From positions 372,001-436,000 of the forward strand of contig NZ_MSCJ01000003.1 of the NCBI RefSeq assembly GCF_002954615.1: a DNA stretch of 64,000 nucleotides. Direction: 5' to 3'. The translations under genes were made by a program, and so were the position numbers. Source of the DNA: Photobacterium angustum. GTDB lineage: Bacteria; Pseudomonadota; Gammaproteobacteria; Enterobacterales; Vibrionaceae. The notes under the pieces are model-generated. The model saw only the letters and a list, made by a program, of their open reading frames with translations, ran no database searches and was not told the origin of the DNA. How positions within the stretch are numbered: the stretch's first letter is position 1; each line of letters opens with the position of its first letter. Positions 1 through 64,000 of the stretch are shown one piece after another.

Positions 1-2
1 GG

Positions 3-425
3 TCAGGCCAAGTGACATTAGAAATTATTCCTGAAGAATTAGGCTTTGCTATCGAAATTGGCGACATCGAATTGACAGAGTGTCAAATGATAAACGCATT
101 TACAGGGAGTAAGACTGAAAAAGCCAAATTTACCCGAGGGTATGGAATTAGCTTTGGCTTTTCAGAACGCAAAGCGATGTCGATGGCACTGGTTGATCGT
201 TCACTACAACATAAAGAGTACGATGAAGAGCCACAAGGTCCTGCTCAGGACGAAGAATTTGTTCTGTCACATGGCGATAATGTTGAAGCCTCCGGCTTTG
301 TTAGCCATTTGAAACTTCCTCACTATGTTGATTTTCAATCTGAACTTGAATTGATTCGAAAATTACAAAAAGAGTATGACGAACAACAGAGTGAAATCAT
401 CAAAGAGGGCCTTCATGATGTTTGA
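3..425 (+). CDS. phnI: PhnI, C-P lyase core subunit (C-terminal part, cut by window start)
   Basis: C-terminal ~140 residues of PhnI. With PhnG, H and L it makes the alpha-D-ribose 1-methylphosphonate 5-triphosphate intermediate from a phosphonate and ATP in the cytoplasm. The reading frame is open to the left edge, so the true start lies outside; the GTG at 12 is only an internal codon. Family-typical stretches are visible, such as FTRGYGISFGF, ERKAMSMALVDR, AQDEEFVLSH and HLKLPHYVDFQ. The stop overlaps the start of phnJ, as expected for a translationally coupled phn operon. Identification is from recognised sequence similarity to E. coli PhnI. Confidence 0.95.
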   Translation, partial: SGQVTLEIIPEELGFAIEIGDIELTECQMINAFTGSKTEKAKFTRGYGISFGFSERKAMSMALVDRSLQHKEYDEEPQGPAQDEEFVLSHGDNVEASGFVSHLKLPHYVDFQSELELIRKLQKEYDEQQSEIIKEGLHDV

Positions 426-1293
426 TTCAAACCAAACCGGTGGCTACAACTATGGCTACTTAGATGAGCAGACGAAAAGGATGATACGTCGAGCACTGCT
501 AAAAGCGATTGCGATACCGGGTTATCAAGTGCCGTTTGGTGGGCGAGAAATGCCGATGCCTTATGGCTGGGGTACGGGAGGTATTCAAATCACAGCGGCA
601 ATAATCGGACAGCAAGATGTGCTTAAAGTGATTGATCAGGGCGCTGACGATACGACCAATGCTGTTTCTATTCGCCAGTTCTTTAAAAAAGTGGCGGCGG
701 TTAAAACGACCGAAAAAACCAGTTATGCGAGCTTAATTCAAACACGTCATCGCATTCCTGAGAAACCGTTGAATGAAGGGCAGATATTGATATATCAAGT
801 TCCGATTCCTGAGCCATTACGTTTTATCGAGCCACGTGAAACAGAAACACGGAAAATGCATGAACTGGAAGAATATGGTGTGATGCATGTAAAACTGTAT
901 GAAGACATTGCACGATATGGCCATATTTCAACGTCTTACGCTTACCCTGTTGAAGTGAATGGTCGATATATTACTGATCCTTCTCCGATCCCCAAGTTCG
1001 ATAATCCTAAAATGCATCAAATGCCAGCTCTACAACTGTTTGGGGCTGGCCGAGAAAAGCGGATTTATGCCATTCCGCCTTATACCGATGTGAAAAGCCT
1101 CGATTTTGATGATTACCCTTTTGAAATTCAGCAGTGGGATGAACCATGCAGTATTTGTGGCTCGACGGATAGCTTCTTAGACGAAGTCGTAACCGACGAT
1201 CAAGGAGGGAGAATGTTTGTCTGTTCAGATACGGATTATTGCCGTGAACAACAAGCGCTGCAAAAGAGTAAGGAGACGACATTGTGTCTTTAA
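415..1293 (+). CDS. phnJ: PhnJ, radical SAM C-P lyase
   Basis: Catalytic subunit that breaks the C-P bond of ribose 1-methylphosphonate 5-phosphate by radical SAM chemistry. The 292-residue length and whole sequence match the family (DEQTKRMIRRA, GYQVPFGGREMPMPYGWG, EPLRFIEPRETETR). Cysteines near residues 245, 248, 270 and 276 have the same 3-22-6 spacing as E. coli Cys241/244/266/272. In E. coli the first three bind the 4Fe-4S cluster and the last is the proposed thiyl-radical residue. I chose ATG 415 (ATG 418 is equally possible) because the GAGG at 404-407 is well placed and homologues begin just before the GGYNYGYLDEQ-like stretch. The start overlaps the phnI stop and the end overlaps phnK. 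Confidence 0.96.
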   Translation: MMFDSNQTGGYNYGYLDEQTKRMIRRALLKAIAIPGYQVPFGGREMPMPYGWGTGGIQITAAIIGQQDVLKVIDQGADDTTNAVSIRQFFKKVAAVKTTEKTSYASLIQTRHRIPEKPLNEGQILIYQVPIPEPLRFIEPRETETRKMHELEEYGVMHVKLYEDIARYGHISTSYAYPVEVNGRYITDPSPIPKFDNPKMHQMPALQLFGAGREKRIYAIPPYTDVKSLDFDDYPFEIQQWDEPCSICGSTDSFLDEVVTDDQGGRMFVCSDTDYCREQQALQKSKETTLCL

Positions 1294-2117
1294 TGGATGT
1301 TGAAAATAGTCGGAATGAGGCGGTTGTTAATCAAACCAGTGAGGAATTACAACCTCTGCTTAAAGTGACGCAGCTGACGAAATTGTATCAAGCTGAGAAA
1401 GGCTGCCAAGAGATCGATTTTGAACTTTGGCCAGGTGAAGTATTGGGGATCGTTGGGGAATCAGGCTCGGGGAAAAGTACCTTACTCCGGGTTCTATCAG
1501 GCCGTGAAGTACCTGATAGTGGCGATGTTCAGTATCAAATTGACGCCAATCATAGTGTTAGCTTGTTTGGTTTGTCTGAAAGTGAACGTCGTCGTTTGTT
1601 GCGTACAGAGTGGGGAGTGGTACATCAGCATCCTATGGACGGTCTTCGTTCTAGAGTGTCTGCTGGTGGCAATATTGGCGAACGTTTAATGGCTGTTGGT
1701 AACAGACATTACGGTGATATTAGAGCACAAGCGATTGATTGGCTTGGGCAAGTTGAAATCCCCTTAGACCGAATTGATGATATGCCTATTACGTTCTCTG
1801 GCGGTATGCAACAACGCTTACAAATAGCACGAAATTTAGTGACTCATCCAAAGTTGGTATTTATGGATGAACCAACAGGTGGACTAGATGTATCTGTGCA
1901 AGCCCGACTCCTTGATTTGATTAGAAATTTAGTTGTTGATTTAGGGTTGTCTGTCGTCATTGTAACGCATGATCTTGCCGTTGCTCGTTTGCTTGCTCAT
2001 CGATTAATCGTGATGAAAGAAAGCCGCATTGTTGAAACTGGGTTAACTGATCAAGTGTTAGATGATCCACAGCATCCTTACACGCAATTACTCGTTTCAT
2101 CGGTATTACAAGGATAA
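1284..2117 (+). CDS. phnK: PhnK, ABC-type ATPase of the C-P lyase complex
   Basis: ABC ATPase subunit that docks on the PhnGHIJ core. It is not a transporter ATPase in the studied E. coli complex. Walker A is GESGSGKST, the signature is SGGMQQR, and Walker B is [10 protein letters not shown], all in one ~277-residue nucleotide-binding domain. The GTG at 1284 is preferred over the in-frame ATG at 1293 because AGGAG at 1271-1275 is 8 nt before the GTG and too far from the ATG. It overlaps the last 10 bases of phnJ and is followed 5 bp later by phnL. Confidence 0.94.
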
Positions 2118-2122
2118 GAAGT

Positions 2123-2857
2123 ATGATGAATACTCACAATAACAAAGTAATGCTTCGAGTTGAAAACATCAGCAAAACGTTCGTATTGCACAATCAAAGT
2201 AGCGCGCGAATATCTGTTCTTGAGAACAGCAGTTTTCAGGTGGAAAGTGGTGAATGTGTGGTGTTACTAGGGCATTCAGGCTCGGGTAAAAGTACGCTTC
2301 TTAAAGCGCTCTACGCCAATTATTTAGTCGATGATGGGCACATTCTTGTTCGTAAAAATCAAAATAATAATGACTGGGTAGATCTCGCCAATACGACACC
2401 TAAATCGATTCTTGAGGTAAGAAAGCATACCGTAGGTTGGGTGAGTCAATTTTTACGGGTTATTCCTCGCATCAGTGCATTAGATGTGGTCAGCCAGCCT
2501 TTGATTGATTTAGGTGTCGATAAAGATGAGGCGCGTGAAAAAGCACAAGTCCTCCTCCGTCGGTTAAATGTACCTGAAGCACTTTGGCACCTTGCCCCAG
2601 CGACGTTTTCTGGTGGAGAGCAGCAACGCGTTAATATCGCTCGAGGGTTTATTGTTGAATCGCCTATTCTATTACTTGATGAACCTACCGCGTCATTGGA
2701 CGAGAAAAACTGCCAAGTTGTTGTCGAGTTAATTTCAGAAGCTAAGCATCGAGGTGCCGCGATTGTTGGTATTTTCCACGATGAGTCAGTTCGTAAACGC
2801 GTAGCGGATAAGATTTACGATATGTCCACGGCACAATTGAGTGAAATTGATCATTAG
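2123..2857 (+). CDS. phnL: PhnL, ABC-type ATPase of the C-P lyase pathway
   Basis: ABC ATPase of 244 residues needed for the first step of C-P lyase action, the PhnGHIL reaction. Walker A (GHSGSGKST), signature (FSGGEQQR) and Walker B ([12 protein letters not shown]) are intact. It follows phnK by 5 bp, with a purine-rich Shine-Dalgarno overlapping the end of phnK. ATG 2123 and ATG 2126 are both possible starts. PhnK and PhnL are told apart by order and by their similarity to the E. coli proteins. Confidence 0.93.
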
Positions 2858-2867
2858 AAAGGAAGTC

Positions 2868-4007
2868 ATGATGATTATTACCAATGTACAACTGGTATTA
2901 GAAAATGAAGTTATTAATGGTTCGATTGAAATCAAGGATGGTTTGATTCGATCAATGTCGGACTCAAGTAGCCAGCGACCAGAAGCGATTAATGCAAATC
3001 AAAGTTTCTTAATGCCGGGCCTTATTGAGCTTCATACCGATAATTTAGAAAAATACTTTACCCCAAGACCGAAAGTCAATTGGCCTGCATTGTCAGCAAT
3101 GGCAGCGCATGATGCTCAGCTAATTGGCTCTGGTATTACGACTGTTTTAGATGCAATTGCGGTTGGTGATGTACGCGATGGAGGACACCGACAGGAAAAT
3201 CTCGACAAAATGATTGATACCATCATCGAAAGTGGAAAGTTGGGGTTAAATAGGGCCGAGCATTTTGTGCATATACGATGTGAGTTACCGCACTCAGGGA
3301 CAGTGGAATTGGCCGAAAAATATCTCGACTTAGAGCAGATCCACATGGTGTCGTTAATGGATCATTCTCCCGGCCAACGTCAGTTTGTCAATATCAACAA
3401 ATACAATGAATACTACCAAGGTAAATACAACCTAAGTGATCAACAAATGGCAGAGTTTGAGCAATACCAGCGAGCTCAGTCTTTACAGTGGTCAGGGGCT
3501 AATCGAAAAGCGATAGCCAAATTGTGTCGTGAAAAACACATACCTTTAGCGAGTCATGATGATGCAACGTCAGTACACGTTGAAGAATCACATTCACTAG
3601 GAATGGTATTAGCTGAGTTTCCGACGACGGTTGAAGCCGCTCAACGATCTCATGAGCTTGGATTAAAAGTGATGATGGGAGCACCGAACGTTGTACGTGG
3701 CGGCTCGCACTCAGGAAATATTGCGGCACATGAATTAGCAACACTTGGTGTATTGGATGTGCTGTCGTCTGATTATTTTCCTAGCAGTTTGCTTGATGCT
3801 GTTTTTAAGTTAGCAAGCGATGAACGTAATGCACTTGATTTAGCATCATCGACGCGCCTAGCAACGGCTCATCCAGCGGCTGCACTCAACTTGACGGATA
3901 GAGGGTCTGTAAAAGAAGGGTTGAGAGCTGACTTAATGCTTGTAGGTCGTAAAGCCAATCAAGCCGTGATTCAACAAGTATGGCGACAAGGCAATCGCGT
4001 TTTCTAA
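2868..4007 (+). CDS. phnM: PhnM, alpha-D-ribose 1-methylphosphonate 5-triphosphate diphosphatase
   Basis: Amidohydrolase-fold enzyme that removes pyrophosphate from the PhnGHIL product to give ribose 1-methylphosphonate 5-phosphate, the PhnJ substrate. Family sequences are clear: PGLIELHTDNLEK with the metal-binding His, DAIAIGDVRDGG-like DAIAVGDVRDGG, SLMDHSPGQRQF, SHDDAT and MGAPNVVRGGSHSGN. The protein is ~379 residues, as in E. coli. The frame is open to 2841, but ATG 2868 or 2871 follows AAGGAAG at 2859-2865 and matches the known N-terminus (MIITNVQLVLENEV), so the longer form is rejected. It lies 10 bp after phnL. Confidence 0.95.
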   Translation: MMIITNVQLVLENEVINGSIEIKDGLIRSMSDSSSQRPEAINANQSFLMPGLIELHTDNLEKYFTPRPKVNWPALSAMAAHDAQLIGSGITTVLDAIAVGDVRDGGHRQENLDKMIDTIIESGKLGLNRAEHFVHIRCELPHSGTVELAEKYLDLEQIHMVSLMDHSPGQRQFVNINKYNEYYQGKYNLSDQQMAEFEQYQRAQSLQWSGANRKAIAKLCREKHIPLASHDDATSVHVEESHSLGMVLAEFPTTVEAAQRSHELGLKVMMGAPNVVRGGSHSGNIAAHELATLGVLDVLSSDYFPSSLLDAVFKLASDERNALDLASSTRLATAHPAAALNLTDRGSVKEGLRADLMLVGRKANQAVIQQVWRQGNRVF

Positions 4008-4017
4008 AGGAGAAACA

Positions 4018-4596
4018 GTGTTGGCTAGGTTGTTCTATGTATTAGGTGCATCGGGGGCGGGCAAAGATTCTCTTATCAATGCGGTTCGAGAAAGTTTAAG
4101 TGAGCGATTGATGATCGCACATCGATATATTACTCGACCTGCATTTATGGGGAACGAAAATCATATCGCGCTATTAGACACCGAATTTGATTTACGTATT
4201 CATCGTGGGTTATTTGTCATGCACTGGCAGGCGAATGGCTGTCGATATGGCGTTGGCAATGAAGTGGATGATTGGCTCAATAAGGGATTGGATGTCATGG
4301 TTAATGGCTCCAGAGCTTATTTAGAAACCGCCAAGGCACGATTTGGTGAACAACTTCAAGTGGTGTGGATCTCAGTCAGCCCTGAAGTTCTAGAGCAACG
4401 GTTACAGCTTCGAGGGCGAGAAAGTGAAGATGAGATAACACAACGTTTGGAGCGAGCAGTGGCTTATGACGCTGTAAGACCACCATGTGCAATTGTGGTT
4501 GATAATAGTGGCTCTCTTCAAAGCAGTACAGAGCAGTTTCTTGCTCAGATGAAATATGCCGTGTACGAGTCTCAATCAAAAAGCGTAGTGGGTTAA
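4018..4596 (+). CDS. phnN: PhnN, ribose 1,5-bisphosphate phosphokinase
   Basis: Kinase that turns ribose 1,5-bisphosphate into PRPP, returning the sugar of the C-P lyase pathway to nucleotide metabolism. The 192-residue protein has a guanylate-kinase-like fold with a P-loop GASGAGKD near the N-terminus and the downstream HRYITRPA stretch typical of PhnN. The start is GTG, 5 nt after AAAGGAG (4006-4012). It is followed 2 bp later by phnP. No phnO acetyltransferase lies between phnN and phnP, unlike E. coli. Confidence 0.92.
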   Translation: MLARLFYVLGASGAGKDSLINAVRESLSERLMIAHRYITRPAFMGNENHIALLDTEFDLRIHRGLFVMHWQANGCRYGVGNEVDDWLNKGLDVMVNGSRAYLETAKARFGEQLQVVWISVSPEVLEQRLQLRGRESEDEITQRLERAVAYDAVRPPCAIVVDNSGSLQSSTEQFLAQMKYAVYESQSKSVVG

Positions 4597-4598
4597 TT

Positions 4599-5366
4599 AT
4601 GTTATCACTGACATTACTCGGCACAGGTGCCGCTGGTGGTGTTCCCCTATATGGTTGTCATTGCTCTGCATGTGAGGCTGCAACCCATGATCATAATCTC
4701 GAAAGAAAACCCTGTTCGGCGATGATTGAGTGGGGAGATGAGCAGAATAAAAAGCGTTTGCTCATTGATGCAGGCATTATGGATCTTCATAAGCGTTTTT
4801 CAGTTGGCTCATATATTGGCTTTTTGCTCACTCATTTTCATGTAGATCATGTTCAAGGCTTGTTCCATCTGCGTTGGGGAAATGGCGCTTTAATTCCTGT
4901 CTGGTGCCCTAATGATCCTTTAGGTTGCGCTGATCTACTGAAACATTCTGGCTGTTTAGATTTTCGTTCGTATCTTCATCATGGAGTACCTTTTAATGTC
5001 GAAGGATTGAAAATCACACCACTCTCGATGCAACACTCCAAACCTACGTTTGGGTATTTGTTTGAGTTTGATGGAAATACCGTCGCTTACTTAACAGATA
5101 CCGATGGTTTACCTCTTGAGACTGAGCAGTATTTATTGTCAGTAAATAAACTTGATGCATTAGTGCTAGATTGCTCTTTTCCACCGGCATTAGAACGAGG
5201 TAATCATAGCGATATTGATACAGCCTTTGATGTTTATGAGCGCCTACTACCAAAGCAATTTATCATTACCCATATAGGACATGAATTAGATTGTTGGCTG
5301 CAAGATAACCAAGTCCCTAGCTCGTTAGTTATTGGTTGTGATGGGCACAAAGTGGATTTGATTTAA
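4599..5366 (+). CDS. phnP: PhnP, 5-phospho-ribosyl 1,2-cyclic phosphate phosphodiesterase
   Basis: Metallo-beta-lactamase-fold phosphodiesterase that opens the cyclic ribose phosphate released by PhnJ, feeding PhnN. The metal motif THFHVDHVQG is present, and an N-terminal Cys-rich stretch (YGCHCSAC) fits the extra zinc site of PhnP. 255 residues is the normal length. It is the last gene of the phn operon here. I see no clear intrinsic terminator directly after it. The 258 bp that follow (5367-5624) hold nothing I can support. Confidence 0.94.
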   Translation: MLSLTLLGTGAAGGVPLYGCHCSACEAATHDHNLERKPCSAMIEWGDEQNKKRLLIDAGIMDLHKRFSVGSYIGFLLTHFHVDHVQGLFHLRWGNGALIPVWCPNDPLGCADLLKHSGCLDFRSYLHHGVPFNVEGLKITPLSMQHSKPTFGYLFEFDGNTVAYLTDTDGLPLETEQYLLSVNKLDALVLDCSFPPALERGNHSDIDTAFDVYERLLPKQFIITHIGHELDCWLQDNQVPSSLVIGCDGHKVDLI

Positions 5367-5624
5367 GTGGTTGATTAATAAATTATATCATAGTTTTTTA
5401 TATTGATTTTTTGTATCACGGTTATCTAGTCAGACTATTGCTTAATATAGTGAAGATTTCGAACAATATATAAGATGGAAGAGGAAGAAGAAGGGGGGAA
5501 TCTTTTGACCGTGAATGTCATGCATACAGAATTTACGAAAAAGAGATAAGCGACTTAAGAGTTATAAAATGATGATTACCTGCTTTTGCTGGATGTTGAT
5601 CTCATAATGACATTGTTGCTGTTA

Positions 5625-5652
5625 GGAAAAAGTGGCCCCTTAAGAGCCACTT
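5625..5652 (-). terminator. Intrinsic terminator after tpx
   Basis: Read on the minus strand, a 7-bp stem (AAGTGGC paired with GCCACTT, 8- to 9-nt loop) is followed by a run of T. It sits 12 bp past the tpx stop. Confidence 0.75.
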
Positions 5653-5663
5653 CAATTTTTATC

Positions 5664-6167
5664 TTATTTTTGTAGCGCTGCGATTGCTGCGTCGTAGTTA
5701 GGCTCATCAGTAATTTCTGCTACAAGTTCAGCATGGATCACAAGACCTTCCTCGTTTAGTACAACAACGGCACGAGTAGCTAAATCACGAAGTGCGCCTT
5801 CAGCTAGTTTAACGCCGTATGCTTCTGCAAATTCAGGGCTACGGAATAGAGAAGCAGTTTTAACGTTCTCAATACCTTCTGCTTCACAGAAACGACCTGT
5901 AGCGAAAGGCAAGTCAGCAGAGATACATAGCACAACTGTATTTTCAGTGTTTGCTGCTTTTTGATTAAATGCTTTCACACCAAGTGCACAAACCGGTGTA
6001 TCGATGCTTGGGAAGATATTTAAAACAACTTTTTTACCTTTTACTGAATCAAGTGTGATGTCAGAAAGATCAGCGCCGCAAAGCGTAAATGCTGGTGCTT
6101 GAGTACCTACAACTGGGAATGTACCTGCAAGTTGAACAGGTGAGCCTTGGAATGTTACTTGAGTCAT
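5664..6167 (-). CDS. tpx: Thiol peroxidase Tpx (2-Cys peroxiredoxin)
   Basis: Reduces hydrogen peroxide and organic hydroperoxides with electrons from thioredoxin. The 167-residue protein has the peroxidatic Cys at about residue 60 in SIDTPVC and the resolving Cys at about residue 94 in ATGRFC, matching Cys61/Cys95 of E. coli Tpx. The start ATG has AAAGGAAAG just upstream on the minus strand. It is a single-gene unit with its own terminator, convergent with phnP and divergent from the chemoreceptor gene. Confidence 0.97.
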
Positions 6168-6598
6168 TTTTTACTTTCCTTTTATATGGCACGTGAATGA
6201 CGTGCAACTTTTTATTCACACACTATATACACAAAGGAATAAATTAATAGTAATTAATGGCATATTTAACCAAGGTCATACCACTGGGTTATTTCTTTTT
6301 CTTTTCAGATACTTTTACATTATGGGTAAGAACGATTATTTAATCGCCTAACTCAAAAATAAATCGTGATGGTGACTTAATTGCTTTGTTGTAAGTACAT
6401 AAGAAGTCGCTCTTTGTTAAAATTGTGATAACAGCACAAGTTTGAGCGAGTTTGTTAAAGTTGTTGCGACTTTTACAGATAACGTAACTGAATGGTTATT
6501 TCTCGTATTGCGAGATGAAATATTCAGTTCGAGCTATCAATGATGAGATTTACAAATTTTGTTGATAGAGATTCACAACTTGCGTTGAGACAATAATA
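6168..6598. other. Divergent intergenic region between tpx and the chemoreceptor
   Basis: 431 bp with no supportable ORF. It must hold the promoters of both flanking genes. I could not assign operators with confidence. Confidence 0.5.
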
Positions 6599-8158
6599 AT
6601 GAAAAAAATAATCCTATTAGCCGTTTGTGCCATGTTTGGCATTGCCGTTATGGCGAGTATGGCGTCGACCTACTTTATATCTAGCCAAAAGATAGACAAT
6701 ATCATCCTCGATAAATCTCAAGTACAGGCGGAATTCTTAGCCAAAAATGCAGGGTATATTCTAGAAAATTCCGCCACCCCTAAAAAAGATCTTCAAGCAT
6801 TAGTTGATGATTTGAAACAGCGATCTGATGTTAGCTATGCGATTGTTATCGATAATAATGTTACAGCCGTTGCACATAGCGATAAGCAAAAGCTAAACAA
6901 AAAGTATGATGATGCGTATACCGTAGACGGCGCGACAAAAGGTGTAGAACAATATTCAAAATGGTATGCCGACGTACAAAAGGTATGGGTGTTCGACATT
7001 ATGGCGCCAATCTATGTGAATGGTCAGCTTTACGGCACATTTGATATTGGCATTCCCATTACCGAAGTAAGCCAAGCCACCAATGGCATTATCACTTACC
7101 AACTAGGTTCGATGATTGTGATCTTCGTACTTTGTTTAATTGTGCTATCTCTATTGCTTAATAAATTAATGCGCCCACTATCGGTACTTAAAGATGCATT
7201 GCATGATATCTCGCAAGGTGATGGTGATTTAACGGTGCGCTTACCAATAAAAGGTAATGACGAAGTTGCCCAGATCTCATCAGCGTTTAATGTATTTGTT
7301 GAAAAAGTACATGGCATTATTTCCCAAGTGGTGAATTCTGGCGAGGAACTAAATGGTTCTGCCATTGCACTACGTGAACAGTCACAGCAAGCACTCGCGA
7401 GAGGACAAGAGCAAAATGAACAAACCATGCTAGTTGTGACATCAATGAATGAAATGATTGCCACGGTTAATGAAATTGCGTCCAACGCCGCGAACGCCGC
7501 AGATGCAGCAAGCATGGCAACCAATGAAACCCAAGAAGGGTATAAAACGCTACAACGAACAACAACGGCCATCTCTAACCTTGAAAATGAGATGAACAGT
7601 ACTTCAAATATCATTGTTAGCTTGGCGGATAATACGCAATCTATAGGTACGATTCTTGAAGTAATACGTGGGATCTCAGAGCAAACCAATTTACTGGCAT
7701 TGAATGCTGCGATTGAAGCAGCAAGGGCGGGTGATGCTGGGCGCGGGTTTGCAGTTGTTGCCGATGAAGTACGTAATCTTGCGACGAAAACAGCCCAATC
7801 AACAGATGAAATCGATGCCATGATCCACCAGTTACAAACAGAAGCCCAGAGCGCGGTAGGCTCAATGAGTAACAGTAAGGCACTGATTAACGAAGGGGCA
7901 ACCGAAACAGAACATGCGCGACAAGCACTTGAATCAATCTCACAGCAAGTAACCACTATTCTAGATATGAATACTCAAGTGGCGACAGCAACTGAGCAGC
8001 AATCAACAGTGGCGAATGAGATCAACTTGAATATGGATACGGTGAGTCATTTAGTTAAACTTGGTTTGAACGCCAGTGAACAATTAGAGGCATCCAGCCA
8101 GCAGCTAGCAGACTTATCGCAAACGCTTGATAAGCATGTAGGGACATTCAAAATATAA
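6599..8158 (+). CDS. Methyl-accepting chemotaxis protein
   Basis: Membrane chemoreceptor of 519 residues. Predicted layout: TM1 at about 5-23, a periplasmic sensor of ~140 residues (single-Cache-like by size, ligand unknown), TM2 at about 166-188, HAMP to about 243, then the signalling coiled coil. The conserved hairpin tip that contacts CheA/CheW is present around residues 358-385 ([18 protein letters not shown], then [15 protein letters not shown]). No neighbouring chemotaxis or metabolic gene hints at the ligand. A strong terminator follows, so it is monocistronic. The C-terminus lacks an obvious CheR-binding pentapeptide. Confidence 0.93.
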
Positions 8159-8191
8159 TAATGATGTTCGGAAAAAGGCGACGTTAGAGCT

Positions 8192-8226
8192 AATGCCATT
8201 TGTGAAAAGCGAATGGCATTTCTTTT
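8192..8226 (+). terminator. Intrinsic terminator after the chemoreceptor gene
   Basis: Perfect 9-bp stem (AATGCCATT with AATGGCATT, 11-nt loop) followed by TCTTTTT. Confidence 0.85.
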
Positions 8227-8378
8227 TCTGTAATCTAGATACCTGATAAAGGATGCTTTTAGAATAATGCTTAAACATTATTAAAACCTTAGCAAAATTA
8301 GAATATTACTGAAATTTCAATCGTGAATATCAATAACTTACAGTATGATAAATTCACCTTGTTTTCAGAGCTATCATC

Positions 8379-10103
8379 ATGTCTAAAACCATTGATTTCT
8401 ATCACCAAAATGCACAAAGCCTGAGTGAGCAATATCAGTCGTTGACCTTTGAGCAAGTACATAAAAATTGGCAAGCGCATTGGCCTGTCAGTTCATCGAA
8501 AGATGCCTTAAAAGTGCTTGATATTGGCGCAGGAGCAGGACGTGATGCGCTATGGTTTGCGGAGCATCATTGTGATGTCTATGCAATAGAGCCAGCACAA
8601 GCATTACGAGAACAAGGTGAAAAATATACTCGGCAGTATGATGATAAAATCACTTGGCTTGATGATCAGCTACCCGAGCTACACAGTATTGTAGAGCTTG
8701 GTATTCGCTTTGATTGTATTTTGTTATCTGCGGTCTGGATGCACCTCTCTTCTTGTGCGCGTGAGCGAGCATTTCGCAAATTATCTAACCTATTGGCACC
8801 GAGTGGAAAGCTAGTGATCTCACTGCGTTATGGTGATTTTTCTGATTCTCGCAAAGCCTATGATGTCAGTGTTGAAGAACTGGAACAATTAGCCAATAAA
8901 CATGCCTTACAAGTTAACTTCATTTCTGAACATGATGCCGATGAATTAGGTCGTAGCAGTGTGCAATGGCAAACCGTGGTGATGCAGTTGCCTGATGATG
9001 GTACGGGTGATCTGATCAAGGTTAGGCAGATCATTGTTAATGATGCTAAGTCTGCCACGTACAAGCTTGCGTTACTTCGTACTCTTCTTCATATTGCTGA
9101 CGCCCATCCCGGTGCTGTTCTCAGCCGTGAAGATAATAAAGTTCGATTGCCATTGGGCTTAGTGGCACTTTATTGGATACGACAATTTAAACGCTTAATC
9201 GATATTGATATTGATGGCTTTGGTATCCAACAAAGTAGCGACAGTAAAAAAGGCTTAGGCTTTGTAAAAGAGCAAGGCTGGAAAAAACTGACACACCTTA
9301 GTGCAGATGATTTATCTATTGGGGCGATGTTTACGGGTGATGAAGCTAAAGCACTCCAAACAGCGATCCGAGATAGTTTGAAAACAATTCAAGATGGCCC
9401 TGTTACGTTTATTTATCAGGGGGATAAAAATAATACGTTATTTCAAATGGAGCGTGAAAAAGTACGTACAGCAGATTGCTTTGTACTTGAACTAGAAGCG
9501 TTAGCTGAATTTGGCTATTTCGTGCTAGACGAAAGTTTGTGGGAGTGTCTGCGATTATACAGTAGCTGGATAGAGCCATTAGTCGTGAATCAATGGATAG
9601 CGGAAATGCGTCGTTATAAGTTAAATGAAGCGCGAGATATTCCGCTACAAACTTATTACGACTGTCTAAAATGGATTGATGAAAGTCATGACACTCGAGG
9701 TGTACGCCAGAAGATTATTGCTTTACAGCAAACCGGTGTAGAACTGGAAAGTGTATGGAGTGGTAAACGCTTACAGCCTGATTATCAGGTAGATCATTGC
9801 TTACCGTTTGCTTATTGGCCGAATAATGATAAGTGGAATTTATTGCCTGCCAGTAAAAATGAGAATAACCAAAAAAGGGCGCGAGTGCCGACAAGACGCC
9901 GTTTAATTGATTCGAGAGAGCGTATCGTTAATTGGTGGCAAGTAGCATGGCAAACAGAGCAAGAGCAAAAACGTTTTTTTGATGAAGCCGTATTATCACT
10001 GCCTCATTTACCGTTAGCATGTCGTAACTTTGATGATGTTTTTGAAGCGATGGGTTTGCAAGTTAATGGTGTTAAAAGTCGTTTGCTGGTCGGCGAGTGG
10101 TAA
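8379..10103 (+). CDS. Fusion of a class I SAM methyltransferase and an HNH endonuclease domain
   Basis: 574 residues with two recognisable ends. Residues ~1-170 look like a class I small-molecule-type methyltransferase: the SAM motif LDIGAGAGRDALWFA is near residue 45, followed by an acidic strand (VYAIEP). There is no NPPY-type motif of DNA amino-methyltransferases. The C-terminal ~110 residues carry an HNH-type pattern: VDHCLPFAYW near residue 470, then WNLLPASKNENNQK. The ~300 residues between have no motif I know. The ATG at 8379 starts at a consistent position before the methyltransferase. What it acts on is unknown; a defence or nucleic-acid-modification role is inference. A fused regulator of unknown use is also possible. 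Confidence 0.7.
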   Translation: MSKTIDFYHQNAQSLSEQYQSLTFEQVHKNWQAHWPVSSSKDALKVLDIGAGAGRDALWFAEHHCDVYAIEPAQALREQGEKYTRQYDDKITWLDDQLPELHSIVELGIRFDCILLSAVWMHLSSCARERAFRKLSNLLAPSGKLVISLRYGDFSDSRKAYDVSVEELEQLANKHALQVNFISEHDADELGRSSVQWQTVVMQLPDDGTGDLIKVRQIIVNDAKSATYKLALLRTLLHIADAHPGAVLSREDNKVRLPLGLVALYWIRQFKRLIDIDIDGFGIQQSSDSKKGLGFVKEQGWKKLTHLSADDLSIGAMFTGDEAKALQTAIRDSLKTIQDGPVTFIYQGDKNNTLFQMEREKVRTADCFVLELEALAEFGYFVLDESLWECLRLYSSWIEPLVVNQWIAEMRRYKLNEARDIPLQTYYDCLKWIDESHDTRGVRQKIIALQQTGVELESVWSGKRLQPDYQVDHCLPFAYWPNNDKWNLLPASKNENNQKRARVPTRRRLIDSRERIVNWWQVAWQTEQEQKRFFDEAVLSLPHLPLACRNFDDVFEAMGLQVNGVKSRLLVGEW

Positions 10104-10232
10104 AACTTATGGATATAAGTATTAACTTTGAGTTAGCTAAATGATCAATGAGCTTAATGGGAATTTTATCTAACTTACCTAGAAAAAACGTCATTTTAAA
10201 TAATTGCTCTATAACTGCTTTAGGAAGATACC

Positions 10233-10667
10233 TTGAGAGTGAATACAAACTTATTCAGTTTACCGGCAGAAGTTCAGGCTGAAATTAATGAGCGTCATGA
10301 GCATGAACAAGAATTAAGTCGTCGACATTGTTCTTATGTTCATTTTATTGCAGAAAGCATCAATCAACCTGATTCTTACCGTTCTATTGATGATCCTAAA
10401 TATCGCGAACCCACACCCAGTGAAATACGCGAGGTATTTGAACATTTAGCGAATGTTCATAGTAAAGGCATAGTTACTAAAATGCTGGGCATAAAGGGGA
10501 AATCGAACCCTATGCGAACAATTAACCGTTGGATAGATGGAGAATCGTCAATCCCTTATCCTGCTTGGCGATTAATGTTGATTCTTGATGGCAGAGTGGT
10601 TCAAACAAATAGGCTTCCTACTGAAACAGGGCAAAAGCCATGGAAGAAATATTATAAGCAAGAATAA
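10233..10667 (+). CDS. Small protein with a probable helix-turn-helix C-terminus
   Basis: 144 residues, not recognised by name. It has no internal Met before residue ~87, so it should start at TTG 10233 (AGGAAG at 10222-10227, spacing 5) or GTG 10239. The N-terminal half is charged. The C-terminal half (MLGIKGKSNPMRTINRW followed by SSIPYPAWRLMLI) resembles the 'IPY-AWRLLL' end of phage and plasmid HTH proteins, so DNA binding is a reasonable guess. It lies 129 bp after the methyltransferase-HNH gene on the same strand and may be its partner. Function is inferred from motif resemblance only. Confidence 0.6.
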   Translation: MRVNTNLFSLPAEVQAEINERHEHEQELSRRHCSYVHFIAESINQPDSYRSIDDPKYREPTPSEIREVFEHLANVHSKGIVTKMLGIKGKSNPMRTINRWIDGESSIPYPAWRLMLILDGRVVQTNRLPTETGQKPWKKYYKQE

Positions 10668-11392
10668 AGCGCTTTTATTTAATGTAACTATCTGAATATG
10701 TTAGAGGTTACATTGGTTCTTTATTTTTGTAAGGCTGAATAGCTGGAATGAGTAGACTAATCGTATTCAAGTTAATAACGGTATTTAATCAACAGGCTAT
10801 GGTGTGAAAGTTCGGAATAAAAGATGATGAGTTAATAGCTGCTATGTACATTAATAAGAGGTTATATGACATGCTTAGTTTTTTATAGGCGGCTTTTTTC
10901 CCCTAGTCTGAAATAAATCACCGTTATTCCAGATTCGCTAAAATATCTTTAATTGGAGAAGTTAATGCTATCTTTTATTAAAATGTTTTCTATTAATAAT
11001 AACTATATTGACTGAATTGTTAATTAAATATCGTATTGAGAGAGGCCAAATTAAATGTGACAGCCTAAACATAGATCGCTACTTTAATATTTTTTTATCG
11101 TCTTTCTTCCATTTCATCTATTAAATATTTTAAATTTCTCACTTCTATCTTTAATTCCATATTTATATTTTTATTTGTTAGTTATATAAACTTTCCCAAT
11201 CATTCTTTTAAGGTATATGCAACGGAATGAAGATCACTTTATAGAATATTAAACCGTGAGCATATTCAAATAAGTGCTTTTTTTTGATTTTAATCAAAAT
11301 TTGAATGTGTAGTTTAGTTGTTGATGCTAAGGCGGAATATTTTGCTTTAGTGATATCAACATCAATAAATACATTATAAAAGAAGCATAAAT
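10668..11392. other. Gene-free region upstream of the first chitinase gene
   Basis: 725 bp, very AT-rich, without a convincing ORF or structural RNA. It probably carries the regulatory region of the chitinase gene. I could not identify specific operators. Confidence 0.5.
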
Positions 11393-14008
11393 ATGAAAAA
11401 GAAGCGTTTAAATAAAATATTAATAGGCATGATGATTACTGGTTGTACGGCAGGATCGATGGCTTCAACTATCGCTTACGCGGAAGCTGAACCTTGGGTG
11501 AGTGGCGTTGGGCTAACTAAAACAAAAATAGACTCGACAAAAGAAATATATAATACCTACGAAGCAGATAAGGCATTACCAAAAGTATCAGCCTACCTGT
11601 CTAATTGGGCGCATTATGAGCAAGGGTATGAGCCTAACATAGAGGCTTTATCTAAATATGATACTGTTATTTTATCATTCTTTGGTCTCTGTGGAACTGA
11701 AGTTGGTGATCCTAGTATTACTGGTGCGGTAGAGCACCTGAAAACATACTGTGATGAATTTGGCGGTAAAAAGTTTGAAATTATGACTACCGACAAATTT
11801 GCTGATTTCCAAAAGGAGTTTCCATCTGCTGGTGTTCCAGGAAAATGGGATGGTAAGTGGCTGGAGAAAAATCCAGGGGGAATGCTAGGAGTAATGCAAA
11901 AACTAGCGAATGATACAGATACAAAAGTCGCTGTTTCAATTTTTGGCTGGTCTTTATCAAATATTGCTTCTGATGCGGTAAAACCTGAAAATCGTCCTGT
12001 ATTAATTAATAGTCTTATTGAATTTCTTAATGCTTACCCGTTCGTCAGCCAATTGGATATTGACTGGGAATACCCTGGCATTCAAGGTGCTTCTGAGAAC
12101 GTATTTGATCCTGAAAATGACGCCAAAAACTATGCAGATTTTATTCGCGATCTTCGCTCTGCTTTGCATAATAATGGTCGTGATGATGTTAAAATCGGTA
12201 TTGCTTCCGGTGCACCAAAAGACAAAATTGATGCTGCAGAGTTACAAAACCTAATTACCGCAGGTGTGGATACAATCCACTTAATGACGTACGATTTCTT
12301 TGGTGAATCTTGGGCTGATGAACTGGCACACCATACGAATCTCATGTCCAATGCGAGTAGAGAATGGTCGTCAGATGCCTCGATTAGATACATGATCGAT
12401 GAACTAAATATCGATCCTGCAAAGATTCAAATTGGTTACGCTAACTATAGTCGTAATGCGATTGATGCAGAGATAACCTCACATAGTCCATTACAAGGTA
12501 CCTTTGTTAAAGGTAAAAATGTAATGGGAAGTTGGGAAGCAGCTTCTACAAGTATCAATGACATCTTCACGCACTATGCTAACCCCGATGAAACGAAAGG
12601 TTTGCTGCCAATTAATGATTACCACTTATATACAGATGAAGAAGCAAATGCTGATTACTTATATAAAAAAGAGAATGGAATTTTCTTATCTATAGATACT
12701 CCTCGAACGGTTTACGCTAAAGCACAATATGCAGTGAAAAATAAATTAGGCGGTATCTTTAATTGGATGGGAGATCCTGATGAAGGTTTGATGCTTAATG
12801 CTGCCCGTGAAGGTCTTGGTAATAAAATTATTACTCAGAAAATCAACATGGATAAAATCATTAATACATGTGGCGAAAATACCACGGCTGAAAAATGTGA
12901 AAAGTTAACCCTCCTGATAGGAAATGAAGTAAAAGTTGACGCCGGTGAATCTCAACAGGCTGAATTTGCTCTTGGTCAATCCTATTTACTTCATGGCTCT
13001 GTTACCCATTCAGATAAAGTGAAAAAAACGGTTTGGACTGTTAAGAAAGTAATAGGTACAGATAAAGCAAATATCATTATTGATAACAAGAAAAAATTAG
13101 AGACGAGTTTCTCTGTAGATTTAGCTGAAGTTCCTGATAAAGATATTAAGGTAACGTTACAATTAAAAGCCCATCTCAAGGACGGCTCTGTTGTTAAAGA
13201 TACAGTAGTATATAAACTGAAAAAGCATCAGCCAGATATTACACCTGAGATCAATAACATTGAATACAATGCCGTATATGACATGTCATTACATACGCCA
13301 TTGACTTTCAAAGCCGATGTATCAGCTCCTTCTGGCAAGGGCTTAGACTACTCTTGGAATGTATTAAAGAATCAATACAATATTAAATTTGATGATTCAT
13401 CAGTAAATCCTGCTGAGATTACTTTAAATACGTTACCAAACAAGCCTACATATACATTTGATGTAGCTCTTACTGTCACAAATGTTTATGGAAAAACAGA
13501 TTCTAAAACCGTTCAAGTGTCTGTATCTGGTGATGAATCTGCCAATAACGCTCCGACAGCAAACTTTAATGTTATTACTACTGAGCCAACAGTAAATACA
13601 GCCGTTTTAATTGAGTCGGATTCGAGTGACGAACTAGTAAATGAACTTAAATCTGATTGGAACGTTACACATAATGGTGAAGTTGTTGAAGTTCGCCATG
13701 AAGGTAAAGACGTTAGCTTTGTACCAACAGAAGAAGGTGAATACATAATTAACTTAAAAGTAACGGATGTGTTTGGTAAAGAAGATTCAACTGAGCGCAC
13801 TGTTACAGTTATAAAACCATCTATTGATGTTGACTATGTTTACCCTGATGGTTTTGGTAATTATCAAGACGGCACTGTTGTTAAATTTGATGGCCAAGGT
13901 ATCTACCAGTGCTTCGGAGACTGGGCTGCAAACTGTAATGTTGAGGCGTACTTACCTGGTGCAGCTAATCCAGATTGGGTTAGTCAGCAGTGGAAGAAGC
14001 TTGATTAG
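11393..14008 (+). CDS. Secreted GH18 chitinase with PKD-like and chitin-binding domains
   Basis: 871 residues. A signal peptide covers about residues 1-30 (Lys-rich start, hydrophobic core, AYAEA-like end). The GH18 barrel spans about 60-470. The active-site block near residue 220 reads SQLDIDWEYPG: the catalytic DxDxE is kept, but the first Asp-Gly of the usual DGxDxDxE is Ser-Gln, and the SxGG strand reads SIFGW. Two or three PKD/Ig-like domains follow (about 500-800). The last ~60 residues look like a Cys-containing carbohydrate-binding module (YQCFGDWAANC, then DWVSQQWKKLD). It cuts chitin outside the cell. It has its own terminator and is followed by an RpoS-like sigma gene. GH18 assignment is sure; the exact product pattern is not. 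Confidence 0.93.
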   Translation: MKKKRLNKILIGMMITGCTAGSMASTIAYAEAEPWVSGVGLTKTKIDSTKEIYNTYEADKALPKVSAYLSNWAHYEQGYEPNIEALSKYDTVILSFFGLCGTEVGDPSITGAVEHLKTYCDEFGGKKFEIMTTDKFADFQKEFPSAGVPGKWDGKWLEKNPGGMLGVMQKLANDTDTKVAVSIFGWSLSNIASDAVKPENRPVLINSLIEFLNAYPFVSQLDIDWEYPGIQGASENVFDPENDAKNYADFIRDLRSALHNNGRDDVKIGIASGAPKDKIDAAELQNLITAGVDTIHLMTYDFFGESWADELAHHTNLMSNASREWSSDASIRYMIDELNIDPAKIQIGYANYSRNAIDAEITSHSPLQGTFVKGKNVMGSWEAASTSINDIFTHYANPDETKGLLPINDYHLYTDEEANADYLYKKENGIFLSIDTPRTVYAKAQYAVKNKLGGIFNWMGDPDEGLMLNAAREGLGNKIITQKINMDKIINTCGENTTAEKCEKLTLLIGNEVKVDAGESQQAEFALGQSYLLHGSVTHSDKVKKTVWTVKKVIGTDKANIIIDNKKKLETSFSVDLAEVPDKDIKVTLQLKAHLKDGSVVKDTVVYKLKKHQPDITPEINNIEYNAVYDMSLHTPLTFKADVSAPSGKGLDYSWNVLKNQYNIKFDDSSVNPAEITLNTLPNKPTYTFDVALTVTNVYGKTDSKTVQVSVSGDESANNAPTANFNVITTEPTVNTAVLIESDSSDELVNELKSDWNVTHNGEVVEVRHEGKDVSFVPTEEGEYIINLKVTDVFGKEDSTERTVTVIKPSIDVDYVYPDGFGNYQDGTVVKFDGQGIYQCFGDWAANCNVEAYLPGAANPDWVSQQWKKLD

Positions 14009-14123
14009 TCTTTCATTCTAAAAGAGGTTGTCGATTTTGGTTTGATAGCTGGTGTAACCTAAATAGTTGCTATCCATATGGGCAATAATCGATAAGATCA
14101 TTTAGGCTGTTTTATAACGATAT

Positions 14124-14158
14124 AAAAATCCGATAAGCATAGTTTATCGGATTTTTTT
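14124..14158 (+). terminator. Intrinsic terminator after the first chitinase gene
   Basis: Long stem (AAATCCGATAA with TTTATCGGATTT, 6-nt loop) ending in a run of T. Confidence 0.88.
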
Positions 14159-14190
14159 TAGACAGAGACTAGGAACCGGACTTGTCTGTT

Positions 14191-14222
14191 ATTGTTAATT
14201 CCATTGTTAATTCCATTGTTAC
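14191..14222. repeat. 12-bp tandem repeat, about 2.6 copies
   Basis: Unit ATTGTTAATTCC, two perfect copies and a partial third. It lies in the 391-bp gap (14159-14549) before the sigma factor gene. I found nothing else to annotate in that gap; the promoter of the sigma gene must be there. Confidence 0.8.
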
Positions 14223-14549
14223 TTCTATTTGTAGCACGATATTTATGTGTTGTGATTTTTACCGCAATATTAATCGTGCCATTCCATCTTATTTATGATT
14301 TTTTGGCTTTTAAGTTTTCTTATTAGCATCAAAATCACAAATACACTTATTTGATTGAAATATTTTCTGTGAATGTGTTTTTATATTCCGCGATGGCATT
14401 ACTTGATGTGAATAAGAGGGTATTATCACAATGGTGGTGTGATTTAAGGATGTATAGGTGCTCTAGGCGAATATTATTCTGGTATCTAGATTTAATAATT
14501 CATAATAATGTGCACTTGTATATGATGCTTATATTAGTAAGGAAACTAA

Positions 14550-15404
14550 ATGAAAAACACCGAGATCGATATGATCGGTTTATACATGAAGGAAATATCC
14601 AGCAAACCACTACTCACTAAAATGGATGAAATTCATTACAGTCGTAAATACTTGCGTGGCGATAATCAAGCCAAAGAAAAGTTAATCGAATCGAATTTAA
14701 GATTAGTAGTGAGTATTGCCAAAAAGTATCGTGCAGCACACTTATTATTAGGCGATATGATTGATGAAGGTAACTTGGGATTAATCACTGCAGTAGAAAA
14801 GTTCGATCCAGAAAAAGGATTTCGCTTTTCCACTTATGCTACATGGTGGATTAAACAAAACATTGAACGTGCTATTCATAATCAAAATAGAACCATTCGC
14901 TTACCCGTTCATGTGTCTAAAGAAATTAATGGGTTGCTTCGTACACACCGAGATTTAATGAAAAAACAAAACCATGAACCAACGCATGAAGATATAGCTC
15001 AACAACTCAACAAAGAAACTCATGACATCTCAACATTGTTTTCTTATGAACAAAAGATCGTTTCATTAGATCAAACCCTTGGGGATGATGAAAGTACAGG
15101 TACCATCGCGAGCCTCGTGGTTGATGAACAAATACCGTCACCATCTCATATTGTAGAAGAAAACAGTATGGTTAATTTGGCCGAGGACATATTAAACAAA
15201 ATAAAGCCAAGAGAGCGAGAGATTCTGTGTCGTCGGTTTGGGGTGATGGGGTATGAACCTCAAACATTACAAGAAGTTGCACTTGCGCTTGGAATAACCC
15301 GAGAGCGAGTAAGACAGCTACAGGCGAAATCCTTGGAACGGCTAAAAATGAACTTGAAGTATGATAACTACGATTTCGATATGTTATTTTCCGCTACCGC
15401 ATAG
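14550..15404 (+). CDS. RpoS-like sigma-70 family factor (RpoQ-like)
   Basis: 284 residues, most like RpoS but without its N-terminal extension and quite divergent (RpoS is ~330). Sigma region 2 is clear ([49 protein letters not shown]). So is region 4 with its helix-turn-helix ([17 protein letters not shown]). AAGGAAA precedes the ATG with good spacing. RpoS keeps its own locus in Vibrionaceae, so this is likely a paralogue such as RpoQ, which in Vibrio fischeri has been linked to chitinase activity, luminescence and motility. Its position beside a chitinase gene fits. The RpoQ name is inference, so no symbol is given. Confidence 0.85.
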
Positions 15405-15702
15405 AATGAATATCGCGATGTTTTCTCTATATACTGACGCGCTTTATTCATCTAGTCGTGGCAGTAAATATACGTTGGCGGTTATGTAATATTTTCGTTA
15501 TACCTTGTGCTGAAGTAAACAACGGACATGTATTTGTACAGTTACAATAAAAGGAAAACCATCCGTATCCGTTGCAAAGTTGTAATTATTTACCATACCG
15601 ATAAGGGTATATTGGTTATTTAGCGGCGGGGAGTAAGCATGGATGACCAATGGTTACCTGATGGTTGCCGTTGGTTAATCTCAATAATTGGCATTGTCGA
15701 TA

Positions 15703-15981
15703 TTATTGTTCTTTACTATTTTTCTCGGCTGTTTCCATTAATTTCATCGAGTCTTTGTAATCGCTAAATTTTGTTGGCTCTGTTAATTTCAAATCTTTTT
15801 TCATTGATGTACTGAAAGCACCGTCTTTTAGGATAATGGATAGTATGCTGTAGGCGGGAATAGTGACTTTGTTCGTACCATCAAGATCTTGAAGAAAAGC
15901 ACCAGATTTCGTGTAAGCGATAAATTGTTGGGGATAGTCTTCAGTGCTGCCATGCGGTAGGCGAAGGTTAATAGTAATCAT
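15703..15981 (-). CDS. Hypothetical protein, 92 residues
   Basis: Not recognised. The start ATG has AAGGA 7 nt upstream on the minus strand, which supports a real gene. The first two-thirds are beta-rich in appearance (MITINLRLPHG, then VTIPAYSILSIIL). The C-terminal third is charged and probably helical. No signal peptide or membrane segment. It is the last of three small minus-strand genes (15703-16690). The 298 bp between it and the sigma gene (15405-15702) hold nothing I can support. Confidence 0.6.
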   Translation of the reverse strand: MITINLRLPHGSTEDYPQQFIAYTKSGAFLQDLDGTNKVTIPAYSILSIILKDGAFSTSMKKDLKLTEPTKFSDYKDSMKLMETAEKNSKEQ

Positions 15982-16075
15982 GGGTTGTCCTTAAATTTTA
16001 TACGTTATTTGGGATATGAATAAACGTAGAGATTGGCTGATTGAGCAAGGTAATGTGTAAGAGATAAATTTCGCA

Positions 16076-16372
16076 CTAGCTGTTGAAATGTCTTTCATCT
16101 GGCGACATACCAAGATTTAATGTCTGGTAGCATTTGTGTAGATTTAAAAACATACCTTCCTGCTCTATCTCTTTGGTCATTAGCGCTCGTAAGCTTTCTA
16201 ACGTGTGGTTATCTTGCACTTCTATCGTGTAAACATCTTTTTCACTCATGCGCTGTTTAGCCTTTATTGACGGTTCTTCTACTTTGTGAATTTTGACACC
16301 AAGCTTTGACAAAAGGGCTGGGATAGTCGCTGTACCGCAAATACATTCAGATCGAAAAGTCATTAGTTTCAT
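16076..16372 (-). CDS. Hypothetical protein, 98 residues
   Basis: Not recognised. The frame opens from a TTG at 16387, but ATG 16372 is the more likely start; neither has a strong Shine-Dalgarno. Two cysteines near the N-terminus (SECICG) could bind metal or form a disulphide, though there is no signal peptide. The centre is charged and basic. It lies between two other small minus-strand ORFs, with 94- and 111-bp gaps, so an operon is uncertain. Confidence 0.5.
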   Translation of the reverse strand: MKLMTFRSECICGTATIPALLSKLGVKIHKVEEPSIKAKQRMSEKDVYTIEVQDNHTLESLRALMTKEIEQEGMFLNLHKCYQTLNLGMSPDERHFNS

Positions 16373-16483
16373 GGTGTCGGTACTCAAAAGTAAAAGTCAG
16401 TCTAATGTTGAAACGCTGTAAGAGAGTGGATAGGAAGCTTACTGCTTTGAAAGATAGTAACAATTAAGGATAGTTAATTTTTA

Positions 16484-16690
16484 TTATGATCCTGATTTTA
16501 TACAGCGCTCTGCGCTTGCAAAAAGGTTATTACATATTGTCTGTTGTTTGTTATGTTCAGCTGTTCCTGCGATTAAAGAATCCAATACTTCTTTGGCTTT
16601 ATGGTAGTCTTCCACGATAAGAGCAAATCGGTCTTCAAAAGCATTTTTTCTTATTTTTTTTCCAGGTTTCTTTCCAGATTTACGCATCAT
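16484..16690 (-). CDS. Hypothetical protein, 68 residues
   Basis: Not recognised. A very basic N-terminus (about nine Lys/Arg in the first 18 residues, including GKKPGKKIRK) is followed by a helical segment and two Cys. ATG 16690 and 16687 are both possible; the Shine-Dalgarno is weak. The basic tail could bind nucleic acid, but nothing else supports a function. Confidence 0.45.
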   Translation of the reverse strand: MMRKSGKKPGKKIRKNAFEDRFALIVEDYHKAKEVLDSLIAGTAEHNKQQTICNNLFASAERCIKSGS

Positions 16691-17154
16691 AATCTCGCTA
16701 TATTAGAGGTGTAGTGCAAAGACAATCATCTAACTCAGTAATGAAGAAAAGATATTGCAGAATAGATGTGATGAATTAAATGGAAGAGAAACAGAGAAGC
16801 TTTTAATGGAATATTTAATTAATCGTTGTTTTGCATCGGCTATTTTACAGGTTATTTAAATAATAGATATAAAAATAAATTAAATCAATAAATGTCATTA
16901 AAATCAATTGGTTGAGTTTTATTTTCTGATTTTGATAAAATAAACATATACAGCCTATCGATTTAGTGTTCTACTGCAATGGCTCTGTTGTTCAGAGTTA
17001 TTAATGAAACATCAAGTAAAAGTAAAACCCTCAGAATATCTTCGTTATTGTTGCCATCCTCTGTGTTTCCCTTAGCTTCTTCGTCACATCGATAATTCAG
17101 ACTCTTAGTACTTCGCATTTGCGATTTTTTATGAATTTATTTAAGGGACACATT
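16691..17154. other. Region upstream of the cold-shock gene
   Basis: 464 bp with no supportable ORF. The part nearest the gene is a likely long 5' leader, as is usual for cspA-type genes, but I could not identify a cold box. Confidence 0.45.
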
Positions 17155-17367
17155 ATGTCTAATAAAAATACTGGTTTAGTAAAATGGTTTAACGAAGATA
17201 AAGGCTTTGGTTTTATTACCCAAGACAATGGCGGTGCAGATGTATTTGTACATTTTCAAGCTATCGTTTCTGAAGGTTTTAAGACATTGATGGATGGTCA
17301 AAAGGTTTCTTTTGATGTCGAACAAGGTCAAAAGGGTCTCCAAGCTTCAAATGTTGTTGCTTTATAA
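17155..17367 (+). CDS. Cold-shock protein, CspA family
   Basis: 70-residue single cold-shock domain that binds single-stranded RNA/DNA and acts as an RNA chaperone. RNP1 (KGFGFI) and RNP2 (VFVHF) are intact, with the usual [11 protein letters not shown] start. The frame opens earlier at 17119, but ATG 17155, after TTAAGGGA (spacing 6), gives the normal family length and N-terminus. A weak hairpin with GGG/CCC ends lies at about 17380-17401, but it has no good T run. Confidence 0.95.
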
Positions 17368-17525
17368 GACTTTCTAAAGGGTAGCATTTTATTGCCGCCC
17401 ATTATCGAACACTAAAAAATATTGCTTTTATCATTATTCTATTTGTTTCTATTATTTCTCTATGAAGTTTAGATAATACTTAAATAATAATCATAGTAAT
17501 AACTTAAAATAAATAGGAAATATAA

Positions 17526-17729
17526 ATGTCAGTATATAATATTATGTACATTAATGATTTAGATAAAATAATCAAATCTGAAACTGTTTTTATGAAATGT
17601 TTAAGAGGTGCGAAAGTATCATCATCTTCTTTTGCTCCGTTTTTTACTGTCAAAATTGAATTGAGAGATATTGTCGGTAAATTATTAGCGACTAAAGAAA
17701 ATAATGCTTGGGTTAATAATGATAAATAG
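17526..17729 (+). CDS. Hypothetical protein, 67 residues
   Basis: Not recognised. AATAGGAAA lies just before the ATG. The protein is mixed-charge with a Ser-rich centre (KVSSSSFAPF). Its 3' end overlaps a second tiny ORF (17719-17844) by 11 bp and a terminator follows that, so the two look like a short operon. There is no signal peptide. Confidence 0.45.
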   Translation: MSVYNIMYINDLDKIIKSETVFMKCLRGAKVSSSSFAPFFTVKIELRDIVGKLLATKENNAWVNNDK

Positions 17730-17844
17730 ACAAAAAACAACTAAAAAAGAGCTGAAAAAAGCACATCATTTAGGTGTGGTTAGAAGAAGAATTGAAGATA
17801 TACATGATCGCATGATTTGGAGCAAGTTGTGGGAGCTCCCTTAA
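17719..17844 (+). CDS. Hypothetical very small basic protein, 41 residues
   Basis: Starts at ATG 17719 inside the end of the previous ORF and stops at TAA 17842-17844, just before a terminator. It is strongly basic at the N-terminus (TTKKELKKA). It carries VVRRRIED, which resembles the RRRIED stretch of the small PA3496-family proteins; the rest (MIWSKLWEL) does not clearly match. Translational coupling to the upstream ORF and the terminator are the reasons to list it. Confidence 0.45.
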   Translation: MINRQKTTKKELKKAHHLGVVRRRIEDIHDRMIWSKLWELP

Positions 17845-17845
17845 A

Positions 17846-17872
17846 GGCCGCTAGAAATAGTGGTCTTTTTAT
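17846..17872 (+). terminator. Intrinsic terminator after the two tiny ORFs
   Basis: Seven-pair stem with two G-T wobbles (GGCCGCT with AGTGGTC), then CTTTTT. Confidence 0.7.
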
Positions 17873-17887
17873 TTATCAGCTCTATTC

Positions 17888-17998
17888 TTAAATTCCTTCT
17901 GTTGATTTCCATCTTTTTACTTCACTCCGCATAGCTTCAAATTCATTATCGGTACTTTGACGTGCCAGTTGATAGTTGGGAAATTTTCTTCTACTCAT
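17888..17998 (-). CDS. Possible 36-residue protein
   Basis: ATG at 17998 reading left to TAA at 17888-17890. It is charged (MSRRKF start, EAMRSEVKRW near the end). No strong Shine-Dalgarno and no recognised family. It sits between the terminator on its left and the decayed decarboxylase fragment on its right. It may be chance. Confidence 0.25.
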   Translation of the reverse strand: MSRRKFPNYQLARQSTDNEFEAMRSEVKRWKSTEGI

Positions 17999-18023
17999 TA
18001 GTCATCACTTCAGCAGAAATAAC

Positions 18024-18109
18024 AATATTCAATTAATTGCTAAATATCAGTGCCTTTTCCTATCGTACTGGGTATCACCTTTAAAATATAACTAGGTGTG
18101 GTTTCTAGT
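18024..18109 (-). pseudogene. Decayed fragment of an acetoacetate decarboxylase gene
   Basis: These 86 bp align without gaps to 30451-30536, inside the intact decarboxylase gene of this window; by eye about 75 of 86 bases match. On the minus strand the frame reads like the intact protein (YILKVIPS, then GKGTD, then QLIEY), but a TAG at 18040-18042 replaces the Cys codon. No similarity continues on either side, so only an internal scrap of the gene is left. Confidence 0.85.
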
Positions 18110-18668
18110 AATACCGTTTATACCATTAGTAATGGTATTATTTTTCCTAAAATTTAATTTTATTGTATTTTCTTATCAAAATAATTCGCAATTTGAGAAT
18201 TCAAAAATTAACTATAAATTAAATCAACAATGTGTTGTTTATTCTCATCTATAATTTCTCACAACTGGGATAAATTATTTTAATATTTTTATCATTGTGT
18301 GTCTCCAATAACTCAAAACCTCGTTTTAGGTTTAAATGATTGTTTGTAAATACTTTTTACTTTGTTTTTTGTGTTTTTAAGATGTTGTCTTTCGTTGTGC
18401 TTTATGATTAAAAAGTATCTCATAAATAACAAAGTATGAATTTTAACTTAATTTCTTGTCTGTCTTAAATAAGATATATTATTATTTTATCTCAAAAGGC
18501 TTTAAATTTTTTACTCAGTTGTTGGATGATAATTAAATTTGGTTTTTATAGTGATCAAATTAAAAAATTATTCGTACTTCATTAAATAGAGTGTATTAGT
18601 GTTTGAAATTTTTATTTCAAATATCCCTAAACCGATAAACACTTTTATCAAAATTTAAGGAAATGGTT
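18110..18668. other. AT-rich region upstream of proteorhodopsin
   Basis: 559 bp without a supportable ORF. A short hairpin (18121-18137) followed by T-rich sequence is present. The promoter(s) of the proteorhodopsin/retinal operon should be here; I could not pick one out among the many AT-rich hexamers. Confidence 0.5.
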
Positions 18669-19361
18669 ATGCTAAATCCTAGTGACTTTGTAGGAGTCAG
18701 CTTTTGGCTGATGTCAGCAGCCATGATGGCTGCCACGTTCTTTTTTTGGGTTGAGCGAGATAGGGTTGTTGGTAAGTGGAAAACATCCCTCTCGGTCGCG
18801 GCAATGGTAACGGGTATTGCTTGTCTTCACTATTTCTATATGCGAGGAGTTTGGGTTGAAACAGGGCAAAGCCCAACCGTATTTAGATATGTAGATTGGC
18901 TCCTTACTGTACCGCTTCAAATCATCGAATTCTTCCTCATTCTTGTCGTCATTGCCGTTGTTCCTACCTCTTTATTCTGGCGTTTACTCATTGCAAGTAT
19001 TGTTATGCTTGTCGGTGGTTATCTTGGTGAGGTGGGTACCTTAAGTCCAATGGTTGGCTTTGTTATAGGTATGATTGGTTGGCTCTATATCATCTATGAA
19101 ATTTTCGTCGGCGAAGCGAGTACTATCAATGCAAATAGTGGTAATGAAGCTAGTCAAAGCGCTTTCAAAGCATTACGGCTTATCGTAACAATTGGTTGGT
19201 CGATTTATCCTATTGGTTATCTCGTTGGTTACTTTGGAGATGGCGGAAACGTTGCAATGCTCAATCTCATCTACAACCTTGCTGACTTTGTTAACAAGAT
19301 TGCATTTGGTGTTGTTATTTGGGCGGCAGCAACAAGAGATGCAGACAACGCAAGAGCTTAA
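18669..19361 (+). CDS. Proteorhodopsin, light-driven proton pump (blue-tuned residue)
   Basis: Seven-helix retinal protein of 230 residues in the inner membrane. Helix C reads RYVDWLLTVPLQIIEFF. The Asp (position 97 in the usual GPR numbering) is the proton acceptor, the Glu 11 residues later (108) is the donor, and the Gln 8 residues after the Asp (105) is the residue of blue-absorbing forms; green forms have Leu. The His of the acceptor complex (ACLHYFY) and the retinal Lys (DFVNKIAFG, residue ~210) are present. ATG 18669 is chosen over 18663 because AAGGAA (18657-18662) is only correctly spaced for it. It is first in an operon with all retinal genes. Confidence 0.97.
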   Translation: MLNPSDFVGVSFWLMSAAMMAATFFFWVERDRVVGKWKTSLSVAAMVTGIACLHYFYMRGVWVETGQSPTVFRYVDWLLTVPLQIIEFFLILVVIAVVPTSLFWRLLIASIVMLVGGYLGEVGTLSPMVGFVIGMIGWLYIIYEIFVGEASTINANSGNEASQSAFKALRLIVTIGWSIYPIGYLVGYFGDGGNVAMLNLIYNLADFVNKIAFGVVIWAAATRDADNARA

Positions 19362-19374
19362 TTCATCTTCATTT

Positions 19375-19402
19375 TAGTAAGAGGGCATTTGTCCTCTTAC
19401 TA
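19375..19402 (+). promoter_or_regulatory. Strong hairpin between proteorhodopsin and crtE
   Basis: A 10-bp perfect stem (TAGTAAGAGG with CCTCTTACTA, 8-nt loop) starts 14 bp after the proteorhodopsin stop and ends just before the crtE Shine-Dalgarno (GGAGG 19404-19408). No T run follows, so it is more likely an mRNA-stabilising or processing element, or a weak attenuator, than a terminator. Confidence 0.6.
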
Positions 19403-19413
19403 TGGAGGATACT

Positions 19414-20310
19414 ATGTATAAGATCTCGAAAACTGATGAAGACTTAAAAGTCGTTATACCTGATAATTTCTCACAACAAATCAATCAGTTGATGTTTGAA
19501 TTATGCAAGCATTCTGGCCCTGTAACACTTTCTTACTTACGTTATCATCAGCAATCTGGTGGAAGCCAGCGACGCGCTAAACTTTGTTATATTACAGCGG
19601 TTTCTTTAGGGTTAAATACGAATACGGCAAAACTGTTGGCGGTAACCGTTGAGCTATTACACAATGCTTCTTTAATCCATGATGATGTACAAGACAAAGA
19701 CCAACAAAGGCGAGGTCAAGATGCGTTGTGGGTTAAAGCCTCTGTGGAAGAAGCAATCTGTTTAGGTGATACCCTCATTGTTGCGGCTTATCATGCGCTT
19801 TCTAAAATAAACACACCTGCAAACAGTCATCTTCAAGCGACGGTGTGTCGTCGTGTCATGGAAACCATTAGAGGGCAGATGGATGATCTATCACCTCAAC
19901 TGCCATTAACTGAACAATCATATACGCTTATAGCGACCAATAAAGCAGCACCACTGCTGAGTCTATCTGTTGAATTACCGGCTCTGCTGGCAGGAGAACC
20001 GTTTCTGGCCAAAGCCTTATCTCATGCTGCAAGCTCCTTCGCACTTGCCTATCAATTCTATGATGATCTTTGTGATCAAGCACAGGATGCGACAAATCAA
20101 GAGCCCAATATCGTCAACATACGAATTCACGAATTAGCTGGAAGTCTTAACGCAAGTGATGAAGATATTGATACCGCTAAGGATGATATTAAAAGCAAAA
20201 TATTAATACTTTTAGATCAGGCAACCTCTTCATTGGCACCATTACCAACAGAAGCCACTGTTATCTTGCAGCAAACGATCAAGGAATTAAAAACACGTAT
20301 AGAGGGATAA
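19414..20310 (+). CDS. crtE: Geranylgeranyl diphosphate synthase
   Basis: Isoprenyl diphosphate synthase, 298 residues, supplying GGPP for phytoene. Both Asp-rich motifs are visible: LIHDDVQDKDQQRRG and the second one, YDDLCDQ. The frame opens at ATG 19402, but GGAGG at 19404-19408 is correctly placed for ATG 19414. It follows proteorhodopsin and is followed 3 bp later by crtI. The position in a retinal operon supports CrtE over other prenyl synthases. Confidence 0.9.
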   Translation: MYKISKTDEDLKVVIPDNFSQQINQLMFELCKHSGPVTLSYLRYHQQSGGSQRRAKLCYITAVSLGLNTNTAKLLAVTVELLHNASLIHDDVQDKDQQRRGQDALWVKASVEEAICLGDTLIVAAYHALSKINTPANSHLQATVCRRVMETIRGQMDDLSPQLPLTEQSYTLIATNKAAPLLSLSVELPALLAGEPFLAKALSHAASSFALAYQFYDDLCDQAQDATNQEPNIVNIRIHELAGSLNASDEDIDTAKDDIKSKILILLDQATSSLAPLPTEATVILQQTIKELKTRIEG

Positions 20311-20313
20311 CTT

Positions 20314-21801
20314 ATGAAAGTTGTCGTAATGGGAGCGGGATTTGGAGGCATCGCCTCTGCGTTAAGGGCGAGAGCACTGGGCTTTGATGTTGTTTTAGTC
20401 GAAAAAAATCAACAGATTGGTGGTAGAGCTCAAGTCTTTAACGTCGATGGTTATCGTCATGATGCAGGGCCCACTGTGATTACTGCTCCTTTCTTGTTTG
20501 ATGAATTATTCGCATTATTTAATCGTAAACGTGCCGACTACATCGAATTCACACCATTGAAAGTATGGTACCGATTTGTCTTTGATGATCTCAGTGCATT
20601 CGATTACGGTGGCAGCCAGCATGATATTGAAACTGCAATCGGCAATATTGATCCGAGTGACGTCCAGCATTATAGAAGTTTATTGCAAGAGTCTAAGTCG
20701 ATTTACCATGTTGGTTTTGAACGGTTAGCGGATAAACCATTTCATCGAATGGCTGACATGATGAAACTGCTACCCGCGATGATCAAGTTAAAAAGTTACC
20801 GTTCAGTATGGCAGCTCGTTAGTAGCCACATGCAAAATGAAAAACTGAGACAGGCATTTTCTATCCAGCCTCTACTGGTTGGGGGTAATCCCTTTGATAC
20901 GACCAGTATCTATAACTTAATACATTTTTTAGAAAGAAAGTTCGGCATTCATTTCGCAATGGGGGGAACTGGTGCACTGGTAAAAGCGTTAGAAAAGCTA
21001 ATGATTGAGCAAGATATTGAAATCATTACCAGTAACTCTGTTGAACTGATTGAAACGAAAAATAACTATGTTAAGAGTGTTACCTTACAAGACGGTACTA
21101 ATCTACCTTGTGATCATTTGATATCGAATATCGATCCTGCTTACCTTTATGGAAAACTATTAAAAAAAGAAAGCAGCATAGTAGCTACGGCAAGAACAAA
21201 ATTTGCACGTAAATCGATGGGTTTGTTTGTCTTGTTTTTTGGCACTGATAGACAATATTCAGCTGTAGAGCATCATACGATTTTGCTTGGTAAACGTTTT
21301 AAAGGGTTATTAGACGATATTTTTAAACATAAAGTGCTCACTGACGATTTTTCGCTTTATCTTCACCGTCCTACCGCAACCGATCCTTCTTTTGCTCCAC
21401 AAGGGCATGACAGTTTTTATGCTCTCGTACCTGTGCCTAATTTAGATGGCGGTCAAAATTGGAAAGAGGTTGGTGAGAAATTAAAACAGCGGGTGATTGA
21501 GCGTCTATCTCAAACGCTATTACCAGATTTAGAGAGCCATATTCAGTCGGTTTTTTACATGACCCCTGAGGATTTCAAAGATGATTATTTAAGTCCTTCT
21601 GGTGCTGGTTTTTCAATTTCACCGCACTTTTATCAATCGGCGTGGTTTCGATATCATAATAATGGTGAAGGCTTAAATAACTTGTCTTTAGCCGGTGCGG
21701 GAACACACCCTGGAGCTGGGTTACCAGGAGTATTAAGTTCAGCAAAAGTCGTCGAATCGTTGTTAAAGCAAAAGTATGGCAAGGTGGGGGGAAGTCAATG
21801 A
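20314..21801 (+). CDS. crtI: Phytoene desaturase
   Basis: FAD-dependent desaturase of 495 residues that turns phytoene into lycopene. The N-terminal dinucleotide fold is VVMGAGFGGIASALRARA, followed by the EKNQQIGGRAQVF stretch and DAGPTVITAP. The C-terminal FAD-binding block is visible (LAGAGTHPGAGLPGVLSSA). GAGGGATAA precedes the ATG. It overlaps crtB by 4 bp, showing translational coupling. Confidence 0.96.
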   Translation: MKVVVMGAGFGGIASALRARALGFDVVLVEKNQQIGGRAQVFNVDGYRHDAGPTVITAPFLFDELFALFNRKRADYIEFTPLKVWYRFVFDDLSAFDYGGSQHDIETAIGNIDPSDVQHYRSLLQESKSIYHVGFERLADKPFHRMADMMKLLPAMIKLKSYRSVWQLVSSHMQNEKLRQAFSIQPLLVGGNPFDTTSIYNLIHFLERKFGIHFAMGGTGALVKALEKLMIEQDIEIITSNSVELIETKNNYVKSVTLQDGTNLPCDHLISNIDPAYLYGKLLKKESSIVATARTKFARKSMGLFVLFFGTDRQYSAVEHHTILLGKRFKGLLDDIFKHKVLTDDFSLYLHRPTATDPSFAPQGHDSFYALVPVPNLDGGQNWKEVGEKLKQRVIERLSQTLLPDLESHIQSVFYMTPEDFKDDYLSPSGAGFSISPHFYQSAWFRYHNNGEGLNNLSLAGAGTHPGAGLPGVLSSAKVVESLLKQKYGKVGGSQ

Positions 21802-22715
21802 CGGAGTTTTCCCAATCTACTATCGTCTCACAGCTGTCAGTTGCCTTTTTGCAAGGTGGCCATAAAGTGACGGCAAAGCATGGTAAGACATTCTATTTTG
21901 CTTCGTTATTTATGGGAAAACGCCATGCGGAGCGAAGCTATTGCTTGTATCAATTCTGCCGATACCTCGATGATTTAGCGGATAATCAAGGGAACTCCTC
22001 TTCTAAACTAAACCAGTTTCGACAACGCCTTATTGAAAATAAAACTGAACGCGATACGGTCTTTCTCACAGAATCATTTGAGCTTCCTATTAATCCCATT
22101 TTGGATTTGATTGACGGCTTCTTGTTTGATCAAAACGAACCTGCTATTGATTCGAAAAGAGAATTACTGACGTATTGTTACCGAGTTGCAGGCACTGTTG
22201 GCATTATGATGTGTCACGCTTTAGAGGTCGATGATAGAGCTGCTTTTAAATATGCCATCGATCTTGGCATCGCGATGCAGTTAACGAATATCGCTAGAGA
22301 TGTTTTTGAAGATGCGCAGCTAGGAAGGAGATATGTTCCCTCTACTTGGTTACACGGTATGACCCCCTTAGAAATCGAGCAGGCGCCTTCACACCATTGC
22401 GACATTTTTCATGCAAGGAAAAAGCTCTTATCGTTAGCTGAGCAATACTACAGCAGTGGTATGTCGGGTTTATCTTATTTGCCTAAACAATCAAGGCTAT
22501 CCATTTATATTGCCGCAAAATGTTACCAAGCGATTGGGTTTCAAATAGAAAGAGAGCCTGATTTTACTGTACGGGCAACGGTCTCTATGGCTAAAAAGTG
22601 CGCGTTGACGGCGAAGTGTATGCTTCACTTTATATTGAGTAATGGAACCAGACGTTGGCATCGTCCTCATGATAAAGGTTTGCACACCAATATCGTCAAT
22701 GTTTTAGGACTCTAG
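21798..22715 (+). CDS. crtB: Phytoene synthase
   Basis: Condenses two GGPP to phytoene. 305 residues of the squalene/phytoene synthase family with both Asp-rich motifs (YLDDLAD and ARDVFEDA followed by GRRYVP). It starts inside the end of crtI and is followed 18 bp later by crtY. Normal length, no defects. Confidence 0.96.
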   Translation: MTEFSQSTIVSQLSVAFLQGGHKVTAKHGKTFYFASLFMGKRHAERSYCLYQFCRYLDDLADNQGNSSSKLNQFRQRLIENKTERDTVFLTESFELPINPILDLIDGFLFDQNEPAIDSKRELLTYCYRVAGTVGIMMCHALEVDDRAAFKYAIDLGIAMQLTNIARDVFEDAQLGRRYVPSTWLHGMTPLEIEQAPSHHCDIFHARKKLLSLAEQYYSSGMSGLSYLPKQSRLSIYIAAKCYQAIGFQIEREPDFTVRATVSMAKKCALTAKCMLHFILSNGTRRWHRPHDKGLHTNIVNVLGL

Positions 22716-22733
22716 ACTCAGGGAGAGTGAACA

Positions 22734-23837
22734 ATGAAAGTCAATGTTGCAATTCTTGGTGCAGGTTGTGCGGGCTTGGCGCTTGCTCGTTGTTTAAAGG
22801 AACAAGGATTTTCTGGTTCGGTATCATTACTGGAATCAAGGCAGTGCTACGAAAATGACAGAACATGGTGTTATTGGGCAAAACCAGATAGCCAATGGCA
22901 TAAAATGGCTCAATATCGTTGGCAACAATGTCTATTCTCATCGTTAAATGATGCACAACACATTCATTATTACGACTCGACCTCATATTGTTGTCTCCCT
23001 GCTGAAAACTACTACGACTTTTGCTTACAACAATTGGATTCGGCAAATGTATCGTTAAAAATGGAAGTCGAAGTCGTCTCTGTTTCGCCAACTCGCTCCC
23101 AATCTTGGTTGGTGGAGACAACATCCGGTAATTTAGAAGCTGATATCGTTATTGATACTCGCCCAAGACCTTGTGAAGCAATACTATATCAGTCATTTTT
23201 AGGTTATGAGGTCACGTTATCCCGCCCTATATTCGCGCCTGATACTGTAAGGCTAATGTGTAATATGCATGGCGATAGTCAATGCATGCGTTTTTATTAC
23301 ATTCTTCCATTTTCTCCTTGGCACATATTAATTGAGCCCACGGTTTTTCATCGCTACCCTCTAAATCCCGATTTGTTGAAAGATGACCTCCAATCCGCGC
23401 TCCGAGCAGAAGACATTGAAATTGAATCGATTATCCGCCGTGAATCAGCCATTTTACCCATGGGGCAGACACATTTAGAAGGCTCTGTATTGGTTAAAGG
23501 GGGGATTGCTGGTGGTGCGTTACGGGCGAGTTCTGGCTATGGTTTTTTGCGGATCCAAGCATGGGCATTGGCTTGTTCGCAATCAATTATTACCAAACAA
23601 AAAGCGTTTTCACATCAGCAACATCACCTGCAGGCTAGAATGGATCACTTGTTTTTAAACGTCATTAAGCATAATCCTGTGGATGGGCCAGACTATTTCA
23701 TTCGAATGGCAAGCCAGTTAAACGGTGACCAATTTTCTGCATTTATGAGTGATGAAGCTGGTATGAAAGAATGGATGCAAGTGATCAGCGCTTTACCAAA
23801 ATGGCCGTTTATTAAAGAGGTAATGGCTGGTGGTTAA
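22734..23837 (+). CDS. crtY: Lycopene beta-cyclase
   Basis: FAD/NAD-fold cyclase of 367 residues that forms beta-carotene from lycopene. N-terminal VAILGAGCAGLALARCL, then DRTWCYW, which is typical of the bacterial CrtY type. The motif VIDTRP is in the expected middle position. Its last 8 bases overlap the blh gene. Confidence 0.94.
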   Translation: MKVNVAILGAGCAGLALARCLKEQGFSGSVSLLESRQCYENDRTWCYWAKPDSQWHKMAQYRWQQCLFSSLNDAQHIHYYDSTSYCCLPAENYYDFCLQQLDSANVSLKMEVEVVSVSPTRSQSWLVETTSGNLEADIVIDTRPRPCEAILYQSFLGYEVTLSRPIFAPDTVRLMCNMHGDSQCMRFYYILPFSPWHILIEPTVFHRYPLNPDLLKDDLQSALRAEDIEIESIIRRESAILPMGQTHLEGSVLVKGGIAGGALRASSGYGFLRIQAWALACSQSIITKQKAFSHQQHHLQARMDHLFLNVIKHNPVDGPDYFIRMASQLNGDQFSAFMSDEAGMKEWMQVISALPKWPFIKEVMAGG

Positions 23838-24678
23838 AGCGGATTGGAACAGTGCGATAAAGCAGAAGCCTGTGTGCTTTTTGCTGTGTGCGCTTCCACT
23901 GGTTTTACTTGTTGAGCATTGGGCTATGTTCTGGCCGGTGATGTTAATGGTTTTGTTCATCGGTCTACCACACGGTTTGTTTGATCCATGGATTGCTTTA
24001 AAAAGCGTGTCATTAAAAAAGACGTCGACATGGCTGTTTTTGTTTGGCTATTTAGTATTATCTATCGTGGTCTATTTAGGGTGGGTTATCTCACCTTTGT
24101 TTTCTTTTGTTCTGTTTTTGTTGGTATCGGCATACCATTTTGGCGCCGATTGGGGAGATCAACCAACGAGCTCAAGGCTTCAATGTATTGGTTTGGGGGG
24201 CATCATCATAGCTCTGCCAGTCATTTTCCATCCTGCAGAAACCATGAGAATTTTTTTATTACTGACAGGGTATGACTTCTCTGACGTAATGTGGTTATTT
24301 GTGGTGTGGTGTTTAGTCGGTACTACTTTTCTGTTGTATAGGCCAAATAAAGCCAATCTTGTCGAAGGCCTACTGTTAGTCATTATTAGTGCTGTAGCAT
24401 CGCCGTTTATTTATTTCGCTTGTTACTTTTGCCTACTTCATAGCTATCGTCATTATGCTGAATATTTGCCACGTATTGTCACCAGACAAGATTTTTCTAT
24501 CCGATTTGTATCTTTGTTATTAATAATGACTTATCTATTCTTCATTGGTTTATTTCTCTCCTTGGAGTCAATTGGTCCCGTTGAAGATAAATCATTACAA
24601 ACATTGTTTTGGGGGCTTGCTTCGCTAACCGTTCCCCACATGTATGTTATCGCACTTTCAAAAAGTAAAAAGAGCTGA
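23830..24678 (+). CDS. blh: Beta-carotene 15,15'-dioxygenase, Brp/Blh family
   Basis: Integral membrane enzyme of 282 residues that splits beta-carotene into two retinals for proteorhodopsin. Several hydrophobic helices are present, and conserved His motifs of the family are visible (GLPHGLFDPW, YHFGADWGD, HSYRHYAEY, PHMYVI). It starts at GTG 23830, 9 nt after GAGG, overlapping crtY. It is the last gene of the operon and converges with the sugar dehydrogenase gene, with only 19 bp between stops. Confidence 0.95.
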   Translation: MVKADWNSAIKQKPVCFLLCALPLVLLVEHWAMFWPVMLMVLFIGLPHGLFDPWIALKSVSLKKTSTWLFLFGYLVLSIVVYLGWVISPLFSFVLFLLVSAYHFGADWGDQPTSSRLQCIGLGGIIIALPVIFHPAETMRIFLLLTGYDFSDVMWLFVVWCLVGTTFLLYRPNKANLVEGLLLVIISAVASPFIYFACYFCLLHSYRHYAEYLPRIVTRQDFSIRFVSLLLIMTYLFFIGLFLSLESIGPVEDKSLQTLFWGLASLTVPHMYVIALSKSKKS

Positions 24679-24697
24679 TGAATCGTCATGCTATTGA

Positions 24698-25774
24698 TTA
24701 TTTCTCTTCGAGCTTAAAAATCTTACCGCTGTCTGTCGAAAAATAGAGATAACCATCAGGGCTAATTGTGATATCTCTGATACGTTCACCGAGTTCTCCC
24801 ATTAATCGAGAAGATTCAGTTAGCTTACCGTCTTTAATTGTTACCACATTAATGTGAGCTAATTTAAGCGCGCCTGCTAAGATTTTTCCTTTTAAGGAAG
24901 GGTAATGACTTCCCCTGTAGATCACCATGTTGCTTGGTGCTATTGAAGGGATATAGACCAGTTTCGGATCTTTCATTTTAGGCAATGACGTTGCTTCACC
25001 CACTGCGATTGGGCCCCAATATTCTTTGCCATGAGATACCTTTGCCCAGCCGTAGTTAGCCCCTTTTTTAATCAAATTAATTTCATCACCACCACGAGGC
25101 CCATGCTCAATTGACCAGAGCTGTTTTGTTGATTTGTCATAAAACAGGCCTTGAGGATTCCTGTGTCCGTAACTCCAGATTTCAGGTTTTCCTTTATTTG
25201 TTTTAAAGGGGTTATCTGCTGGAATAGAGCCATCGAGGTTCAAGCGAATAATAGAACCAGCATGAGTTTGAAGATCTTGTCCATTGTCACGTACACCACG
25301 ATCACCAATAGAGAAGTAAACCTTATCATCAACAAATGTAATACGGCTACCAAAGTGACGACCAGTGCTGGTTATGGCATCGGCAACGAAAACATCTTTC
25401 CAGCCTTCTAGTTTATTATTTTGTAATTTAGCTGTGGCTAGTGCGACGGTGGTGCCTTTTGGCGTCGATTTACTATAGGTAAAGAAGAGTATTGGGTGCT
25501 TTGTATCTGAATTAGGCGCAAGCGCAACATCCAATAAACCACCTTGACCATGACTATCAACGTCTGGAACTTTGAAGAGGATCTGTTTATTACCAGAGGT
25601 AATATCGAGTAATGAAACAGTGCCATTTTTTTCATTTACGATAGCTTGTTTTTCATTAACAAATTCCACTCCCCAAGGGATTTGAAAGTTATTCGCAATT
25701 TCTATTGCGTTGTACTGGCTTGAATATGCAGATAGAGAGATACAAGCAAGTAATAGAGCTGCTATTGCTTTCAT
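24698..25774 (-). CDS. Secreted PQQ-dependent aldose sugar dehydrogenase family protein
   Basis: 358 residues with a clear signal peptide (MKAIAALLLACISLSAYSS). The six-bladed propeller family of soluble glucose/sorbosone dehydrogenases (YliI-like) is recognised from IPWGVEFV, GGLLDVALAP, YSYGHRNPQG-like sequence (WSYGHRNPQGL), HGPRGGDEIN and GANYGW. It would oxidise sugars in the periplasm using PQQ. No PQQ synthesis gene is in this window, so the cofactor may come from elsewhere. Its promoter lies in the 162-bp gap before btsR. Confidence 0.88.
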   Translation of the reverse strand: MKAIAALLLACISLSAYSSQYNAIEIANNFQIPWGVEFVNEKQAIVNEKNGTVSLLDITSGNKQILFKVPDVDSHGQGGLLDVALAPNSDTKHPILFFTYSKSTPKGTTVALATAKLQNNKLEGWKDVFVADAITSTGRHFGSRITFVDDKVYFSIGDRGVRDNGQDLQTHAGSIIRLNLDGSIPADNPFKTNKGKPEIWSYGHRNPQGLFYDKSTKQLWSIEHGPRGGDEINLIKKGANYGWAKVSHGKEYWGPIAVGEATSLPKMKDPKLVYIPSIAPSNMVIYRGSHYPSLKGKILAGALKLAHINVVTIKDGKLTESSRLMGELGERIRDITISPDGYLYFSTDSGKIFKLEEK

Positions 25775-25936
25775 GGCTCATTCCTTTGATACGTCTTTCT
25801 TATTAAAATCTAGCAGTTGATATCGCTACAACTATTTTTTATTAAACTTTTTCATTGTATCAATGTAGAAAAATAGTCCTACATGCAAATTAACTTGATT
25901 TAAAAGGCCCTTTATCAAACCAAAGCAATGTGCTTT

Positions 25937-26662
25937 TTACAAAATACCGAGTAGCTTTTTAAGTACTGAAAGATAGCGACGGCTAACGGGAAGTTCATAC
26001 CCTGTTTTTGTAATAATTTCAGCTAACCCATTTTCTAATAGTTTAATTTCACTGATCATTTTGATATTCACCAGATACTGGCGATGACAACGCACCAACG
26101 GTGTTTTTTCTTCTAATGTTTTTAAGGTGAGTTGTGTGCTGGCGGTTTGATTATTGGAACGTACTTGCACGCCACTGATATCACTATAGGCACATTCCAC
26201 TGTGTCGGTGGTAAGAATCACAATACGGTTATGACCAATGCAGGGGATTTGATCGAGCTTATTCGGCGCAATAGCGGAGATGGCTTGCTGAGGCGTTGAT
26301 TGTTGTATCACTTTATGTAAACGACTCACTGTTTTGGTTAAACGACTTGGATTAACCGGCTTCAATAAATAATCAAAAGCATTCTCTTCAAACGCTTGAA
26401 TAGCATAGTGATCGTAAGCGGTTACAAACACCACATAAGGCATAGTTTCAGGATCGAGCATGCTTAATAGTTCAATGCCTGTTACTTGTGGCATTTGAAT
26501 ATCAACAAAGACAATATCCGGCTTTAGCTCATTGATTTTCTTTAGCCCAAAAATAGCGTTTGGCGCTTCACCAATCACCGTAACATAGCCTGTTTCTTCC
26601 AATAACTCTGCCAGCTCTTCACGGGCAAATTGTTCATCATCAATGACAAGAGCAGTTAACAT
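25937..26662 (-). CDS. btsR: LytTR-family response regulator, BtsR-like
   Basis: 241 residues: a receiver domain at 1-~120 (acidic pocket DDE, phospho-acceptor in IVFVDIQMPQ, Lys in YLLKPVN) and a C-terminal LytTR DNA-binding domain (~140-241, CHRQYLVNIKMI). It lies 31 bp after the histidine kinase gene on the same strand. Together they match the E. coli BtsS/BtsR pyruvate-sensing pair, which activates btsT. Here the btsT-like transporter is next door. The YpdAB pair is the other candidate; kinase similarity favours Bts. Confidence 0.88.
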   Translation of the reverse strand: MLTALVIDDEQFAREELAELLEETGYVTVIGEAPNAIFGLKKINELKPDIVFVDIQMPQVTGIELLSMLDPETMPYVVFVTAYDHYAIQAFEENAFDYLLKPVNPSRLTKTVSRLHKVIQQSTPQQAISAIAPNKLDQIPCIGHNRIVILTTDTVECAYSDISGVQVRSNNQTASTQLTLKTLEEKTPLVRCHRQYLVNIKMISEIKLLENGLAEIITKTGYELPVSRRYLSVLKKLLGIL

Positions 26663-26693
26663 CCAAGCTTACCTTTTATGTGATTTGCTGTAC

Positions 26694-28376
26694 TTATTGT
26701 GCGTTGGGGATAATAAAACTTATTTGGGTAAATTGGTGCTGTGTGCATGTGATTTTTAGCGTTGAATCACGACCAAATTGATTGGATAAGCGTTTATCGA
26801 CTATCTCCATCCCCAATCCGATATGGCTATCTGCTGGTGGCTGATAACTTCCAGCATTATCTTCAACCGTGATTTCATAGCCTAATGGGTGAGGTTGGCT
26901 ATAAATCTTCACGATTCCGCCTTCTAATAGATTAGAAATACCGTGTTTGATAGCGTTTTCTACCAGAGGTTGAAGCGTAAAACTGGGCAGTTTGGTATCA
27001 AGTAATTCATGTTGAATATTAATGTCGACATCAAGGCGATCAGTAAAACGGGCTTTTTCTATAGTGAGATAGGCGTTTACGTGTGCCAACTCTTCTCGTA
27101 GCGTCACGGTGTTGATATTTTGCTTTAAGTTACTGCGGAAAAATTGCGATAAGTTTTGAATAAGCTCTCGGGCTTTATCTGGATCGCGTCTTGTAATAGC
27201 ACTGATGGTATTAAGGGCATTAAACAAGAAGTGAGGATTCACTTGCGCATGTAGCAGTTTGATTTCGGCTTGTGATAATAAGGTTTGTTGCTGCAAGTAA
27301 TCACCGTAAAGAATTTGGCTGGATAGTAACTGCGCAATACCTTCTGCCATCGACATGTTAGCGGTTGAAAACAGTTTTCGTTTTGGCTCATACAACTTAA
27401 TGGTGCCGACAACTTGATTGCCTGCACGCAGTGGAATGATAAGAGCCGAACCGAGTTTACAGTCATGGGCAATGGAGCATTGATAAGGGGATTCACGGCC
27501 ATCAAGGTAGATGATGTCATTTTGTTCTATCGAATCTAAGGTGCTTTGTGAAGAAATAGGGGTGTTTGGCTTATGGTGATCATCCCCGATCCCGACAAAG
27601 GCCAAAAGCTTTTCTTGGTCTGTGATCGCAACGGCACCGACCTTGGTTTCTTCATAAATAATACGAGCGATCTTATTGGCATTGTCACTGTTAAAGCCTG
27701 TACTAAGAATACCAACCGAGCGATCTGCAATGGTTAAGGCACGGCGAGAAAAGGCCGCAGAGTATTTTTCAAATATTGTTTTACGATCTTGCAGAATACT
27801 CATAAACAGTGCCGCACCAACGGAATTGGCAATGATCATTGGAACTGCAATGGTAGAAACGAGCTCATAGGCTTGGTCAAAAGGTTTGGCGACAGTGATT
27901 AAGATGATCATCTGCACCACTTCAGCAACAAAGGTGACACCAAACACCATGCAAGGGTTAAATAACAATGCGCCTTTGTTACGTTTAAGCAGGTAAACAT
28001 GGAGTAAACCACCGATTAAGCCTTCGGCAGTGGTCGAAATGGTACAGGCAAGATCAGTAAAGCCACCAAGAGTATAGCGATGAATACCGCCCGTTAAACC
28101 CACCGCAAAACCTACCACAGGGCCGCCAAATAATCCGCCCATAACGGCACCAATAGCACGGGTGTTCGCAATTGCATCGTTGATATGCAAGCCAAAATAG
28201 GTACCGAGAATGCAAAAGCCAGAAAACAGCACGTAACAAATCAGCTTATGACTAAAACGAGAAGAAATGCTCAATAAAGGCAAAATAATGGGGGTTTTAC
28301 TCAGCATATAAGCCAGTACTAAGTAAACACACATTTGCTGTAGCAAAGAGACAATCAATTCCATATTGGAGCTCAT
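26694..28376 (-). CDS. btsS: LytS-family sensor histidine kinase, BtsS-like
   Basis: About 560 residues: an N-terminal 5TM-LYT membrane sensor (QQMCVYLVLAYMLSKTP, SIANTRAIGAVMGG-like DAIANTRAIGAVMGGL), a GAF-like part (~220-350, ending in KLYEPKRKLFS), and a His kinase domain with LHAQVNPHFLFNALNTI (His in the H-box) and an ATPase part (ENAIKHG). The frame is open to 28409, but that extension would start inside the T run of an intrinsic terminator. ATG 28376 aligns with the E. coli BtsS N-terminus; ATG 28364 is also possible. In E. coli BtsS senses external pyruvate. Confidence 0.88.
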   Translation of the reverse strand: MSSNMELIVSLLQQMCVYLVLAYMLSKTPIILPLLSISSRFSHKLICYVLFSGFCILGTYFGLHINDAIANTRAIGAVMGGLFGGPVVGFAVGLTGGIHRYTLGGFTDLACTISTTAEGLIGGLLHVYLLKRNKGALLFNPCMVFGVTFVAEVVQMIILITVAKPFDQAYELVSTIAVPMIIANSVGAALFMSILQDRKTIFEKYSAAFSRRALTIADRSVGILSTGFNSDNANKIARIIYEETKVGAVAITDQEKLLAFVGIGDDHHKPNTPISSQSTLDSIEQNDIIYLDGRESPYQCSIAHDCKLGSALIIPLRAGNQVVGTIKLYEPKRKLFSTANMSMAEGIAQLLSSQILYGDYLQQQTLLSQAEIKLLHAQVNPHFLFNALNTISAITRRDPDKARELIQNLSQFFRSNLKQNINTVTLREELAHVNAYLTIEKARFTDRLDVDINIQHELLDTKLPSFTLQPLVENAIKHGISNLLEGGIVKIYSQPHPLGYEITVEDNAGSYQPPADSHIGLGMEIVDKRLSNQFGRDSTLKITCTQHQFTQISFIIPNAQ

Positions 28377-28407
28377 GATAAAAATAATGCGCGATTGTAA
28401 GGCAAAC

Positions 28408-28433
28408 AAAAAAAGCCTGCGGTGCGCAGGCTC
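28408..28433 (-). terminator. Intrinsic terminator between btsT and btsS
   Basis: Read on the minus strand: an 8-bp GC-rich stem (AGCCTGCG with CGCAGGCT, 3-nt loop) followed by seven T. It lies 35 bp past the transporter stop and directly before the kinase start. Confidence 0.85.
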
Positions 28434-28468
28434 TTAGATCGAGGAATCAAGCAAATTAATATGTGCGA

Positions 28469-29953
28469 TTATGCCGTTTCTGACGTTGCTTTTATTTCTT
28501 CCTCATCGGCAAAGTCAGTATCACCTTTGCCTTTCGAGATTTTTATTACGTAACCTGTTACGAATAGCGAGAATACAATACCGACAATGGTAGAGATCTG
28601 CATAGGTAAGCCGAAACCTAATGTGCTGTTATTTAAAATGAAGGTCACACACACTGTTGTCATGAAGATGGCTGGAACGGTAGTGATCCAGTGCAACTTA
28701 TTATGGCGAAGTAAGTAAGCAGAAGCCGTCCAGAGCATCATCACAGCAGTGGTTTGGTTAGCAAAGCCGAAGTAACGCCAGATAATCCCGAAATCGACTT
28801 GGGTTAAAATGCCACCTAGTACAAACAGTGGAATAGCCATTAGTAGACGATTACGCAGTGTTTTTTGCTCAACGTTGAAGTACTCAGCTAAGATCAAACG
28901 GCTTGAACGAAACGCGGTATCACCAGAGGTAATAGGTAGAATCACAACACCTAAGAACGCTAAGACGCCACCAAACGTACCCAGTAAACCAAAAGATGCA
29001 CTGTAAACTACGTTACCAGGACCACCATTTTTTACCGCTTCAGAAAGAGACTCAAGCGAGCCGAAGAAAGACAGAGCAATAGCACACCAAATTAGCGCAA
29101 TCACACCTTCACCGATCATCGCACCGTAGAATACGAAGCGACCATTTTTCTCATTGTGCATACAGCGCGCCATTAATGGCGATTGTGTCGCATGGAAACC
29201 AGAGATAGCACCACAAGCGATAGTAATGAACAATGCAGGCCATAGTGGCATGTCATTCGGGTTTAAGTTAGTGAACATTTCGCTCACTTTGAAATCACCC
29301 ATTACGGTATGTTCGCTAGAGAACGCAATGGCTGCCATTAAGCCCACAGACATGAAAATTAGAAGTGCACCAAATAATGGATAAAAGCGACCAATGATCT
29401 TATCAACAGGCACAATTGTTGCCAGAATGTAGTAGCCAAAAATAAGCACAACCATCGTAGTTACGTTAACGCTTAGGCTGGTTTGGTCATTGATAAGGTT
29501 AGTGATCATATCTGCAGGAGCAGAAACAAAGACCACACCGACAAGCAAGAGGAGAACAATGGCAAAAAGGTTCATAAAGTGTTTTGCGCCATTGCCTAGG
29601 TAACGACCTGTAATACTCGGTACTGATGCGCCACCATTACGGATAGATAACATACCAGAGAAGTAATCGTGAACAGCACCTGCGAAAATACAGCCAACCA
29701 CAATCCAGAGCATTGCAGCTGGGCCATACAGCGCACCCATGATAGGGCCAAAAATAGGACCAACACCGGCGATGTTGAGTAACTGAACGAGGTAGACACG
29801 TTTTGTCGACATAGGAACAAAGTCGACACCATCTGTTTTGGTATGTGCAGGGGTTTTACGGTGTTCCTTTATGCCGAATACTTTCTCTACGAAAGCACCG
29901 TAAATAAAGTAGCCACCAATAAGCGCGGCGACACAGGTCAGAAACCACATCAT
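28469..29953 (-). CDS. btsT: CstA-family pyruvate/peptide transporter, BtsT-like (short form)
   Basis: Inner membrane carrier of 494 residues with many hydrophobic helices. The family is recognised from YFIYGAFVEKVFG at the start, QLLNIAGVGPIFGPIMGA, VHDYFSGMLSIRNGG, SGFHATQSPLMARC and GDTAFRSSRLI. E. coli CstA and BtsT are ~700 residues; this is the shorter type common in marine gammaproteobacteria. It probably imports pyruvate with protons. The neighbouring BtsSR pair and the repeats upstream (30034-30081) argue for pyruvate-responsive control. The symbol is by context and similarity. Confidence 0.87.
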   Translation of the reverse strand: MMWFLTCVAALIGGYFIYGAFVEKVFGIKEHRKTPAHTKTDGVDFVPMSTKRVYLVQLLNIAGVGPIFGPIMGALYGPAAMLWIVVGCIFAGAVHDYFSGMLSIRNGGASVPSITGRYLGNGAKHFMNLFAIVLLLLVGVVFVSAPADMITNLINDQTSLSVNVTTMVVLIFGYYILATIVPVDKIIGRFYPLFGALLIFMSVGLMAAIAFSSEHTVMGDFKVSEMFTNLNPNDMPLWPALFITIACGAISGFHATQSPLMARCMHNEKNGRFVFYGAMIGEGVIALIWCAIALSFFGSLESLSEAVKNGGPGNVVYSASFGLLGTFGGVLAFLGVVILPITSGDTAFRSSRLILAEYFNVEQKTLRNRLLMAIPLFVLGGILTQVDFGIIWRYFGFANQTTAVMMLWTASAYLLRHNKLHWITTVPAIFMTTVCVTFILNNSTLGFGLPMQISTIVGIVFSLFVTGYVIKISKGKGDTDFADEEEIKATSETA

Positions 29954-30033
29954 AGCAATTGTCCTTAATATAGTAGGGGGAAGCTAGGGTGTATGGTATT
30001 GGTCTTTTTAGTTAGCCGCATTTAGTTAATAGG

Positions 30034-30081
30034 TGAGTGGCAGGATAGTGCGATGAGTGGTTACAGAGAAGGTTAAGTGGT
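30034..30081 (-). promoter_or_regulatory. Three LytTR-type direct repeats upstream of btsT (candidate BtsR sites)
   Basis: On the plus strand TGAGTGGC (30034), TGAGTGGT (30054) and TAAGTGGT (30074) start exactly 20 bp apart. On the strand of btsT these read ACCACTTA, ACCACTCA and GCCACTCA, very close to the ACC[AG]CT[CT]A tandem motif reported for E. coli BtsR. The block ends 81 bp upstream of the btsT start. The rest of the 321-bp gap (29954-30274) holds only the terminator listed next. Confidence 0.72.
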
Positions 30082-30240
30082 TTGGTATACAGTAGAGGAG
30101 AGCTAGAAAGTTGATGAAATTGATAGCGTTATTGATAAGTAACGAACTGTGAAATGAGAAAATCATCACATAAGCGATATCGTTATGCCTATTCTGATTT
30201 ATGAGGATAATGATCGTATTATCTGATGATTTTCTTTTGT

Positions 30241-30264
30241 AAAAAGTATTCATAACAATGAATA
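30241..30264 (-). terminator. Intrinsic terminator after the decarboxylase gene
   Basis: Minus strand stem TATTCAT/ATGAATA with a 4-nt loop, followed by CTTTTT; 11 bp past the stop of the decarboxylase gene. Confidence 0.65.
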
Positions 30265-30274
30265 TAGAATAAAA

Positions 30275-31018
30275 CTATTTAAGATAATCGAACAAAACGT
30301 TACCGTATGAAAGCGTAAAGTCGACGATTTGATGCTTACCCCCAATGACTTTTTTGATAGGTAGTTGAGCAACCGGCGCTAGGGCATGTTCGAATAACTG
30401 AAGCGCTGCAGGGCCTGTCCACACGCCTTTAACGTTTACATCTGCCATGTAATATTCAATTAATTGGCAAACGTCAGTGCCTTTTCCTGTCACACTGGGG
30501 ATTACCTTTAAAATATAATTAGGTGTGGTTTCGAGTGCTGATTTTGTTGCAGCAATATCACCTTCATAATATTTATACCCCATAGTGCCAATAGCGACTT
30601 CGGTTTGATTGTATTTTAATCGTCCCGTCAGGGTGTCAACATCGACATCGAGTGAGGGAAAACCATATTTTTTAGGAAATCCCCAAATTTCTCTGCCGGC
30701 AACAATAGAGGCGACATCATCGACAAACATGAGGTGGCTATAAAGTCCTTTCCTACCATTGTACTCAACTTCAATTACTTGACCTGATTCTTTAAAGCTC
30801 CCAAACCCAGCAGAATCTGGCATTTTCATAAATTCAAAATGTACGACATTACTGATCACTTTTAAGGGCTCTGGTACCACTTCTTTTAATAATTCGATGT
30901 CAGTTTCATAAGAGATGATCAGATATTCTCTATCTTTAAATTTATAATCGATGAGAGGTGCCGAGGGGGTTGTGATCGGCATAGAAAAAGCATTATTTTT
31001 TATTTGTTCTATTTTCAT
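30275..31018 (-). CDS. adc: Acetoacetate decarboxylase
   Basis: 247 residues. The family lysine that forms the Schiff base with acetoacetate lies in GREIWGFPKK, the hallmark of the family. It makes acetone and CO2 from acetoacetate. The gene is last in an operon with 3-hydroxybutyrate dehydrogenase and a patatin-like protein, 19 bp after the latter, which fits the substrate. An 86-bp decayed copy of an internal piece lies at 18024-18109. Confidence 0.93.
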   Translation of the reverse strand: MKIEQIKNNAFSMPITTPSAPLIDYKFKDREYLIISYETDIELLKEVVPEPLKVISNVVHFEFMKMPDSAGFGSFKESGQVIEVEYNGRKGLYSHLMFVDDVASIVAGREIWGFPKKYGFPSLDVDVDTLTGRLKYNQTEVAIGTMGYKYYEGDIAATKSALETTPNYILKVIPSVTGKGTDVCQLIEYYMADVNVKGVWTGPAALQLFEHALAPVAQLPIKKVIGGKHQIVDFTLSYGNVLFDYLK

Positions 31019-31037
31019 ATTTTATCTCTATCTGTTT

Positions 31038-32162
31038 TTAAATAAGATCTTCATCCAAGGTATAAATATGGATATCGTTATCATTTTCATCGATTAACCA
31101 TTGTTCATGATCTTTTTGATAAAGTGCGAGAGTATCTTTGTAACCATTATCTCGATGGCGATAATAATTTTCTTTGCTGAAGTTATAGTCTTTACTTTCA
31201 AGTTCAGTTTGTTGAGAGTGATAAATTAAATGAACAATCTCGAGGCTATTGGTATGACTTAATTTTAATATTTCTTGAACTTTGGGATCTTTCTTATCTT
31301 CTTCCGATAAAAATTGCGTTAAGTAAGTAATCGCAGAACACAGATTTTTAGAGGTTGAATAAAGATAAGATGCCCTTCGAGTTCTTGAAGAAAATTGAAT
31401 GTCTTTTACTCTTTCAGCTAATGCATTCATGTTGGTTGGTAAATCACCTTTGGCTGAAAATAAGTCCACCATGAAACACAACTTATTTCGACGACCATTA
31501 GGATTATTCAATATTCTTTCTAGTATCGACATGATCGGTGTATTTGAATATAACCCACCATCGATATAATATTTTCCATCAATTTCAACCGGTGGAAAGC
31601 CGGGTGGCATCGCACCACTTGCCATAATATGATCAGCCGTGATGGTTTCATGAAAACTATCGAATGTTTTAAAATCACCACTTTCAAGATCGACCGCACA
31701 GAGACTTAATCTGACTTCTTTTTGATTTAAATAGTCAAAATCGATTAGTTCATTGAGTGTTTCTTTTAATGGTGAGGTGTCATAGTAACTCAAGTCTGAT
31801 GTTTTATATGTTTCAAATTCGCTTGGCCATATTTTAGGTTTAAAAAAACCGGGTTGACCTTGCCATATTGCTTGTTGTGCATCTGCCCAGTTTTTCATTT
31901 TATTATTGAAGTTAAAAAAGAGATTGGAAAAAGACATGGAAGAGGTCACTCTTTCCCAAAATATCTCAAGATTCTTCAATCTATTTTCTGGTTTATTACC
32001 CGCAATAATGGCGGCATTAATCGCGCCGATAGAAATACCGATAATAGAGTCTGGGGCAAAGCCTTTTTCATTTAATGCTTGAAACGCCCCTAATTGATAA
32101 GAGCCTAATGCTCCGCCACCTTGGAAGACATAAACAATCTTTTTATTGGTTTTATTCTGCAT
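31038..32162 (-). CDS. Patatin-like phospholipase family protein
   Basis: 374 residues. The oxyanion loop (FQGGGALGSYQLG), the nucleophile Ser in GISIGAINAA (GxSxG) and the catalytic Asp in IDGGLYSN are all present. No signal peptide, so it likely acts in the cytoplasm or on its membrane or granules. It is often found beside 3-hydroxybutyrate dehydrogenase and acetoacetate decarboxylase, as here. A link to polyhydroxybutyrate or lipid turnover is inference. Charged C-terminal ~100 residues are outside the core fold. Confidence 0.88.
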   Translation of the reverse strand: MQNKTNKKIVYVFQGGGALGSYQLGAFQALNEKGFAPDSIIGISIGAINAAIIAGNKPENRLKNLEIFWERVTSSMSFSNLFFNFNNKMKNWADAQQAIWQGQPGFFKPKIWPSEFETYKTSDLSYYDTSPLKETLNELIDFDYLNQKEVRLSLCAVDLESGDFKTFDSFHETITADHIMASGAMPPGFPPVEIDGKYYIDGGLYSNTPIMSILERILNNPNGRRNKLCFMVDLFSAKGDLPTNMNALAERVKDIQFSSRTRRASYLYSTSKNLCSAITYLTQFLSEEDKKDPKVQEILKLSHTNSLEIVHLIYHSQQTELESKDYNFSKENYYRHRDNGYKDTLALYQKDHEQWLIDENDNDIHIYTLDEDLI

Positions 32163-32260
32163 TAATAATGCCTTATAGGAAATGGCTAAATACGTATGGC
32201 TGACTTTGAACCGTGAACTAAAAATTCAAAGTCAGAGGGAGAAATAAACAATAAATATTG

Positions 32261-33040
32261 TTATTGCATAAACCAGCCATGACTAACGACAAGAGATTGC
32301 CCTGTTAAGGCATTGGTTTCCCAACTAGCAAAAACAACAGCGGCTTGCGCGATGTCTTTCATCGTTGAAAATTGTCCATCAACCGTATCTTTTAACATCA
32401 CATTTTTAACAACTTCATCTTCAGTGATGCCTAACTCTTTTGCTTGTTCTGGAATTTGTTTTTCGACTAGTGGGGTTTTAACGTAACCGGGGCAAATAAC
32501 ATTCGCTCTCACGTTATATTCAGCGCCTTCCTTTGCAACAACTTCACATAAGCCAATTAGGCCATGTTTTGCTGTAACGTAAGGGGCTTTTAATTTAGAG
32601 GCTTCTTTACTATGAACTGAGCCCATATAAATAATTGAGCCTGATTTTTGTTTGTACATGTGTTTTAAACAGGCTTTGGTTGTTAAGAATGCTCCATCTA
32701 AATGTACAGAGAGTAAATCTTTCCATTGTTGATAAGTTAATTCTTCAACAGACGCGATATGTTGATATCCCGCATTAGCAACTAAAATATCGATTCGACC
32801 AAAGTTATCAATAACCGTTTGAATGTCATTATTGACTTGCTCTTCATTGGTCACGTTCATTGAAATAGCGAGCGCATCTGAACCGTTATTTTTTATTTCT
32901 GCGACCGTTTTTTCCGCTGCATTAATATCTAAATCGGCAACAATAACTTTAGCGCCTTCTTTAGCATATTCAAAAGCAATAGCGCGACCAATTCCACTTG
33001 CAGCACCTGTAATAATAGCGACTTTATTTTCTAATTTCAT
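32261..33040 (-). CDS. 3-hydroxybutyrate dehydrogenase (SDR family)
   Basis: NAD-dependent short-chain dehydrogenase, 259 residues. The cofactor motif is TGAASGIG, the NAG motif is VANAGYQH, and the catalytic residues are Ser ([10 protein letters not shown]) and YVTAKHG. The C-terminal half with [14 protein letters not shown] sequence ([16 protein letters not shown]) and the WFMQ end are typical of bacterial 3-hydroxybutyrate dehydrogenases. It turns 3-hydroxybutyrate into acetoacetate, the substrate of the decarboxylase at the end of the same operon. Confidence 0.92.
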
Positions 33041-33470
33041 ATATAACCCCTTTTACATTGTGTGTTTTTTAAGCGGTGTTATATTTAATATACATAAGAA
33101 ATAGAATTAAAAAGCGATCAAAAAAGTAATGTAAACTTTCATTTAATTAAAAGTGTAATAATTATTTTAATTTGAATTCGTTCAATATCTATTAAGTATA
33201 AATACGTCAGTGTTAAGTAGTATTTAAATTTCAACGAAAAGAAAATTATTTATGAGAATAACAGTAATTGATAAAGATGTTATTATTTTTATGGATTGAT
33301 ATTAAGAATATAAAATATGGGTTACCGTTTCTTCATCTAATTATTGATAGCTATCTTGTGACAAGGCTTTTACTAAGTAAAATTTATCTCGCCCGTTGTT
33401 GATCCTTCTAAAAAATGAATACGTAAATGAAACTGTAACATTTAATTTCTTAGTCGTTAGAGGGTTAACC
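33041..33470. other. Divergent promoter region of the 3-hydroxybutyrate and fasciclin genes
   Basis: 430 bp, very AT-rich, without a supportable ORF. It should contain both promoters; I could not identify operators. Confidence 0.45.
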
Positions 33471-33971
33471 ATGTTAAAAACAGTACTTATTTCAGCATCG
33501 ATTTTAGTAGGAAGTTTAGTCAGTGTTAATGCTTACGCCGGGCATCATGGAGAGAAAGAGGATATTGTTGATATTGCCGTTGAAAATGGCTCATTTACCA
33601 CGCTTGTTACTGCCGTGAAAGCTGCGGGTCTGGTTGATACACTCAAGGGAACGGGACCATTTACGGTATTAGCGCCAACAGATGAAGCATTCAGCAAACT
33701 CCCTGCTGGTACTGTTGAAACTTTGCTAAAGCCCGAGAATAAACAAAAGCTAATTGATATCCTCACTTACCACGTTATATCTGGAAAAGTTATGGCAGAT
33801 GATGTGGTTAAATTAAATGACGCGACAACACTTGAAGGTCAGAAAGTGAAAATCACAGTCGATGGCGGCAACGTAATGATTAATGATGCAAAGGTTATTA
33901 AAACCGATGTGAAAGCCAGTAATGGTGTGATTCACGTAATTGACAGCGTATTAATACAGTCGAGTAACTAG
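33471..33971 (+). CDS. Secreted fasciclin (FAS1) domain protein
   Basis: 166 residues: a signal peptide (ends near NAYAGHH) and one FAS1 domain recognised from [20 protein letters not shown] and, later, [10 protein letters not shown] and [13 protein letters not shown]1 domains take part in adhesion or surface interactions. The frame is open from 33396, but ATG 33471, after AGAGGG, starts the signal peptide. It stands alone, with a terminator downstream. Confidence 0.92.
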
Positions 33972-34037
33972 ATAACATATTTTAAATAATATCACTTTAT
34001 TGATTCCCCCTTGATAAATGTGTTTAGTCTTAATTTA

Positions 34038-34074
34038 AAAATGGATAGGAGCTAATGCTGCTATCCATTTTGTT
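34038..34074 (+). terminator. Hairpin terminator after the fasciclin gene
   Basis: 11-bp perfect stem (AAAATGGATAG with CTATCCATTTT, 12-nt loop); A- and T-rich ends make it plausible in both directions. Confidence 0.7.
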
Positions 34075-34134
34075 ATTCGATAAATAAAGTGTTTTTCTTC
34101 CAATAAACTAACTTACATTATTGTCTTTTTAGAA

Positions 34135-34165
34135 CGAATGTTACTTAGAGTAAAAGGAACATTCG
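34135..34165 (-). terminator. Possible terminator after the NapF-like gene
   Basis: Eight-bp stem (CGAATGTT with AACATTCG) on the minus strand, 15 bp past the stop. The T run after it is poor (TTCTAAAAA). Confidence 0.4.
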
Positions 34166-34179
34166 AGCATAGAATATAT

Positions 34180-34704
34180 TTAAGATACCGCACTAATATA
34201 ACAACTAGATAGACATTCACCGCACCCATTGCAATCATCATTTAAGATGGGGATGCTGTTCGCTATTAGGCTGAGTGCTTGTTTGGGGCAATCATCAACA
34301 CATTCTTGGCAGTTATCAAAAATTTTGGCGTTACAGCTTTTACTAAAGGTTGGACGCCACCCTGTATCTGTGGTGTTAAGGGTATTCAGTGCTTGAGTAT
34401 CACAAGCATTAATACAGGCTTGGCAAAAGGTGCAATGGTTAAAACTCAGATCCATTACAGGCCCACTTGTTCCCATTGCTAAGATATTCTGTGGGCAAGC
34501 CGCGACACACTTTTCGCAGTTATTACATAAACGAGAAAATAGGCTTTCTTCGACAGCACCGAGTGGCCTTCCTGTATTAATACTGTCAGCTTTTAGGGTA
34601 TCGGCAGATTGCGATACACCGCGCGATAGCGCACGAAATAAACCACGGCGACTGTGGTTTATTTCATGTTCGTTAGGCACTGATTCGGTGCTATCGGTTT
34701 TCAT
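34180..34704 (-). CDS. NapF-like ferredoxin (4Fe-4S protein)
   Basis: 174 residues. The N-terminal SRRGLFRAL stretch is typical of NapF-type proteins. Cys clusters CNNCEKCVAACP, CTFCQACINAC and CNGCGECLSSC, plus CQECVDDCP, indicate several 4Fe-4S clusters. In this setting, directly after a TorD-family chaperone and divergent from dmsABC, it may help insert clusters or pass electrons for the DMSO reductase rather than serve nitrate reduction. Its ATG overlaps the chaperone stop (TAATG), so the two are coupled. Confidence 0.85.
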   Translation of the reverse strand: MKTDSTESVPNEHEINHSRRGLFRALSRGVSQSADTLKADSINTGRPLGAVEESLFSRLCNNCEKCVAACPQNILAMGTSGPVMDLSFNHCTFCQACINACDTQALNTLNTTDTGWRPTFSKSCNAKIFDNCQECVDDCPKQALSLIANSIPILNDDCNGCGECLSSCYISAVS

Positions 34705-35288
34705 TATTCGCTCTCTTGCCAGTAGTTACGGTGTGATGCGATTTGTAACTGTTGCTCTTCACAATAGATGATTAACCATGCCTGTGTATAAGCAGCCAGT
34801 TGTTGGTAAAAAGCGGTTTCAGCATGTTGCTGCATGCTTTCAAGCATGAAAGGCGCAAAGGGCATTAAGTGCTCACTGAGCAACTGATTTGCTGCTGCTT
34901 GATTATCTTGCTCAAGTAATAACGATACCAGCATTAGCATTAAACCGATGTGATCTTCTGGCTCGCGCATACCCGTATCGCAGGCTAAACCTTGTTGGCG
35001 AGTAAACTCACGGTATGCCAAGGTTGATGAACCAAATAAGGCATTTTCTTTATCTAAATACGCCGATCCCCATGGTGGACAAGGCATATCACCACAGCCT
35101 TGTAGTAATTGAAAGTGATCAGCTTCGAGATCTTCCGTGTTAACAATACGGGCAAGTTCTGCAATATTTTTTAATAAATCATCATCTTGATCTGTGAAAG
35201 CTTGCAAGATGGTTATGCCATTGTTTGATGTTGGTGAGTAGAACAAAAGACCACCAAGAAGGCGAAAAAGTGTAGCTTCGTAATACAT
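34704..35288 (-). CDS. TorD/DmsD-family molybdoenzyme chaperone
   Basis: About 194 residues, all-helical by appearance. The family is recognised from LFRLLGGLLFYSP at the start, the CPPWGSAYLDKE block and EPEDHIGLMLML. Such proteins bind the Tat signal of a molybdoenzyme and guard its maturation; the likely client is the adjacent DmsA. The frame opens at a TTG (35357), but ATG 35288 gives the usual DmsD length and N-terminus. Confidence 0.87.
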   Translation of the reverse strand: MYYEATLFRLLGGLLFYSPTSNNGITILQAFTDQDDDLLKNIAELARIVNTEDLEADHFQLLQGCGDMPCPPWGSAYLDKENALFGSSTLAYREFTRQQGLACDTGMREPEDHIGLMLMLVSLLLEQDNQAAANQLLSEHLMPFAPFMLESMQQHAETAFYQQLAAYTQAWLIIYCEEQQLQIASHRNYWQESE

Positions 35289-35500
35289 AGAGAATACTTG
35301 ATAAATTTTTGGCGGAGCATACCGAGTTAATAAGCGGAAAAAATTGCGCTTGGTCAAAAAAACAAAACAAGCAATTGCATTTAATTATGTTATTAAATGC
35401 TTGTTAAATATTGGTGAAAATTTCAGATTATATAAATTTGTGACTAGCTTCTCAGTTGCGAATCAACAATTATGGAATTTCATATTGCAAATACGATTTG

Positions 35501-35514
35501 TTGATTTAGCGCAA
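35501..35514 (+). promoter_or_regulatory. Candidate FNR box upstream of dmsA
   Basis: TTGATTTAGCGCAA matches 8 of the 10 fixed bases of TTGAT-N4-ATCAA. It is 86 bp upstream of the dmsA start, in the 311-bp divergent region 35289-35599. No ORF is supportable in that region. Confidence 0.35.
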
Positions 35515-35599
35515 TAATTCCCTCTGTAATTTCAGTGTAAAAGAACGCCCAGAAAAAGACCGCGAGAGTCTTTTCGCATTTTTTATGAGTAGTTGTCCT

Positions 35600-38044
35600 A
35601 TGAAAAACACACTGAAAGCAATGATTTCCGGTGGCCTATCAAGACGTGATTTTATGAAAACGTCGAGTGCTGTCGGTGGATTGGCTGCGACTGCCAGCGC
35701 CATGACCCTGCCATTTAAATCAAGCCCTGTTGCTGCCGCGACAGAGCAAGCGGTGAATGAAAAAATCGTCTGGAGTGCGTGCACCGTTAACTGTGGTAGC
35801 CGTTGTCCATTACGCATGCATGTAGTTGATGGTGAAATCAAATGGGTTGAAACCGACAATACAGGTGATGATGAATACGGTAATCACCAAGTGCGTGCGT
35901 GTTTACGTGGCCGTTCAATGCGTCGCCGTGTTTACAACCCTGATCGTTTGAAGTACCCAATGAAACGTGTCGGAAATCGTGGTGAAGGTAAATTCAAACG
36001 TATTTCATGGGATGAGGCGTATGATGAAATCGCTAACAATATGAAGCGAATCATCAAAGATCACGGTAATGAAGCGATCTATCTGAACTATGGCACAGGT
36101 ACGCTGGGTGGCACAGTAACAAAATCATGGCCGCCAGCAAGCTCGTTAGTTGCACGTATGATGAACCTTTGTGGTGGTTACTTAAATCATTACGGTGACT
36201 ACTCAACAGCACAAATCAAAGAAGGCCTTAACTACACCTATGGTGGCTGGGGGGCTGGTAACTCGTTCTCTGATCTTGAAAACACCAAGTTAATTGTACA
36301 GTTTGGTAATAACCCTGCTGAAACGCGTATGTCAGGCGGCGGTTTGATTCATCACTTAATGGAATCAAAAGAGCGTTCAAAAGCACGCATGATCATGGTT
36401 GACCCTCGTTATACTGATACTGCGGGTGGTCGTGAAGATGAGTGGGTCCCAATTCGTCCAGGTACAGACGCAGCATTTGTAGCGGCAATGGCGTATGTAA
36501 TGATCAAAGAAGATTTGGTCGATCAGCCATTCTTGGATAAATACTGTGTCGGTTACGATGAGAAAACCTTACCAGCATCAGCGCCTGCTAAGAGTGACTA
36601 CAAGTCTTACATCTTAGGTGAAGGCGAAGACGGTATTGTGAAAACCCCTGAGTGGGCAGCAAAAATTACCGGGATTCCGGTTGATACCATTATTAAAACC
36701 GCCCGTGAAATTGGCTCAACCAAACCTTGTGCGGTACTGCAAGGGTGGGGCTTACAGCGTACCGCTAATGGTGAAATTGCCTGTCGTGCGATCGCAATGT
36801 TAGCACTGCTAACAGGTAACGTGGGTATTAACGGTGGTGGTACTGGTGCGCGTGAATCTGACTACAACATTCCGTTTGTCCGTTTCCCAACCTTAACGAA
36901 CCCTATTGAAGCGTCGATCCCTATGTTCCTATGGACAGATGCGATTGTGCGCGGCACTGAAATGACCGATCTACGTGATGGTGTCCGTGGGGTTAAACAG
37001 CTCAAATCACCAATTAAAATGATTTGGAACTACGCGGGTAACTGTTTGATCAATCAGCATTCTGATATCAATAAAACTCACGAGATATTACAAGACGACA
37101 AAGCCTGTGAGCTGATTGTGGTGATTGATAACCACATGACTTCATCGGCAAAATATGCCGATATCGTCTTGCCCGATCTAACAACGTCAGAGCAATCTGA
37201 TTTCTGTATGGATACTAAAGCAGCCAACATGCCGTATTTCATTTTTGCTGATAAAGCGATTGAACCGCAGTTTGAAGCCAAAGGTATTTACGAAATGTGT
37301 TCTGAAATTTCAAAACGCATGGGCGTGGGTGAGCAGTTTACCGAGGGGCGCGATCAAGAAGGGTGGCTACGTCACTTGTATGCGTTAACCCGTGAGCAAG
37401 ATCCATCACTGCCTGATTTTGAAACCATGCGTAAGCTAGGTATCTACAAGCGTCGCGATCCAAACGGCCACTTTGTTGCTTACAAAGACTTCCGTGAAGA
37501 TCCAGAGAAGAATCCGTTAACCACACCATCGGGCAAGATTGAGATCTACTCTGAGCGTTTAGCACACCTAGCGGCAACATGGGAGCTTCAAGAAGACGAA
37601 GTGATCCACCCATTGCCTATCTATGTGTCAACGTTTGATGGTTGGGATTCAAAACAGCGTGAGCAATTCCCACTACAGTTAACCGGTTTCCACTACAAAG
37701 CCCGTTGTCACTCAACCTATGGCAATGTCGATGTGATCAAAGAAGCGGCACGTCAAGAAATGTGGATTAACCCGATTGATGCCCAGCAACGTGGTATCGA
37801 AAACGGCGATTTGATCCGTATTTTCAACGATCGTGGTGAAACCCAAATTCCAGCCAAAGTCACCCCACGTATTCTGCCGGGTGTGGTCGCGTTAGGTGAA
37901 GGTGCTTGGTATGCCCCTGATAAACGTAAAGTCGATAAAGGTGGCTGTATCAACGTATTAACCTCGCAGCGTCCGAGTCCGCTGGCGAAAGGTAATCCAC
38001 AGCATACTAACTTAGTGGAAGTTCAACTGGTGAAAAAGGCATAA
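35600..38044 (+). CDS. dmsA: DMSO reductase catalytic subunit DmsA
   Basis: Molybdopterin enzyme of ~814 residues that reduces dimethyl sulphoxide as a respiratory electron acceptor. The N-terminal Tat signal contains LSRRDFMKTSS. The 4Fe-4S site (CTVNCGSRCPLRM, then VRACLRG) and the molybdopterin region (YGTGTLGG) match E. coli DmsA closely. I prefer ATG 35600 to 35585 because it directly precedes the Tat signal; neither has a good Shine-Dalgarno. It heads dmsABC, with a divergent chaperone and NapF-like gene. The protein should be exported folded. Confidence 0.95.
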   Translation: MKNTLKAMISGGLSRRDFMKTSSAVGGLAATASAMTLPFKSSPVAAATEQAVNEKIVWSACTVNCGSRCPLRMHVVDGEIKWVETDNTGDDEYGNHQVRACLRGRSMRRRVYNPDRLKYPMKRVGNRGEGKFKRISWDEAYDEIANNMKRIIKDHGNEAIYLNYGTGTLGGTVTKSWPPASSLVARMMNLCGGYLNHYGDYSTAQIKEGLNYTYGGWGAGNSFSDLENTKLIVQFGNNPAETRMSGGGLIHHLMESKERSKARMIMVDPRYTDTAGGREDEWVPIRPGTDAAFVAAMAYVMIKEDLVDQPFLDKYCVGYDEKTLPASAPAKSDYKSYILGEGEDGIVKTPEWAAKITGIPVDTIIKTAREIGSTKPCAVLQGWGLQRTANGEIACRAIAMLALLTGNVGINGGGTGARESDYNIPFVRFPTLTNPIEASIPMFLWTDAIVRGTEMTDLRDGVRGVKQLKSPIKMIWNYAGNCLINQHSDINKTHEILQDDKACELIVVIDNHMTSSAKYADIVLPDLTTSEQSDFCMDTKAANMPYFIFADKAIEPQFEAKGIYEMCSEISKRMGVGEQFTEGRDQEGWLRHLYALTREQDPSLPDFETMRKLGIYKRRDPNGHFVAYKDFREDPEKNPLTTPSGKIEIYSERLAHLAATWELQEDEVIHPLPIYVSTFDGWDSKQREQFPLQLTGFHYKARCHSTYGNVDVIKEAARQEMWINPIDAQQRGIENGDLIRIFNDRGETQIPAKVTPRILPGVVALGEGAWYAPDKRKVDKGGCINVLTSQRPSPLAKGNPQHTNLVEVQLVKKA

Positions 38045-38053
38045 GGTTAAAGC

Positions 38054-38671
38054 ATGAAACAATACGGCTTTTATATTGATTCAAGTAAGTGCACCGGTTG
38101 TAAAACGTGTCAGCTTGCTTGTAAAGACAACAAAGATTTAGATGTTGGGGCTAACTTCCGTCGTGTATACGAATATGCGGGTGGTAACTGGGTAAAAGAT
38201 AACGGCACTTGGCGTCAAGACGTGTTTTCTTACTATGTATCGATGGCGTGTAATCACTGTACTAAACCTGCTTGTACCAAAGTTTGTCCAAGCGGCGCGA
38301 TGCACAAGCGTAAAGAAGACGGCTTTGTGGTTGTCGATACTGAAAAATGTATCGGTTGTCAGTACTGTGGCATGGCATGTCCGTACGGCGCACCACAATA
38401 CAATGCTGAAAAAGGTCACATGACCAAATGTGATGGTTGTTATGAGCGAGTTGGTCAAGGGCTACAGCCTATTTGTGTCGATTCTTGTCCACTTCGTGCA
38501 TTGGAGTTTGGCCCTATTGCAGAGCTACGCGCCAAATACGGCAGTCATGCAGAAGTGGCACCGCTACCAAAAGCATCACTAACGCAACCAAACATCATCA
38601 TTAAACCGAACCGCCATGCGCGTCCTTGTGGAGACACCACAGGTCACTTGGCTAACCCGAAGGAAGTGTAA
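38054..38671 (+). CDS. dmsB: DMSO reductase iron-sulphur subunit DmsB
   Basis: 205 residues with four ferredoxin-type Cys groups (CTGCKTCQLAC, CNHCTKPACTKVCP, CIGCQYCGMACPYG, CDGCYERV with a later CVDSCP). It carries electrons from the DmsC membrane anchor to DmsA. It starts 9 bp after dmsA and is followed at once by dmsC. Confidence 0.96.
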   Translation: MKQYGFYIDSSKCTGCKTCQLACKDNKDLDVGANFRRVYEYAGGNWVKDNGTWRQDVFSYYVSMACNHCTKPACTKVCPSGAMHKRKEDGFVVVDTEKCIGCQYCGMACPYGAPQYNAEKGHMTKCDGCYERVGQGLQPICVDSCPLRALEFGPIAELRAKYGSHAEVAPLPKASLTQPNIIIKPNRHARPCGDTTGHLANPKEV

Positions 38672-38672
38672 T

Positions 38673-39518
38673 ATGGCATGGCATGAATGGCCGCTTATCG
38701 TCTTTACGGTATTGGCACAAACATCGGTAGGTGCATTTTTAGTGTTAGCCACCATGATGTTAACAAAGCAACTGTCACTCGCTGCAGAAAAGCGTCTTCA
38801 TAAAGCGATGTTCGGTTTATGGGCAATAATGGGATTGGGTTTCCTTGCATCGATTATGCACCTTGGTAGTCCACTACGCGCAATGAATGCGTTGAATATG
38901 CTGGGTAGCTCTTGGTTATCAAATGAAATTGCAACGGGTAGTGCCTTCTTCGCTTTAGGTGGCATGTTCTGGTTATTGTCGGTATTAAACGTTGGCAGTG
39001 TAGCAATCCGCAAAGCCCTGATGATCGGCGCAATGCTGGTGGGCGTTGCCTTTATGTATGCGATGACCATGGTATATATGATTGATACTGTGCCAACGTG
39101 GTACACACCGCTAACGCCAGCAGCATTTATGATCACTATGCTGATCAGCGGTACAGCATTGGCACAACTACTGTTATCAGTGGCAAAACATGACAGCACA
39201 GTAGCGAACAAGCTACTACCTGTTATGGGGCTGGTGGGGATGTTCGCGGTAGTGGTAGTTGTGATGTTGCTTTCATCGCACCTTGCAAGTATTGAAACCA
39301 GTGTGACGACAGCATTAGCGGTAGTGCCACAGCACACAAGCTTGCAGATCGCTCGTATTGTCTTAATCGTTACTGCGATGTTGCTGTGGTTATTACCTGT
39401 AGTTCAGCGTAAAAACGTAACGGTATTACCAATGGCTATGGCATTTACCATGATTGTGGTAGCAGAGCTAATCGGTCGTGGCTTCTTCTATGGCATGCAC
39501 TTAAGCGCTGGTATGTAA
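38673..39518 (+). CDS. dmsC: DMSO reductase membrane anchor DmsC
   Basis: 281 residues with about eight hydrophobic helices. The start MAWHEWPLIVFTVLAQTSVG and the GSPLRAMNALNMLGSSWLS-like segment are typical of DmsC, which oxidises menaquinol. The frame is open from 38616, but ATG 38673, after AGGAAG (38661-38666), is the right start. Last gene of the operon; a terminator follows. Confidence 0.94.
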   Translation: MAWHEWPLIVFTVLAQTSVGAFLVLATMMLTKQLSLAAEKRLHKAMFGLWAIMGLGFLASIMHLGSPLRAMNALNMLGSSWLSNEIATGSAFFALGGMFWLLSVLNVGSVAIRKALMIGAMLVGVAFMYAMTMVYMIDTVPTWYTPLTPAAFMITMLISGTALAQLLLSVAKHDSTVANKLLPVMGLVGMFAVVVVVMLLSSHLASIETSVTTALAVVPQHTSLQIARIVLIVTAMLLWLLPVVQRKNVTVLPMAMAFTMIVVAELIGRGFFYGMHLSAGM

Positions 39519-39554
39519 TACGCTGCCATATAAGCGAAATATTGATGAAGAATA

Positions 39555-39590
39555 AAATGGATAGGGGCGTGAGTTCCTATTCATTTTTTA
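39555..39590 (+). terminator. Intrinsic terminator after dmsC
   Basis: Stem AAATGGATAGG with CCTATTCATTT (one mismatch) followed by a T run. Confidence 0.8.
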
Positions 39591-39617
39591 TTTTGGATTA
39601 TAGAAAAGTATCACGCT

Positions 39618-39659
39618 GCTATGAGCTATGAGCTATGAGCTATGAGCTATGAGCTATGG
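39618..39659. repeat. Heptanucleotide tandem repeat, six copies
   Basis: Five perfect copies of GCTATGA and a sixth ending in G. The repeat runs into the stop codon of the minus-strand MORN gene (39654-39656). Because that stop is read before the repeat, copy-number change should not alter that protein. Confidence 0.9.
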
Positions 39660-40310
39660 CTTATTGCTGTCAATTAATTCATCGTTCTTATAACGTAATC
39701 GACCAATTTGATCGCCTTGCTTATTGTATATTTTTACCACCCCATTTTTTTTGCCATCAACATAATATTCTTCAACCTTTAACTGCCCATTTCTAAAGTA
39801 ACTTTTCGTAGTTCCGTTTAGTTTGCCTCTACGATAATTTTCTTCAAATTCCAGTGTACCGTCATCATAGTAGCCTTTTAAACTTCCCCGAGGTTTGCCA
39901 TTAACATAGTTTTCTTCAAGTTTGATCCCGCCATGTTCGTAGTAAGCTTTTAACAGCCCATGCGTTTGCCCATTAAGATAGTTTTCTTCGTATTTTAAGG
40001 CACCACTTTTATAATAAATTTTGCTGGGTCCTTGTGGATAGCCGTTACGAAAATAGCCAACAAGCTGAAGCGCTCCATTGTCGTAATAGCTTTTAACCAT
40101 GCCCTCGGGTTTGCCATTTTTAAAATAGCCTTCAGTTCTTAACACGCCATTTTTGTAAAAGCCTTTTCGTAGCCCTTCGAGCTTACCGTTTACATAGTTA
40201 TCTAGGCTTCTTAGTTCACCTGTGGGGTAGTATGTTTTGTGAATAGCGGCAAAAGATACAATTGGAACAACCAGTAATAACGTTGTGAGCAAGGCTATTA
40301 TTTTTTTCAT
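39654..40310 (-). CDS. Exported MORN-repeat (MORN_2) protein
   Basis: 218 residues: a signal peptide (MKKIIALLTTLLLVVPIVSF) and about eight ~24-residue repeats of the form YY-NG-L--EENY-NGK--G. Such beta-strand repeats occur in proteins often labelled YwqK-family antitoxins, a name that rests on weak evidence. There is no toxin-like neighbour here. Role unknown; a cell-surface or periplasmic scaffold is possible. Confidence 0.85.
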   Translation of the reverse strand: MKKIIALLTTLLLVVPIVSFAAIHKTYYPTGELRSLDNYVNGKLEGLRKGFYKNGVLRTEGYFKNGKPEGMVKSYYDNGALQLVGYFRNGYPQGPSKIYYKSGALKYEENYLNGQTHGLLKAYYEHGGIKLEENYVNGKPRGSLKGYYDDGTLEFEENYRRGKLNGTTKSYFRNGQLKVEEYYVDGKKNGVVKIYNKQGDQIGRLRYKNDELIDSNKP

Positions 40311-40820
40311 CTTGTCACTCTACTTAATCCACTATGATTAGAGAATTATAGGTTTAGCTTTGTTTCGTCGGAGCATCATCAGTGAGAGTTGAAGACAAAA
40401 TTTGTCTAGATCTTACTTTCGTACCACCATGTACGCTGAATTTTTTAAATTGAAATAGGGGATTAAGTGCTAAAGTTTTTTTACTTTTTTAAAATATATT
40501 TATGAATTTATATTTTTTAAAATTAGTAGAGATATTATTTACAGGTGAAAATGTAGATATGATACTGATTGATTTTTCTATTCTATACGATTAAAGATTT
40601 ATTAAGATAATATTATCTTTAATTTAAATGAAAAGAATAAAAAGCATGCATAAGCGAGCTTTTAGCTGTAATTATATACAATATGAAATTCATTATTCAT
40701 AATTTCAGACTGGTTGCAATCTAATCAAACTTAGGTGGGATAAGGTGTTTGATTTAATTTATGTGATCTAAGTTGCGTACCAGTCTATTTGAAATTAATT
40801 TTTAAAATTAAAACAAAAGG
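40311..40820. other. Gene-free AT-rich region
   Basis: 510 bp between two minus-strand genes. I see no ORF, structural RNA or clear regulatory site. Confidence 0.4.
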
Positions 40821-41057
40821 TTAACCTATCTGGATGGTTAGCTTGGTCATATCGGAAGCGTTAACGTAAATTGCGGTATCAGCATTACCATGGTTATTGT
40901 GACGTTCAAGTCTGAACCCATTTCTTATTGTAGGGTTTTCATTGATGAAAGTATTGAAAGCTTCGATACTGGTCGTTGAGTCTATTATAGAATCAATTTC
41001 TCGATGGTTTGTTCCTTGTTGAATAATACCTGTTATCTTAAACTCACGAATTTCCAT
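40821..41057 (-). CDS. Hypothetical protein, 78 residues
   Basis: Not recognised. AAGGA lies just before the ATG on the minus strand, which supports a real gene. No signal peptide; mixed charge with a beta-like start (MEIREFKITGII) and end (TKLTIQIG). It stands alone between the MORN protein gene and the AttH-like operon. Confidence 0.55.
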   Translation of the reverse strand: MEIREFKITGIIQQGTNHREIDSIIDSTTSIEAFNTFINENPTIRNGFRLERHNNHGNADTAIYVNASDMTKLTIQIG

Positions 41058-41243
41058 TATAAATCCTTAATAGATTTTAGAATTAATTCTTATTTTACAG
41101 TTATTATATTATTTATATCTGATAATAGAAATATCAAAGAATAATGAAAGCGATCTAGATCTAATATTTAGGTAATATAATGATATATACTTCTAATATT
41201 AACTCATCGTATTGACTAAATGTTGATACAGTTCACCTTTTAA

Positions 41244-42347
41244 CTAATACCCCGTTAGCTCCATGTAGCCTTCAGCACGATGCGAGCCTTTAATAATGAT
41301 AGGTCCTTCCCAATAGGGAATGGTTAAAGGCATTTTTGCATTTGGATTAAGTGCTGATAAAACGAGATCGATCTTTTGGCTTGGTATTGCGAGTTGCCAT
41401 TCTGTTGGGTAGGAGCGATCATTAATCTCTGTATATGCACGAGGACGTAAACGTATATCTTCTGAATCAATGATGGCGTTCTCACCATTACGGCGCATTA
41501 TTTTAGCATGTTGGTAGCTAGCTTTACCTGTATTGGAGTCTCGGAGTTGGAAAACAATCAGGCTTTCACTATTGGATAACCTTATAGCAAACCAGTCCCA
41601 GCCTTGTTGAGAATCAAGTAGGAACTGAGAGCTCCACTCTCTATCAATCCAGCCCGTTCCTGATACCTGATGTTGCTTACCATCAATAGTCACTTCGCCT
41701 GTTACTTTGATAAAAGGCTGGCTGTAGTAATATGACGCGACTTTTCCATCTTGGCTTTTGGTGCTAAATCCATTGTCTCCTTGCTTATGATAAGGAGCAT
41801 CGGTTGTTAAGGTTAAAGAATATCCGAAGCGCTTATCCTTAACGTTGAGTGTTGCTGGAAACAGATCCTTGGTTGAAGAAAGCCACTGCCAATCGTCAAG
41901 ATAGGCTCTAAATGGTTGTGATTCTATACCAGCTAAAGCGGGTTGATCCCGGGACCATTTTTCAGCTGCCAAATGTTGATCTGTTGTCGTCACCGCACTG
42001 TGCGCCATATAGATCTGTTTACTTTGCCAAGTGTTCGCTGCTTGATGAGCGTGAGCGGATGGAGGAGACGTCGCAAAGCGAAATTGTGTCCATTGAATGC
42101 CTAACGCTTGTCCCTCATCGTCGATTAAATTTGCGGTCAAGTACCACCATTCATGACGAAATTCATTATGCGCTCTATGATCGTCAGGAAAGACAATATC
42201 AACGCCTTTTTTAACCTTTGCAAATGCCGTTTGCGCTTCATCACTGGCAGTTGGACTTAATATCACTCCCATGCTTTTTGTCGATTGTTTATCGCAGCCA
42301 ATTAACAATATAAAAACCAAGCTATAGAACAAATACATGCGTTTCAT
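41244..42347 (-). CDS. AttH/CrtC-like lipoprotein
   Basis: 367 residues. The lipobox (LLIGC near residue 18) marks it as a lipoprotein. The EFRHEWWYLTANL block, then WTQFRFA, and GWDWFAIRL identify the lipocalin-like AttH/hydroxyneurosporene-synthase-like family. Such proteins sit next to FtsX-type ABC permeases in many marine bacteria, as here. The transported or bound substrate is unknown; a lipid is a guess. It follows the permease with the start touching the permease stop. Confidence 0.82.
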   Translation of the reverse strand: MKRMYLFYSLVFILLIGCDKQSTKSMGVILSPTASDEAQTAFAKVKKGVDIVFPDDHRAHNEFRHEWWYLTANLIDDEGQALGIQWTQFRFATSPPSAHAHQAANTWQSKQIYMAHSAVTTTDQHLAAEKWSRDQPALAGIESQPFRAYLDDWQWLSSTKDLFPATLNVKDKRFGYSLTLTTDAPYHKQGDNGFSTKSQDGKVASYYYSQPFIKVTGEVTIDGKQHQVSGTGWIDREWSSQFLLDSQQGWDWFAIRLSNSESLIVFQLRDSNTGKASYQHAKIMRRNGENAIIDSEDIRLRPRAYTEINDRSYPTEWQLAIPSQKIDLVLSALNPNAKMPLTIPYWEGPIIIKGSHRAEGYMELTGY

Positions 42348-44857
42348 TACATGACCTCACTTTGTAAACTGGAGACCATTGGCTGACTCACTAGCCGCCA
42401 AAGTGGAAGTAAGGTGGCGATGACGGCAATAAGAATCGTCATTACTGCAATACTTAACGCATCTTCCCAACGCCATAGATAATGCAAACTCCATCCAAAG
42501 GCTCTTAATGTCACAATGTCAGTCAGCACATATCCCACCAACGCCCCCAGAGGTAATGCAATCAACAAAGTGAACGTCACCAGTGCGACGATTTGTCCGG
42601 TTGTCATATACATCAATTTTCTTCGACTTATTCCAAGGGCATAAAGGCGAGCAATTGACGCTTTACGTGCTTCAAGCAACATAAAGCAAGAACTAAACAG
42701 TCCTATTACCGCGACCATCAAGGTCACACCATTTAATGCGCGAGTGATAGCGAATGTTTGAGAAAAGATATTCAATGCAATGGTTTTTATTTGTGATTGT
42801 TCATAGAGCTGACTAGGGTGCAAATTGAGTTGTTTTTCTAACTGCTTTAAAACCACCTCATGCTCGCCAGAGACTTTTACGCCAAGGCTGGTCGGTGTAT
42901 CGGTAAATCCTTTTTTTTGCCATAGCTGAGGAGAAATAAGTACTTCTCCATTCGGTGAGCCATAGTCATAAAAAATCGCCCCGACACGTAAAATGGGTTG
43001 TTGAAATGCTTCCAGTTTCAATTCACTGCCCAGAGACAGCCCAAGCTTGATGGCGGTTGGCTCACTGATAGCGGCAACCTTATTTGCGTAAAATTGTTGC
43101 CAAAAATTAGGTATCGCCGCTTTCAGTTGCAGTGTTTGCGCTAATGAATCTTCGTCCTTGGTTCCTAGTATAATAGGTAAGCCCTGTAGGTGTTCATTGA
43201 CGTAATATTGCCTATAAACTTTTTCAATATTATCAATATGTTCAAGTGAACCATCAAGTTGTGCTAATTCGGCTTGAGTCGGGCTAATGTAAATATCGGC
43301 ATGAAGCTTTTGTTCTAGCCATCGTTTTAAAGTGGACTCAAAACTGCCCACTAAAGTATTCATACCTATATTGGCAGTAACGGCTAATAGTAAAGCCATC
43401 ATGGCTAATGATAATGGAGAGATCAGCTCACGAAGTTCAGCAAAGAGATAGTTGAGTAATCCTGGGGATGTTTTCCTTTCACTTAACCTCGCCAACGTTA
43501 GTAGAGACTTAGGAAGATATAAAGGTATCGAAATCACTAAGATCCCTAGCCAAAACATAGTGAAACGATGGTGTTCGGTGAACCACATTCCAAGTAACGA
43601 TAGGGTCGTGAGAGCGACACCATATAAAAAGAGAGTGTTTTCATTCGATGGTGACGGTGCTTGGTAAAAGCCTCCATGAGAAGATAACGGCTGGTGAACA
43701 CGTTGGTTAAAGTGCTGCCAACAAGCGGCTAATGTGGCAATGAGCGTCAGGAGTAAAGCTTGAGCCCACCACTGCCACTGCCACGTATCAGGAAGAAGCG
43801 TTGCGCCATAGAGTTGCTCTAGCGTCAGTGCCACAGTCGGGTGCAACCAATGGCTGAGTTGAATACCCAATATAAAGCCAAGTGTTGCTCCAATAAGTAC
43901 TAAAAACGTTAACTCTATAAATAACGCCATAATCACGTTTGATGGCGTTAGTCCTGCTTGTTGGATTTGAACGAGCAGTCGATTACGTTTCAGTAAGCTA
44001 TACCTTACACCGTTGTAGGCAATGAACAGACCAACTAAAAATGCGAGCAGACTCATTGCCGTTAAGTTGAGATGAAAACTATCGGTAAGCGAACGAAGAT
44101 CTGCACTTTGATTATTACTGACCCACTTTGCTCGTTTATTCAAAAGTTGAATCCATTTATCTTTTTGAGTTACCGCGCTCTCAAAAACGGCAATATAACT
44201 TAACTGTTCAGGCTTATTGAGTAACTGTTGAGCAAAACTAATATCAGTTAATAGGCGATTACCAAGCTGCCACTCATCAGGTAAAGGGATCACCTGTGTT
44301 TTTATGTCATTAAGTATGAGCTCTGGTTTACTCCCCATACGCACGAATTGGGATTGGCTCATTAAAATAATCGGCTTACCCATTAATAGTTCCGCAATAG
44401 GAAGACCATCATTAAAAATTGAAACCTCTCGCGTATTGGTAGCGGTACTTTGATTACGCTCTATTGAGGAAATCGCTGCAATAAGATCGCTCCCCTGAAC
44501 CGATAAACTACGCCCCTTTGAATCGCTAACTCGCCCTTCAATTACTGGCAGTGAATCGCTAAGTCCATGTTGCCTTAATAAGAAGTACAAAGATTGGGAA
44601 AGATAACGTTGACCTGATAACGGTAAAATAAGGTTAGTCGCTTGCGCACTTAGCTGCTCTGTTGATTCTGCATAACTACGTTTGGCATTAAGATTAATCG
44701 CTTGGACGGCGACGAATAAGGTTACAGCGAGCACAATACCGATAACAATGGCCGCAGCCTGAAGTGGCGCTTGCCGATAGTGAGCACGAAATAAATGTAA
44801 TACCACGCGAATATGGCGAATATGGCGAATATTAAATCGTTGCATAGTACGGCTCAT
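42347..44857 (-). CDS. FtsX-like ABC transporter permease
   Basis: 836 residues with an N-terminal TM helix, a large periplasmic part, and two sets of FtsX-type helices (around 265-390 and 490-520, then 690-830), as in duplicated MacB/LolC-like permeases. Near the N-terminus a 9-bp duplication repeats the residues RHI (44810-44833). It overlaps the ATPase gene by 26 bp if ATG 44857 is used; ATG 44845 is the alternative. With the ATPase and the AttH-like lipoprotein it forms a probable envelope lipid or lipoprotein system. Confidence 0.85.
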   Translation of the reverse strand: MSRTMQRFNIRHIRHIRVVLHLFRAHYRQAPLQAAAIVIGIVLAVTLFVAVQAINLNAKRSYAESTEQLSAQATNLILPLSGQRYLSQSLYFLLRQHGLSDSLPVIEGRVSDSKGRSLSVQGSDLIAAISSIERNQSTATNTREVSIFNDGLPIAELLMGKPIILMSQSQFVRMGSKPELILNDIKTQVIPLPDEWQLGNRLLTDISFAQQLLNKPEQLSYIAVFESAVTQKDKWIQLLNKRAKWVSNNQSADLRSLTDSFHLNLTAMSLLAFLVGLFIAYNGVRYSLLKRNRLLVQIQQAGLTPSNVIMALFIELTFLVLIGATLGFILGIQLSHWLHPTVALTLEQLYGATLLPDTWQWQWWAQALLLTLIATLAACWQHFNQRVHQPLSSHGGFYQAPSPSNENTLFLYGVALTTLSLLGMWFTEHHRFTMFWLGILVISIPLYLPKSLLTLARLSERKTSPGLLNYLFAELRELISPLSLAMMALLLAVTANIGMNTLVGSFESTLKRWLEQKLHADIYISPTQAELAQLDGSLEHIDNIEKVYRQYYVNEHLQGLPIILGTKDEDSLAQTLQLKAAIPNFWQQFYANKVAAISEPTAIKLGLSLGSELKLEAFQQPILRVGAIFYDYGSPNGEVLISPQLWQKKGFTDTPTSLGVKVSGEHEVVLKQLEKQLNLHPSQLYEQSQIKTIALNIFSQTFAITRALNGVTLMVAVIGLFSSCFMLLEARKASIARLYALGISRRKLMYMTTGQIVALVTFTLLIALPLGALVGYVLTDIVTLRAFGWSLHYLWRWEDALSIAVMTILIAVIATLLPLWRLVSQPMVSSLQSEVM

Positions 44858-45536
44858 CTTTGTTGTTGGATTTTATCAGCTGGCCATTTAATAAGTGGTA
44901 ATGAGTTTGCATGAAATCAGCGCACTCTTGACTGTGGGTCACTAGGATGAGCGCGGTATTACACTCTTCTATTAGCTCATTGAGTAAGCGCATGACTTCA
45001 ATGCCAGCATTGTGATCGAGATTCCCCGTTGGTTCATCTGCTAATAACAGCTGTGGTTTGTGTGCCAGTGCTCTCGCTATTGCAACACGTTGTTGCTGAC
45101 CTCCAGAGAGTGAAGAAACATGCCGATCGAGTAGCGATCTGATTTGAAGAACATCGACTAAATGATCACACCAGCTATCCCAAGGCTGTCGATTTAAAGA
45201 AAGGGGAAATGCAATGTTTTGCCTGACATTAAGTGGGGTTAGCAAATTAAATTGTTGGAATATAATCCCTAGCGTTTGAAAGCGGAAATGGCTCCATTGT
45301 TGATCGTTCCAAGACCCCGTATTTTCATTATTGAGCCATAACTCGCCATCAGTTAAAGGTTCAAAGCCTGCAATAATATTAAGAATCGTGCTTTTACCGC
45401 TGCCACTTGTCCCTGTTAAAGCAGCACTTTCGCCACGCGAAACTTGAAAATCAACATTATCTAATACGCGATGAGATTCTTTTCCATCGGCAAAAAATTT
45501 TGAGGCATTAATTAGAGAAACAAGCTTATCTTCCAT
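44832..45536 (-). CDS. ABC transporter ATPase, LolD/MacB type
   Basis: About 234 residues. Walker A GTSGSGKST, signature LSGGQQQR, Walker B LLLADEPTGNLD. The NLD ending is typical of LolD/MacB-type ATPases that work with FtsX permeases, matching the next gene. The frame opens at ATG 45548, but GGAGAAAG just before ATG 45536 decides the start. First gene of the three-gene operon. Confidence 0.9.
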   Translation of the reverse strand: MEDKLVSLINASKFFADGKESHRVLDNVDFQVSRGESAALTGTSGSGKSTILNIIAGFEPLTDGELWLNNENTGSWNDQQWSHFRFQTLGIIFQQFNLLTPLNVRQNIAFPLSLNRQPWDSWCDHLVDVLQIRSLLDRHVSSLSGGQQQRVAIARALAHKPQLLLADEPTGNLDHNAGIEVMRLLNELIEECNTALILVTHSQECADFMQTHYHLLNGQLIKSNNKDEPYYATI

Positions 45537-49019
<3,483 letters not shown>

Positions 49020-49026
49020 CCTTCAA

Positions 49027-49058
49027 GGGCTCACTCTGCGCTAGGGTGAGTCCTTTCT
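49027..49058 (+). terminator. Intrinsic terminator after the second chitinase gene
   Basis: Eight-pair stem (GGGCTCAC with GTGAGTCC, one G-T) followed by TTTCTT, 8 bp past the stop. Confidence 0.75.
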
Positions 49059-49133
49059 TAATAAACACCTTTTCATATTATTACAGTGCATATGTAGCTG
49101 TGATAGGGATAAATACATCTAATAACAATACTT

Positions 49134-49168
49134 AAAGGGCTTTGAAGATTAACTCAAAGCCCTTTTTA
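49134..49168. terminator. Hairpin between the convergent chitinase and phytase genes
   Basis: Stem AAAGGGCTTTGA with TCAAAGCCCTTT and T-rich/A-rich flanks; it can end transcripts from both sides. Confidence 0.75.
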
Positions 49169-49174
49169 TATTAA

Positions 49175-51286
49175 TTATTTATTCAATGCGTTGGCTATCT
49201 CACGCCAGTCTGCAATTTTGAAGTTTTGATTTTGATCGTCATATGAGGCATCAACGTTATAGCCATCTTGAACAAGGAATAATCCTTTAGGGAAACGTTC
49301 ACTAATAGTGGCAGAAACAGCATGAATACCATCGGTTTCACTTGCACCATCTAAGCCATTATCATCATCGGCGGTGAGCGCAAAGCTGCCTTTATATTCA
49401 TAGTTATTATCAAGATCGTAAACAGCATAAGTGTGGTTACCTTGACTTGAGACAATCAGATCATTCACTGTACCGTCGTTGTAAATTGTTAGCCCTTCCG
49501 CGTCTGCAACAATCTGTTTGCCATCTATTTCAATAATGAATTTTCCGTCAGTTGAACCTGCTTCATCTGCGGTAAATGCCCAAACCCCCGCATCTTCTTC
49601 ACCGACATAGAGAGTATCGGAGGTTGGATCAACGACACATCCTTCAGGTTGGCTACTTACTTGCAGGTTACGTACAAGTGCACCTTCAATGCCATTATCT
49701 GTAATATCTAAGCGCCATTGTTCAATGTTGCCACTCTTACCGTTAATGAACACATAGTTAGCGCCAGTAGATGATTGATAGGTACATAAACCGTACACTT
49801 CATTAAGTTCGGAGCGTAGTTGAGCCACTTCGTTGTGGGCATTATCACCAATAGCATTAAGCGCTACGATTGGTTCATTACCATCTGTAGCGGCTTGAAT
49901 TTTGTACAGGGCAATAGTATTAAATTCACGGTTGCTGGCAGCCGCAAGAGAATAAGTTTCGCCACTAGGTGTCGTTACAGCTTGGATGATATCGACATTG
50001 TTTGGTTCTCCTTCATCAAGGTATTGCAGCTCTGTACCATCAAGATCGTAAGCGACCAGTCCACCTTGTTTATTGGTACCAATAATCAAGCTTTTGTTAG
50101 GTTCTGCTTCGTTTAACCAAAATGCAGGATCATCTGCCGCATCACCATCATCATCGACAGGTGCTGTTTCGCCAACGACTTTCACCAAAGCAATACCCGT
50201 TGCTGCAAGGTTAGCTGAACTAAGTGCTTCATTAATTGGAGATTGAGCAAAAGAAGGGGCACTATTTAAGGTGCTATAACTTAGTTTTTCATACACTGGC
50301 TTATCGACTTCTGAGTTACCGACCCAAATCCCGTTATTGGCTACAGCAAGAGATTTAATCTCATCGACACCGTCTAGTTGGATGTTTGCTTTCAACGACC
50401 AGTCATCACGGTTATATAGCATCATACCTTTACCTTCATCACCCACAACGAGGTAGCCTTTACCGTCAGAAAGGTAGAGTAAATCTAATGCTTCAATTTC
50501 TTGCAAATTACCTAAAGGCGCAATGCTATCAACAATTTGACGAGAGTTTATATCTTCTGGATCGGCGCCGTATGCCCAAATACCTAAGTCTTGCTCTGCT
50601 ATATACAGCGTAGATGTTTCATCATCCACAATACATGCGCTGAGTTCACCGCCTACTTCCAGTTCACGAACCGCGATAGGCTGCGCATTGTCGTCAGCTA
50701 AAACACTTTTGATTTCACCATCTTGGTATTTCAGCTTGTATTGCACCGCCACCCCATCATCAGTCACGCCCGTTAAGAGCAATGCACCGTTAGTGGTGTT
50801 TTTATGTAAACAGACACCTTCAGCGGCATAATCTGTTGTAAGCGTGCCAATATCATTAAGGACAACACCGTTTTTATTGCTCACGCTATAAAAACCGATG
50901 CTGTTATCTTCTGGTAAAGCAACAGCGAGTAAATCAATACTGTCACCGTTATCGGCTTTAATACCGTAGCGTATATCTGCGCCAGTGACTTCAATGTTTT
51001 CTAAGCGTTCAACTTCATCGCCTGCTGGGTTATAGACCGCCAACCCATCACCTTCTAAGGTGACAAAAAGTAAGCTCTTTGTTTCATCTTCACTATTTAG
51101 CCAGTAAGCCCCATCACCAATATCGTCATAGCTTGTTTTTACTGTTGTTGATGTAGCGAGTGATTCGGTTGCTACCACATCAGATTTTGGTATTTCTGTT
51201 TCAACATAAACGGTTTTAGTTTTATCGCTATTACATCCTGTTAGCAGTGATAAAGCGATGATTGAGCTTAATAATGAACGACGCAT
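49175..51286 (-). CDS. Dual-domain beta-propeller phytase, lipoprotein
   Basis: 703 residues. A lipobox (LLTGC near residue 18) marks a lipoprotein. The C-terminal half (~370-700) is a full beta-propeller phytase: DDPAFWLNEAEPNKSLIIGT, GGLVAYDLDG, QPEGCVVD, ASSQGN-like VSSQGNHTYAVYDL and LFLVQDGYN. The N-terminal half repeats the fold less well (DGAYWLNSEDETKSLLFVT, DGLAVYNPAGD), as in known dual-domain phytases where it supports the active domain. The enzyme needs calcium and releases phosphate from phytate. GGAGAGGAAAA precedes the ATG. Confidence 0.9.
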   Translation of the reverse strand: MRRSLLSSIIALSLLTGCNSDKTKTVYVETEIPKSDVVATESLATSTTVKTSYDDIGDGAYWLNSEDETKSLLFVTLEGDGLAVYNPAGDEVERLENIEVTGADIRYGIKADNGDSIDLLAVALPEDNSIGFYSVSNKNGVVLNDIGTLTTDYAAEGVCLHKNTTNGALLLTGVTDDGVAVQYKLKYQDGEIKSVLADDNAQPIAVRELEVGGELSACIVDDETSTLYIAEQDLGIWAYGADPEDINSRQIVDSIAPLGNLQEIEALDLLYLSDGKGYLVVGDEGKGMMLYNRDDWSLKANIQLDGVDEIKSLAVANNGIWVGNSEVDKPVYEKLSYSTLNSAPSFAQSPINEALSSANLAATGIALVKVVGETAPVDDDGDAADDPAFWLNEAEPNKSLIIGTNKQGGLVAYDLDGTELQYLDEGEPNNVDIIQAVTTPSGETYSLAAASNREFNTIALYKIQAATDGNEPIVALNAIGDNAHNEVAQLRSELNEVYGLCTYQSSTGANYVFINGKSGNIEQWRLDITDNGIEGALVRNLQVSSQPEGCVVDPTSDTLYVGEEDAGVWAFTADEAGSTDGKFIIEIDGKQIVADAEGLTIYNDGTVNDLIVSSQGNHTYAVYDLDNNYEYKGSFALTADDDNGLDGASETDGIHAVSATISERFPKGLFLVQDGYNVDASYDDQNQNFKIADWREIANALNK

Positions 51287-51545
51287 TTTTCCTCTCCATG
51301 TGTGTAAGTCAGGAGGGAAGCTAAGCCAGTATTATTACATAAAAGTGACTGTTAATTTTCTTTGTTTATTAATATCAATGGTTTATATGTTTTTTTGTTA
51401 AGGCGTGAGCTGTTTGGACTAGAAGCAATGTCAGGCTATTTCTCAATATTAATATCAATAGGCTGTCATATTTGTATGGGAGGATAGATCACTTGAGCTT
51501 TTCGGACTTTTCTCATTACAACAACTAAAAAAGACATTGATTACT

Positions 51546-52517
51546 ATGCCTACCTTCACAATAAGATCGTTTATTACCCGTTTTAATTATCAGTTATTTG
51601 ATGTGCTTTATGGCATGCGTGTGCATTATCGGTGGCTTGTTCTATTAGTGTTAGCGTTACTGAGTCTGATTGTGTTTAATATTACGAACGGTACGATTAA
51701 GAGCTATGAGCAAATTAATTGGTTAGATGTTGTAGGGGAAGGCTCATCGGCAATCATGGTATTCGTGTGGCTGGTGGTGATTTTATCCACTCGATCACCA
51801 GGGAAAATTACCAACTATTTTGCGATGGGGTTTACCTGTATTTTTTTAGCGTTAACCCAAGATGTTATTGATGAGTTTATTCGTTTAAAAAACTACACCA
51901 TGATTGGAAATACCATGGAGTACATGATCCTTGGGCTTGCCATCGTAACTTATGCATTTTGCTTGTGGCGTAAAGAGCTTACAGTAGTAAAAAATTATTT
52001 GATGCAACGCCAACAGTTAAATGCGCGAACGCCGCTCCATCCTGAAAATTATCGCCTCCCAGAGCTGAGTTATTTACATAGAGCACTGACAGCGCAATAC
52101 ACAGAGTCTACCAAACAAAATGATAGTTATTTGATAGCGATTAACTTACAAAACAGTTATCAACTTTTACCTCAACTTTCACCTCAAGAAGCAGAAAGGC
52201 TAAGAGTATCGATCTCTGAATTGTTGTTAATTGCATCTCGCCATAATGATTTAGTGTGCCAAGTAGCAGGGCATCACTACCTTATGTTATTGGACGGCTT
52301 AAACAAGAAAGATGCAGTAATATATACTCGCTATGTTGAGCAGTTACTCAGCGCTTACCAATTTTATTTAGATTCTAATATTAATATTGAGATGCAATGG
52401 CAAATAGGTATTGTTGAAGTAAAACAGTCCACTTACTCATTACAGTCATTATATAAACAGATAGATGAAGCGATAAACCTTTCAACTAAACCTCAAGTTT
52501 ATAAAGGTAGCGCATGA
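51546..52517 (+). CDS. Membrane protein with a degenerate GGDEF domain
   Basis: 323 residues from ATG 51546 (a TTG lies at 51537). The N-terminal ~150 residues hold four or so membrane helices (LVLLVLALLSLIVFNI, SSAIMVFVWLVVIL and later ones). The C-terminal ~150 residues have the pattern of a GGDEF domain (LHRALTAQYTES, LIAINLQNSYQLL), but where the signature should be the sequence reads VAGHHYLML. Diguanylate cyclase activity is therefore unlikely; it may sense or bind nucleotides or a partner. Its end overlaps the AraC regulator by 4 bp, so the two are probably one functional unit. Confidence 0.72.
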   Translation: MPTFTIRSFITRFNYQLFDVLYGMRVHYRWLVLLVLALLSLIVFNITNGTIKSYEQINWLDVVGEGSSAIMVFVWLVVILSTRSPGKITNYFAMGFTCIFLALTQDVIDEFIRLKNYTMIGNTMEYMILGLAIVTYAFCLWRKELTVVKNYLMQRQQLNARTPLHPENYRLPELSYLHRALTAQYTESTKQNDSYLIAINLQNSYQLLPQLSPQEAERLRVSISELLLIASRHNDLVCQVAGHHYLMLLDGLNKKDAVIYTRYVEQLLSAYQFYLDSNINIEMQWQIGIVEVKQSTYSLQSLYKQIDEAINLSTKPQVYKGSA

Positions 52518-53533
52518 AAGGGGATCATGCAGTGATGGCACCATGGTTGGAATGCCACGATAAAATAATTCCTGCAAGGCAACACATTGCGTTATTACTG
52601 GATTTACTCAGTAGCCGTGGTGTTAATATGCACTACGTATTACGGCATACAGGGATTTTTTATGATGATTTAATTGCGCAAGATTTACAGGTAAGCCCCG
52701 TACAATTCTCTCGTTTAATTAGTAATGTAGCGAAGTTAGAGCAGTTTCCTGAATTGAGCTTTCTGTTTGGTCAGCAATTGATCCCGAGTGTATTTCCTAC
52801 TACTAGCCATATATTGATCCATGCCCCGACTGTAAACACCTTGATGAATAATATAGCGCTTTACTCTGAGAGCTATTTCCCTTTATCTAAACTCACCACA
52901 CAATTTGATGATTCGGGCGTTTATGTTTTCGTCGAAGATCCTTATGGGATTGAGGCTTCATTGAGTTCCCGAGATCGTATTACTTATTTTCGTTGGCTAA
53001 CAGAGTATGTATTTACTTCGGTTATATCCCTAGTTAATTGGCGAGCTGATACCAAATTACCTTGGTCTGTTATGGTGGATTGGTTATGTCCACAATGGCA
53101 AGAGCATTATCATATGTATTGGGGGAAGGTAAATTTTAATCAACCGATGATAGCCCTGCATTTACCCAAGCAGTATCTAGATGTAATTTTGAAAGATAGC
53201 TCTTCAACGTTGTATAAAGTGGCACGAAAGATCACACCCATCCCAAGTTGTGGTTTATTAAGTCATATTCGAAATGTGTTTCGTCAAAATCTTGTTCAAG
53301 TGCCTTCGTTAAATGAGCTATCAGAAATGATGTTAATGAGTCCTGCGACTCTAAAGCGTCGATTAAAAGCACATCATCATACTTACCGTTCATTATTGGG
53401 CGAGGTTAACCAGCAGCATGCGTTATATTTACAACAGATGAAGCAATGGGATGATCACCAGATCGCTCAAGAAATGCAATTTTTTGATGTAAGCAATTAT
53501 CGCCGTGCAATCCGGCGTTGGAAGACAAGTTAA
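52514..53533 (+). CDS. AraC-family transcriptional regulator
   Basis: 339 residues: an N-terminal Arabinose_bd/OruR-like domain (~30-210) and a C-terminal AraC helix-turn-helix pair (~240-335; LNELSEMMLMSPATLKRRLK, then IAQEMQFFDVSNYRRAIRRW). It starts within the last codons of the degenerate GGDEF gene, so its level is tied to that membrane protein. No obvious target gene is adjacent; the zinc genes downstream have their own Zur box. Confidence 0.88.
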   Translation: MKGDHAVMAPWLECHDKIIPARQHIALLLDLLSSRGVNMHYVLRHTGIFYDDLIAQDLQVSPVQFSRLISNVAKLEQFPELSFLFGQQLIPSVFPTTSHILIHAPTVNTLMNNIALYSESYFPLSKLTTQFDDSGVYVFVEDPYGIEASLSSRDRITYFRWLTEYVFTSVISLVNWRADTKLPWSVMVDWLCPQWQEHYHMYWGKVNFNQPMIALHLPKQYLDVILKDSSSTLYKVARKITPIPSCGLLSHIRNVFRQNLVQVPSLNELSEMMLMSPATLKRRLKAHHHTYRSLLGEVNQQHALYLQQMKQWDDHQIAQEMQFFDVSNYRRAIRRWKTS

Positions 53534-53838
53534 ACAATCAATTTATATATAATGCTTAATAATATAGATGACGGTGTACTAATTTCACTACCAAGTAAAT
53601 ATAAGCATCTATTATTAATTATCAATATTGGTAATTAAGATTTCATTGGTAATAAAAATAATCATTTAAAAAAAGTGAGTTTGTTTTTTTTAAATTAAAT
53701 ATCTTTTTGATATTCAATTAAAAAATAAAAAAGAGAAAAGTTGGTTGTTATTTAATGCTTTTATATTTAATGATAATAAATCGTCACTAATTAATTAATA
53801 CTGCTTCTTTCAAATATATTCGAACTATTAAAAATAAA

Positions 53839-53857
53839 GAAATGTTATAACATAACA
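53839..53857 (+). promoter_or_regulatory. Zur box upstream of the zinc transporter operon
   Basis: GAAATGTTATAACATAACA contains the perfect palindrome ATGTTATAACAT (53842-53853) and fits the Zur operator core of gammaproteobacteria. It is about 52 bp before the substrate-binding protein start. Zinc-dependent repression is expected. Confidence 0.8.
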
Positions 53858-53884
53858 ATCCCGAGTGATTCACTCAGGATTGTT
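53854..53884 (+). promoter_or_regulatory. Hairpin in the leader of the zinc operon
   Basis: Stem of 8 bp (AACAATCC with GGATTGTT), one mismatch and 5 more bp (GAGTG with CACTC) around a 3-nt loop. It begins where the Zur box ends and has no T run after it. It may be a leader RNA structure. Confidence 0.5.
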
Positions 53885-53908
53885 AATGTCATGATTAGGA
53901 ATAGATCG

Positions 53909-54799
53909 ATGAAAAAGAAGTCTTCATTTATAGCATTGATGACAACGCTGTGCGTCTTGTTTTCAGTATCAAAAGCAATGGCTGCAGAAGCGCCAATTGA
54001 TGTAACGGTAAGTATTGCCCCACAAAAGTATTTTGTGAAAGAAATTGGCGGTAATAACGTTGATGTCAATGTAATGGTACCAGCAGGAGCTGAGCCAGAT
54101 GACTACGAGCCAACACCAAACCAAGTTGTATTACTTAACAAGAGTAAGCTTTACTTTTCTATCGGTGTGCCATTTGAAAAAAGCTGGTTAAACAAATTTA
54201 AAAGCTCAGCAAAAGATCTAACGATTGTTGATACCCAGAAAGGTATTGAACGTATGCCAATGGCTTACAACGACGATGGTGAGCGTATTCCTGCAACATC
54301 AGGCATTAAAGACCCACATATTTGGTTATCACCAGCACTTGTGCGTATTCAAGCAATGAACATTCGTGATGCATTAATTAATGTTGATCCTCAGCATCAG
54401 CAAGAATATCGCGAAAACTACCTGAAGTTCTCTAAAAAGATCAATCAAATTGATGATGCTCTCATTGCTATCACGGCAAAGATCCCTGCAGCGCACAATC
54501 AATTTATGACTTACCACCCAGCGTGGGGTTACTTCGCGACAGATTACGGTTTACGTCAGCTTCCTATCCAAGATGAAGGTAAAGAAGCCAGTGCTCAACG
54601 TCTAAAATCACTGATTGATACAGCAAAGAAACAGCACATTAAAGTTATCTTTATTGAGCCGCAATTCTCGAAAGAACAAGCAAAAGTTATTGCGAATGCA
54701 ATTGGCGGCAAAGTGGTAGCAATTAACCCACTTGCAGAAGATTGGGGTAATAACTTGCTAACTGTTGCGAACGCGTTTGAATCTAACGTGAATCACTAA
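53909..54799 (+). CDS. Zinc ABC transporter substrate-binding protein, ZnuA-like
   Basis: About 296 residues with a signal peptide ending near AMAAE. Cluster A-I family. The usual metal His positions in KDPHIWLSP and MTYHPAWGYFA are present, with a Glu in FIEPQFS as a further ligand. The first ligand position, normally His in a PHxYEPTP-like motif, reads PDDYEPTP, so that His is missing. The His-rich loop of many ZnuA proteins is also absent. ATG 53909, after AGGA (53897-53900), is chosen over 53891. A Zur box upstream supports zinc. Confidence 0.85.
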   Translation: MKKKSSFIALMTTLCVLFSVSKAMAAEAPIDVTVSIAPQKYFVKEIGGNNVDVNVMVPAGAEPDDYEPTPNQVVLLNKSKLYFSIGVPFEKSWLNKFKSSAKDLTIVDTQKGIERMPMAYNDDGERIPATSGIKDPHIWLSPALVRIQAMNIRDALINVDPQHQQEYRENYLKFSKKINQIDDALIAITAKIPAAHNQFMTYHPAWGYFATDYGLRQLPIQDEGKEASAQRLKSLIDTAKKQHIKVIFIEPQFSKEQAKVIANAIGGKVVAINPLAEDWGNNLLTVANAFESNVNH

Positions 54800-54809
54800 G
54801 AGTTAAAAA

Positions 54810-55568
54810 ATGAAAAAGATTGTGGATGTACAGAATGTCAGTTTTGCTTATAAGAACCATCAAGCATTAATTGATATAAACTTCGAGCTTTACGAAGGTC
54901 AACGTTGTGCATTACTTGGACCCAATGGCGGTGGTAAAACGACATTAGTCAAACTACTACTGGGTATATTATCGGGTTATCAGGGCAATCTAGCACTGTT
55001 TGGCGACCATCCCGGTCGCCATCCAGCGCTTATTGGGTATGTTCCTCAACAATATAAATTGAATCCAATATTACCTGTCACAGTAAAAGATGTTGTATTA
55101 ATGGGGGCAAATGCTGCGCAGCTAAAAGATAAGAAATTGCTGTCAGCCTTATTAACTCAAGCATTACAACAAATGCATATCGAGCATATAGAAAATACGC
55201 TGTTTAAAGATCTTTCAGGCGGACAGCGTCAACGTGTGTTAGTAGCTAGAGCGTTAATAGCTCAACCTAAGTTATTAATACTTGATGAGCCAACCAGTAA
55301 TGTTGATCCAAGCATGACGGCACAGTTTTTTGCCTTGCTATCAGCGCTGCCCAAAGATGTTGCGGTATTGGTGGTGAGTCATGACATGAGTATTTTAGAG
55401 TATCAGATTGATGTGATTTTAGGGCTAAACCAAACCATGAAAGTGCAGCAGAGTAAGGCATTAACGTCTGATATGTTGCAACACTTATACGGCGTGAACA
55501 GTCATTTTATTAAAGATCTTGTTCAGCAAACCACATCCAATAACGAACCAAGTCCTGCTTTAGTATGA
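54810..55568 (+). CDS. Zinc ABC transporter ATPase, ZnuC-like
   Basis: 252 residues. Walker A GPNGGGKTT, signature LSGGQRQR, Walker B LLILDEPTSNVD, typical of metal-type ABC ATPases. It follows the binding protein by 10 bp and overlaps the permease gene by 4 bp. Confidence 0.9.
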   Translation: MKKIVDVQNVSFAYKNHQALIDINFELYEGQRCALLGPNGGGKTTLVKLLLGILSGYQGNLALFGDHPGRHPALIGYVPQQYKLNPILPVTVKDVVLMGANAAQLKDKKLLSALLTQALQQMHIEHIENTLFKDLSGGQRQRVLVARALIAQPKLLILDEPTSNVDPSMTAQFFALLSALPKDVAVLVVSHDMSILEYQIDVILGLNQTMKVQQSKALTSDMLQHLYGVNSHFIKDLVQQTTSNNEPSPALV

Positions 55569-56398
55569 TCGAGCTCTTACAATATAACTTTATTCAACAT
55601 GCATTAATTGCAGCTGTGCTTGTTAGCATTGTTGCCGGCATTATTGGCGTATTAGTCGTAACCAATCGATTAGTATTTCTCTCTGGGGGTATTGTTCACA
55701 CGGCATACGGCGGTGTGGGGCTAGCTTTCTATGCAGGTACCGCGGTAATGCCAACAACCTTGGTATTTACTTCGATTAATGCTTTGTTATTAGGAGCGCT
55801 AAGTCAGCGTAAACTAGAGCAGTTAGATATTTTTATCGGGCTAATTTGGTCGTTAGGTATGGCAATCGGCATCATCTTAATGGCGTTAACGCCGGGATAT
55901 GGGGCAGATTTAAGCAGTTACCTGTTTGGTAGCATTCTCACCGTTCCAGTATCGACGTTATACCTGATGGGGGGCAGTGTCCTGATCATTGGTGCCTACA
56001 CGATTTATAACTATCGTTCGCTAGTCTTGATGTCGTTTGATGCTGATTTTGCGCAGAGTAAAGGCGTTAAAGTAAAACGCATGTACTTATCATTATTAGT
56101 GCTGGTGGCAATTGCTAGCGTGATCTTAGTGAAAGTGGTGGGTATTGTACTGGTTATGGCGCTGCTAACTATGCCTGCGTATATGGCGGCTCAATATACA
56201 AAATCCATGTTATCCATGATGTGCCACAGTATTTTATGGTGTCTTGGCTTTACGTTAACGGGGTTGATTTTCTCTTACCAGATGAATCTACCGTCAGGGG
56301 CAACCATTGTTGTTACCGCGTCTATTTGTTTAGCGTTGCAACTGGGGCTTAGAGAAATCCTGAAATTCTTCAAAAAAGGCGCTGTTCAAGTCGCTTAA
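55565..56398 (+). CDS. Zinc ABC transporter permease, ZnuB-like (ABC-3 family)
   Basis: 277 residues with about eight membrane helices. The family is clear from GVLVVTNRLVFLSGGIVHTAYGG-type sequence (shortened here), the central YLFGSILTV and VGIVLVMALLTMPA. It starts by 4-bp overlap with the ATPase and ends the operon. A palindromic hairpin follows. Confidence 0.9.
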   Translation: MIELLQYNFIQHALIAAVLVSIVAGIIGVLVVTNRLVFLSGGIVHTAYGGVGLAFYAGTAVMPTTLVFTSINALLLGALSQRKLEQLDIFIGLIWSLGMAIGIILMALTPGYGADLSSYLFGSILTVPVSTLYLMGGSVLIIGAYTIYNYRSLVLMSFDADFAQSKGVKVKRMYLSLLVLVAIASVILVKVVGIVLVMALLTMPAYMAAQYTKSMLSMMCHSILWCLGFTLTGLIFSYQMNLPSGATIVVTASICLALQLGLREILKFFKKGAVQVA

Positions 56399-56402
56399 TG
56401 GT

Positions 56403-56432
56403 ATAGCAAGTAGAAGCGCCCCTTCTACTTGC
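56403..56432. terminator. Palindromic hairpin after the zinc operon
   Basis: 13-bp arms (TAGCAAGTAGAAG with CTTCTACTTGCTA) around a short loop, 5 bp past the stop. No clear T run follows, so termination strength is uncertain. Confidence 0.6.
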
Positions 56433-56477
56433 TACCTACTTCTATCTAGTGACGACTCTCTTCCTGTTATTCCCACG

Positions 56478-56506
56478 CTACCAACACTTTTTACATCCGT
56501 TGGTAG
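56478..56506. repeat. Inverted repeat, 8-bp arms
   Basis: CTACCAAC and GTTGGTAG, 13 bp apart, in the region before the third chitinase gene. Next to it is a smaller hairpin (GCAG/CTGC). Confidence 0.5.
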
Positions 56507-56536
56507 GCAGATTTTCTGCGTAATTGCACTGTAAAT

Positions 56537-56551
56537 GTTACAAAGTGTAAC
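56537..56551. promoter_or_regulatory. Operator-like palindrome upstream of the third chitinase gene
   Basis: GTTACA-AAG-TGTAAC, a perfect 6-3-6 palindrome about 350 bp before the start. The protein that would bind is unknown. The remainder of the gap 56433-56901 has no supportable gene; the frame at 56694-56897 has a poor start and composition and looks spurious. Confidence 0.4.
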
Positions 56552-56901
56552 GAGTAAATATTCGCAATTAGTATTACGTTATTGTTTTTAATTTCTTCAA
56601 GTTATTAGTCATCTGCTGATTTGATCTTCTTCGCGTCAAAAAAGTATCGTTGGTTATCAAAAAACAATATTTTTCTGAAAGCAGGTCTAAACTTTGAACG
56701 TTGCTCTATATTGGGTGCGCCAAATAAATAACGATAGCTATGTCACAAATTTGAACCAATCAAAGACCGCTTCCGCGTGCCGTAATAACTTTCTGTTACA
56801 TCTCGAAAAGTTGAAATTATACAAGCTCCGTTATGCTCCACGCATCTTAGGCGCTCTTATTGAAGTAAACGCCTATCCAATGTCGATTTATGAGTAATAA
56901 A

Positions 56902-59100
56902 ATGAAAAAAACATCTCTATTTGCATTGAGTGCAGTGGCACTGTCTTGCGCAATTAGCTTTACCGCTCACGCTGGTGACAAAATGGTTAACCCTGAAGGC
57001 GGGGTTGTTGTGGGTTACTGGCATAACTGGGCTGACGGCCAAGGTTATAAAATGGGTAATGCACCTGCGATGTCACTAAAAGACATTAACCCAATGTATA
57101 ACGTGGTTGATGTTTCTTTCATGAAAGTTTACGACGTGGCTGAAGGCCGTATTCCGACGTTTCATTTAGATGCGGAAACGGGTTTAACAGAGCAGCAATT
57201 CATCGACCAAATTAAAGAGCTTAACGATCAAGGTCGCTCTGTGCTTATCGCACTAGGTGGCGCTGATGCGCACGTTGAAATGAAAACAGGCGACGAGCAA
57301 GCATTCGCTGATGAAATCATTCGTTTAACGGATCTATACGGTTTCGATGGTTTAGATATCGACCTTGAGCAAGCAGCGATTGATGCGGCTGATAACCAAA
57401 CAGTTATTCCAGCGGCACTACGTATGGTTAAAGATCACTACCGTGCACAAGGTAAAAACTTCCTTATTACCATGGCACCAGAGTTCCCGTACCTAACAGA
57501 ATCTGGTAAATACATTCCTTACATCACAGGTCTTGAAGGTTACTACGACTGGATCAACCCGCAGTTTTATAACCAAGGTGGTGACGGCGTTTACGTTGAA
57601 GGCATTGGCTGGATTGCACAAAGTAAAGATGAGCTAAAAGAAGAGTTCATTTACTACATGTCGGATTCATTAATCAACGGTACTCGAGGTTTCACTAAGA
57701 TCCCACACGACAAACTTGTATTTGGTATTCCAACTAACATTGATGCCGCAGCAACAGGTTACGTGCAAGATCCACAAGATTTGTTTAATGCATTCAAACG
57801 CCTTGAAGCACAATCTCAGCCACTACGTGGGGTAATGACATGGTCTATCAACTGGGATATCGGTACTAACGCTGCAGGTCAAGCGTACAACAGCAGCTTT
57901 ATTAACACTTATGGCCCATTCATTCACAGCCAAGTACCACCTGTTGTTCAACCGGGTAAACCTGTGATCATGGGTGTAACGGATGCTCGCGTTCAGCACC
58001 GCACAAACTTTGATGCAATGGCTGGCGTAACAGCAACAGACAAAGAAGACGGCACATTAACATCTGCAATTAACGTATCAGGCTCGGTAGATACACAACG
58101 TGTAGGCGAGTATGTACTAACTTACTCAGTATCAGATTCAGACAACAATGAAACCGTATCACCACGTAAAGTGACCGTATTTAGCGCATTACCAACCTTC
58201 GCTGGTGTGGCAAATGCAGTTGTGAAAATTGGTGAAAACTTCGATGTAATGGCTGGCGTATCAGCATCGGATGCAGAAGATGGCGATCTAACGGCAAACA
58301 TCAAAGTATCTGGCACAGTAAACACTGCGGTTGCGGGTCAATACGAACTTGTTTACTCAATCACAGACAGCGCAAACCAAACAGTAACTGTGAAGCGTAC
58401 TGTGGTGGTTAACGATGGCTCTATCGTATGTACCAACCCATGGAAAGCGGATGCAACCTACGTTGAAGGTGATGTAGTTAGCCATAACGGTAAAGATTGG
58501 CAAGCTGGCTGGTGGACACAAGGTGACGAACCAGGCACAACGGGTGAGTGGGGTGTTTGGCGTGAAGCGGGCGATAGCGATTGTGGCGGCGTTGTACCAC
58601 CACAACCAGAAGCGGATTTCACGGCATCTCTATCTGGCGTAAACAGTAGCTACAAGATCACTAACGGTACAGCGACACTGAACCTGTCTTACACTGCGAA
58701 CAAAGCAAGTTCTGTACAGATTGATGTGATAGACGCAATGGGCTACCCAGTAAACGGCGGTAACTTCACGGCTGATTTTGCAGCTAACAGCGCAATCAAA
58801 TTAGTACTTGATAACGTTTCAGAAGGTACGCACTCACTACGCATGATCGCACAGTCAAAAGGTGAGCAAGTGGAATCTCGTCACCAGTTTGTATTAGAAG
58901 AGCAAGGTACAGTTGAGCCACCAGTAACCGACGTTCCTGCTTATGAAGCGGGTAAAGCGTACCAAGCGGGCGACCAAGTATTAGGTACAGACGGTAACGT
59001 ATACCAATGTAAACCATGGCCTTACACGGGTTGGTGTGCAAACGCTTCATACGCACCGGGTTCAAGCCAATACTGGGCTGACGCATGGGATAAGCTGTAA
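56902..59100 (+). CDS. Secreted GH18 chitinase with Ig-like and two chitin-binding modules
   Basis: About 732 residues. ATG 56902 starts a typical signal peptide (MKKTSLFALSAVALSCAI); ATG 56890 adds only four residues. The GH18 barrel (~35-350) has the active-site block FDGLDIDLE near 149-156 and ALGGADA as its SxGG-like strand, like the ChiC/ChiD-type bacterial chitinases. Two DUF5011/Ig-like repeats follow (each with FDAMAGVTA or FDVMAGVSA). Then come a CBM5/12-like module (GKDWQAGWWTQG), a Pro-rich linker, another Ig-like part and a C-terminal module with YQCKPWPYTGWC (CBM73/CBM5-like). Extracellular chitin degradation. Confidence 0.93.
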   Translation: MKKTSLFALSAVALSCAISFTAHAGDKMVNPEGGVVVGYWHNWADGQGYKMGNAPAMSLKDINPMYNVVDVSFMKVYDVAEGRIPTFHLDAETGLTEQQFIDQIKELNDQGRSVLIALGGADAHVEMKTGDEQAFADEIIRLTDLYGFDGLDIDLEQAAIDAADNQTVIPAALRMVKDHYRAQGKNFLITMAPEFPYLTESGKYIPYITGLEGYYDWINPQFYNQGGDGVYVEGIGWIAQSKDELKEEFIYYMSDSLINGTRGFTKIPHDKLVFGIPTNIDAAATGYVQDPQDLFNAFKRLEAQSQPLRGVMTWSINWDIGTNAAGQAYNSSFINTYGPFIHSQVPPVVQPGKPVIMGVTDARVQHRTNFDAMAGVTATDKEDGTLTSAINVSGSVDTQRVGEYVLTYSVSDSDNNETVSPRKVTVFSALPTFAGVANAVVKIGENFDVMAGVSASDAEDGDLTANIKVSGTVNTAVAGQYELVYSITDSANQTVTVKRTVVVNDGSIVCTNPWKADATYVEGDVVSHNGKDWQAGWWTQGDEPGTTGEWGVWREAGDSDCGGVVPPQPEADFTASLSGVNSSYKITNGTATLNLSYTANKASSVQIDVIDAMGYPVNGGNFTADFAANSAIKLVLDNVSEGTHSLRMIAQSKGEQVESRHQFVLEEQGTVEPPVTDVPAYEAGKAYQAGDQVLGTDGNVYQCKPWPYTGWCANASYAPGSSQYWADAWDKL

Positions 59101-59123
59101 GTTTACCGATAGCTAAATAAACG

Positions 59124-59156
59124 AAAAGCCAGCATGTTAGTGCTGGCTTTTTGTTT
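59124..59156 (+). terminator. Intrinsic terminator after the third chitinase gene
   Basis: Ten-bp stem (AAAGCCAGCA with TGCTGGCTTT, 6-nt loop) followed by TTGTTTT. Confidence 0.88.
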
Positions 59157-59202
59157 TACTTTAGAGAACGTATTTAACAACGTTTGTGCGTAGTAGCTGA
59201 GT

Positions 59203-59272
59203 TAACTCATTATTGGACAAAAACTATTTAGACAGTTTGCCCTACTTAGGTTGGTAGGTATTAGGAAAAGTA
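59203..59272. repeat. ~70-bp repeat, copy A
   Basis: Related to 60074-60142. The last 21 bp (59252-59272) are identical to 60122-60142; the first part is clearly similar but diverged. It lies 75 bp past the stop of the minus-strand pseudogene. Confidence 0.7.
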
Positions 59273-59346
59273 GGGGTAAATCCTACTTAACTGGTTAGTC
59301 GGTCACTAAACTCACTTAAACCAAAACCGCTTATATTGTGAATGTT

Positions 59347-59991
59347 CTATGAATAAATTTCACGAATAGCATCTATTAACCCATATACAATCAAAGGATT
59401 GTCCACTCGTGCTTCTGGATGACAATACGCAATTACATATTTCTTGGGAGCTCTTTCACACCACCAAACTCCACGATTGGTTCTTTTCCATTCAAACTCA
59501 CAAAAACCTGCAATACCTTTAAAAAGGTCACCTGTGCCGCCACATATTGTGATATCAGGGTTATAAAGCAAAAATTGTCTTTCGATATAATTACTGTCTT
59601 CATTTGCAACTTTATTAAGAGAAGCGGTGTCAGTTGTATGTGTACCTGGTGATTTTTTTAAATTAATAGCACATATAGATTTAAGCGTAGACTTTCGTTC
59701 TTCTTCACTAATATGTTCCAAATCGTTCCAAGGTATATCACATTCAATATTTCTAATTCCGCGAACCCAACGAACAATATTATTCCATGTTTGAGGTCTA
59801 GCACCATTAGCAAGAAACTCTCTTAGATCCCAGCCTCCTCCATCTGGGTCATTAACTTCCTTTAGTACGATGCAAATTTTAATATCAGAATTTAATTAAT
59901 CCTGTTCAGACACCAAACCATCTGATACGAAACCTTTTCTATTTTCTTTTCACTCAATAAAGAGATTATTTTCTTTATCAGTTATCGACAT
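59347..59991 (-). pseudogene. Broken gene with two in-frame stops, unknown family
   Basis: From ATG 59991 (AAGGAA just upstream) to the stop at 59347 one frame of 215 codons is kept, but it has TGA at 59950-59952 and TAA at 59896-59898. The protein continues sensibly through both stops (FIE-stop-KENRKGFVSDG, then SEQD-stop-LNSDIKICIVLKEV, then DLREFLANGARPQTWNNIV). No frameshift is needed. The intact 3' part could give at most ~124-185 residues. The order of a VLKE strand, a mid CGGTGD and a YCHPEAR near the end faintly resembles the uracil-DNA glycosylase fold; that is a guess. Confidence 0.72.
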
Positions 59992-60073
59992 ACAATTCCT
60001 TTAAACAGTATGTTATTAATTTCAGCTATTGTGACCGACTCAAAACTGGACAAAGACGAGTTAGCAGATAAGC

Positions 60074-60142
60074 TAACTCGTATATGGACAGAAGTGTGTT
60101 AGCACTCAACTCTATTTGAGCTGGTAGGTATTAGGAAAAGTA
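60074..60142. repeat. ~70-bp repeat, copy B
   Basis: Partner of 59203-59272. It begins in the right arm of a hairpin (CGAGTTAGC with GCTAACTCG, 60058-60081) and ends 32 bp before the stop of the next minus-strand gene. So each of the two neighbouring minus-strand genes has this element just past its 3' end. Confidence 0.7.
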
Positions 60143-60173
60143 ATAATAAATTAGTTAAGAGTTAAACTTCACA

Positions 60174-61025
60174 TCACTTTTTATTTAGATGCTCGTGGAC
60201 GATAATCATTTCAATGGGATTAAGTGGTCGTGTGGAGCTCACTTTATTACCATTAGATGTAACAACGCCACTGTCGATAAGAAGATTTAATATATAGTTT
60301 TTATCCTCTTTTTTCATCATACTTACTTGATCAAACGGCATTTTTTCATAAGCTGTGACATAACTTTTGAGTCCGTCTTTACCGATAGGAGCCTCACTAA
60401 CTTCACATTGTTTGTTCTCAATGCTTATAGCTTGAGTGTCAATAAAGGTATTTACATCGGATCCATCGAGGACGATGATTTTTCCACCTATATAATGAGG
60501 AAAGCCATTTAACTTTTCATAGTTTATTGAGTTTTCGAGTTCTTTAAATCCCTCACCCTCAATATTAAGGTTATGATTTACAACTTCAAAATAGAGGTCT
60601 ACTGTAAAGTTAAATAAAGCTGGGTATATATCTATATATTTCCCATAGTTGATGGTCACTTCTTTCAAATACTTTATAGTCTGCTTCGATTTTAGATTAC
60701 GTATTGCATAATTGACCACTTCTTGAGGCAACAAGCTCATGAGTTGTACTTCAGCATGCACCATTGTTACAGATGCAAGAGAAATCGCTTTAGAAGAATT
60801 AAGTAACTCTGATTCGTGAGTAGCAAAATTTCTTAGTGCTTTTAGAGCTCGATAACGTTTGTTTTTGCCAAAATTAACCGCTTTTACTTTTTCCAACTTC
60901 TCGCATGCACTGCACATTACAGAGAGTAATTCTTTAAGATCATCTGCATCCGATGAAGCACAGTACTTTAAATATTTGTTGAAGAACCGGGATAACTCTA
61001 TTTCACAACTTTTTAGAGGGGTCAT
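60174..61025 (-). CDS. Unknown protein with a HEPN-like RxxxxH motif
   Basis: 283 residues, not recognised. The N-terminal half is helical. Near residues 68-73 it has ALRNFATHE, an R-x4-H motif of the kind seen in HEPN ribonucleases and related domains. The C-terminal half looks mixed alpha/beta (GGKIIVLDGSDVNTF), and the end (NYILNLLIDSGVV, then MIIVHEHL) could be a small winged-helix-like part. No signal peptide. A HEPN reading is inference from one short motif. Its neighbour downstream is a pseudogene carrying the same trailing repeat. Confidence 0.6.
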   Translation of the reverse strand: MTPLKSCEIELSRFFNKYLKYCASSDADDLKELLSVMCSACEKLEKVKAVNFGKNKRYRALKALRNFATHESELLNSSKAISLASVTMVHAEVQLMSLLPQEVVNYAIRNLKSKQTIKYLKEVTINYGKYIDIYPALFNFTVDLYFEVVNHNLNIEGEGFKELENSINYEKLNGFPHYIGGKIIVLDGSDVNTFIDTQAISIENKQCEVSEAPIGKDGLKSYVTAYEKMPFDQVSMMKKEDKNYILNLLIDSGVVTSNGNKVSSTRPLNPIEMIIVHEHLNKK

Positions 61026-61245
61026 GATAAAAACTCATTATTAATACTGTTGCGTATTTTAATCGAGTTAGCCCACCAGTGGAAAGAGTTTAACACTTAA
61101 CAGCTTATTAATTAGTATTATTACCTTCATACGAATGCACATATATTAATTACAATTTTCATTTCGTTTATAGACATCATGAATTTAAATAGCAGCTTTT
61201 AGGTATAAAGAGAGTAAGAATGTAAAAATCGGAATGTTAAATACG

Positions 61246-61309
61246 AAAAAACCTCGATTGGTGGTCGAGGTTTTTTCTATTACGTACAAGACGCACGCGA
61301 TTCAACGGT
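61246..61309 (-). ncRNA. Candidate antitoxin small RNA (~64 nt)
   Basis: Transcribed leftward from about 61306-61309 (set by the promoter at 61313-61341) to an intrinsic terminator. The terminator has stem CCTCGA/TCGAGG (61252-61257 with 61265-61270), flanked by A and T runs, with six T (61246-61251) at the 3' end. The first ~15 nt of the RNA are perfectly complementary to 61658-61672 in the leader of the small-peptide mRNA, because 61292-61306 repeats that sequence (CGCACGCGATTCAAC). This matches IstR-1/OrzO-type antitoxins. Confidence 0.65.
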
Positions 61310-61312
61310 TCC

Positions 61313-61341
61313 AATATATGATAATTGATAATGTAGTGCAA
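61313..61341 (-). promoter_or_regulatory. Promoter of the candidate small RNA
   Basis: Minus strand: TTGCAC (61336-61341), a 17-bp spacer, then TATATT (61313-61318). This puts the RNA start at about 61306-61309. Confidence 0.6.
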
Positions 61342-61430
61342 TACATATTGAAGTTAGGGCGGCGTATTATACTGATATTTCAGCAGAGGAACAGTCACAA
61401 AATAATTATTTTTATAGTGTTATCAGTGTA

Positions 61431-61459
61431 TTGTGCGTGCCTAATTTTACAGATATACT
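61431..61459 (+). promoter_or_regulatory. Candidate promoter of the small-peptide mRNA
   Basis: TTGTGC (61431-61436), a 17-bp spacer, TATACT (61454-61459). Start near 61466, giving a leader of about 287 nt. No LexA-type box was found. Confidence 0.45.
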
Positions 61460-61637
61460 CCTCAAACTGGTTGAGCGTATGTAAGTTTTAGACTTCCACT
61501 TACCTGAATGGTAATTATTATACAAACAGCGAGCAAAAATACGTAATGACCGTAGAAATACCGTCTTAACGAAATTTTCTTAGCAGAGTTTTAGGCAATA
61601 AGCCAAGTCTGTTTGCAGCGAGTGGTGTCGGCAAATA

Positions 61638-61745
61638 CGCCCAAATCGGAAGTCGGGCGCACGCGATTCAACAGTCAGCAGGAAACCTACTTGGCGAACC
61701 CAAGGGCGAACTAGGCGAGTCCAGTCTTCCTCCTAACCAGAGGAA
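61638..61745 (+). promoter_or_regulatory. Structured leader with antisense target and SD-blocking hairpin
   Basis: Three hairpins in order: CGCCC/GGGCG (61638-61659); CCTA plus CTTGG with CCAAG plus TAGG (61686-61715); and TTCCTC/GAGGAA (61727-61745), which pairs the Shine-Dalgarno GAGG (61740-61743). The 15-nt target of the divergent RNA (61658-61672) lies between the first two. Confidence 0.6.
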
Positions 61746-61752
61746 TTGTACA

Positions 61753-61848
61753 ATGAAACCTTACCCTATGTGGAAAGAAGAAGTTGGCAAATTACTGTGT
61801 GGTGCGCTTGCGAAAGTCATCATCGGTAAGTTGTTCATGATGTTTTAA
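61753..61848 (+). CDS. 31-residue hydrophobic/amphipathic peptide, candidate type I toxin
   Basis: ATG 61753, 9 nt after GAGG, to TAA 61846-61848, followed 28 bp later by a strong terminator. After a short polar start (MKPYPMWKEEVGK) the rest (LLCGALAKVIIG, then KLFMMF) can form one amphipathic or membrane helix with regularly placed Lys, in the manner of TisB. It is much too short for most gene callers. The leader, blocked Shine-Dalgarno, terminator and complementary divergent RNA together support a real expressed gene. Toxicity is inference; I know no homologue by name. Confidence 0.68.
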   Translation: MKPYPMWKEEVGKLLCGALAKVIIGKLFMMF

Positions 61849-61875
61849 GCATCATTAGGCGATTTAAGACGATCT

Positions 61876-61907
61876 AGCCCCGTTGCTTTTGCTTCGGGGC
61901 TTTTTTC
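61876..61907 (+). terminator. Intrinsic terminator after the small-peptide gene
   Basis: Seven-bp stem AGCCCCG/CGGGGCT with a 12-nt loop and six T. Confidence 0.88.
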
Positions 61908-62435
61908 TATATGTCATTTTAATATCTTTCCATTACAACACTAAAGAAATATAGTTAGTAATCCTTTTAACTCACCCTCTCAGACATTAATAAAATCAAA
62001 AAATAAAACTAATCCAAAATTACGTTAATACGATATGAACGAGTAAAAGCACTAAGTAGAAATGGAACAGAAACGTGTTACATAAATTTGGTTAATAATA
62101 GCAGAATTTAACATATTGGAAATTCAGGGCACTTTTTCACCCGAACTACCACTAATAACCCACCCTCTGATCATTACCGATGTTTTTAGCGGATAAATTT
62201 GATTTCTCACAGTTTTTTGTCTAGAAATTTAGATGCGCATCAGGTTTTATAAAGCATTTGACTATCTTATGTACTATAAGTGGTTTTAGGCTTATAAATC
62301 ACTGTTATTACTTGTTTGGATAGTTGTAAAGGTGAGTGGCAGGACAATTAAAATAGAGATAAAGCCCTTATCTGAAAAGCATCACTTCTCACTAGAAGGG
62401 CAAGGTAATGGTTAAGTCACTAATAGCGAAATAAA
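61908..62435. other. Gene-free region before the reductase gene end
   Basis: 528 bp with no supportable gene or RNA. It contains a 15-bp match to the btsT upstream repeat (about 62329-62343), judged chance because the 20-bp periodicity is missing. Confidence 0.4.
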
Positions 62436-62463
62436 CAAAAAGCCAGCATGGTCTATGCTGGCG
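62436..62463 (-). terminator. Intrinsic terminator after the flavin reductase gene
   Basis: Minus strand stem GCCAGCAT/ATGCTGGC with a 5-nt loop, followed by TTTTTG. Confidence 0.85.
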
Positions 62464-62470
62464 ATTTTGT

Positions 62471-63508
62471 TCAGACGAGTGTGTTTAGCATACCTACATC
62501 GTAAGGTGTCAGGTTTTTGTTTTGACGTGTTTTTTCAACGTAATCTGAGTTAGCAATTAATGGGCGACCGATAGCCACTAAATCAGCATCATTATTTAGT
62601 AGTGCCTCTCTCGCACTCTCTGAGTTATAGCCGCCACAGGCAATAACGCTGCCATGATAATGTTGACGAATATAGTGTGTAACCGTGCTTTGTAAATGAT
62701 CTTGATAGCTGTCATCGAACATACCGGTATGAACGTATGCCAAATCATATTGATTTAACTGCTTTAATACATAATCAAAAACGGGTTTATCGCGTTCGTC
62801 ATGTTCAATATTTAAATAAGCAACAGGCGATAAGCGTACACCCACGAATTGAATTTGCTGTTTAACGGCATTGATGACATCAAATAAAATACGGCTCATA
62901 TTTTCGGGGCTTTGTCCCCAATGATCGTTACGACGATTCGTATCCCAATGGAGAAATTGATCTAATAAATAGCCATTAGCGGCATGTATTTCAACGCCAT
63001 CAAATCCTGCTTCTTTGGCATATTTTGCGGCTTTCGCAAAATCGTTAATCACAGTCTGAATATCAGCAGGTGTCATTTCTTTAGGCTCTTCATACTGTAA
63101 ATTATCAGTCCGCTTTACACGCCCTGTAAGACCAACCGCTGAAGGGGCTAATGGCTTGTTTCCATTTAGGTAAATAGGGTGTGATACTCGGCCTGTATGC
63201 CACAATTGGGCAAATATTTTACCGCCATTTTCATGCACTTTTTGTGTAACTTGCTTCCAGCCTGCAACATGTTCTTGGTTAAAAATAGCGGGCGAATTAG
63301 GGTAACCCTGCGCGGTTGGCGATATCATTGTACATTCAGTAATGATCAATCCCGTATTGGCTCGGCGAGCATAATAGTCAGCCATCTCAGGAGTTGGGAT
63401 GAAATCGTCTGTCGCCATGCATCGGCTCATTGGCGCCATAACAATACGATTTTTTAAGATCAGATCCTGACTAAGTTGATAGGGGCTAAATAAAATATCT
63501 TGTGTCAT
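62471..63508 (-). CDS. Old yellow enzyme family NADH:flavin oxidoreductase (alkene reductase)
   Basis: 345-residue FMN barrel enzyme. Recognised from LKNRIVMAPMSRC at the start, AQLWHTGRVSHP, the substrate-anion His/Asn-like pair in GVEIHAANGYLLDQFL, and the FMN phosphate region (ACGGYNSE, then ADLVAIGRPLIAN). It reduces activated C=C bonds of electrophiles with NAD(P)H, as NemA does. The divergent LysR gene starting 229 bp away (63738) probably controls it. Confidence 0.92.
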   Translation of the reverse strand: MTQDILFSPYQLSQDLILKNRIVMAPMSRCMATDDFIPTPEMADYYARRANTGLIITECTMISPTAQGYPNSPAIFNQEHVAGWKQVTQKVHENGGKIFAQLWHTGRVSHPIYLNGNKPLAPSAVGLTGRVKRTDNLQYEEPKEMTPADIQTVINDFAKAAKYAKEAGFDGVEIHAANGYLLDQFLHWDTNRRNDHWGQSPENMSRILFDVINAVKQQIQFVGVRLSPVAYLNIEHDERDKPVFDYVLKQLNQYDLAYVHTGMFDDSYQDHLQSTVTHYIRQHYHGSVIACGGYNSESAREALLNNDADLVAIGRPLIANSDYVEKTRQNKNLTPYDVGMLNTLV

Positions 63509-63737
63509 TACAGGTTACCTTTCTCGCTTTTATATCGTTCACAGTAGGCACTTCGGTTTTATGTTGGATGATGATTGAGTGTGGTTACTGCGTGAGGGTG
63601 TGACTATATACCGACACTGAAAGGAATGTCAGACCGATAAAATGAATACCATCTATTCCATTTTGGAATGCAAAAGAGCCAAAAAACGTGCCATTATGTC
63701 TTTATCTTGAATAAGGGTTTAATGCATGGAGTAGGTA

Positions 63738-64000
63738 ATGGATCAATTAGGCGCAATGCGAGCCTTTATTCGTGTTGTACAAACCGGGAGCTTTTCTGCT
63801 ACTGCGCGTGAGCAAAATACAACTCAAGCAACAATAAGTAAAAAAATAGCTGCGTTGGAGCATAAGCTAGAAGGTAAATTGCTGACAAGAAGCAGTCGAG
63901 ACCTTGCTTTAACTGAGGTTGGCGCTGAATATTATGAACGATGTGTTGCTATTATTAGTGAATTAGATGAGGCGGAATCTAATGTGCGAGCACATCGAGC
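63738..64000 (+). CDS. LysR-family transcriptional regulator (N-terminal part, cut by window end)
   Basis: The frame runs off the right edge after ~87 residues. The N-terminal winged helix-turn-helix of LysR proteins is clear (MRAFIRVVQTGSFSATA, then TTQATISKKIAALE, then SRDLALTEVG). ATG 63738 follows GGAG (63728-63731). It is divergent from the alkene reductase gene, the usual layout of a LysR regulator and its target. Its ligand-binding domain lies outside the window. Confidence 0.93.
   Translation, partial: MDQLGAMRAFIRVVQTGSFSATAREQNTTQATISKKIAALEHKLEGKLLTRSSRDLALTEVGAEYYERCVAIISELDEAESNVRAHR

Follow-up and report, generated by a model that had tools for sequence, protein, structure and literature searches.

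A probable divergent type I toxin–antitoxin pair of a new sequence family in three genera of Vibrionaceae

Is a short open reading frame (ORF) near one end of a 64,000-nucleotide stretch of Photobacterium angustum DNA (contig NZ_MSCJ01000003.1, positions 372,001 to 436,000; the window, in whose coordinates positions are given) a toxin gene governed by a small RNA predicted to diverge from it, and, if so, does the pair belong to a known family? Control of toxin mRNAs from a far-upstream standby site has been described for Escherichia coli pairs in PMC7708055 and PMC11264685. The former describes the tisB, zor and shoB mRNAs as made inactive and structured, with antitoxins that pair far upstream of the ribosome-binding site (RBS); standby is shown for tisB, where the site precedes the RBS by about 100 nt, and proposed for zor and shoB, with 5′ structure ahead of the pairing site.

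A sequence-only reading of the window had proposed that the locus follows the layout of tisB/istR and zorO/orzO, which holds as architecture and not as detected homology. We conclude that it is very probably a divergent type I toxin–antitoxin pair of a new sequence family; the decisive evidence for this reading is that two relatives in other genera keep the layout with paired changes in the RNA–leader duplex.

Results

Anatomy of the locus

The predicted toxin peptide, 31 residues long (MKPYPMWKEEVGKLLCGALAKVIIGKLFMMF), is encoded at 61753-61848 on the forward strand from an ATG start codon, as the sequence-only reading had it. Its Shine-Dalgarno (SD) sequence, AGAGGA at 61739-61744, is shut into a hairpin at 61727-61745 (+), also claimed before, in which 61727-61732 pair with 61740-61745 at -6.4 kcal/mol; an intrinsic terminator is predicted downstream at about 61876-61907 (+). 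On the reverse strand, a predicted antitoxin RNA gene at 61246-61309 comprises a promoter, a terminator and a 5′ pairing segment, an arrangement kept in both relatives. The predicted promoter (61313-61341, -) has a -35 box TTGCAC at 61341-61336, a spacer of 17 and a -10 box TATATT at 61318-61313, and the terminator (61246-61276, -), with a counterpart in both relatives, is a fold of -13.3 kcal/mol followed by a T run; the RNA would be about 61-67 nt long, according to the start chosen. Folding recovers the terminators that had been proposed for both transcripts, though a stricter pattern scan listed neither. The same scan, which accepted promoters from 9/12 upwards, passes over the proposed antitoxin promoter, which is present with 8/12 consensus positions. 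No Rfam family reached its gathering score in the window: the best match over the antitoxin was Bacillus ncr1015, at 32.6 bits with 60 needed (E 0.011), and at both relatives' loci no family came near its cut-off.

The 5′ end of this RNA (61289-61306, -) is predicted to pair with a site in the toxin leader (61655-61672, +; -98 to -81 from the start codon), the pairing segment lying about 350 bp upstream of its target and being divergently transcribed. The 15-nt complementarity noted earlier is exact, 61292-61306 against 61658-61672; as a direct repeat with at most two mismatches it occurs in these two places only in 64 kb, with 0.10 expected in shuffles, and once G-U pairs are allowed the duplex grows to 18 nt with two of them. 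When the contiguous partners of the leader (-130 to -1) on both strands of the 64 kb were ranked, leaving out the leader's own antisense, the antitoxin segment came first, with a weighted score of 16.6 and the next at 13.9. In RNAduplex, where bulges are allowed, the window pair has an energy of -35.0 kcal/mol, a value bettered by 4 of the window's 15,928 32-mers and attained in 2 of 2000 shuffles. In the first relative, Vibrio aquaticus, the value is -30.0, bettered by 3 of 698 32-mers taken outside the RNA region; in the second, Enterovibrio, one 32-mer of 696 does better, and it falls within the RNA region. None of 2000 shuffles attained the value in either relative. Energy alone does not make the pair unique; our case is built on the contiguous pairing and the relatives.

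Taken singly, the elements of the window are weak: the promoter scores 8/12, the scan lists neither promoter nor terminators, and the pairing energy has competitors. They might then be a random short ORF, an unrelated promoter and a coincidental 15-nt repeat, but this is contradicted by the relatives described below, where two further genera show the layout along with two-sided changes in the duplex and a peptide under purifying selection, and we regard such a coincidence as extremely improbable.

Two relatives keep the layout and change the duplex on both sides

A peptide search of 329 family genomes, 52 of the genus included, returned two true relatives with 62% identity over 26 residues (E 1.1e-6 and 4.7e-6): MSPYPKWKDELAKILCGALLKEIIVSFIKSLV (L018) and MSIYPKWKEELAKLVCSALLKVIINQLLNR (L019, its TTG start read as M). 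A degenerate pattern of the conserved residues, run over contigs of 84,980 species, identified them as Vibrio aquaticus BEI207 (L033) and, for the second, Enterovibrio sp. ZSDZ35 (L034), and matched besides one Bacteroidales contig (L035) that has no SD motif across 8 kb and that we took as chance. The Enterovibrio toxin gene has the start codon TTG.

Both relatives keep the open peptide frame, the divergent short RNA, the intrinsic terminator and the SD hairpin, whose GTCTTCCTC..AGAGGA is present in 3/3 members. Their antitoxin promoters, at the equivalent position, are TTGTAT-16-TATACT in V. aquaticus and TTGTAA-17-TACCAT in Enterovibrio. The family is known from only three members, and their predicted antitoxin promoters reach 8/12 each; from the chosen starts the RNAs would measure 67 nt in the window, 71 nt in V. 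aquaticus and 64 nt in Enterovibrio. Pairing begins at -98 from the start codon in the window, -96 in V. aquaticus and -95 in Enterovibrio, and extends over 19 nt in V. aquaticus and 17 nt in Enterovibrio. For each relative's leader, the top-scoring upstream segment is on the opposite strand, 332 and 305 bp upstream of the target, with an intrinsic terminator behind it. When contiguous partners are ranked over both strands of the contig sequence, 7.7 kb and 8 kb, this segment again comes first once the leader's own antisense is left out, the runners-up scoring 11.3 and 12.9.

The sequence-only reading had looked to Vibrionaceae relatives for co-variation of the pairing, or else for its loss or for frameshifts in the peptide. 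What we found is the opposite of loss: in both relatives the frame is open and the pairing keeps its position while its sequence has changed on both sides. With the gap placed so as to give the minimum count, two-sided changes that preserve pairing affect 6/16 positions between the window and V. aquaticus, 7/16 between the window and Enterovibrio, and 2/17 between V. aquaticus and Enterovibrio. Pairing scores with the own partner are 16.3-16.9 in the three members. With partners exchanged, the scores are only 5.6 for the window RNA with the leader of each relative, and 8.0 and 6.0 for the relatives' RNAs with the leader of the window. Between the two relatives themselves, there is partial cross-pairing (9.3 and 14.5), and the Enterovibrio RNA could pair with the V. 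aquaticus leader over 18 nt, including five G-U pairs.

These two-sided changes place the pairing segment among the variable parts of a leader with otherwise fixed elements, of which CGRGTGGTGYCG, CGGAAG and AGTCTTCCTC..AGAGGA are identical in all three. The conserved leader motif CGAGTGGTGTCG at 61619-61630 (+) may form a small hairpin according to the three-member alignment and consensus fold; this conserved GUGGUG hairpin lies 25-36 nt ahead of the pairing site, has one of its A-U pairs replaced by G-C through a double change in V. aquaticus, and could be a 5′ standby element. RNAalifold gives the leader a small covariation term (-0.99). By eye, the GUGGUG loop offers only a weak four-pair candidate for a pseudoknot, which we do not claim, and the signal for a conserved stem between the target and the SD hairpin is too faint for a claim.

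Where the toxin mRNA would start differs in clarity among the three. The predicted promoter is clear in Enterovibrio (TTTACA-17-TATAAT, 11/12) and plausible in V. aquaticus (TTGCAT-17-TATACT, 8/12, absent from the stricter scan). For the window, the choice between two candidates is not settled: TTGTGC-17-TATACT at 61431-61459 (+; 8/12) fits the leader of about 287 nt proposed before, and the relatives' geometry would favour a -10 box TATACT at 61368-61373 (+), whose best -35 box matches just 2/6 and which would give a leader of about 373 nt. In the relatives, toxin and antitoxin -10 boxes are 39 and 46 nt apart; TATACT at 61368 would make this distance 49.

The peptide frame is maintained

With the window peptide as reference, dN to the relatives is 0.24 and 0.34, and dS 1.48 and saturated; over all comparisons (codons 2-24, that is, 23 codons with 15-16 synonymous sites) dN is 0.19-0.34 and dS is 1.48 or saturated. 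The frame is thus maintained as protein, and by this measure the predicted toxin peptide is under purifying selection. The three peptides, of 31, 32 and 30 residues, share 13 residues that are invariant across the three genera, with Y, P, W, K, E and C among those conserved. The earlier description as hydrophobic or amphipathic stands in its first half: the window peptide is moderately hydrophobic (GRAVY 0.61; 0.32-0.61 for the three, with best 19-residue means of 1.43-1.86). Its second half finds no support, the helical moment over 21 residues being 0.09, which 4260 of 5000 shuffles equal or exceed; a low moment over 21 residues is common to all three peptides. None of the three matched any NCBIfam or Pfam model at E 10.

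Such moderate hydrophobicity and the conservation of Y, P, W, K, E and C would also suit a small non-toxic membrane or signalling peptide regulated by the RNA, in a divergent sRNA–mRNA pair without addiction. We consider this unlikely: a patchy occurrence in 3/329 genomes, together with the cassette-array and recombinase contexts set out below, fits addiction modules better than a housekeeping peptide, and several type I toxins are known to combine an SD hairpin with pairing at a distance.

The pair is rare

By peptide, by SD-hairpin pattern and by leader RNA model alike, three of the 329 family genomes carry the pair. The pattern GTCTTCCTCN{3,7}AGAGGA gave 11 matches there, namely the three family members and eight sites without such a peptide, with 3 for a reversed-pattern control; a fourth match of the leader RNA model (genome G139, E 0.006) has no such peptide or pairing. 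A search with the DNA of the locus turned up nothing convincing in the other 51 genomes of the genus, where it gave one match of 37 bases.

Weaker candidates were examined and set aside. Within the genus, the peptide search gave 14 weak matches besides the window's own: four with short frames (L004, L007, L008 and L014) look, by eye, like one conserved gene in the wrong frame, presumably of TatD type, and the ten others, in frames of 290-319 codons, all lack the SD hairpin motif. Two more matches of the family peptide search (L020, with two internal stops, and L021) lack it as well. A profile search of 394 genomes of the order gave six further weak matches, four rejected by eye and two (L037 and L040) without the SD motif; neither relative was among its matches, so that both are presumably outside that genome sample. 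One further match among 369 genomes of the class has an internal stop and no SD motif. No member was found in searches of plasmids (one 27-base match at E 0.9), phages (four records match the terminator region over 32 bases), viral contigs or E. coli genomes. No title or abstract opening in the literature searched names the family, which does not by itself establish its absence from print.

Variable and probably mobile contexts

In the window, the locus lies in a variable slot (59153-62145). The genome that matches its flanks best, G002, does so with 97% identity over 56890-59152 and 95% over 62146-64000. There the flanks are 1.4 kb apart with a RelA/SpoT-domain gene between them (L066 3422-4501, -; Pfam PF04607, E 1.5e-20); the slot is possibly a hot spot for toxin or defence genes.

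Several other features occur in and around the slot. The ORFs 60174-61025 and 59347-59721 (-) share it with the pair; the former, of 283 aa, has no match in Pfam, NCBIfam or PADLOC, and the latter, of 124 aa, none in Pfam or PADLOC. A 40-nt intergenic repeat, 80% identical between its copies at 59242-59281 and 60112-60151, flanks ORF 59347-59721, and sequence overlapping it matches elsewhere in the same genome and in the genus. Just 3′ of the locus, 61992-62073 is a dispersed intergenic repeat with many matches in genomes of the genus, and similar terminator-like inverted repeats (GCCAGCAT...) follow both flanking genes, at 59109-59156 and 62423-62462, with further occurrences in related genomes.

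The V. aquaticus pair occupies a single unit of what resembles a superintegron array, between a repeat ending at 4204 and one starting at 4876 (L033). A repeat pattern drawn from this contig itself picks out, over 7.7 kb, 13 right and 11 left halves similar to attC, and we take these repeats to be attC. The units to the left of the pair hold six ORFs of 90-278 aa, all on the minus strand; the antitoxin RNA thus runs in the direction of these ORFs and the toxin gene in the opposite one. The Enterovibrio pair has as its neighbour a gene for a tyrosine recombinase (Pfam Phage_integrase, 27.7 bits against 27.1), some 0.3 kb past the start of the antitoxin. After it come two genes, of 239 and 675 aa, without a match to any family, which we read as partners of the recombinase. 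The contexts of the pair are thus variable or probably mobile.

Discussion

By sequence, the leader has features comparable to those of known leaders, namely an SD hairpin, a pairing site at a distance of about 100 nt from the start codon, and the GUGGUG hairpin, which lead us to infer repression by standby blocking. Once transcribed, the toxin mRNA would have a long structured leader, its SD sequence shut in a hairpin ahead of the gene for a 31-residue, moderately hydrophobic, basic peptide. Ribosomes would most likely load at a distant standby site, as on tisB mRNA, where the conserved 5′ hairpin motif perhaps holds them, and would then open the SD hairpin. The 5′ end of the divergent RNA, about 64 nt long, would pair over 15-19 nt some 100 nt ahead of the start codon and so block ribosome loading, the duplex being marked, by analogy, for RNase III; for OrzO, 15 nt of continuous pairing suffice (PMC3919570). 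The peptide, likewise by analogy, probably disturbs the inner membrane, and the pair would serve as an addiction module against the loss of mobile or variable DNA.

A broader reading has, in our judgement, about an even chance of being right: that this is a mobile Vibrionaceae type I family, carried in integron cassettes and recombinase islands, that readdresses itself. Peptide, SD hairpin and 5′ motif would stay fixed as the addresses of RNA and target change together, and diverged copies would come to answer only their own antitoxin.

The pair might instead be a very diverged member of zor/orz or tisB/istR, with the mechanism as proposed here and the family not new. The architecture is the same, and PMC11264685 gives zor/orz a conserved GGAGTG/AG motif in the exposed leader, a pairing region that varies between copies and a -35 box, TTGCAA, common to zor and orz; in Enterovibrio, the -35 boxes of toxin and antitoxin overlap (TTACAA/TTGTAA). 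We nevertheless hold this quite improbable, given that none of the three peptides matches a family model, that the window and Enterovibrio leaders are unmatched in the E. coli collection (blastn, E 1), and that Rfam yields only a weak ohsC_RNA match (18.4, where gathering requires 50), which moreover lies on the strand that does not encode the antitoxin. Membership in tisB/istR or zor/orz is thus not shown, there being no NCBIfam or Pfam match, only sub-threshold Rfam matches and no good LexA box; the new family is set apart from zor/orz and tisB by family models, not by direct sequence comparison. Returning to the reading as a new family, the same layout in three Vibrionaceae genera, with no detected relation to the E. 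coli pairs, points to convergence or to an old plan. It also offers natural pairs with different pairing addresses as material on the evolution of standby repression and of antitoxin specificity.

The mechanism is most likely like those of tisB/istR-1 and zorO/orzO, by analogy of layout. The zorO/orzO pair of E. coli O157:H7 shares with the new pair a divergent RNA whose 5′ end pairs over 18 nt upstream of a sequestered RBS, a pairing region that varies between copies and a conserved GAG-type motif in the exposed leader. It differs in host family and context and in that the new peptide matches no family model. A common -35 box is described for zor and orz; the predicted -35 boxes of the new pair overlap in Enterovibrio and are adjacent in V. 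aquaticus, and no sharing is seen in the window, where the candidates stand apart.

In tisB/istR-1 of E. coli, the antitoxin also pairs far upstream, and a standby site lies about 100 nt before a sequestered RBS. No homology to it was detected, and the new pair has no LexA box better than two mismatches. The earlier statement that no LexA box is present holds down to one mismatch at all three loci; in the stretches scanned at the window locus there are three sites with two mismatches, one of them (61331-61346) in the divergent promoter region, and at neither relative's locus is there a site with two or fewer. We therefore see no clear sign of SOS control. With shoB/ohsC of E. coli, the new pair has in common a small peptide and an RNA that pairs far upstream of the RBS; it is unlike it in that the ohsC_RNA match falls below gathering and on the wrong strand for an antitoxin.

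Vibrio superintegrons carry protein toxin–antitoxin cassettes. The V. aquaticus pair would likewise be a self-contained addiction pair in a cassette, here with an RNA as the antitoxin. Type I pairs carried by integron cassettes would give cassette arrays an additional, RNA-based means of stabilisation.
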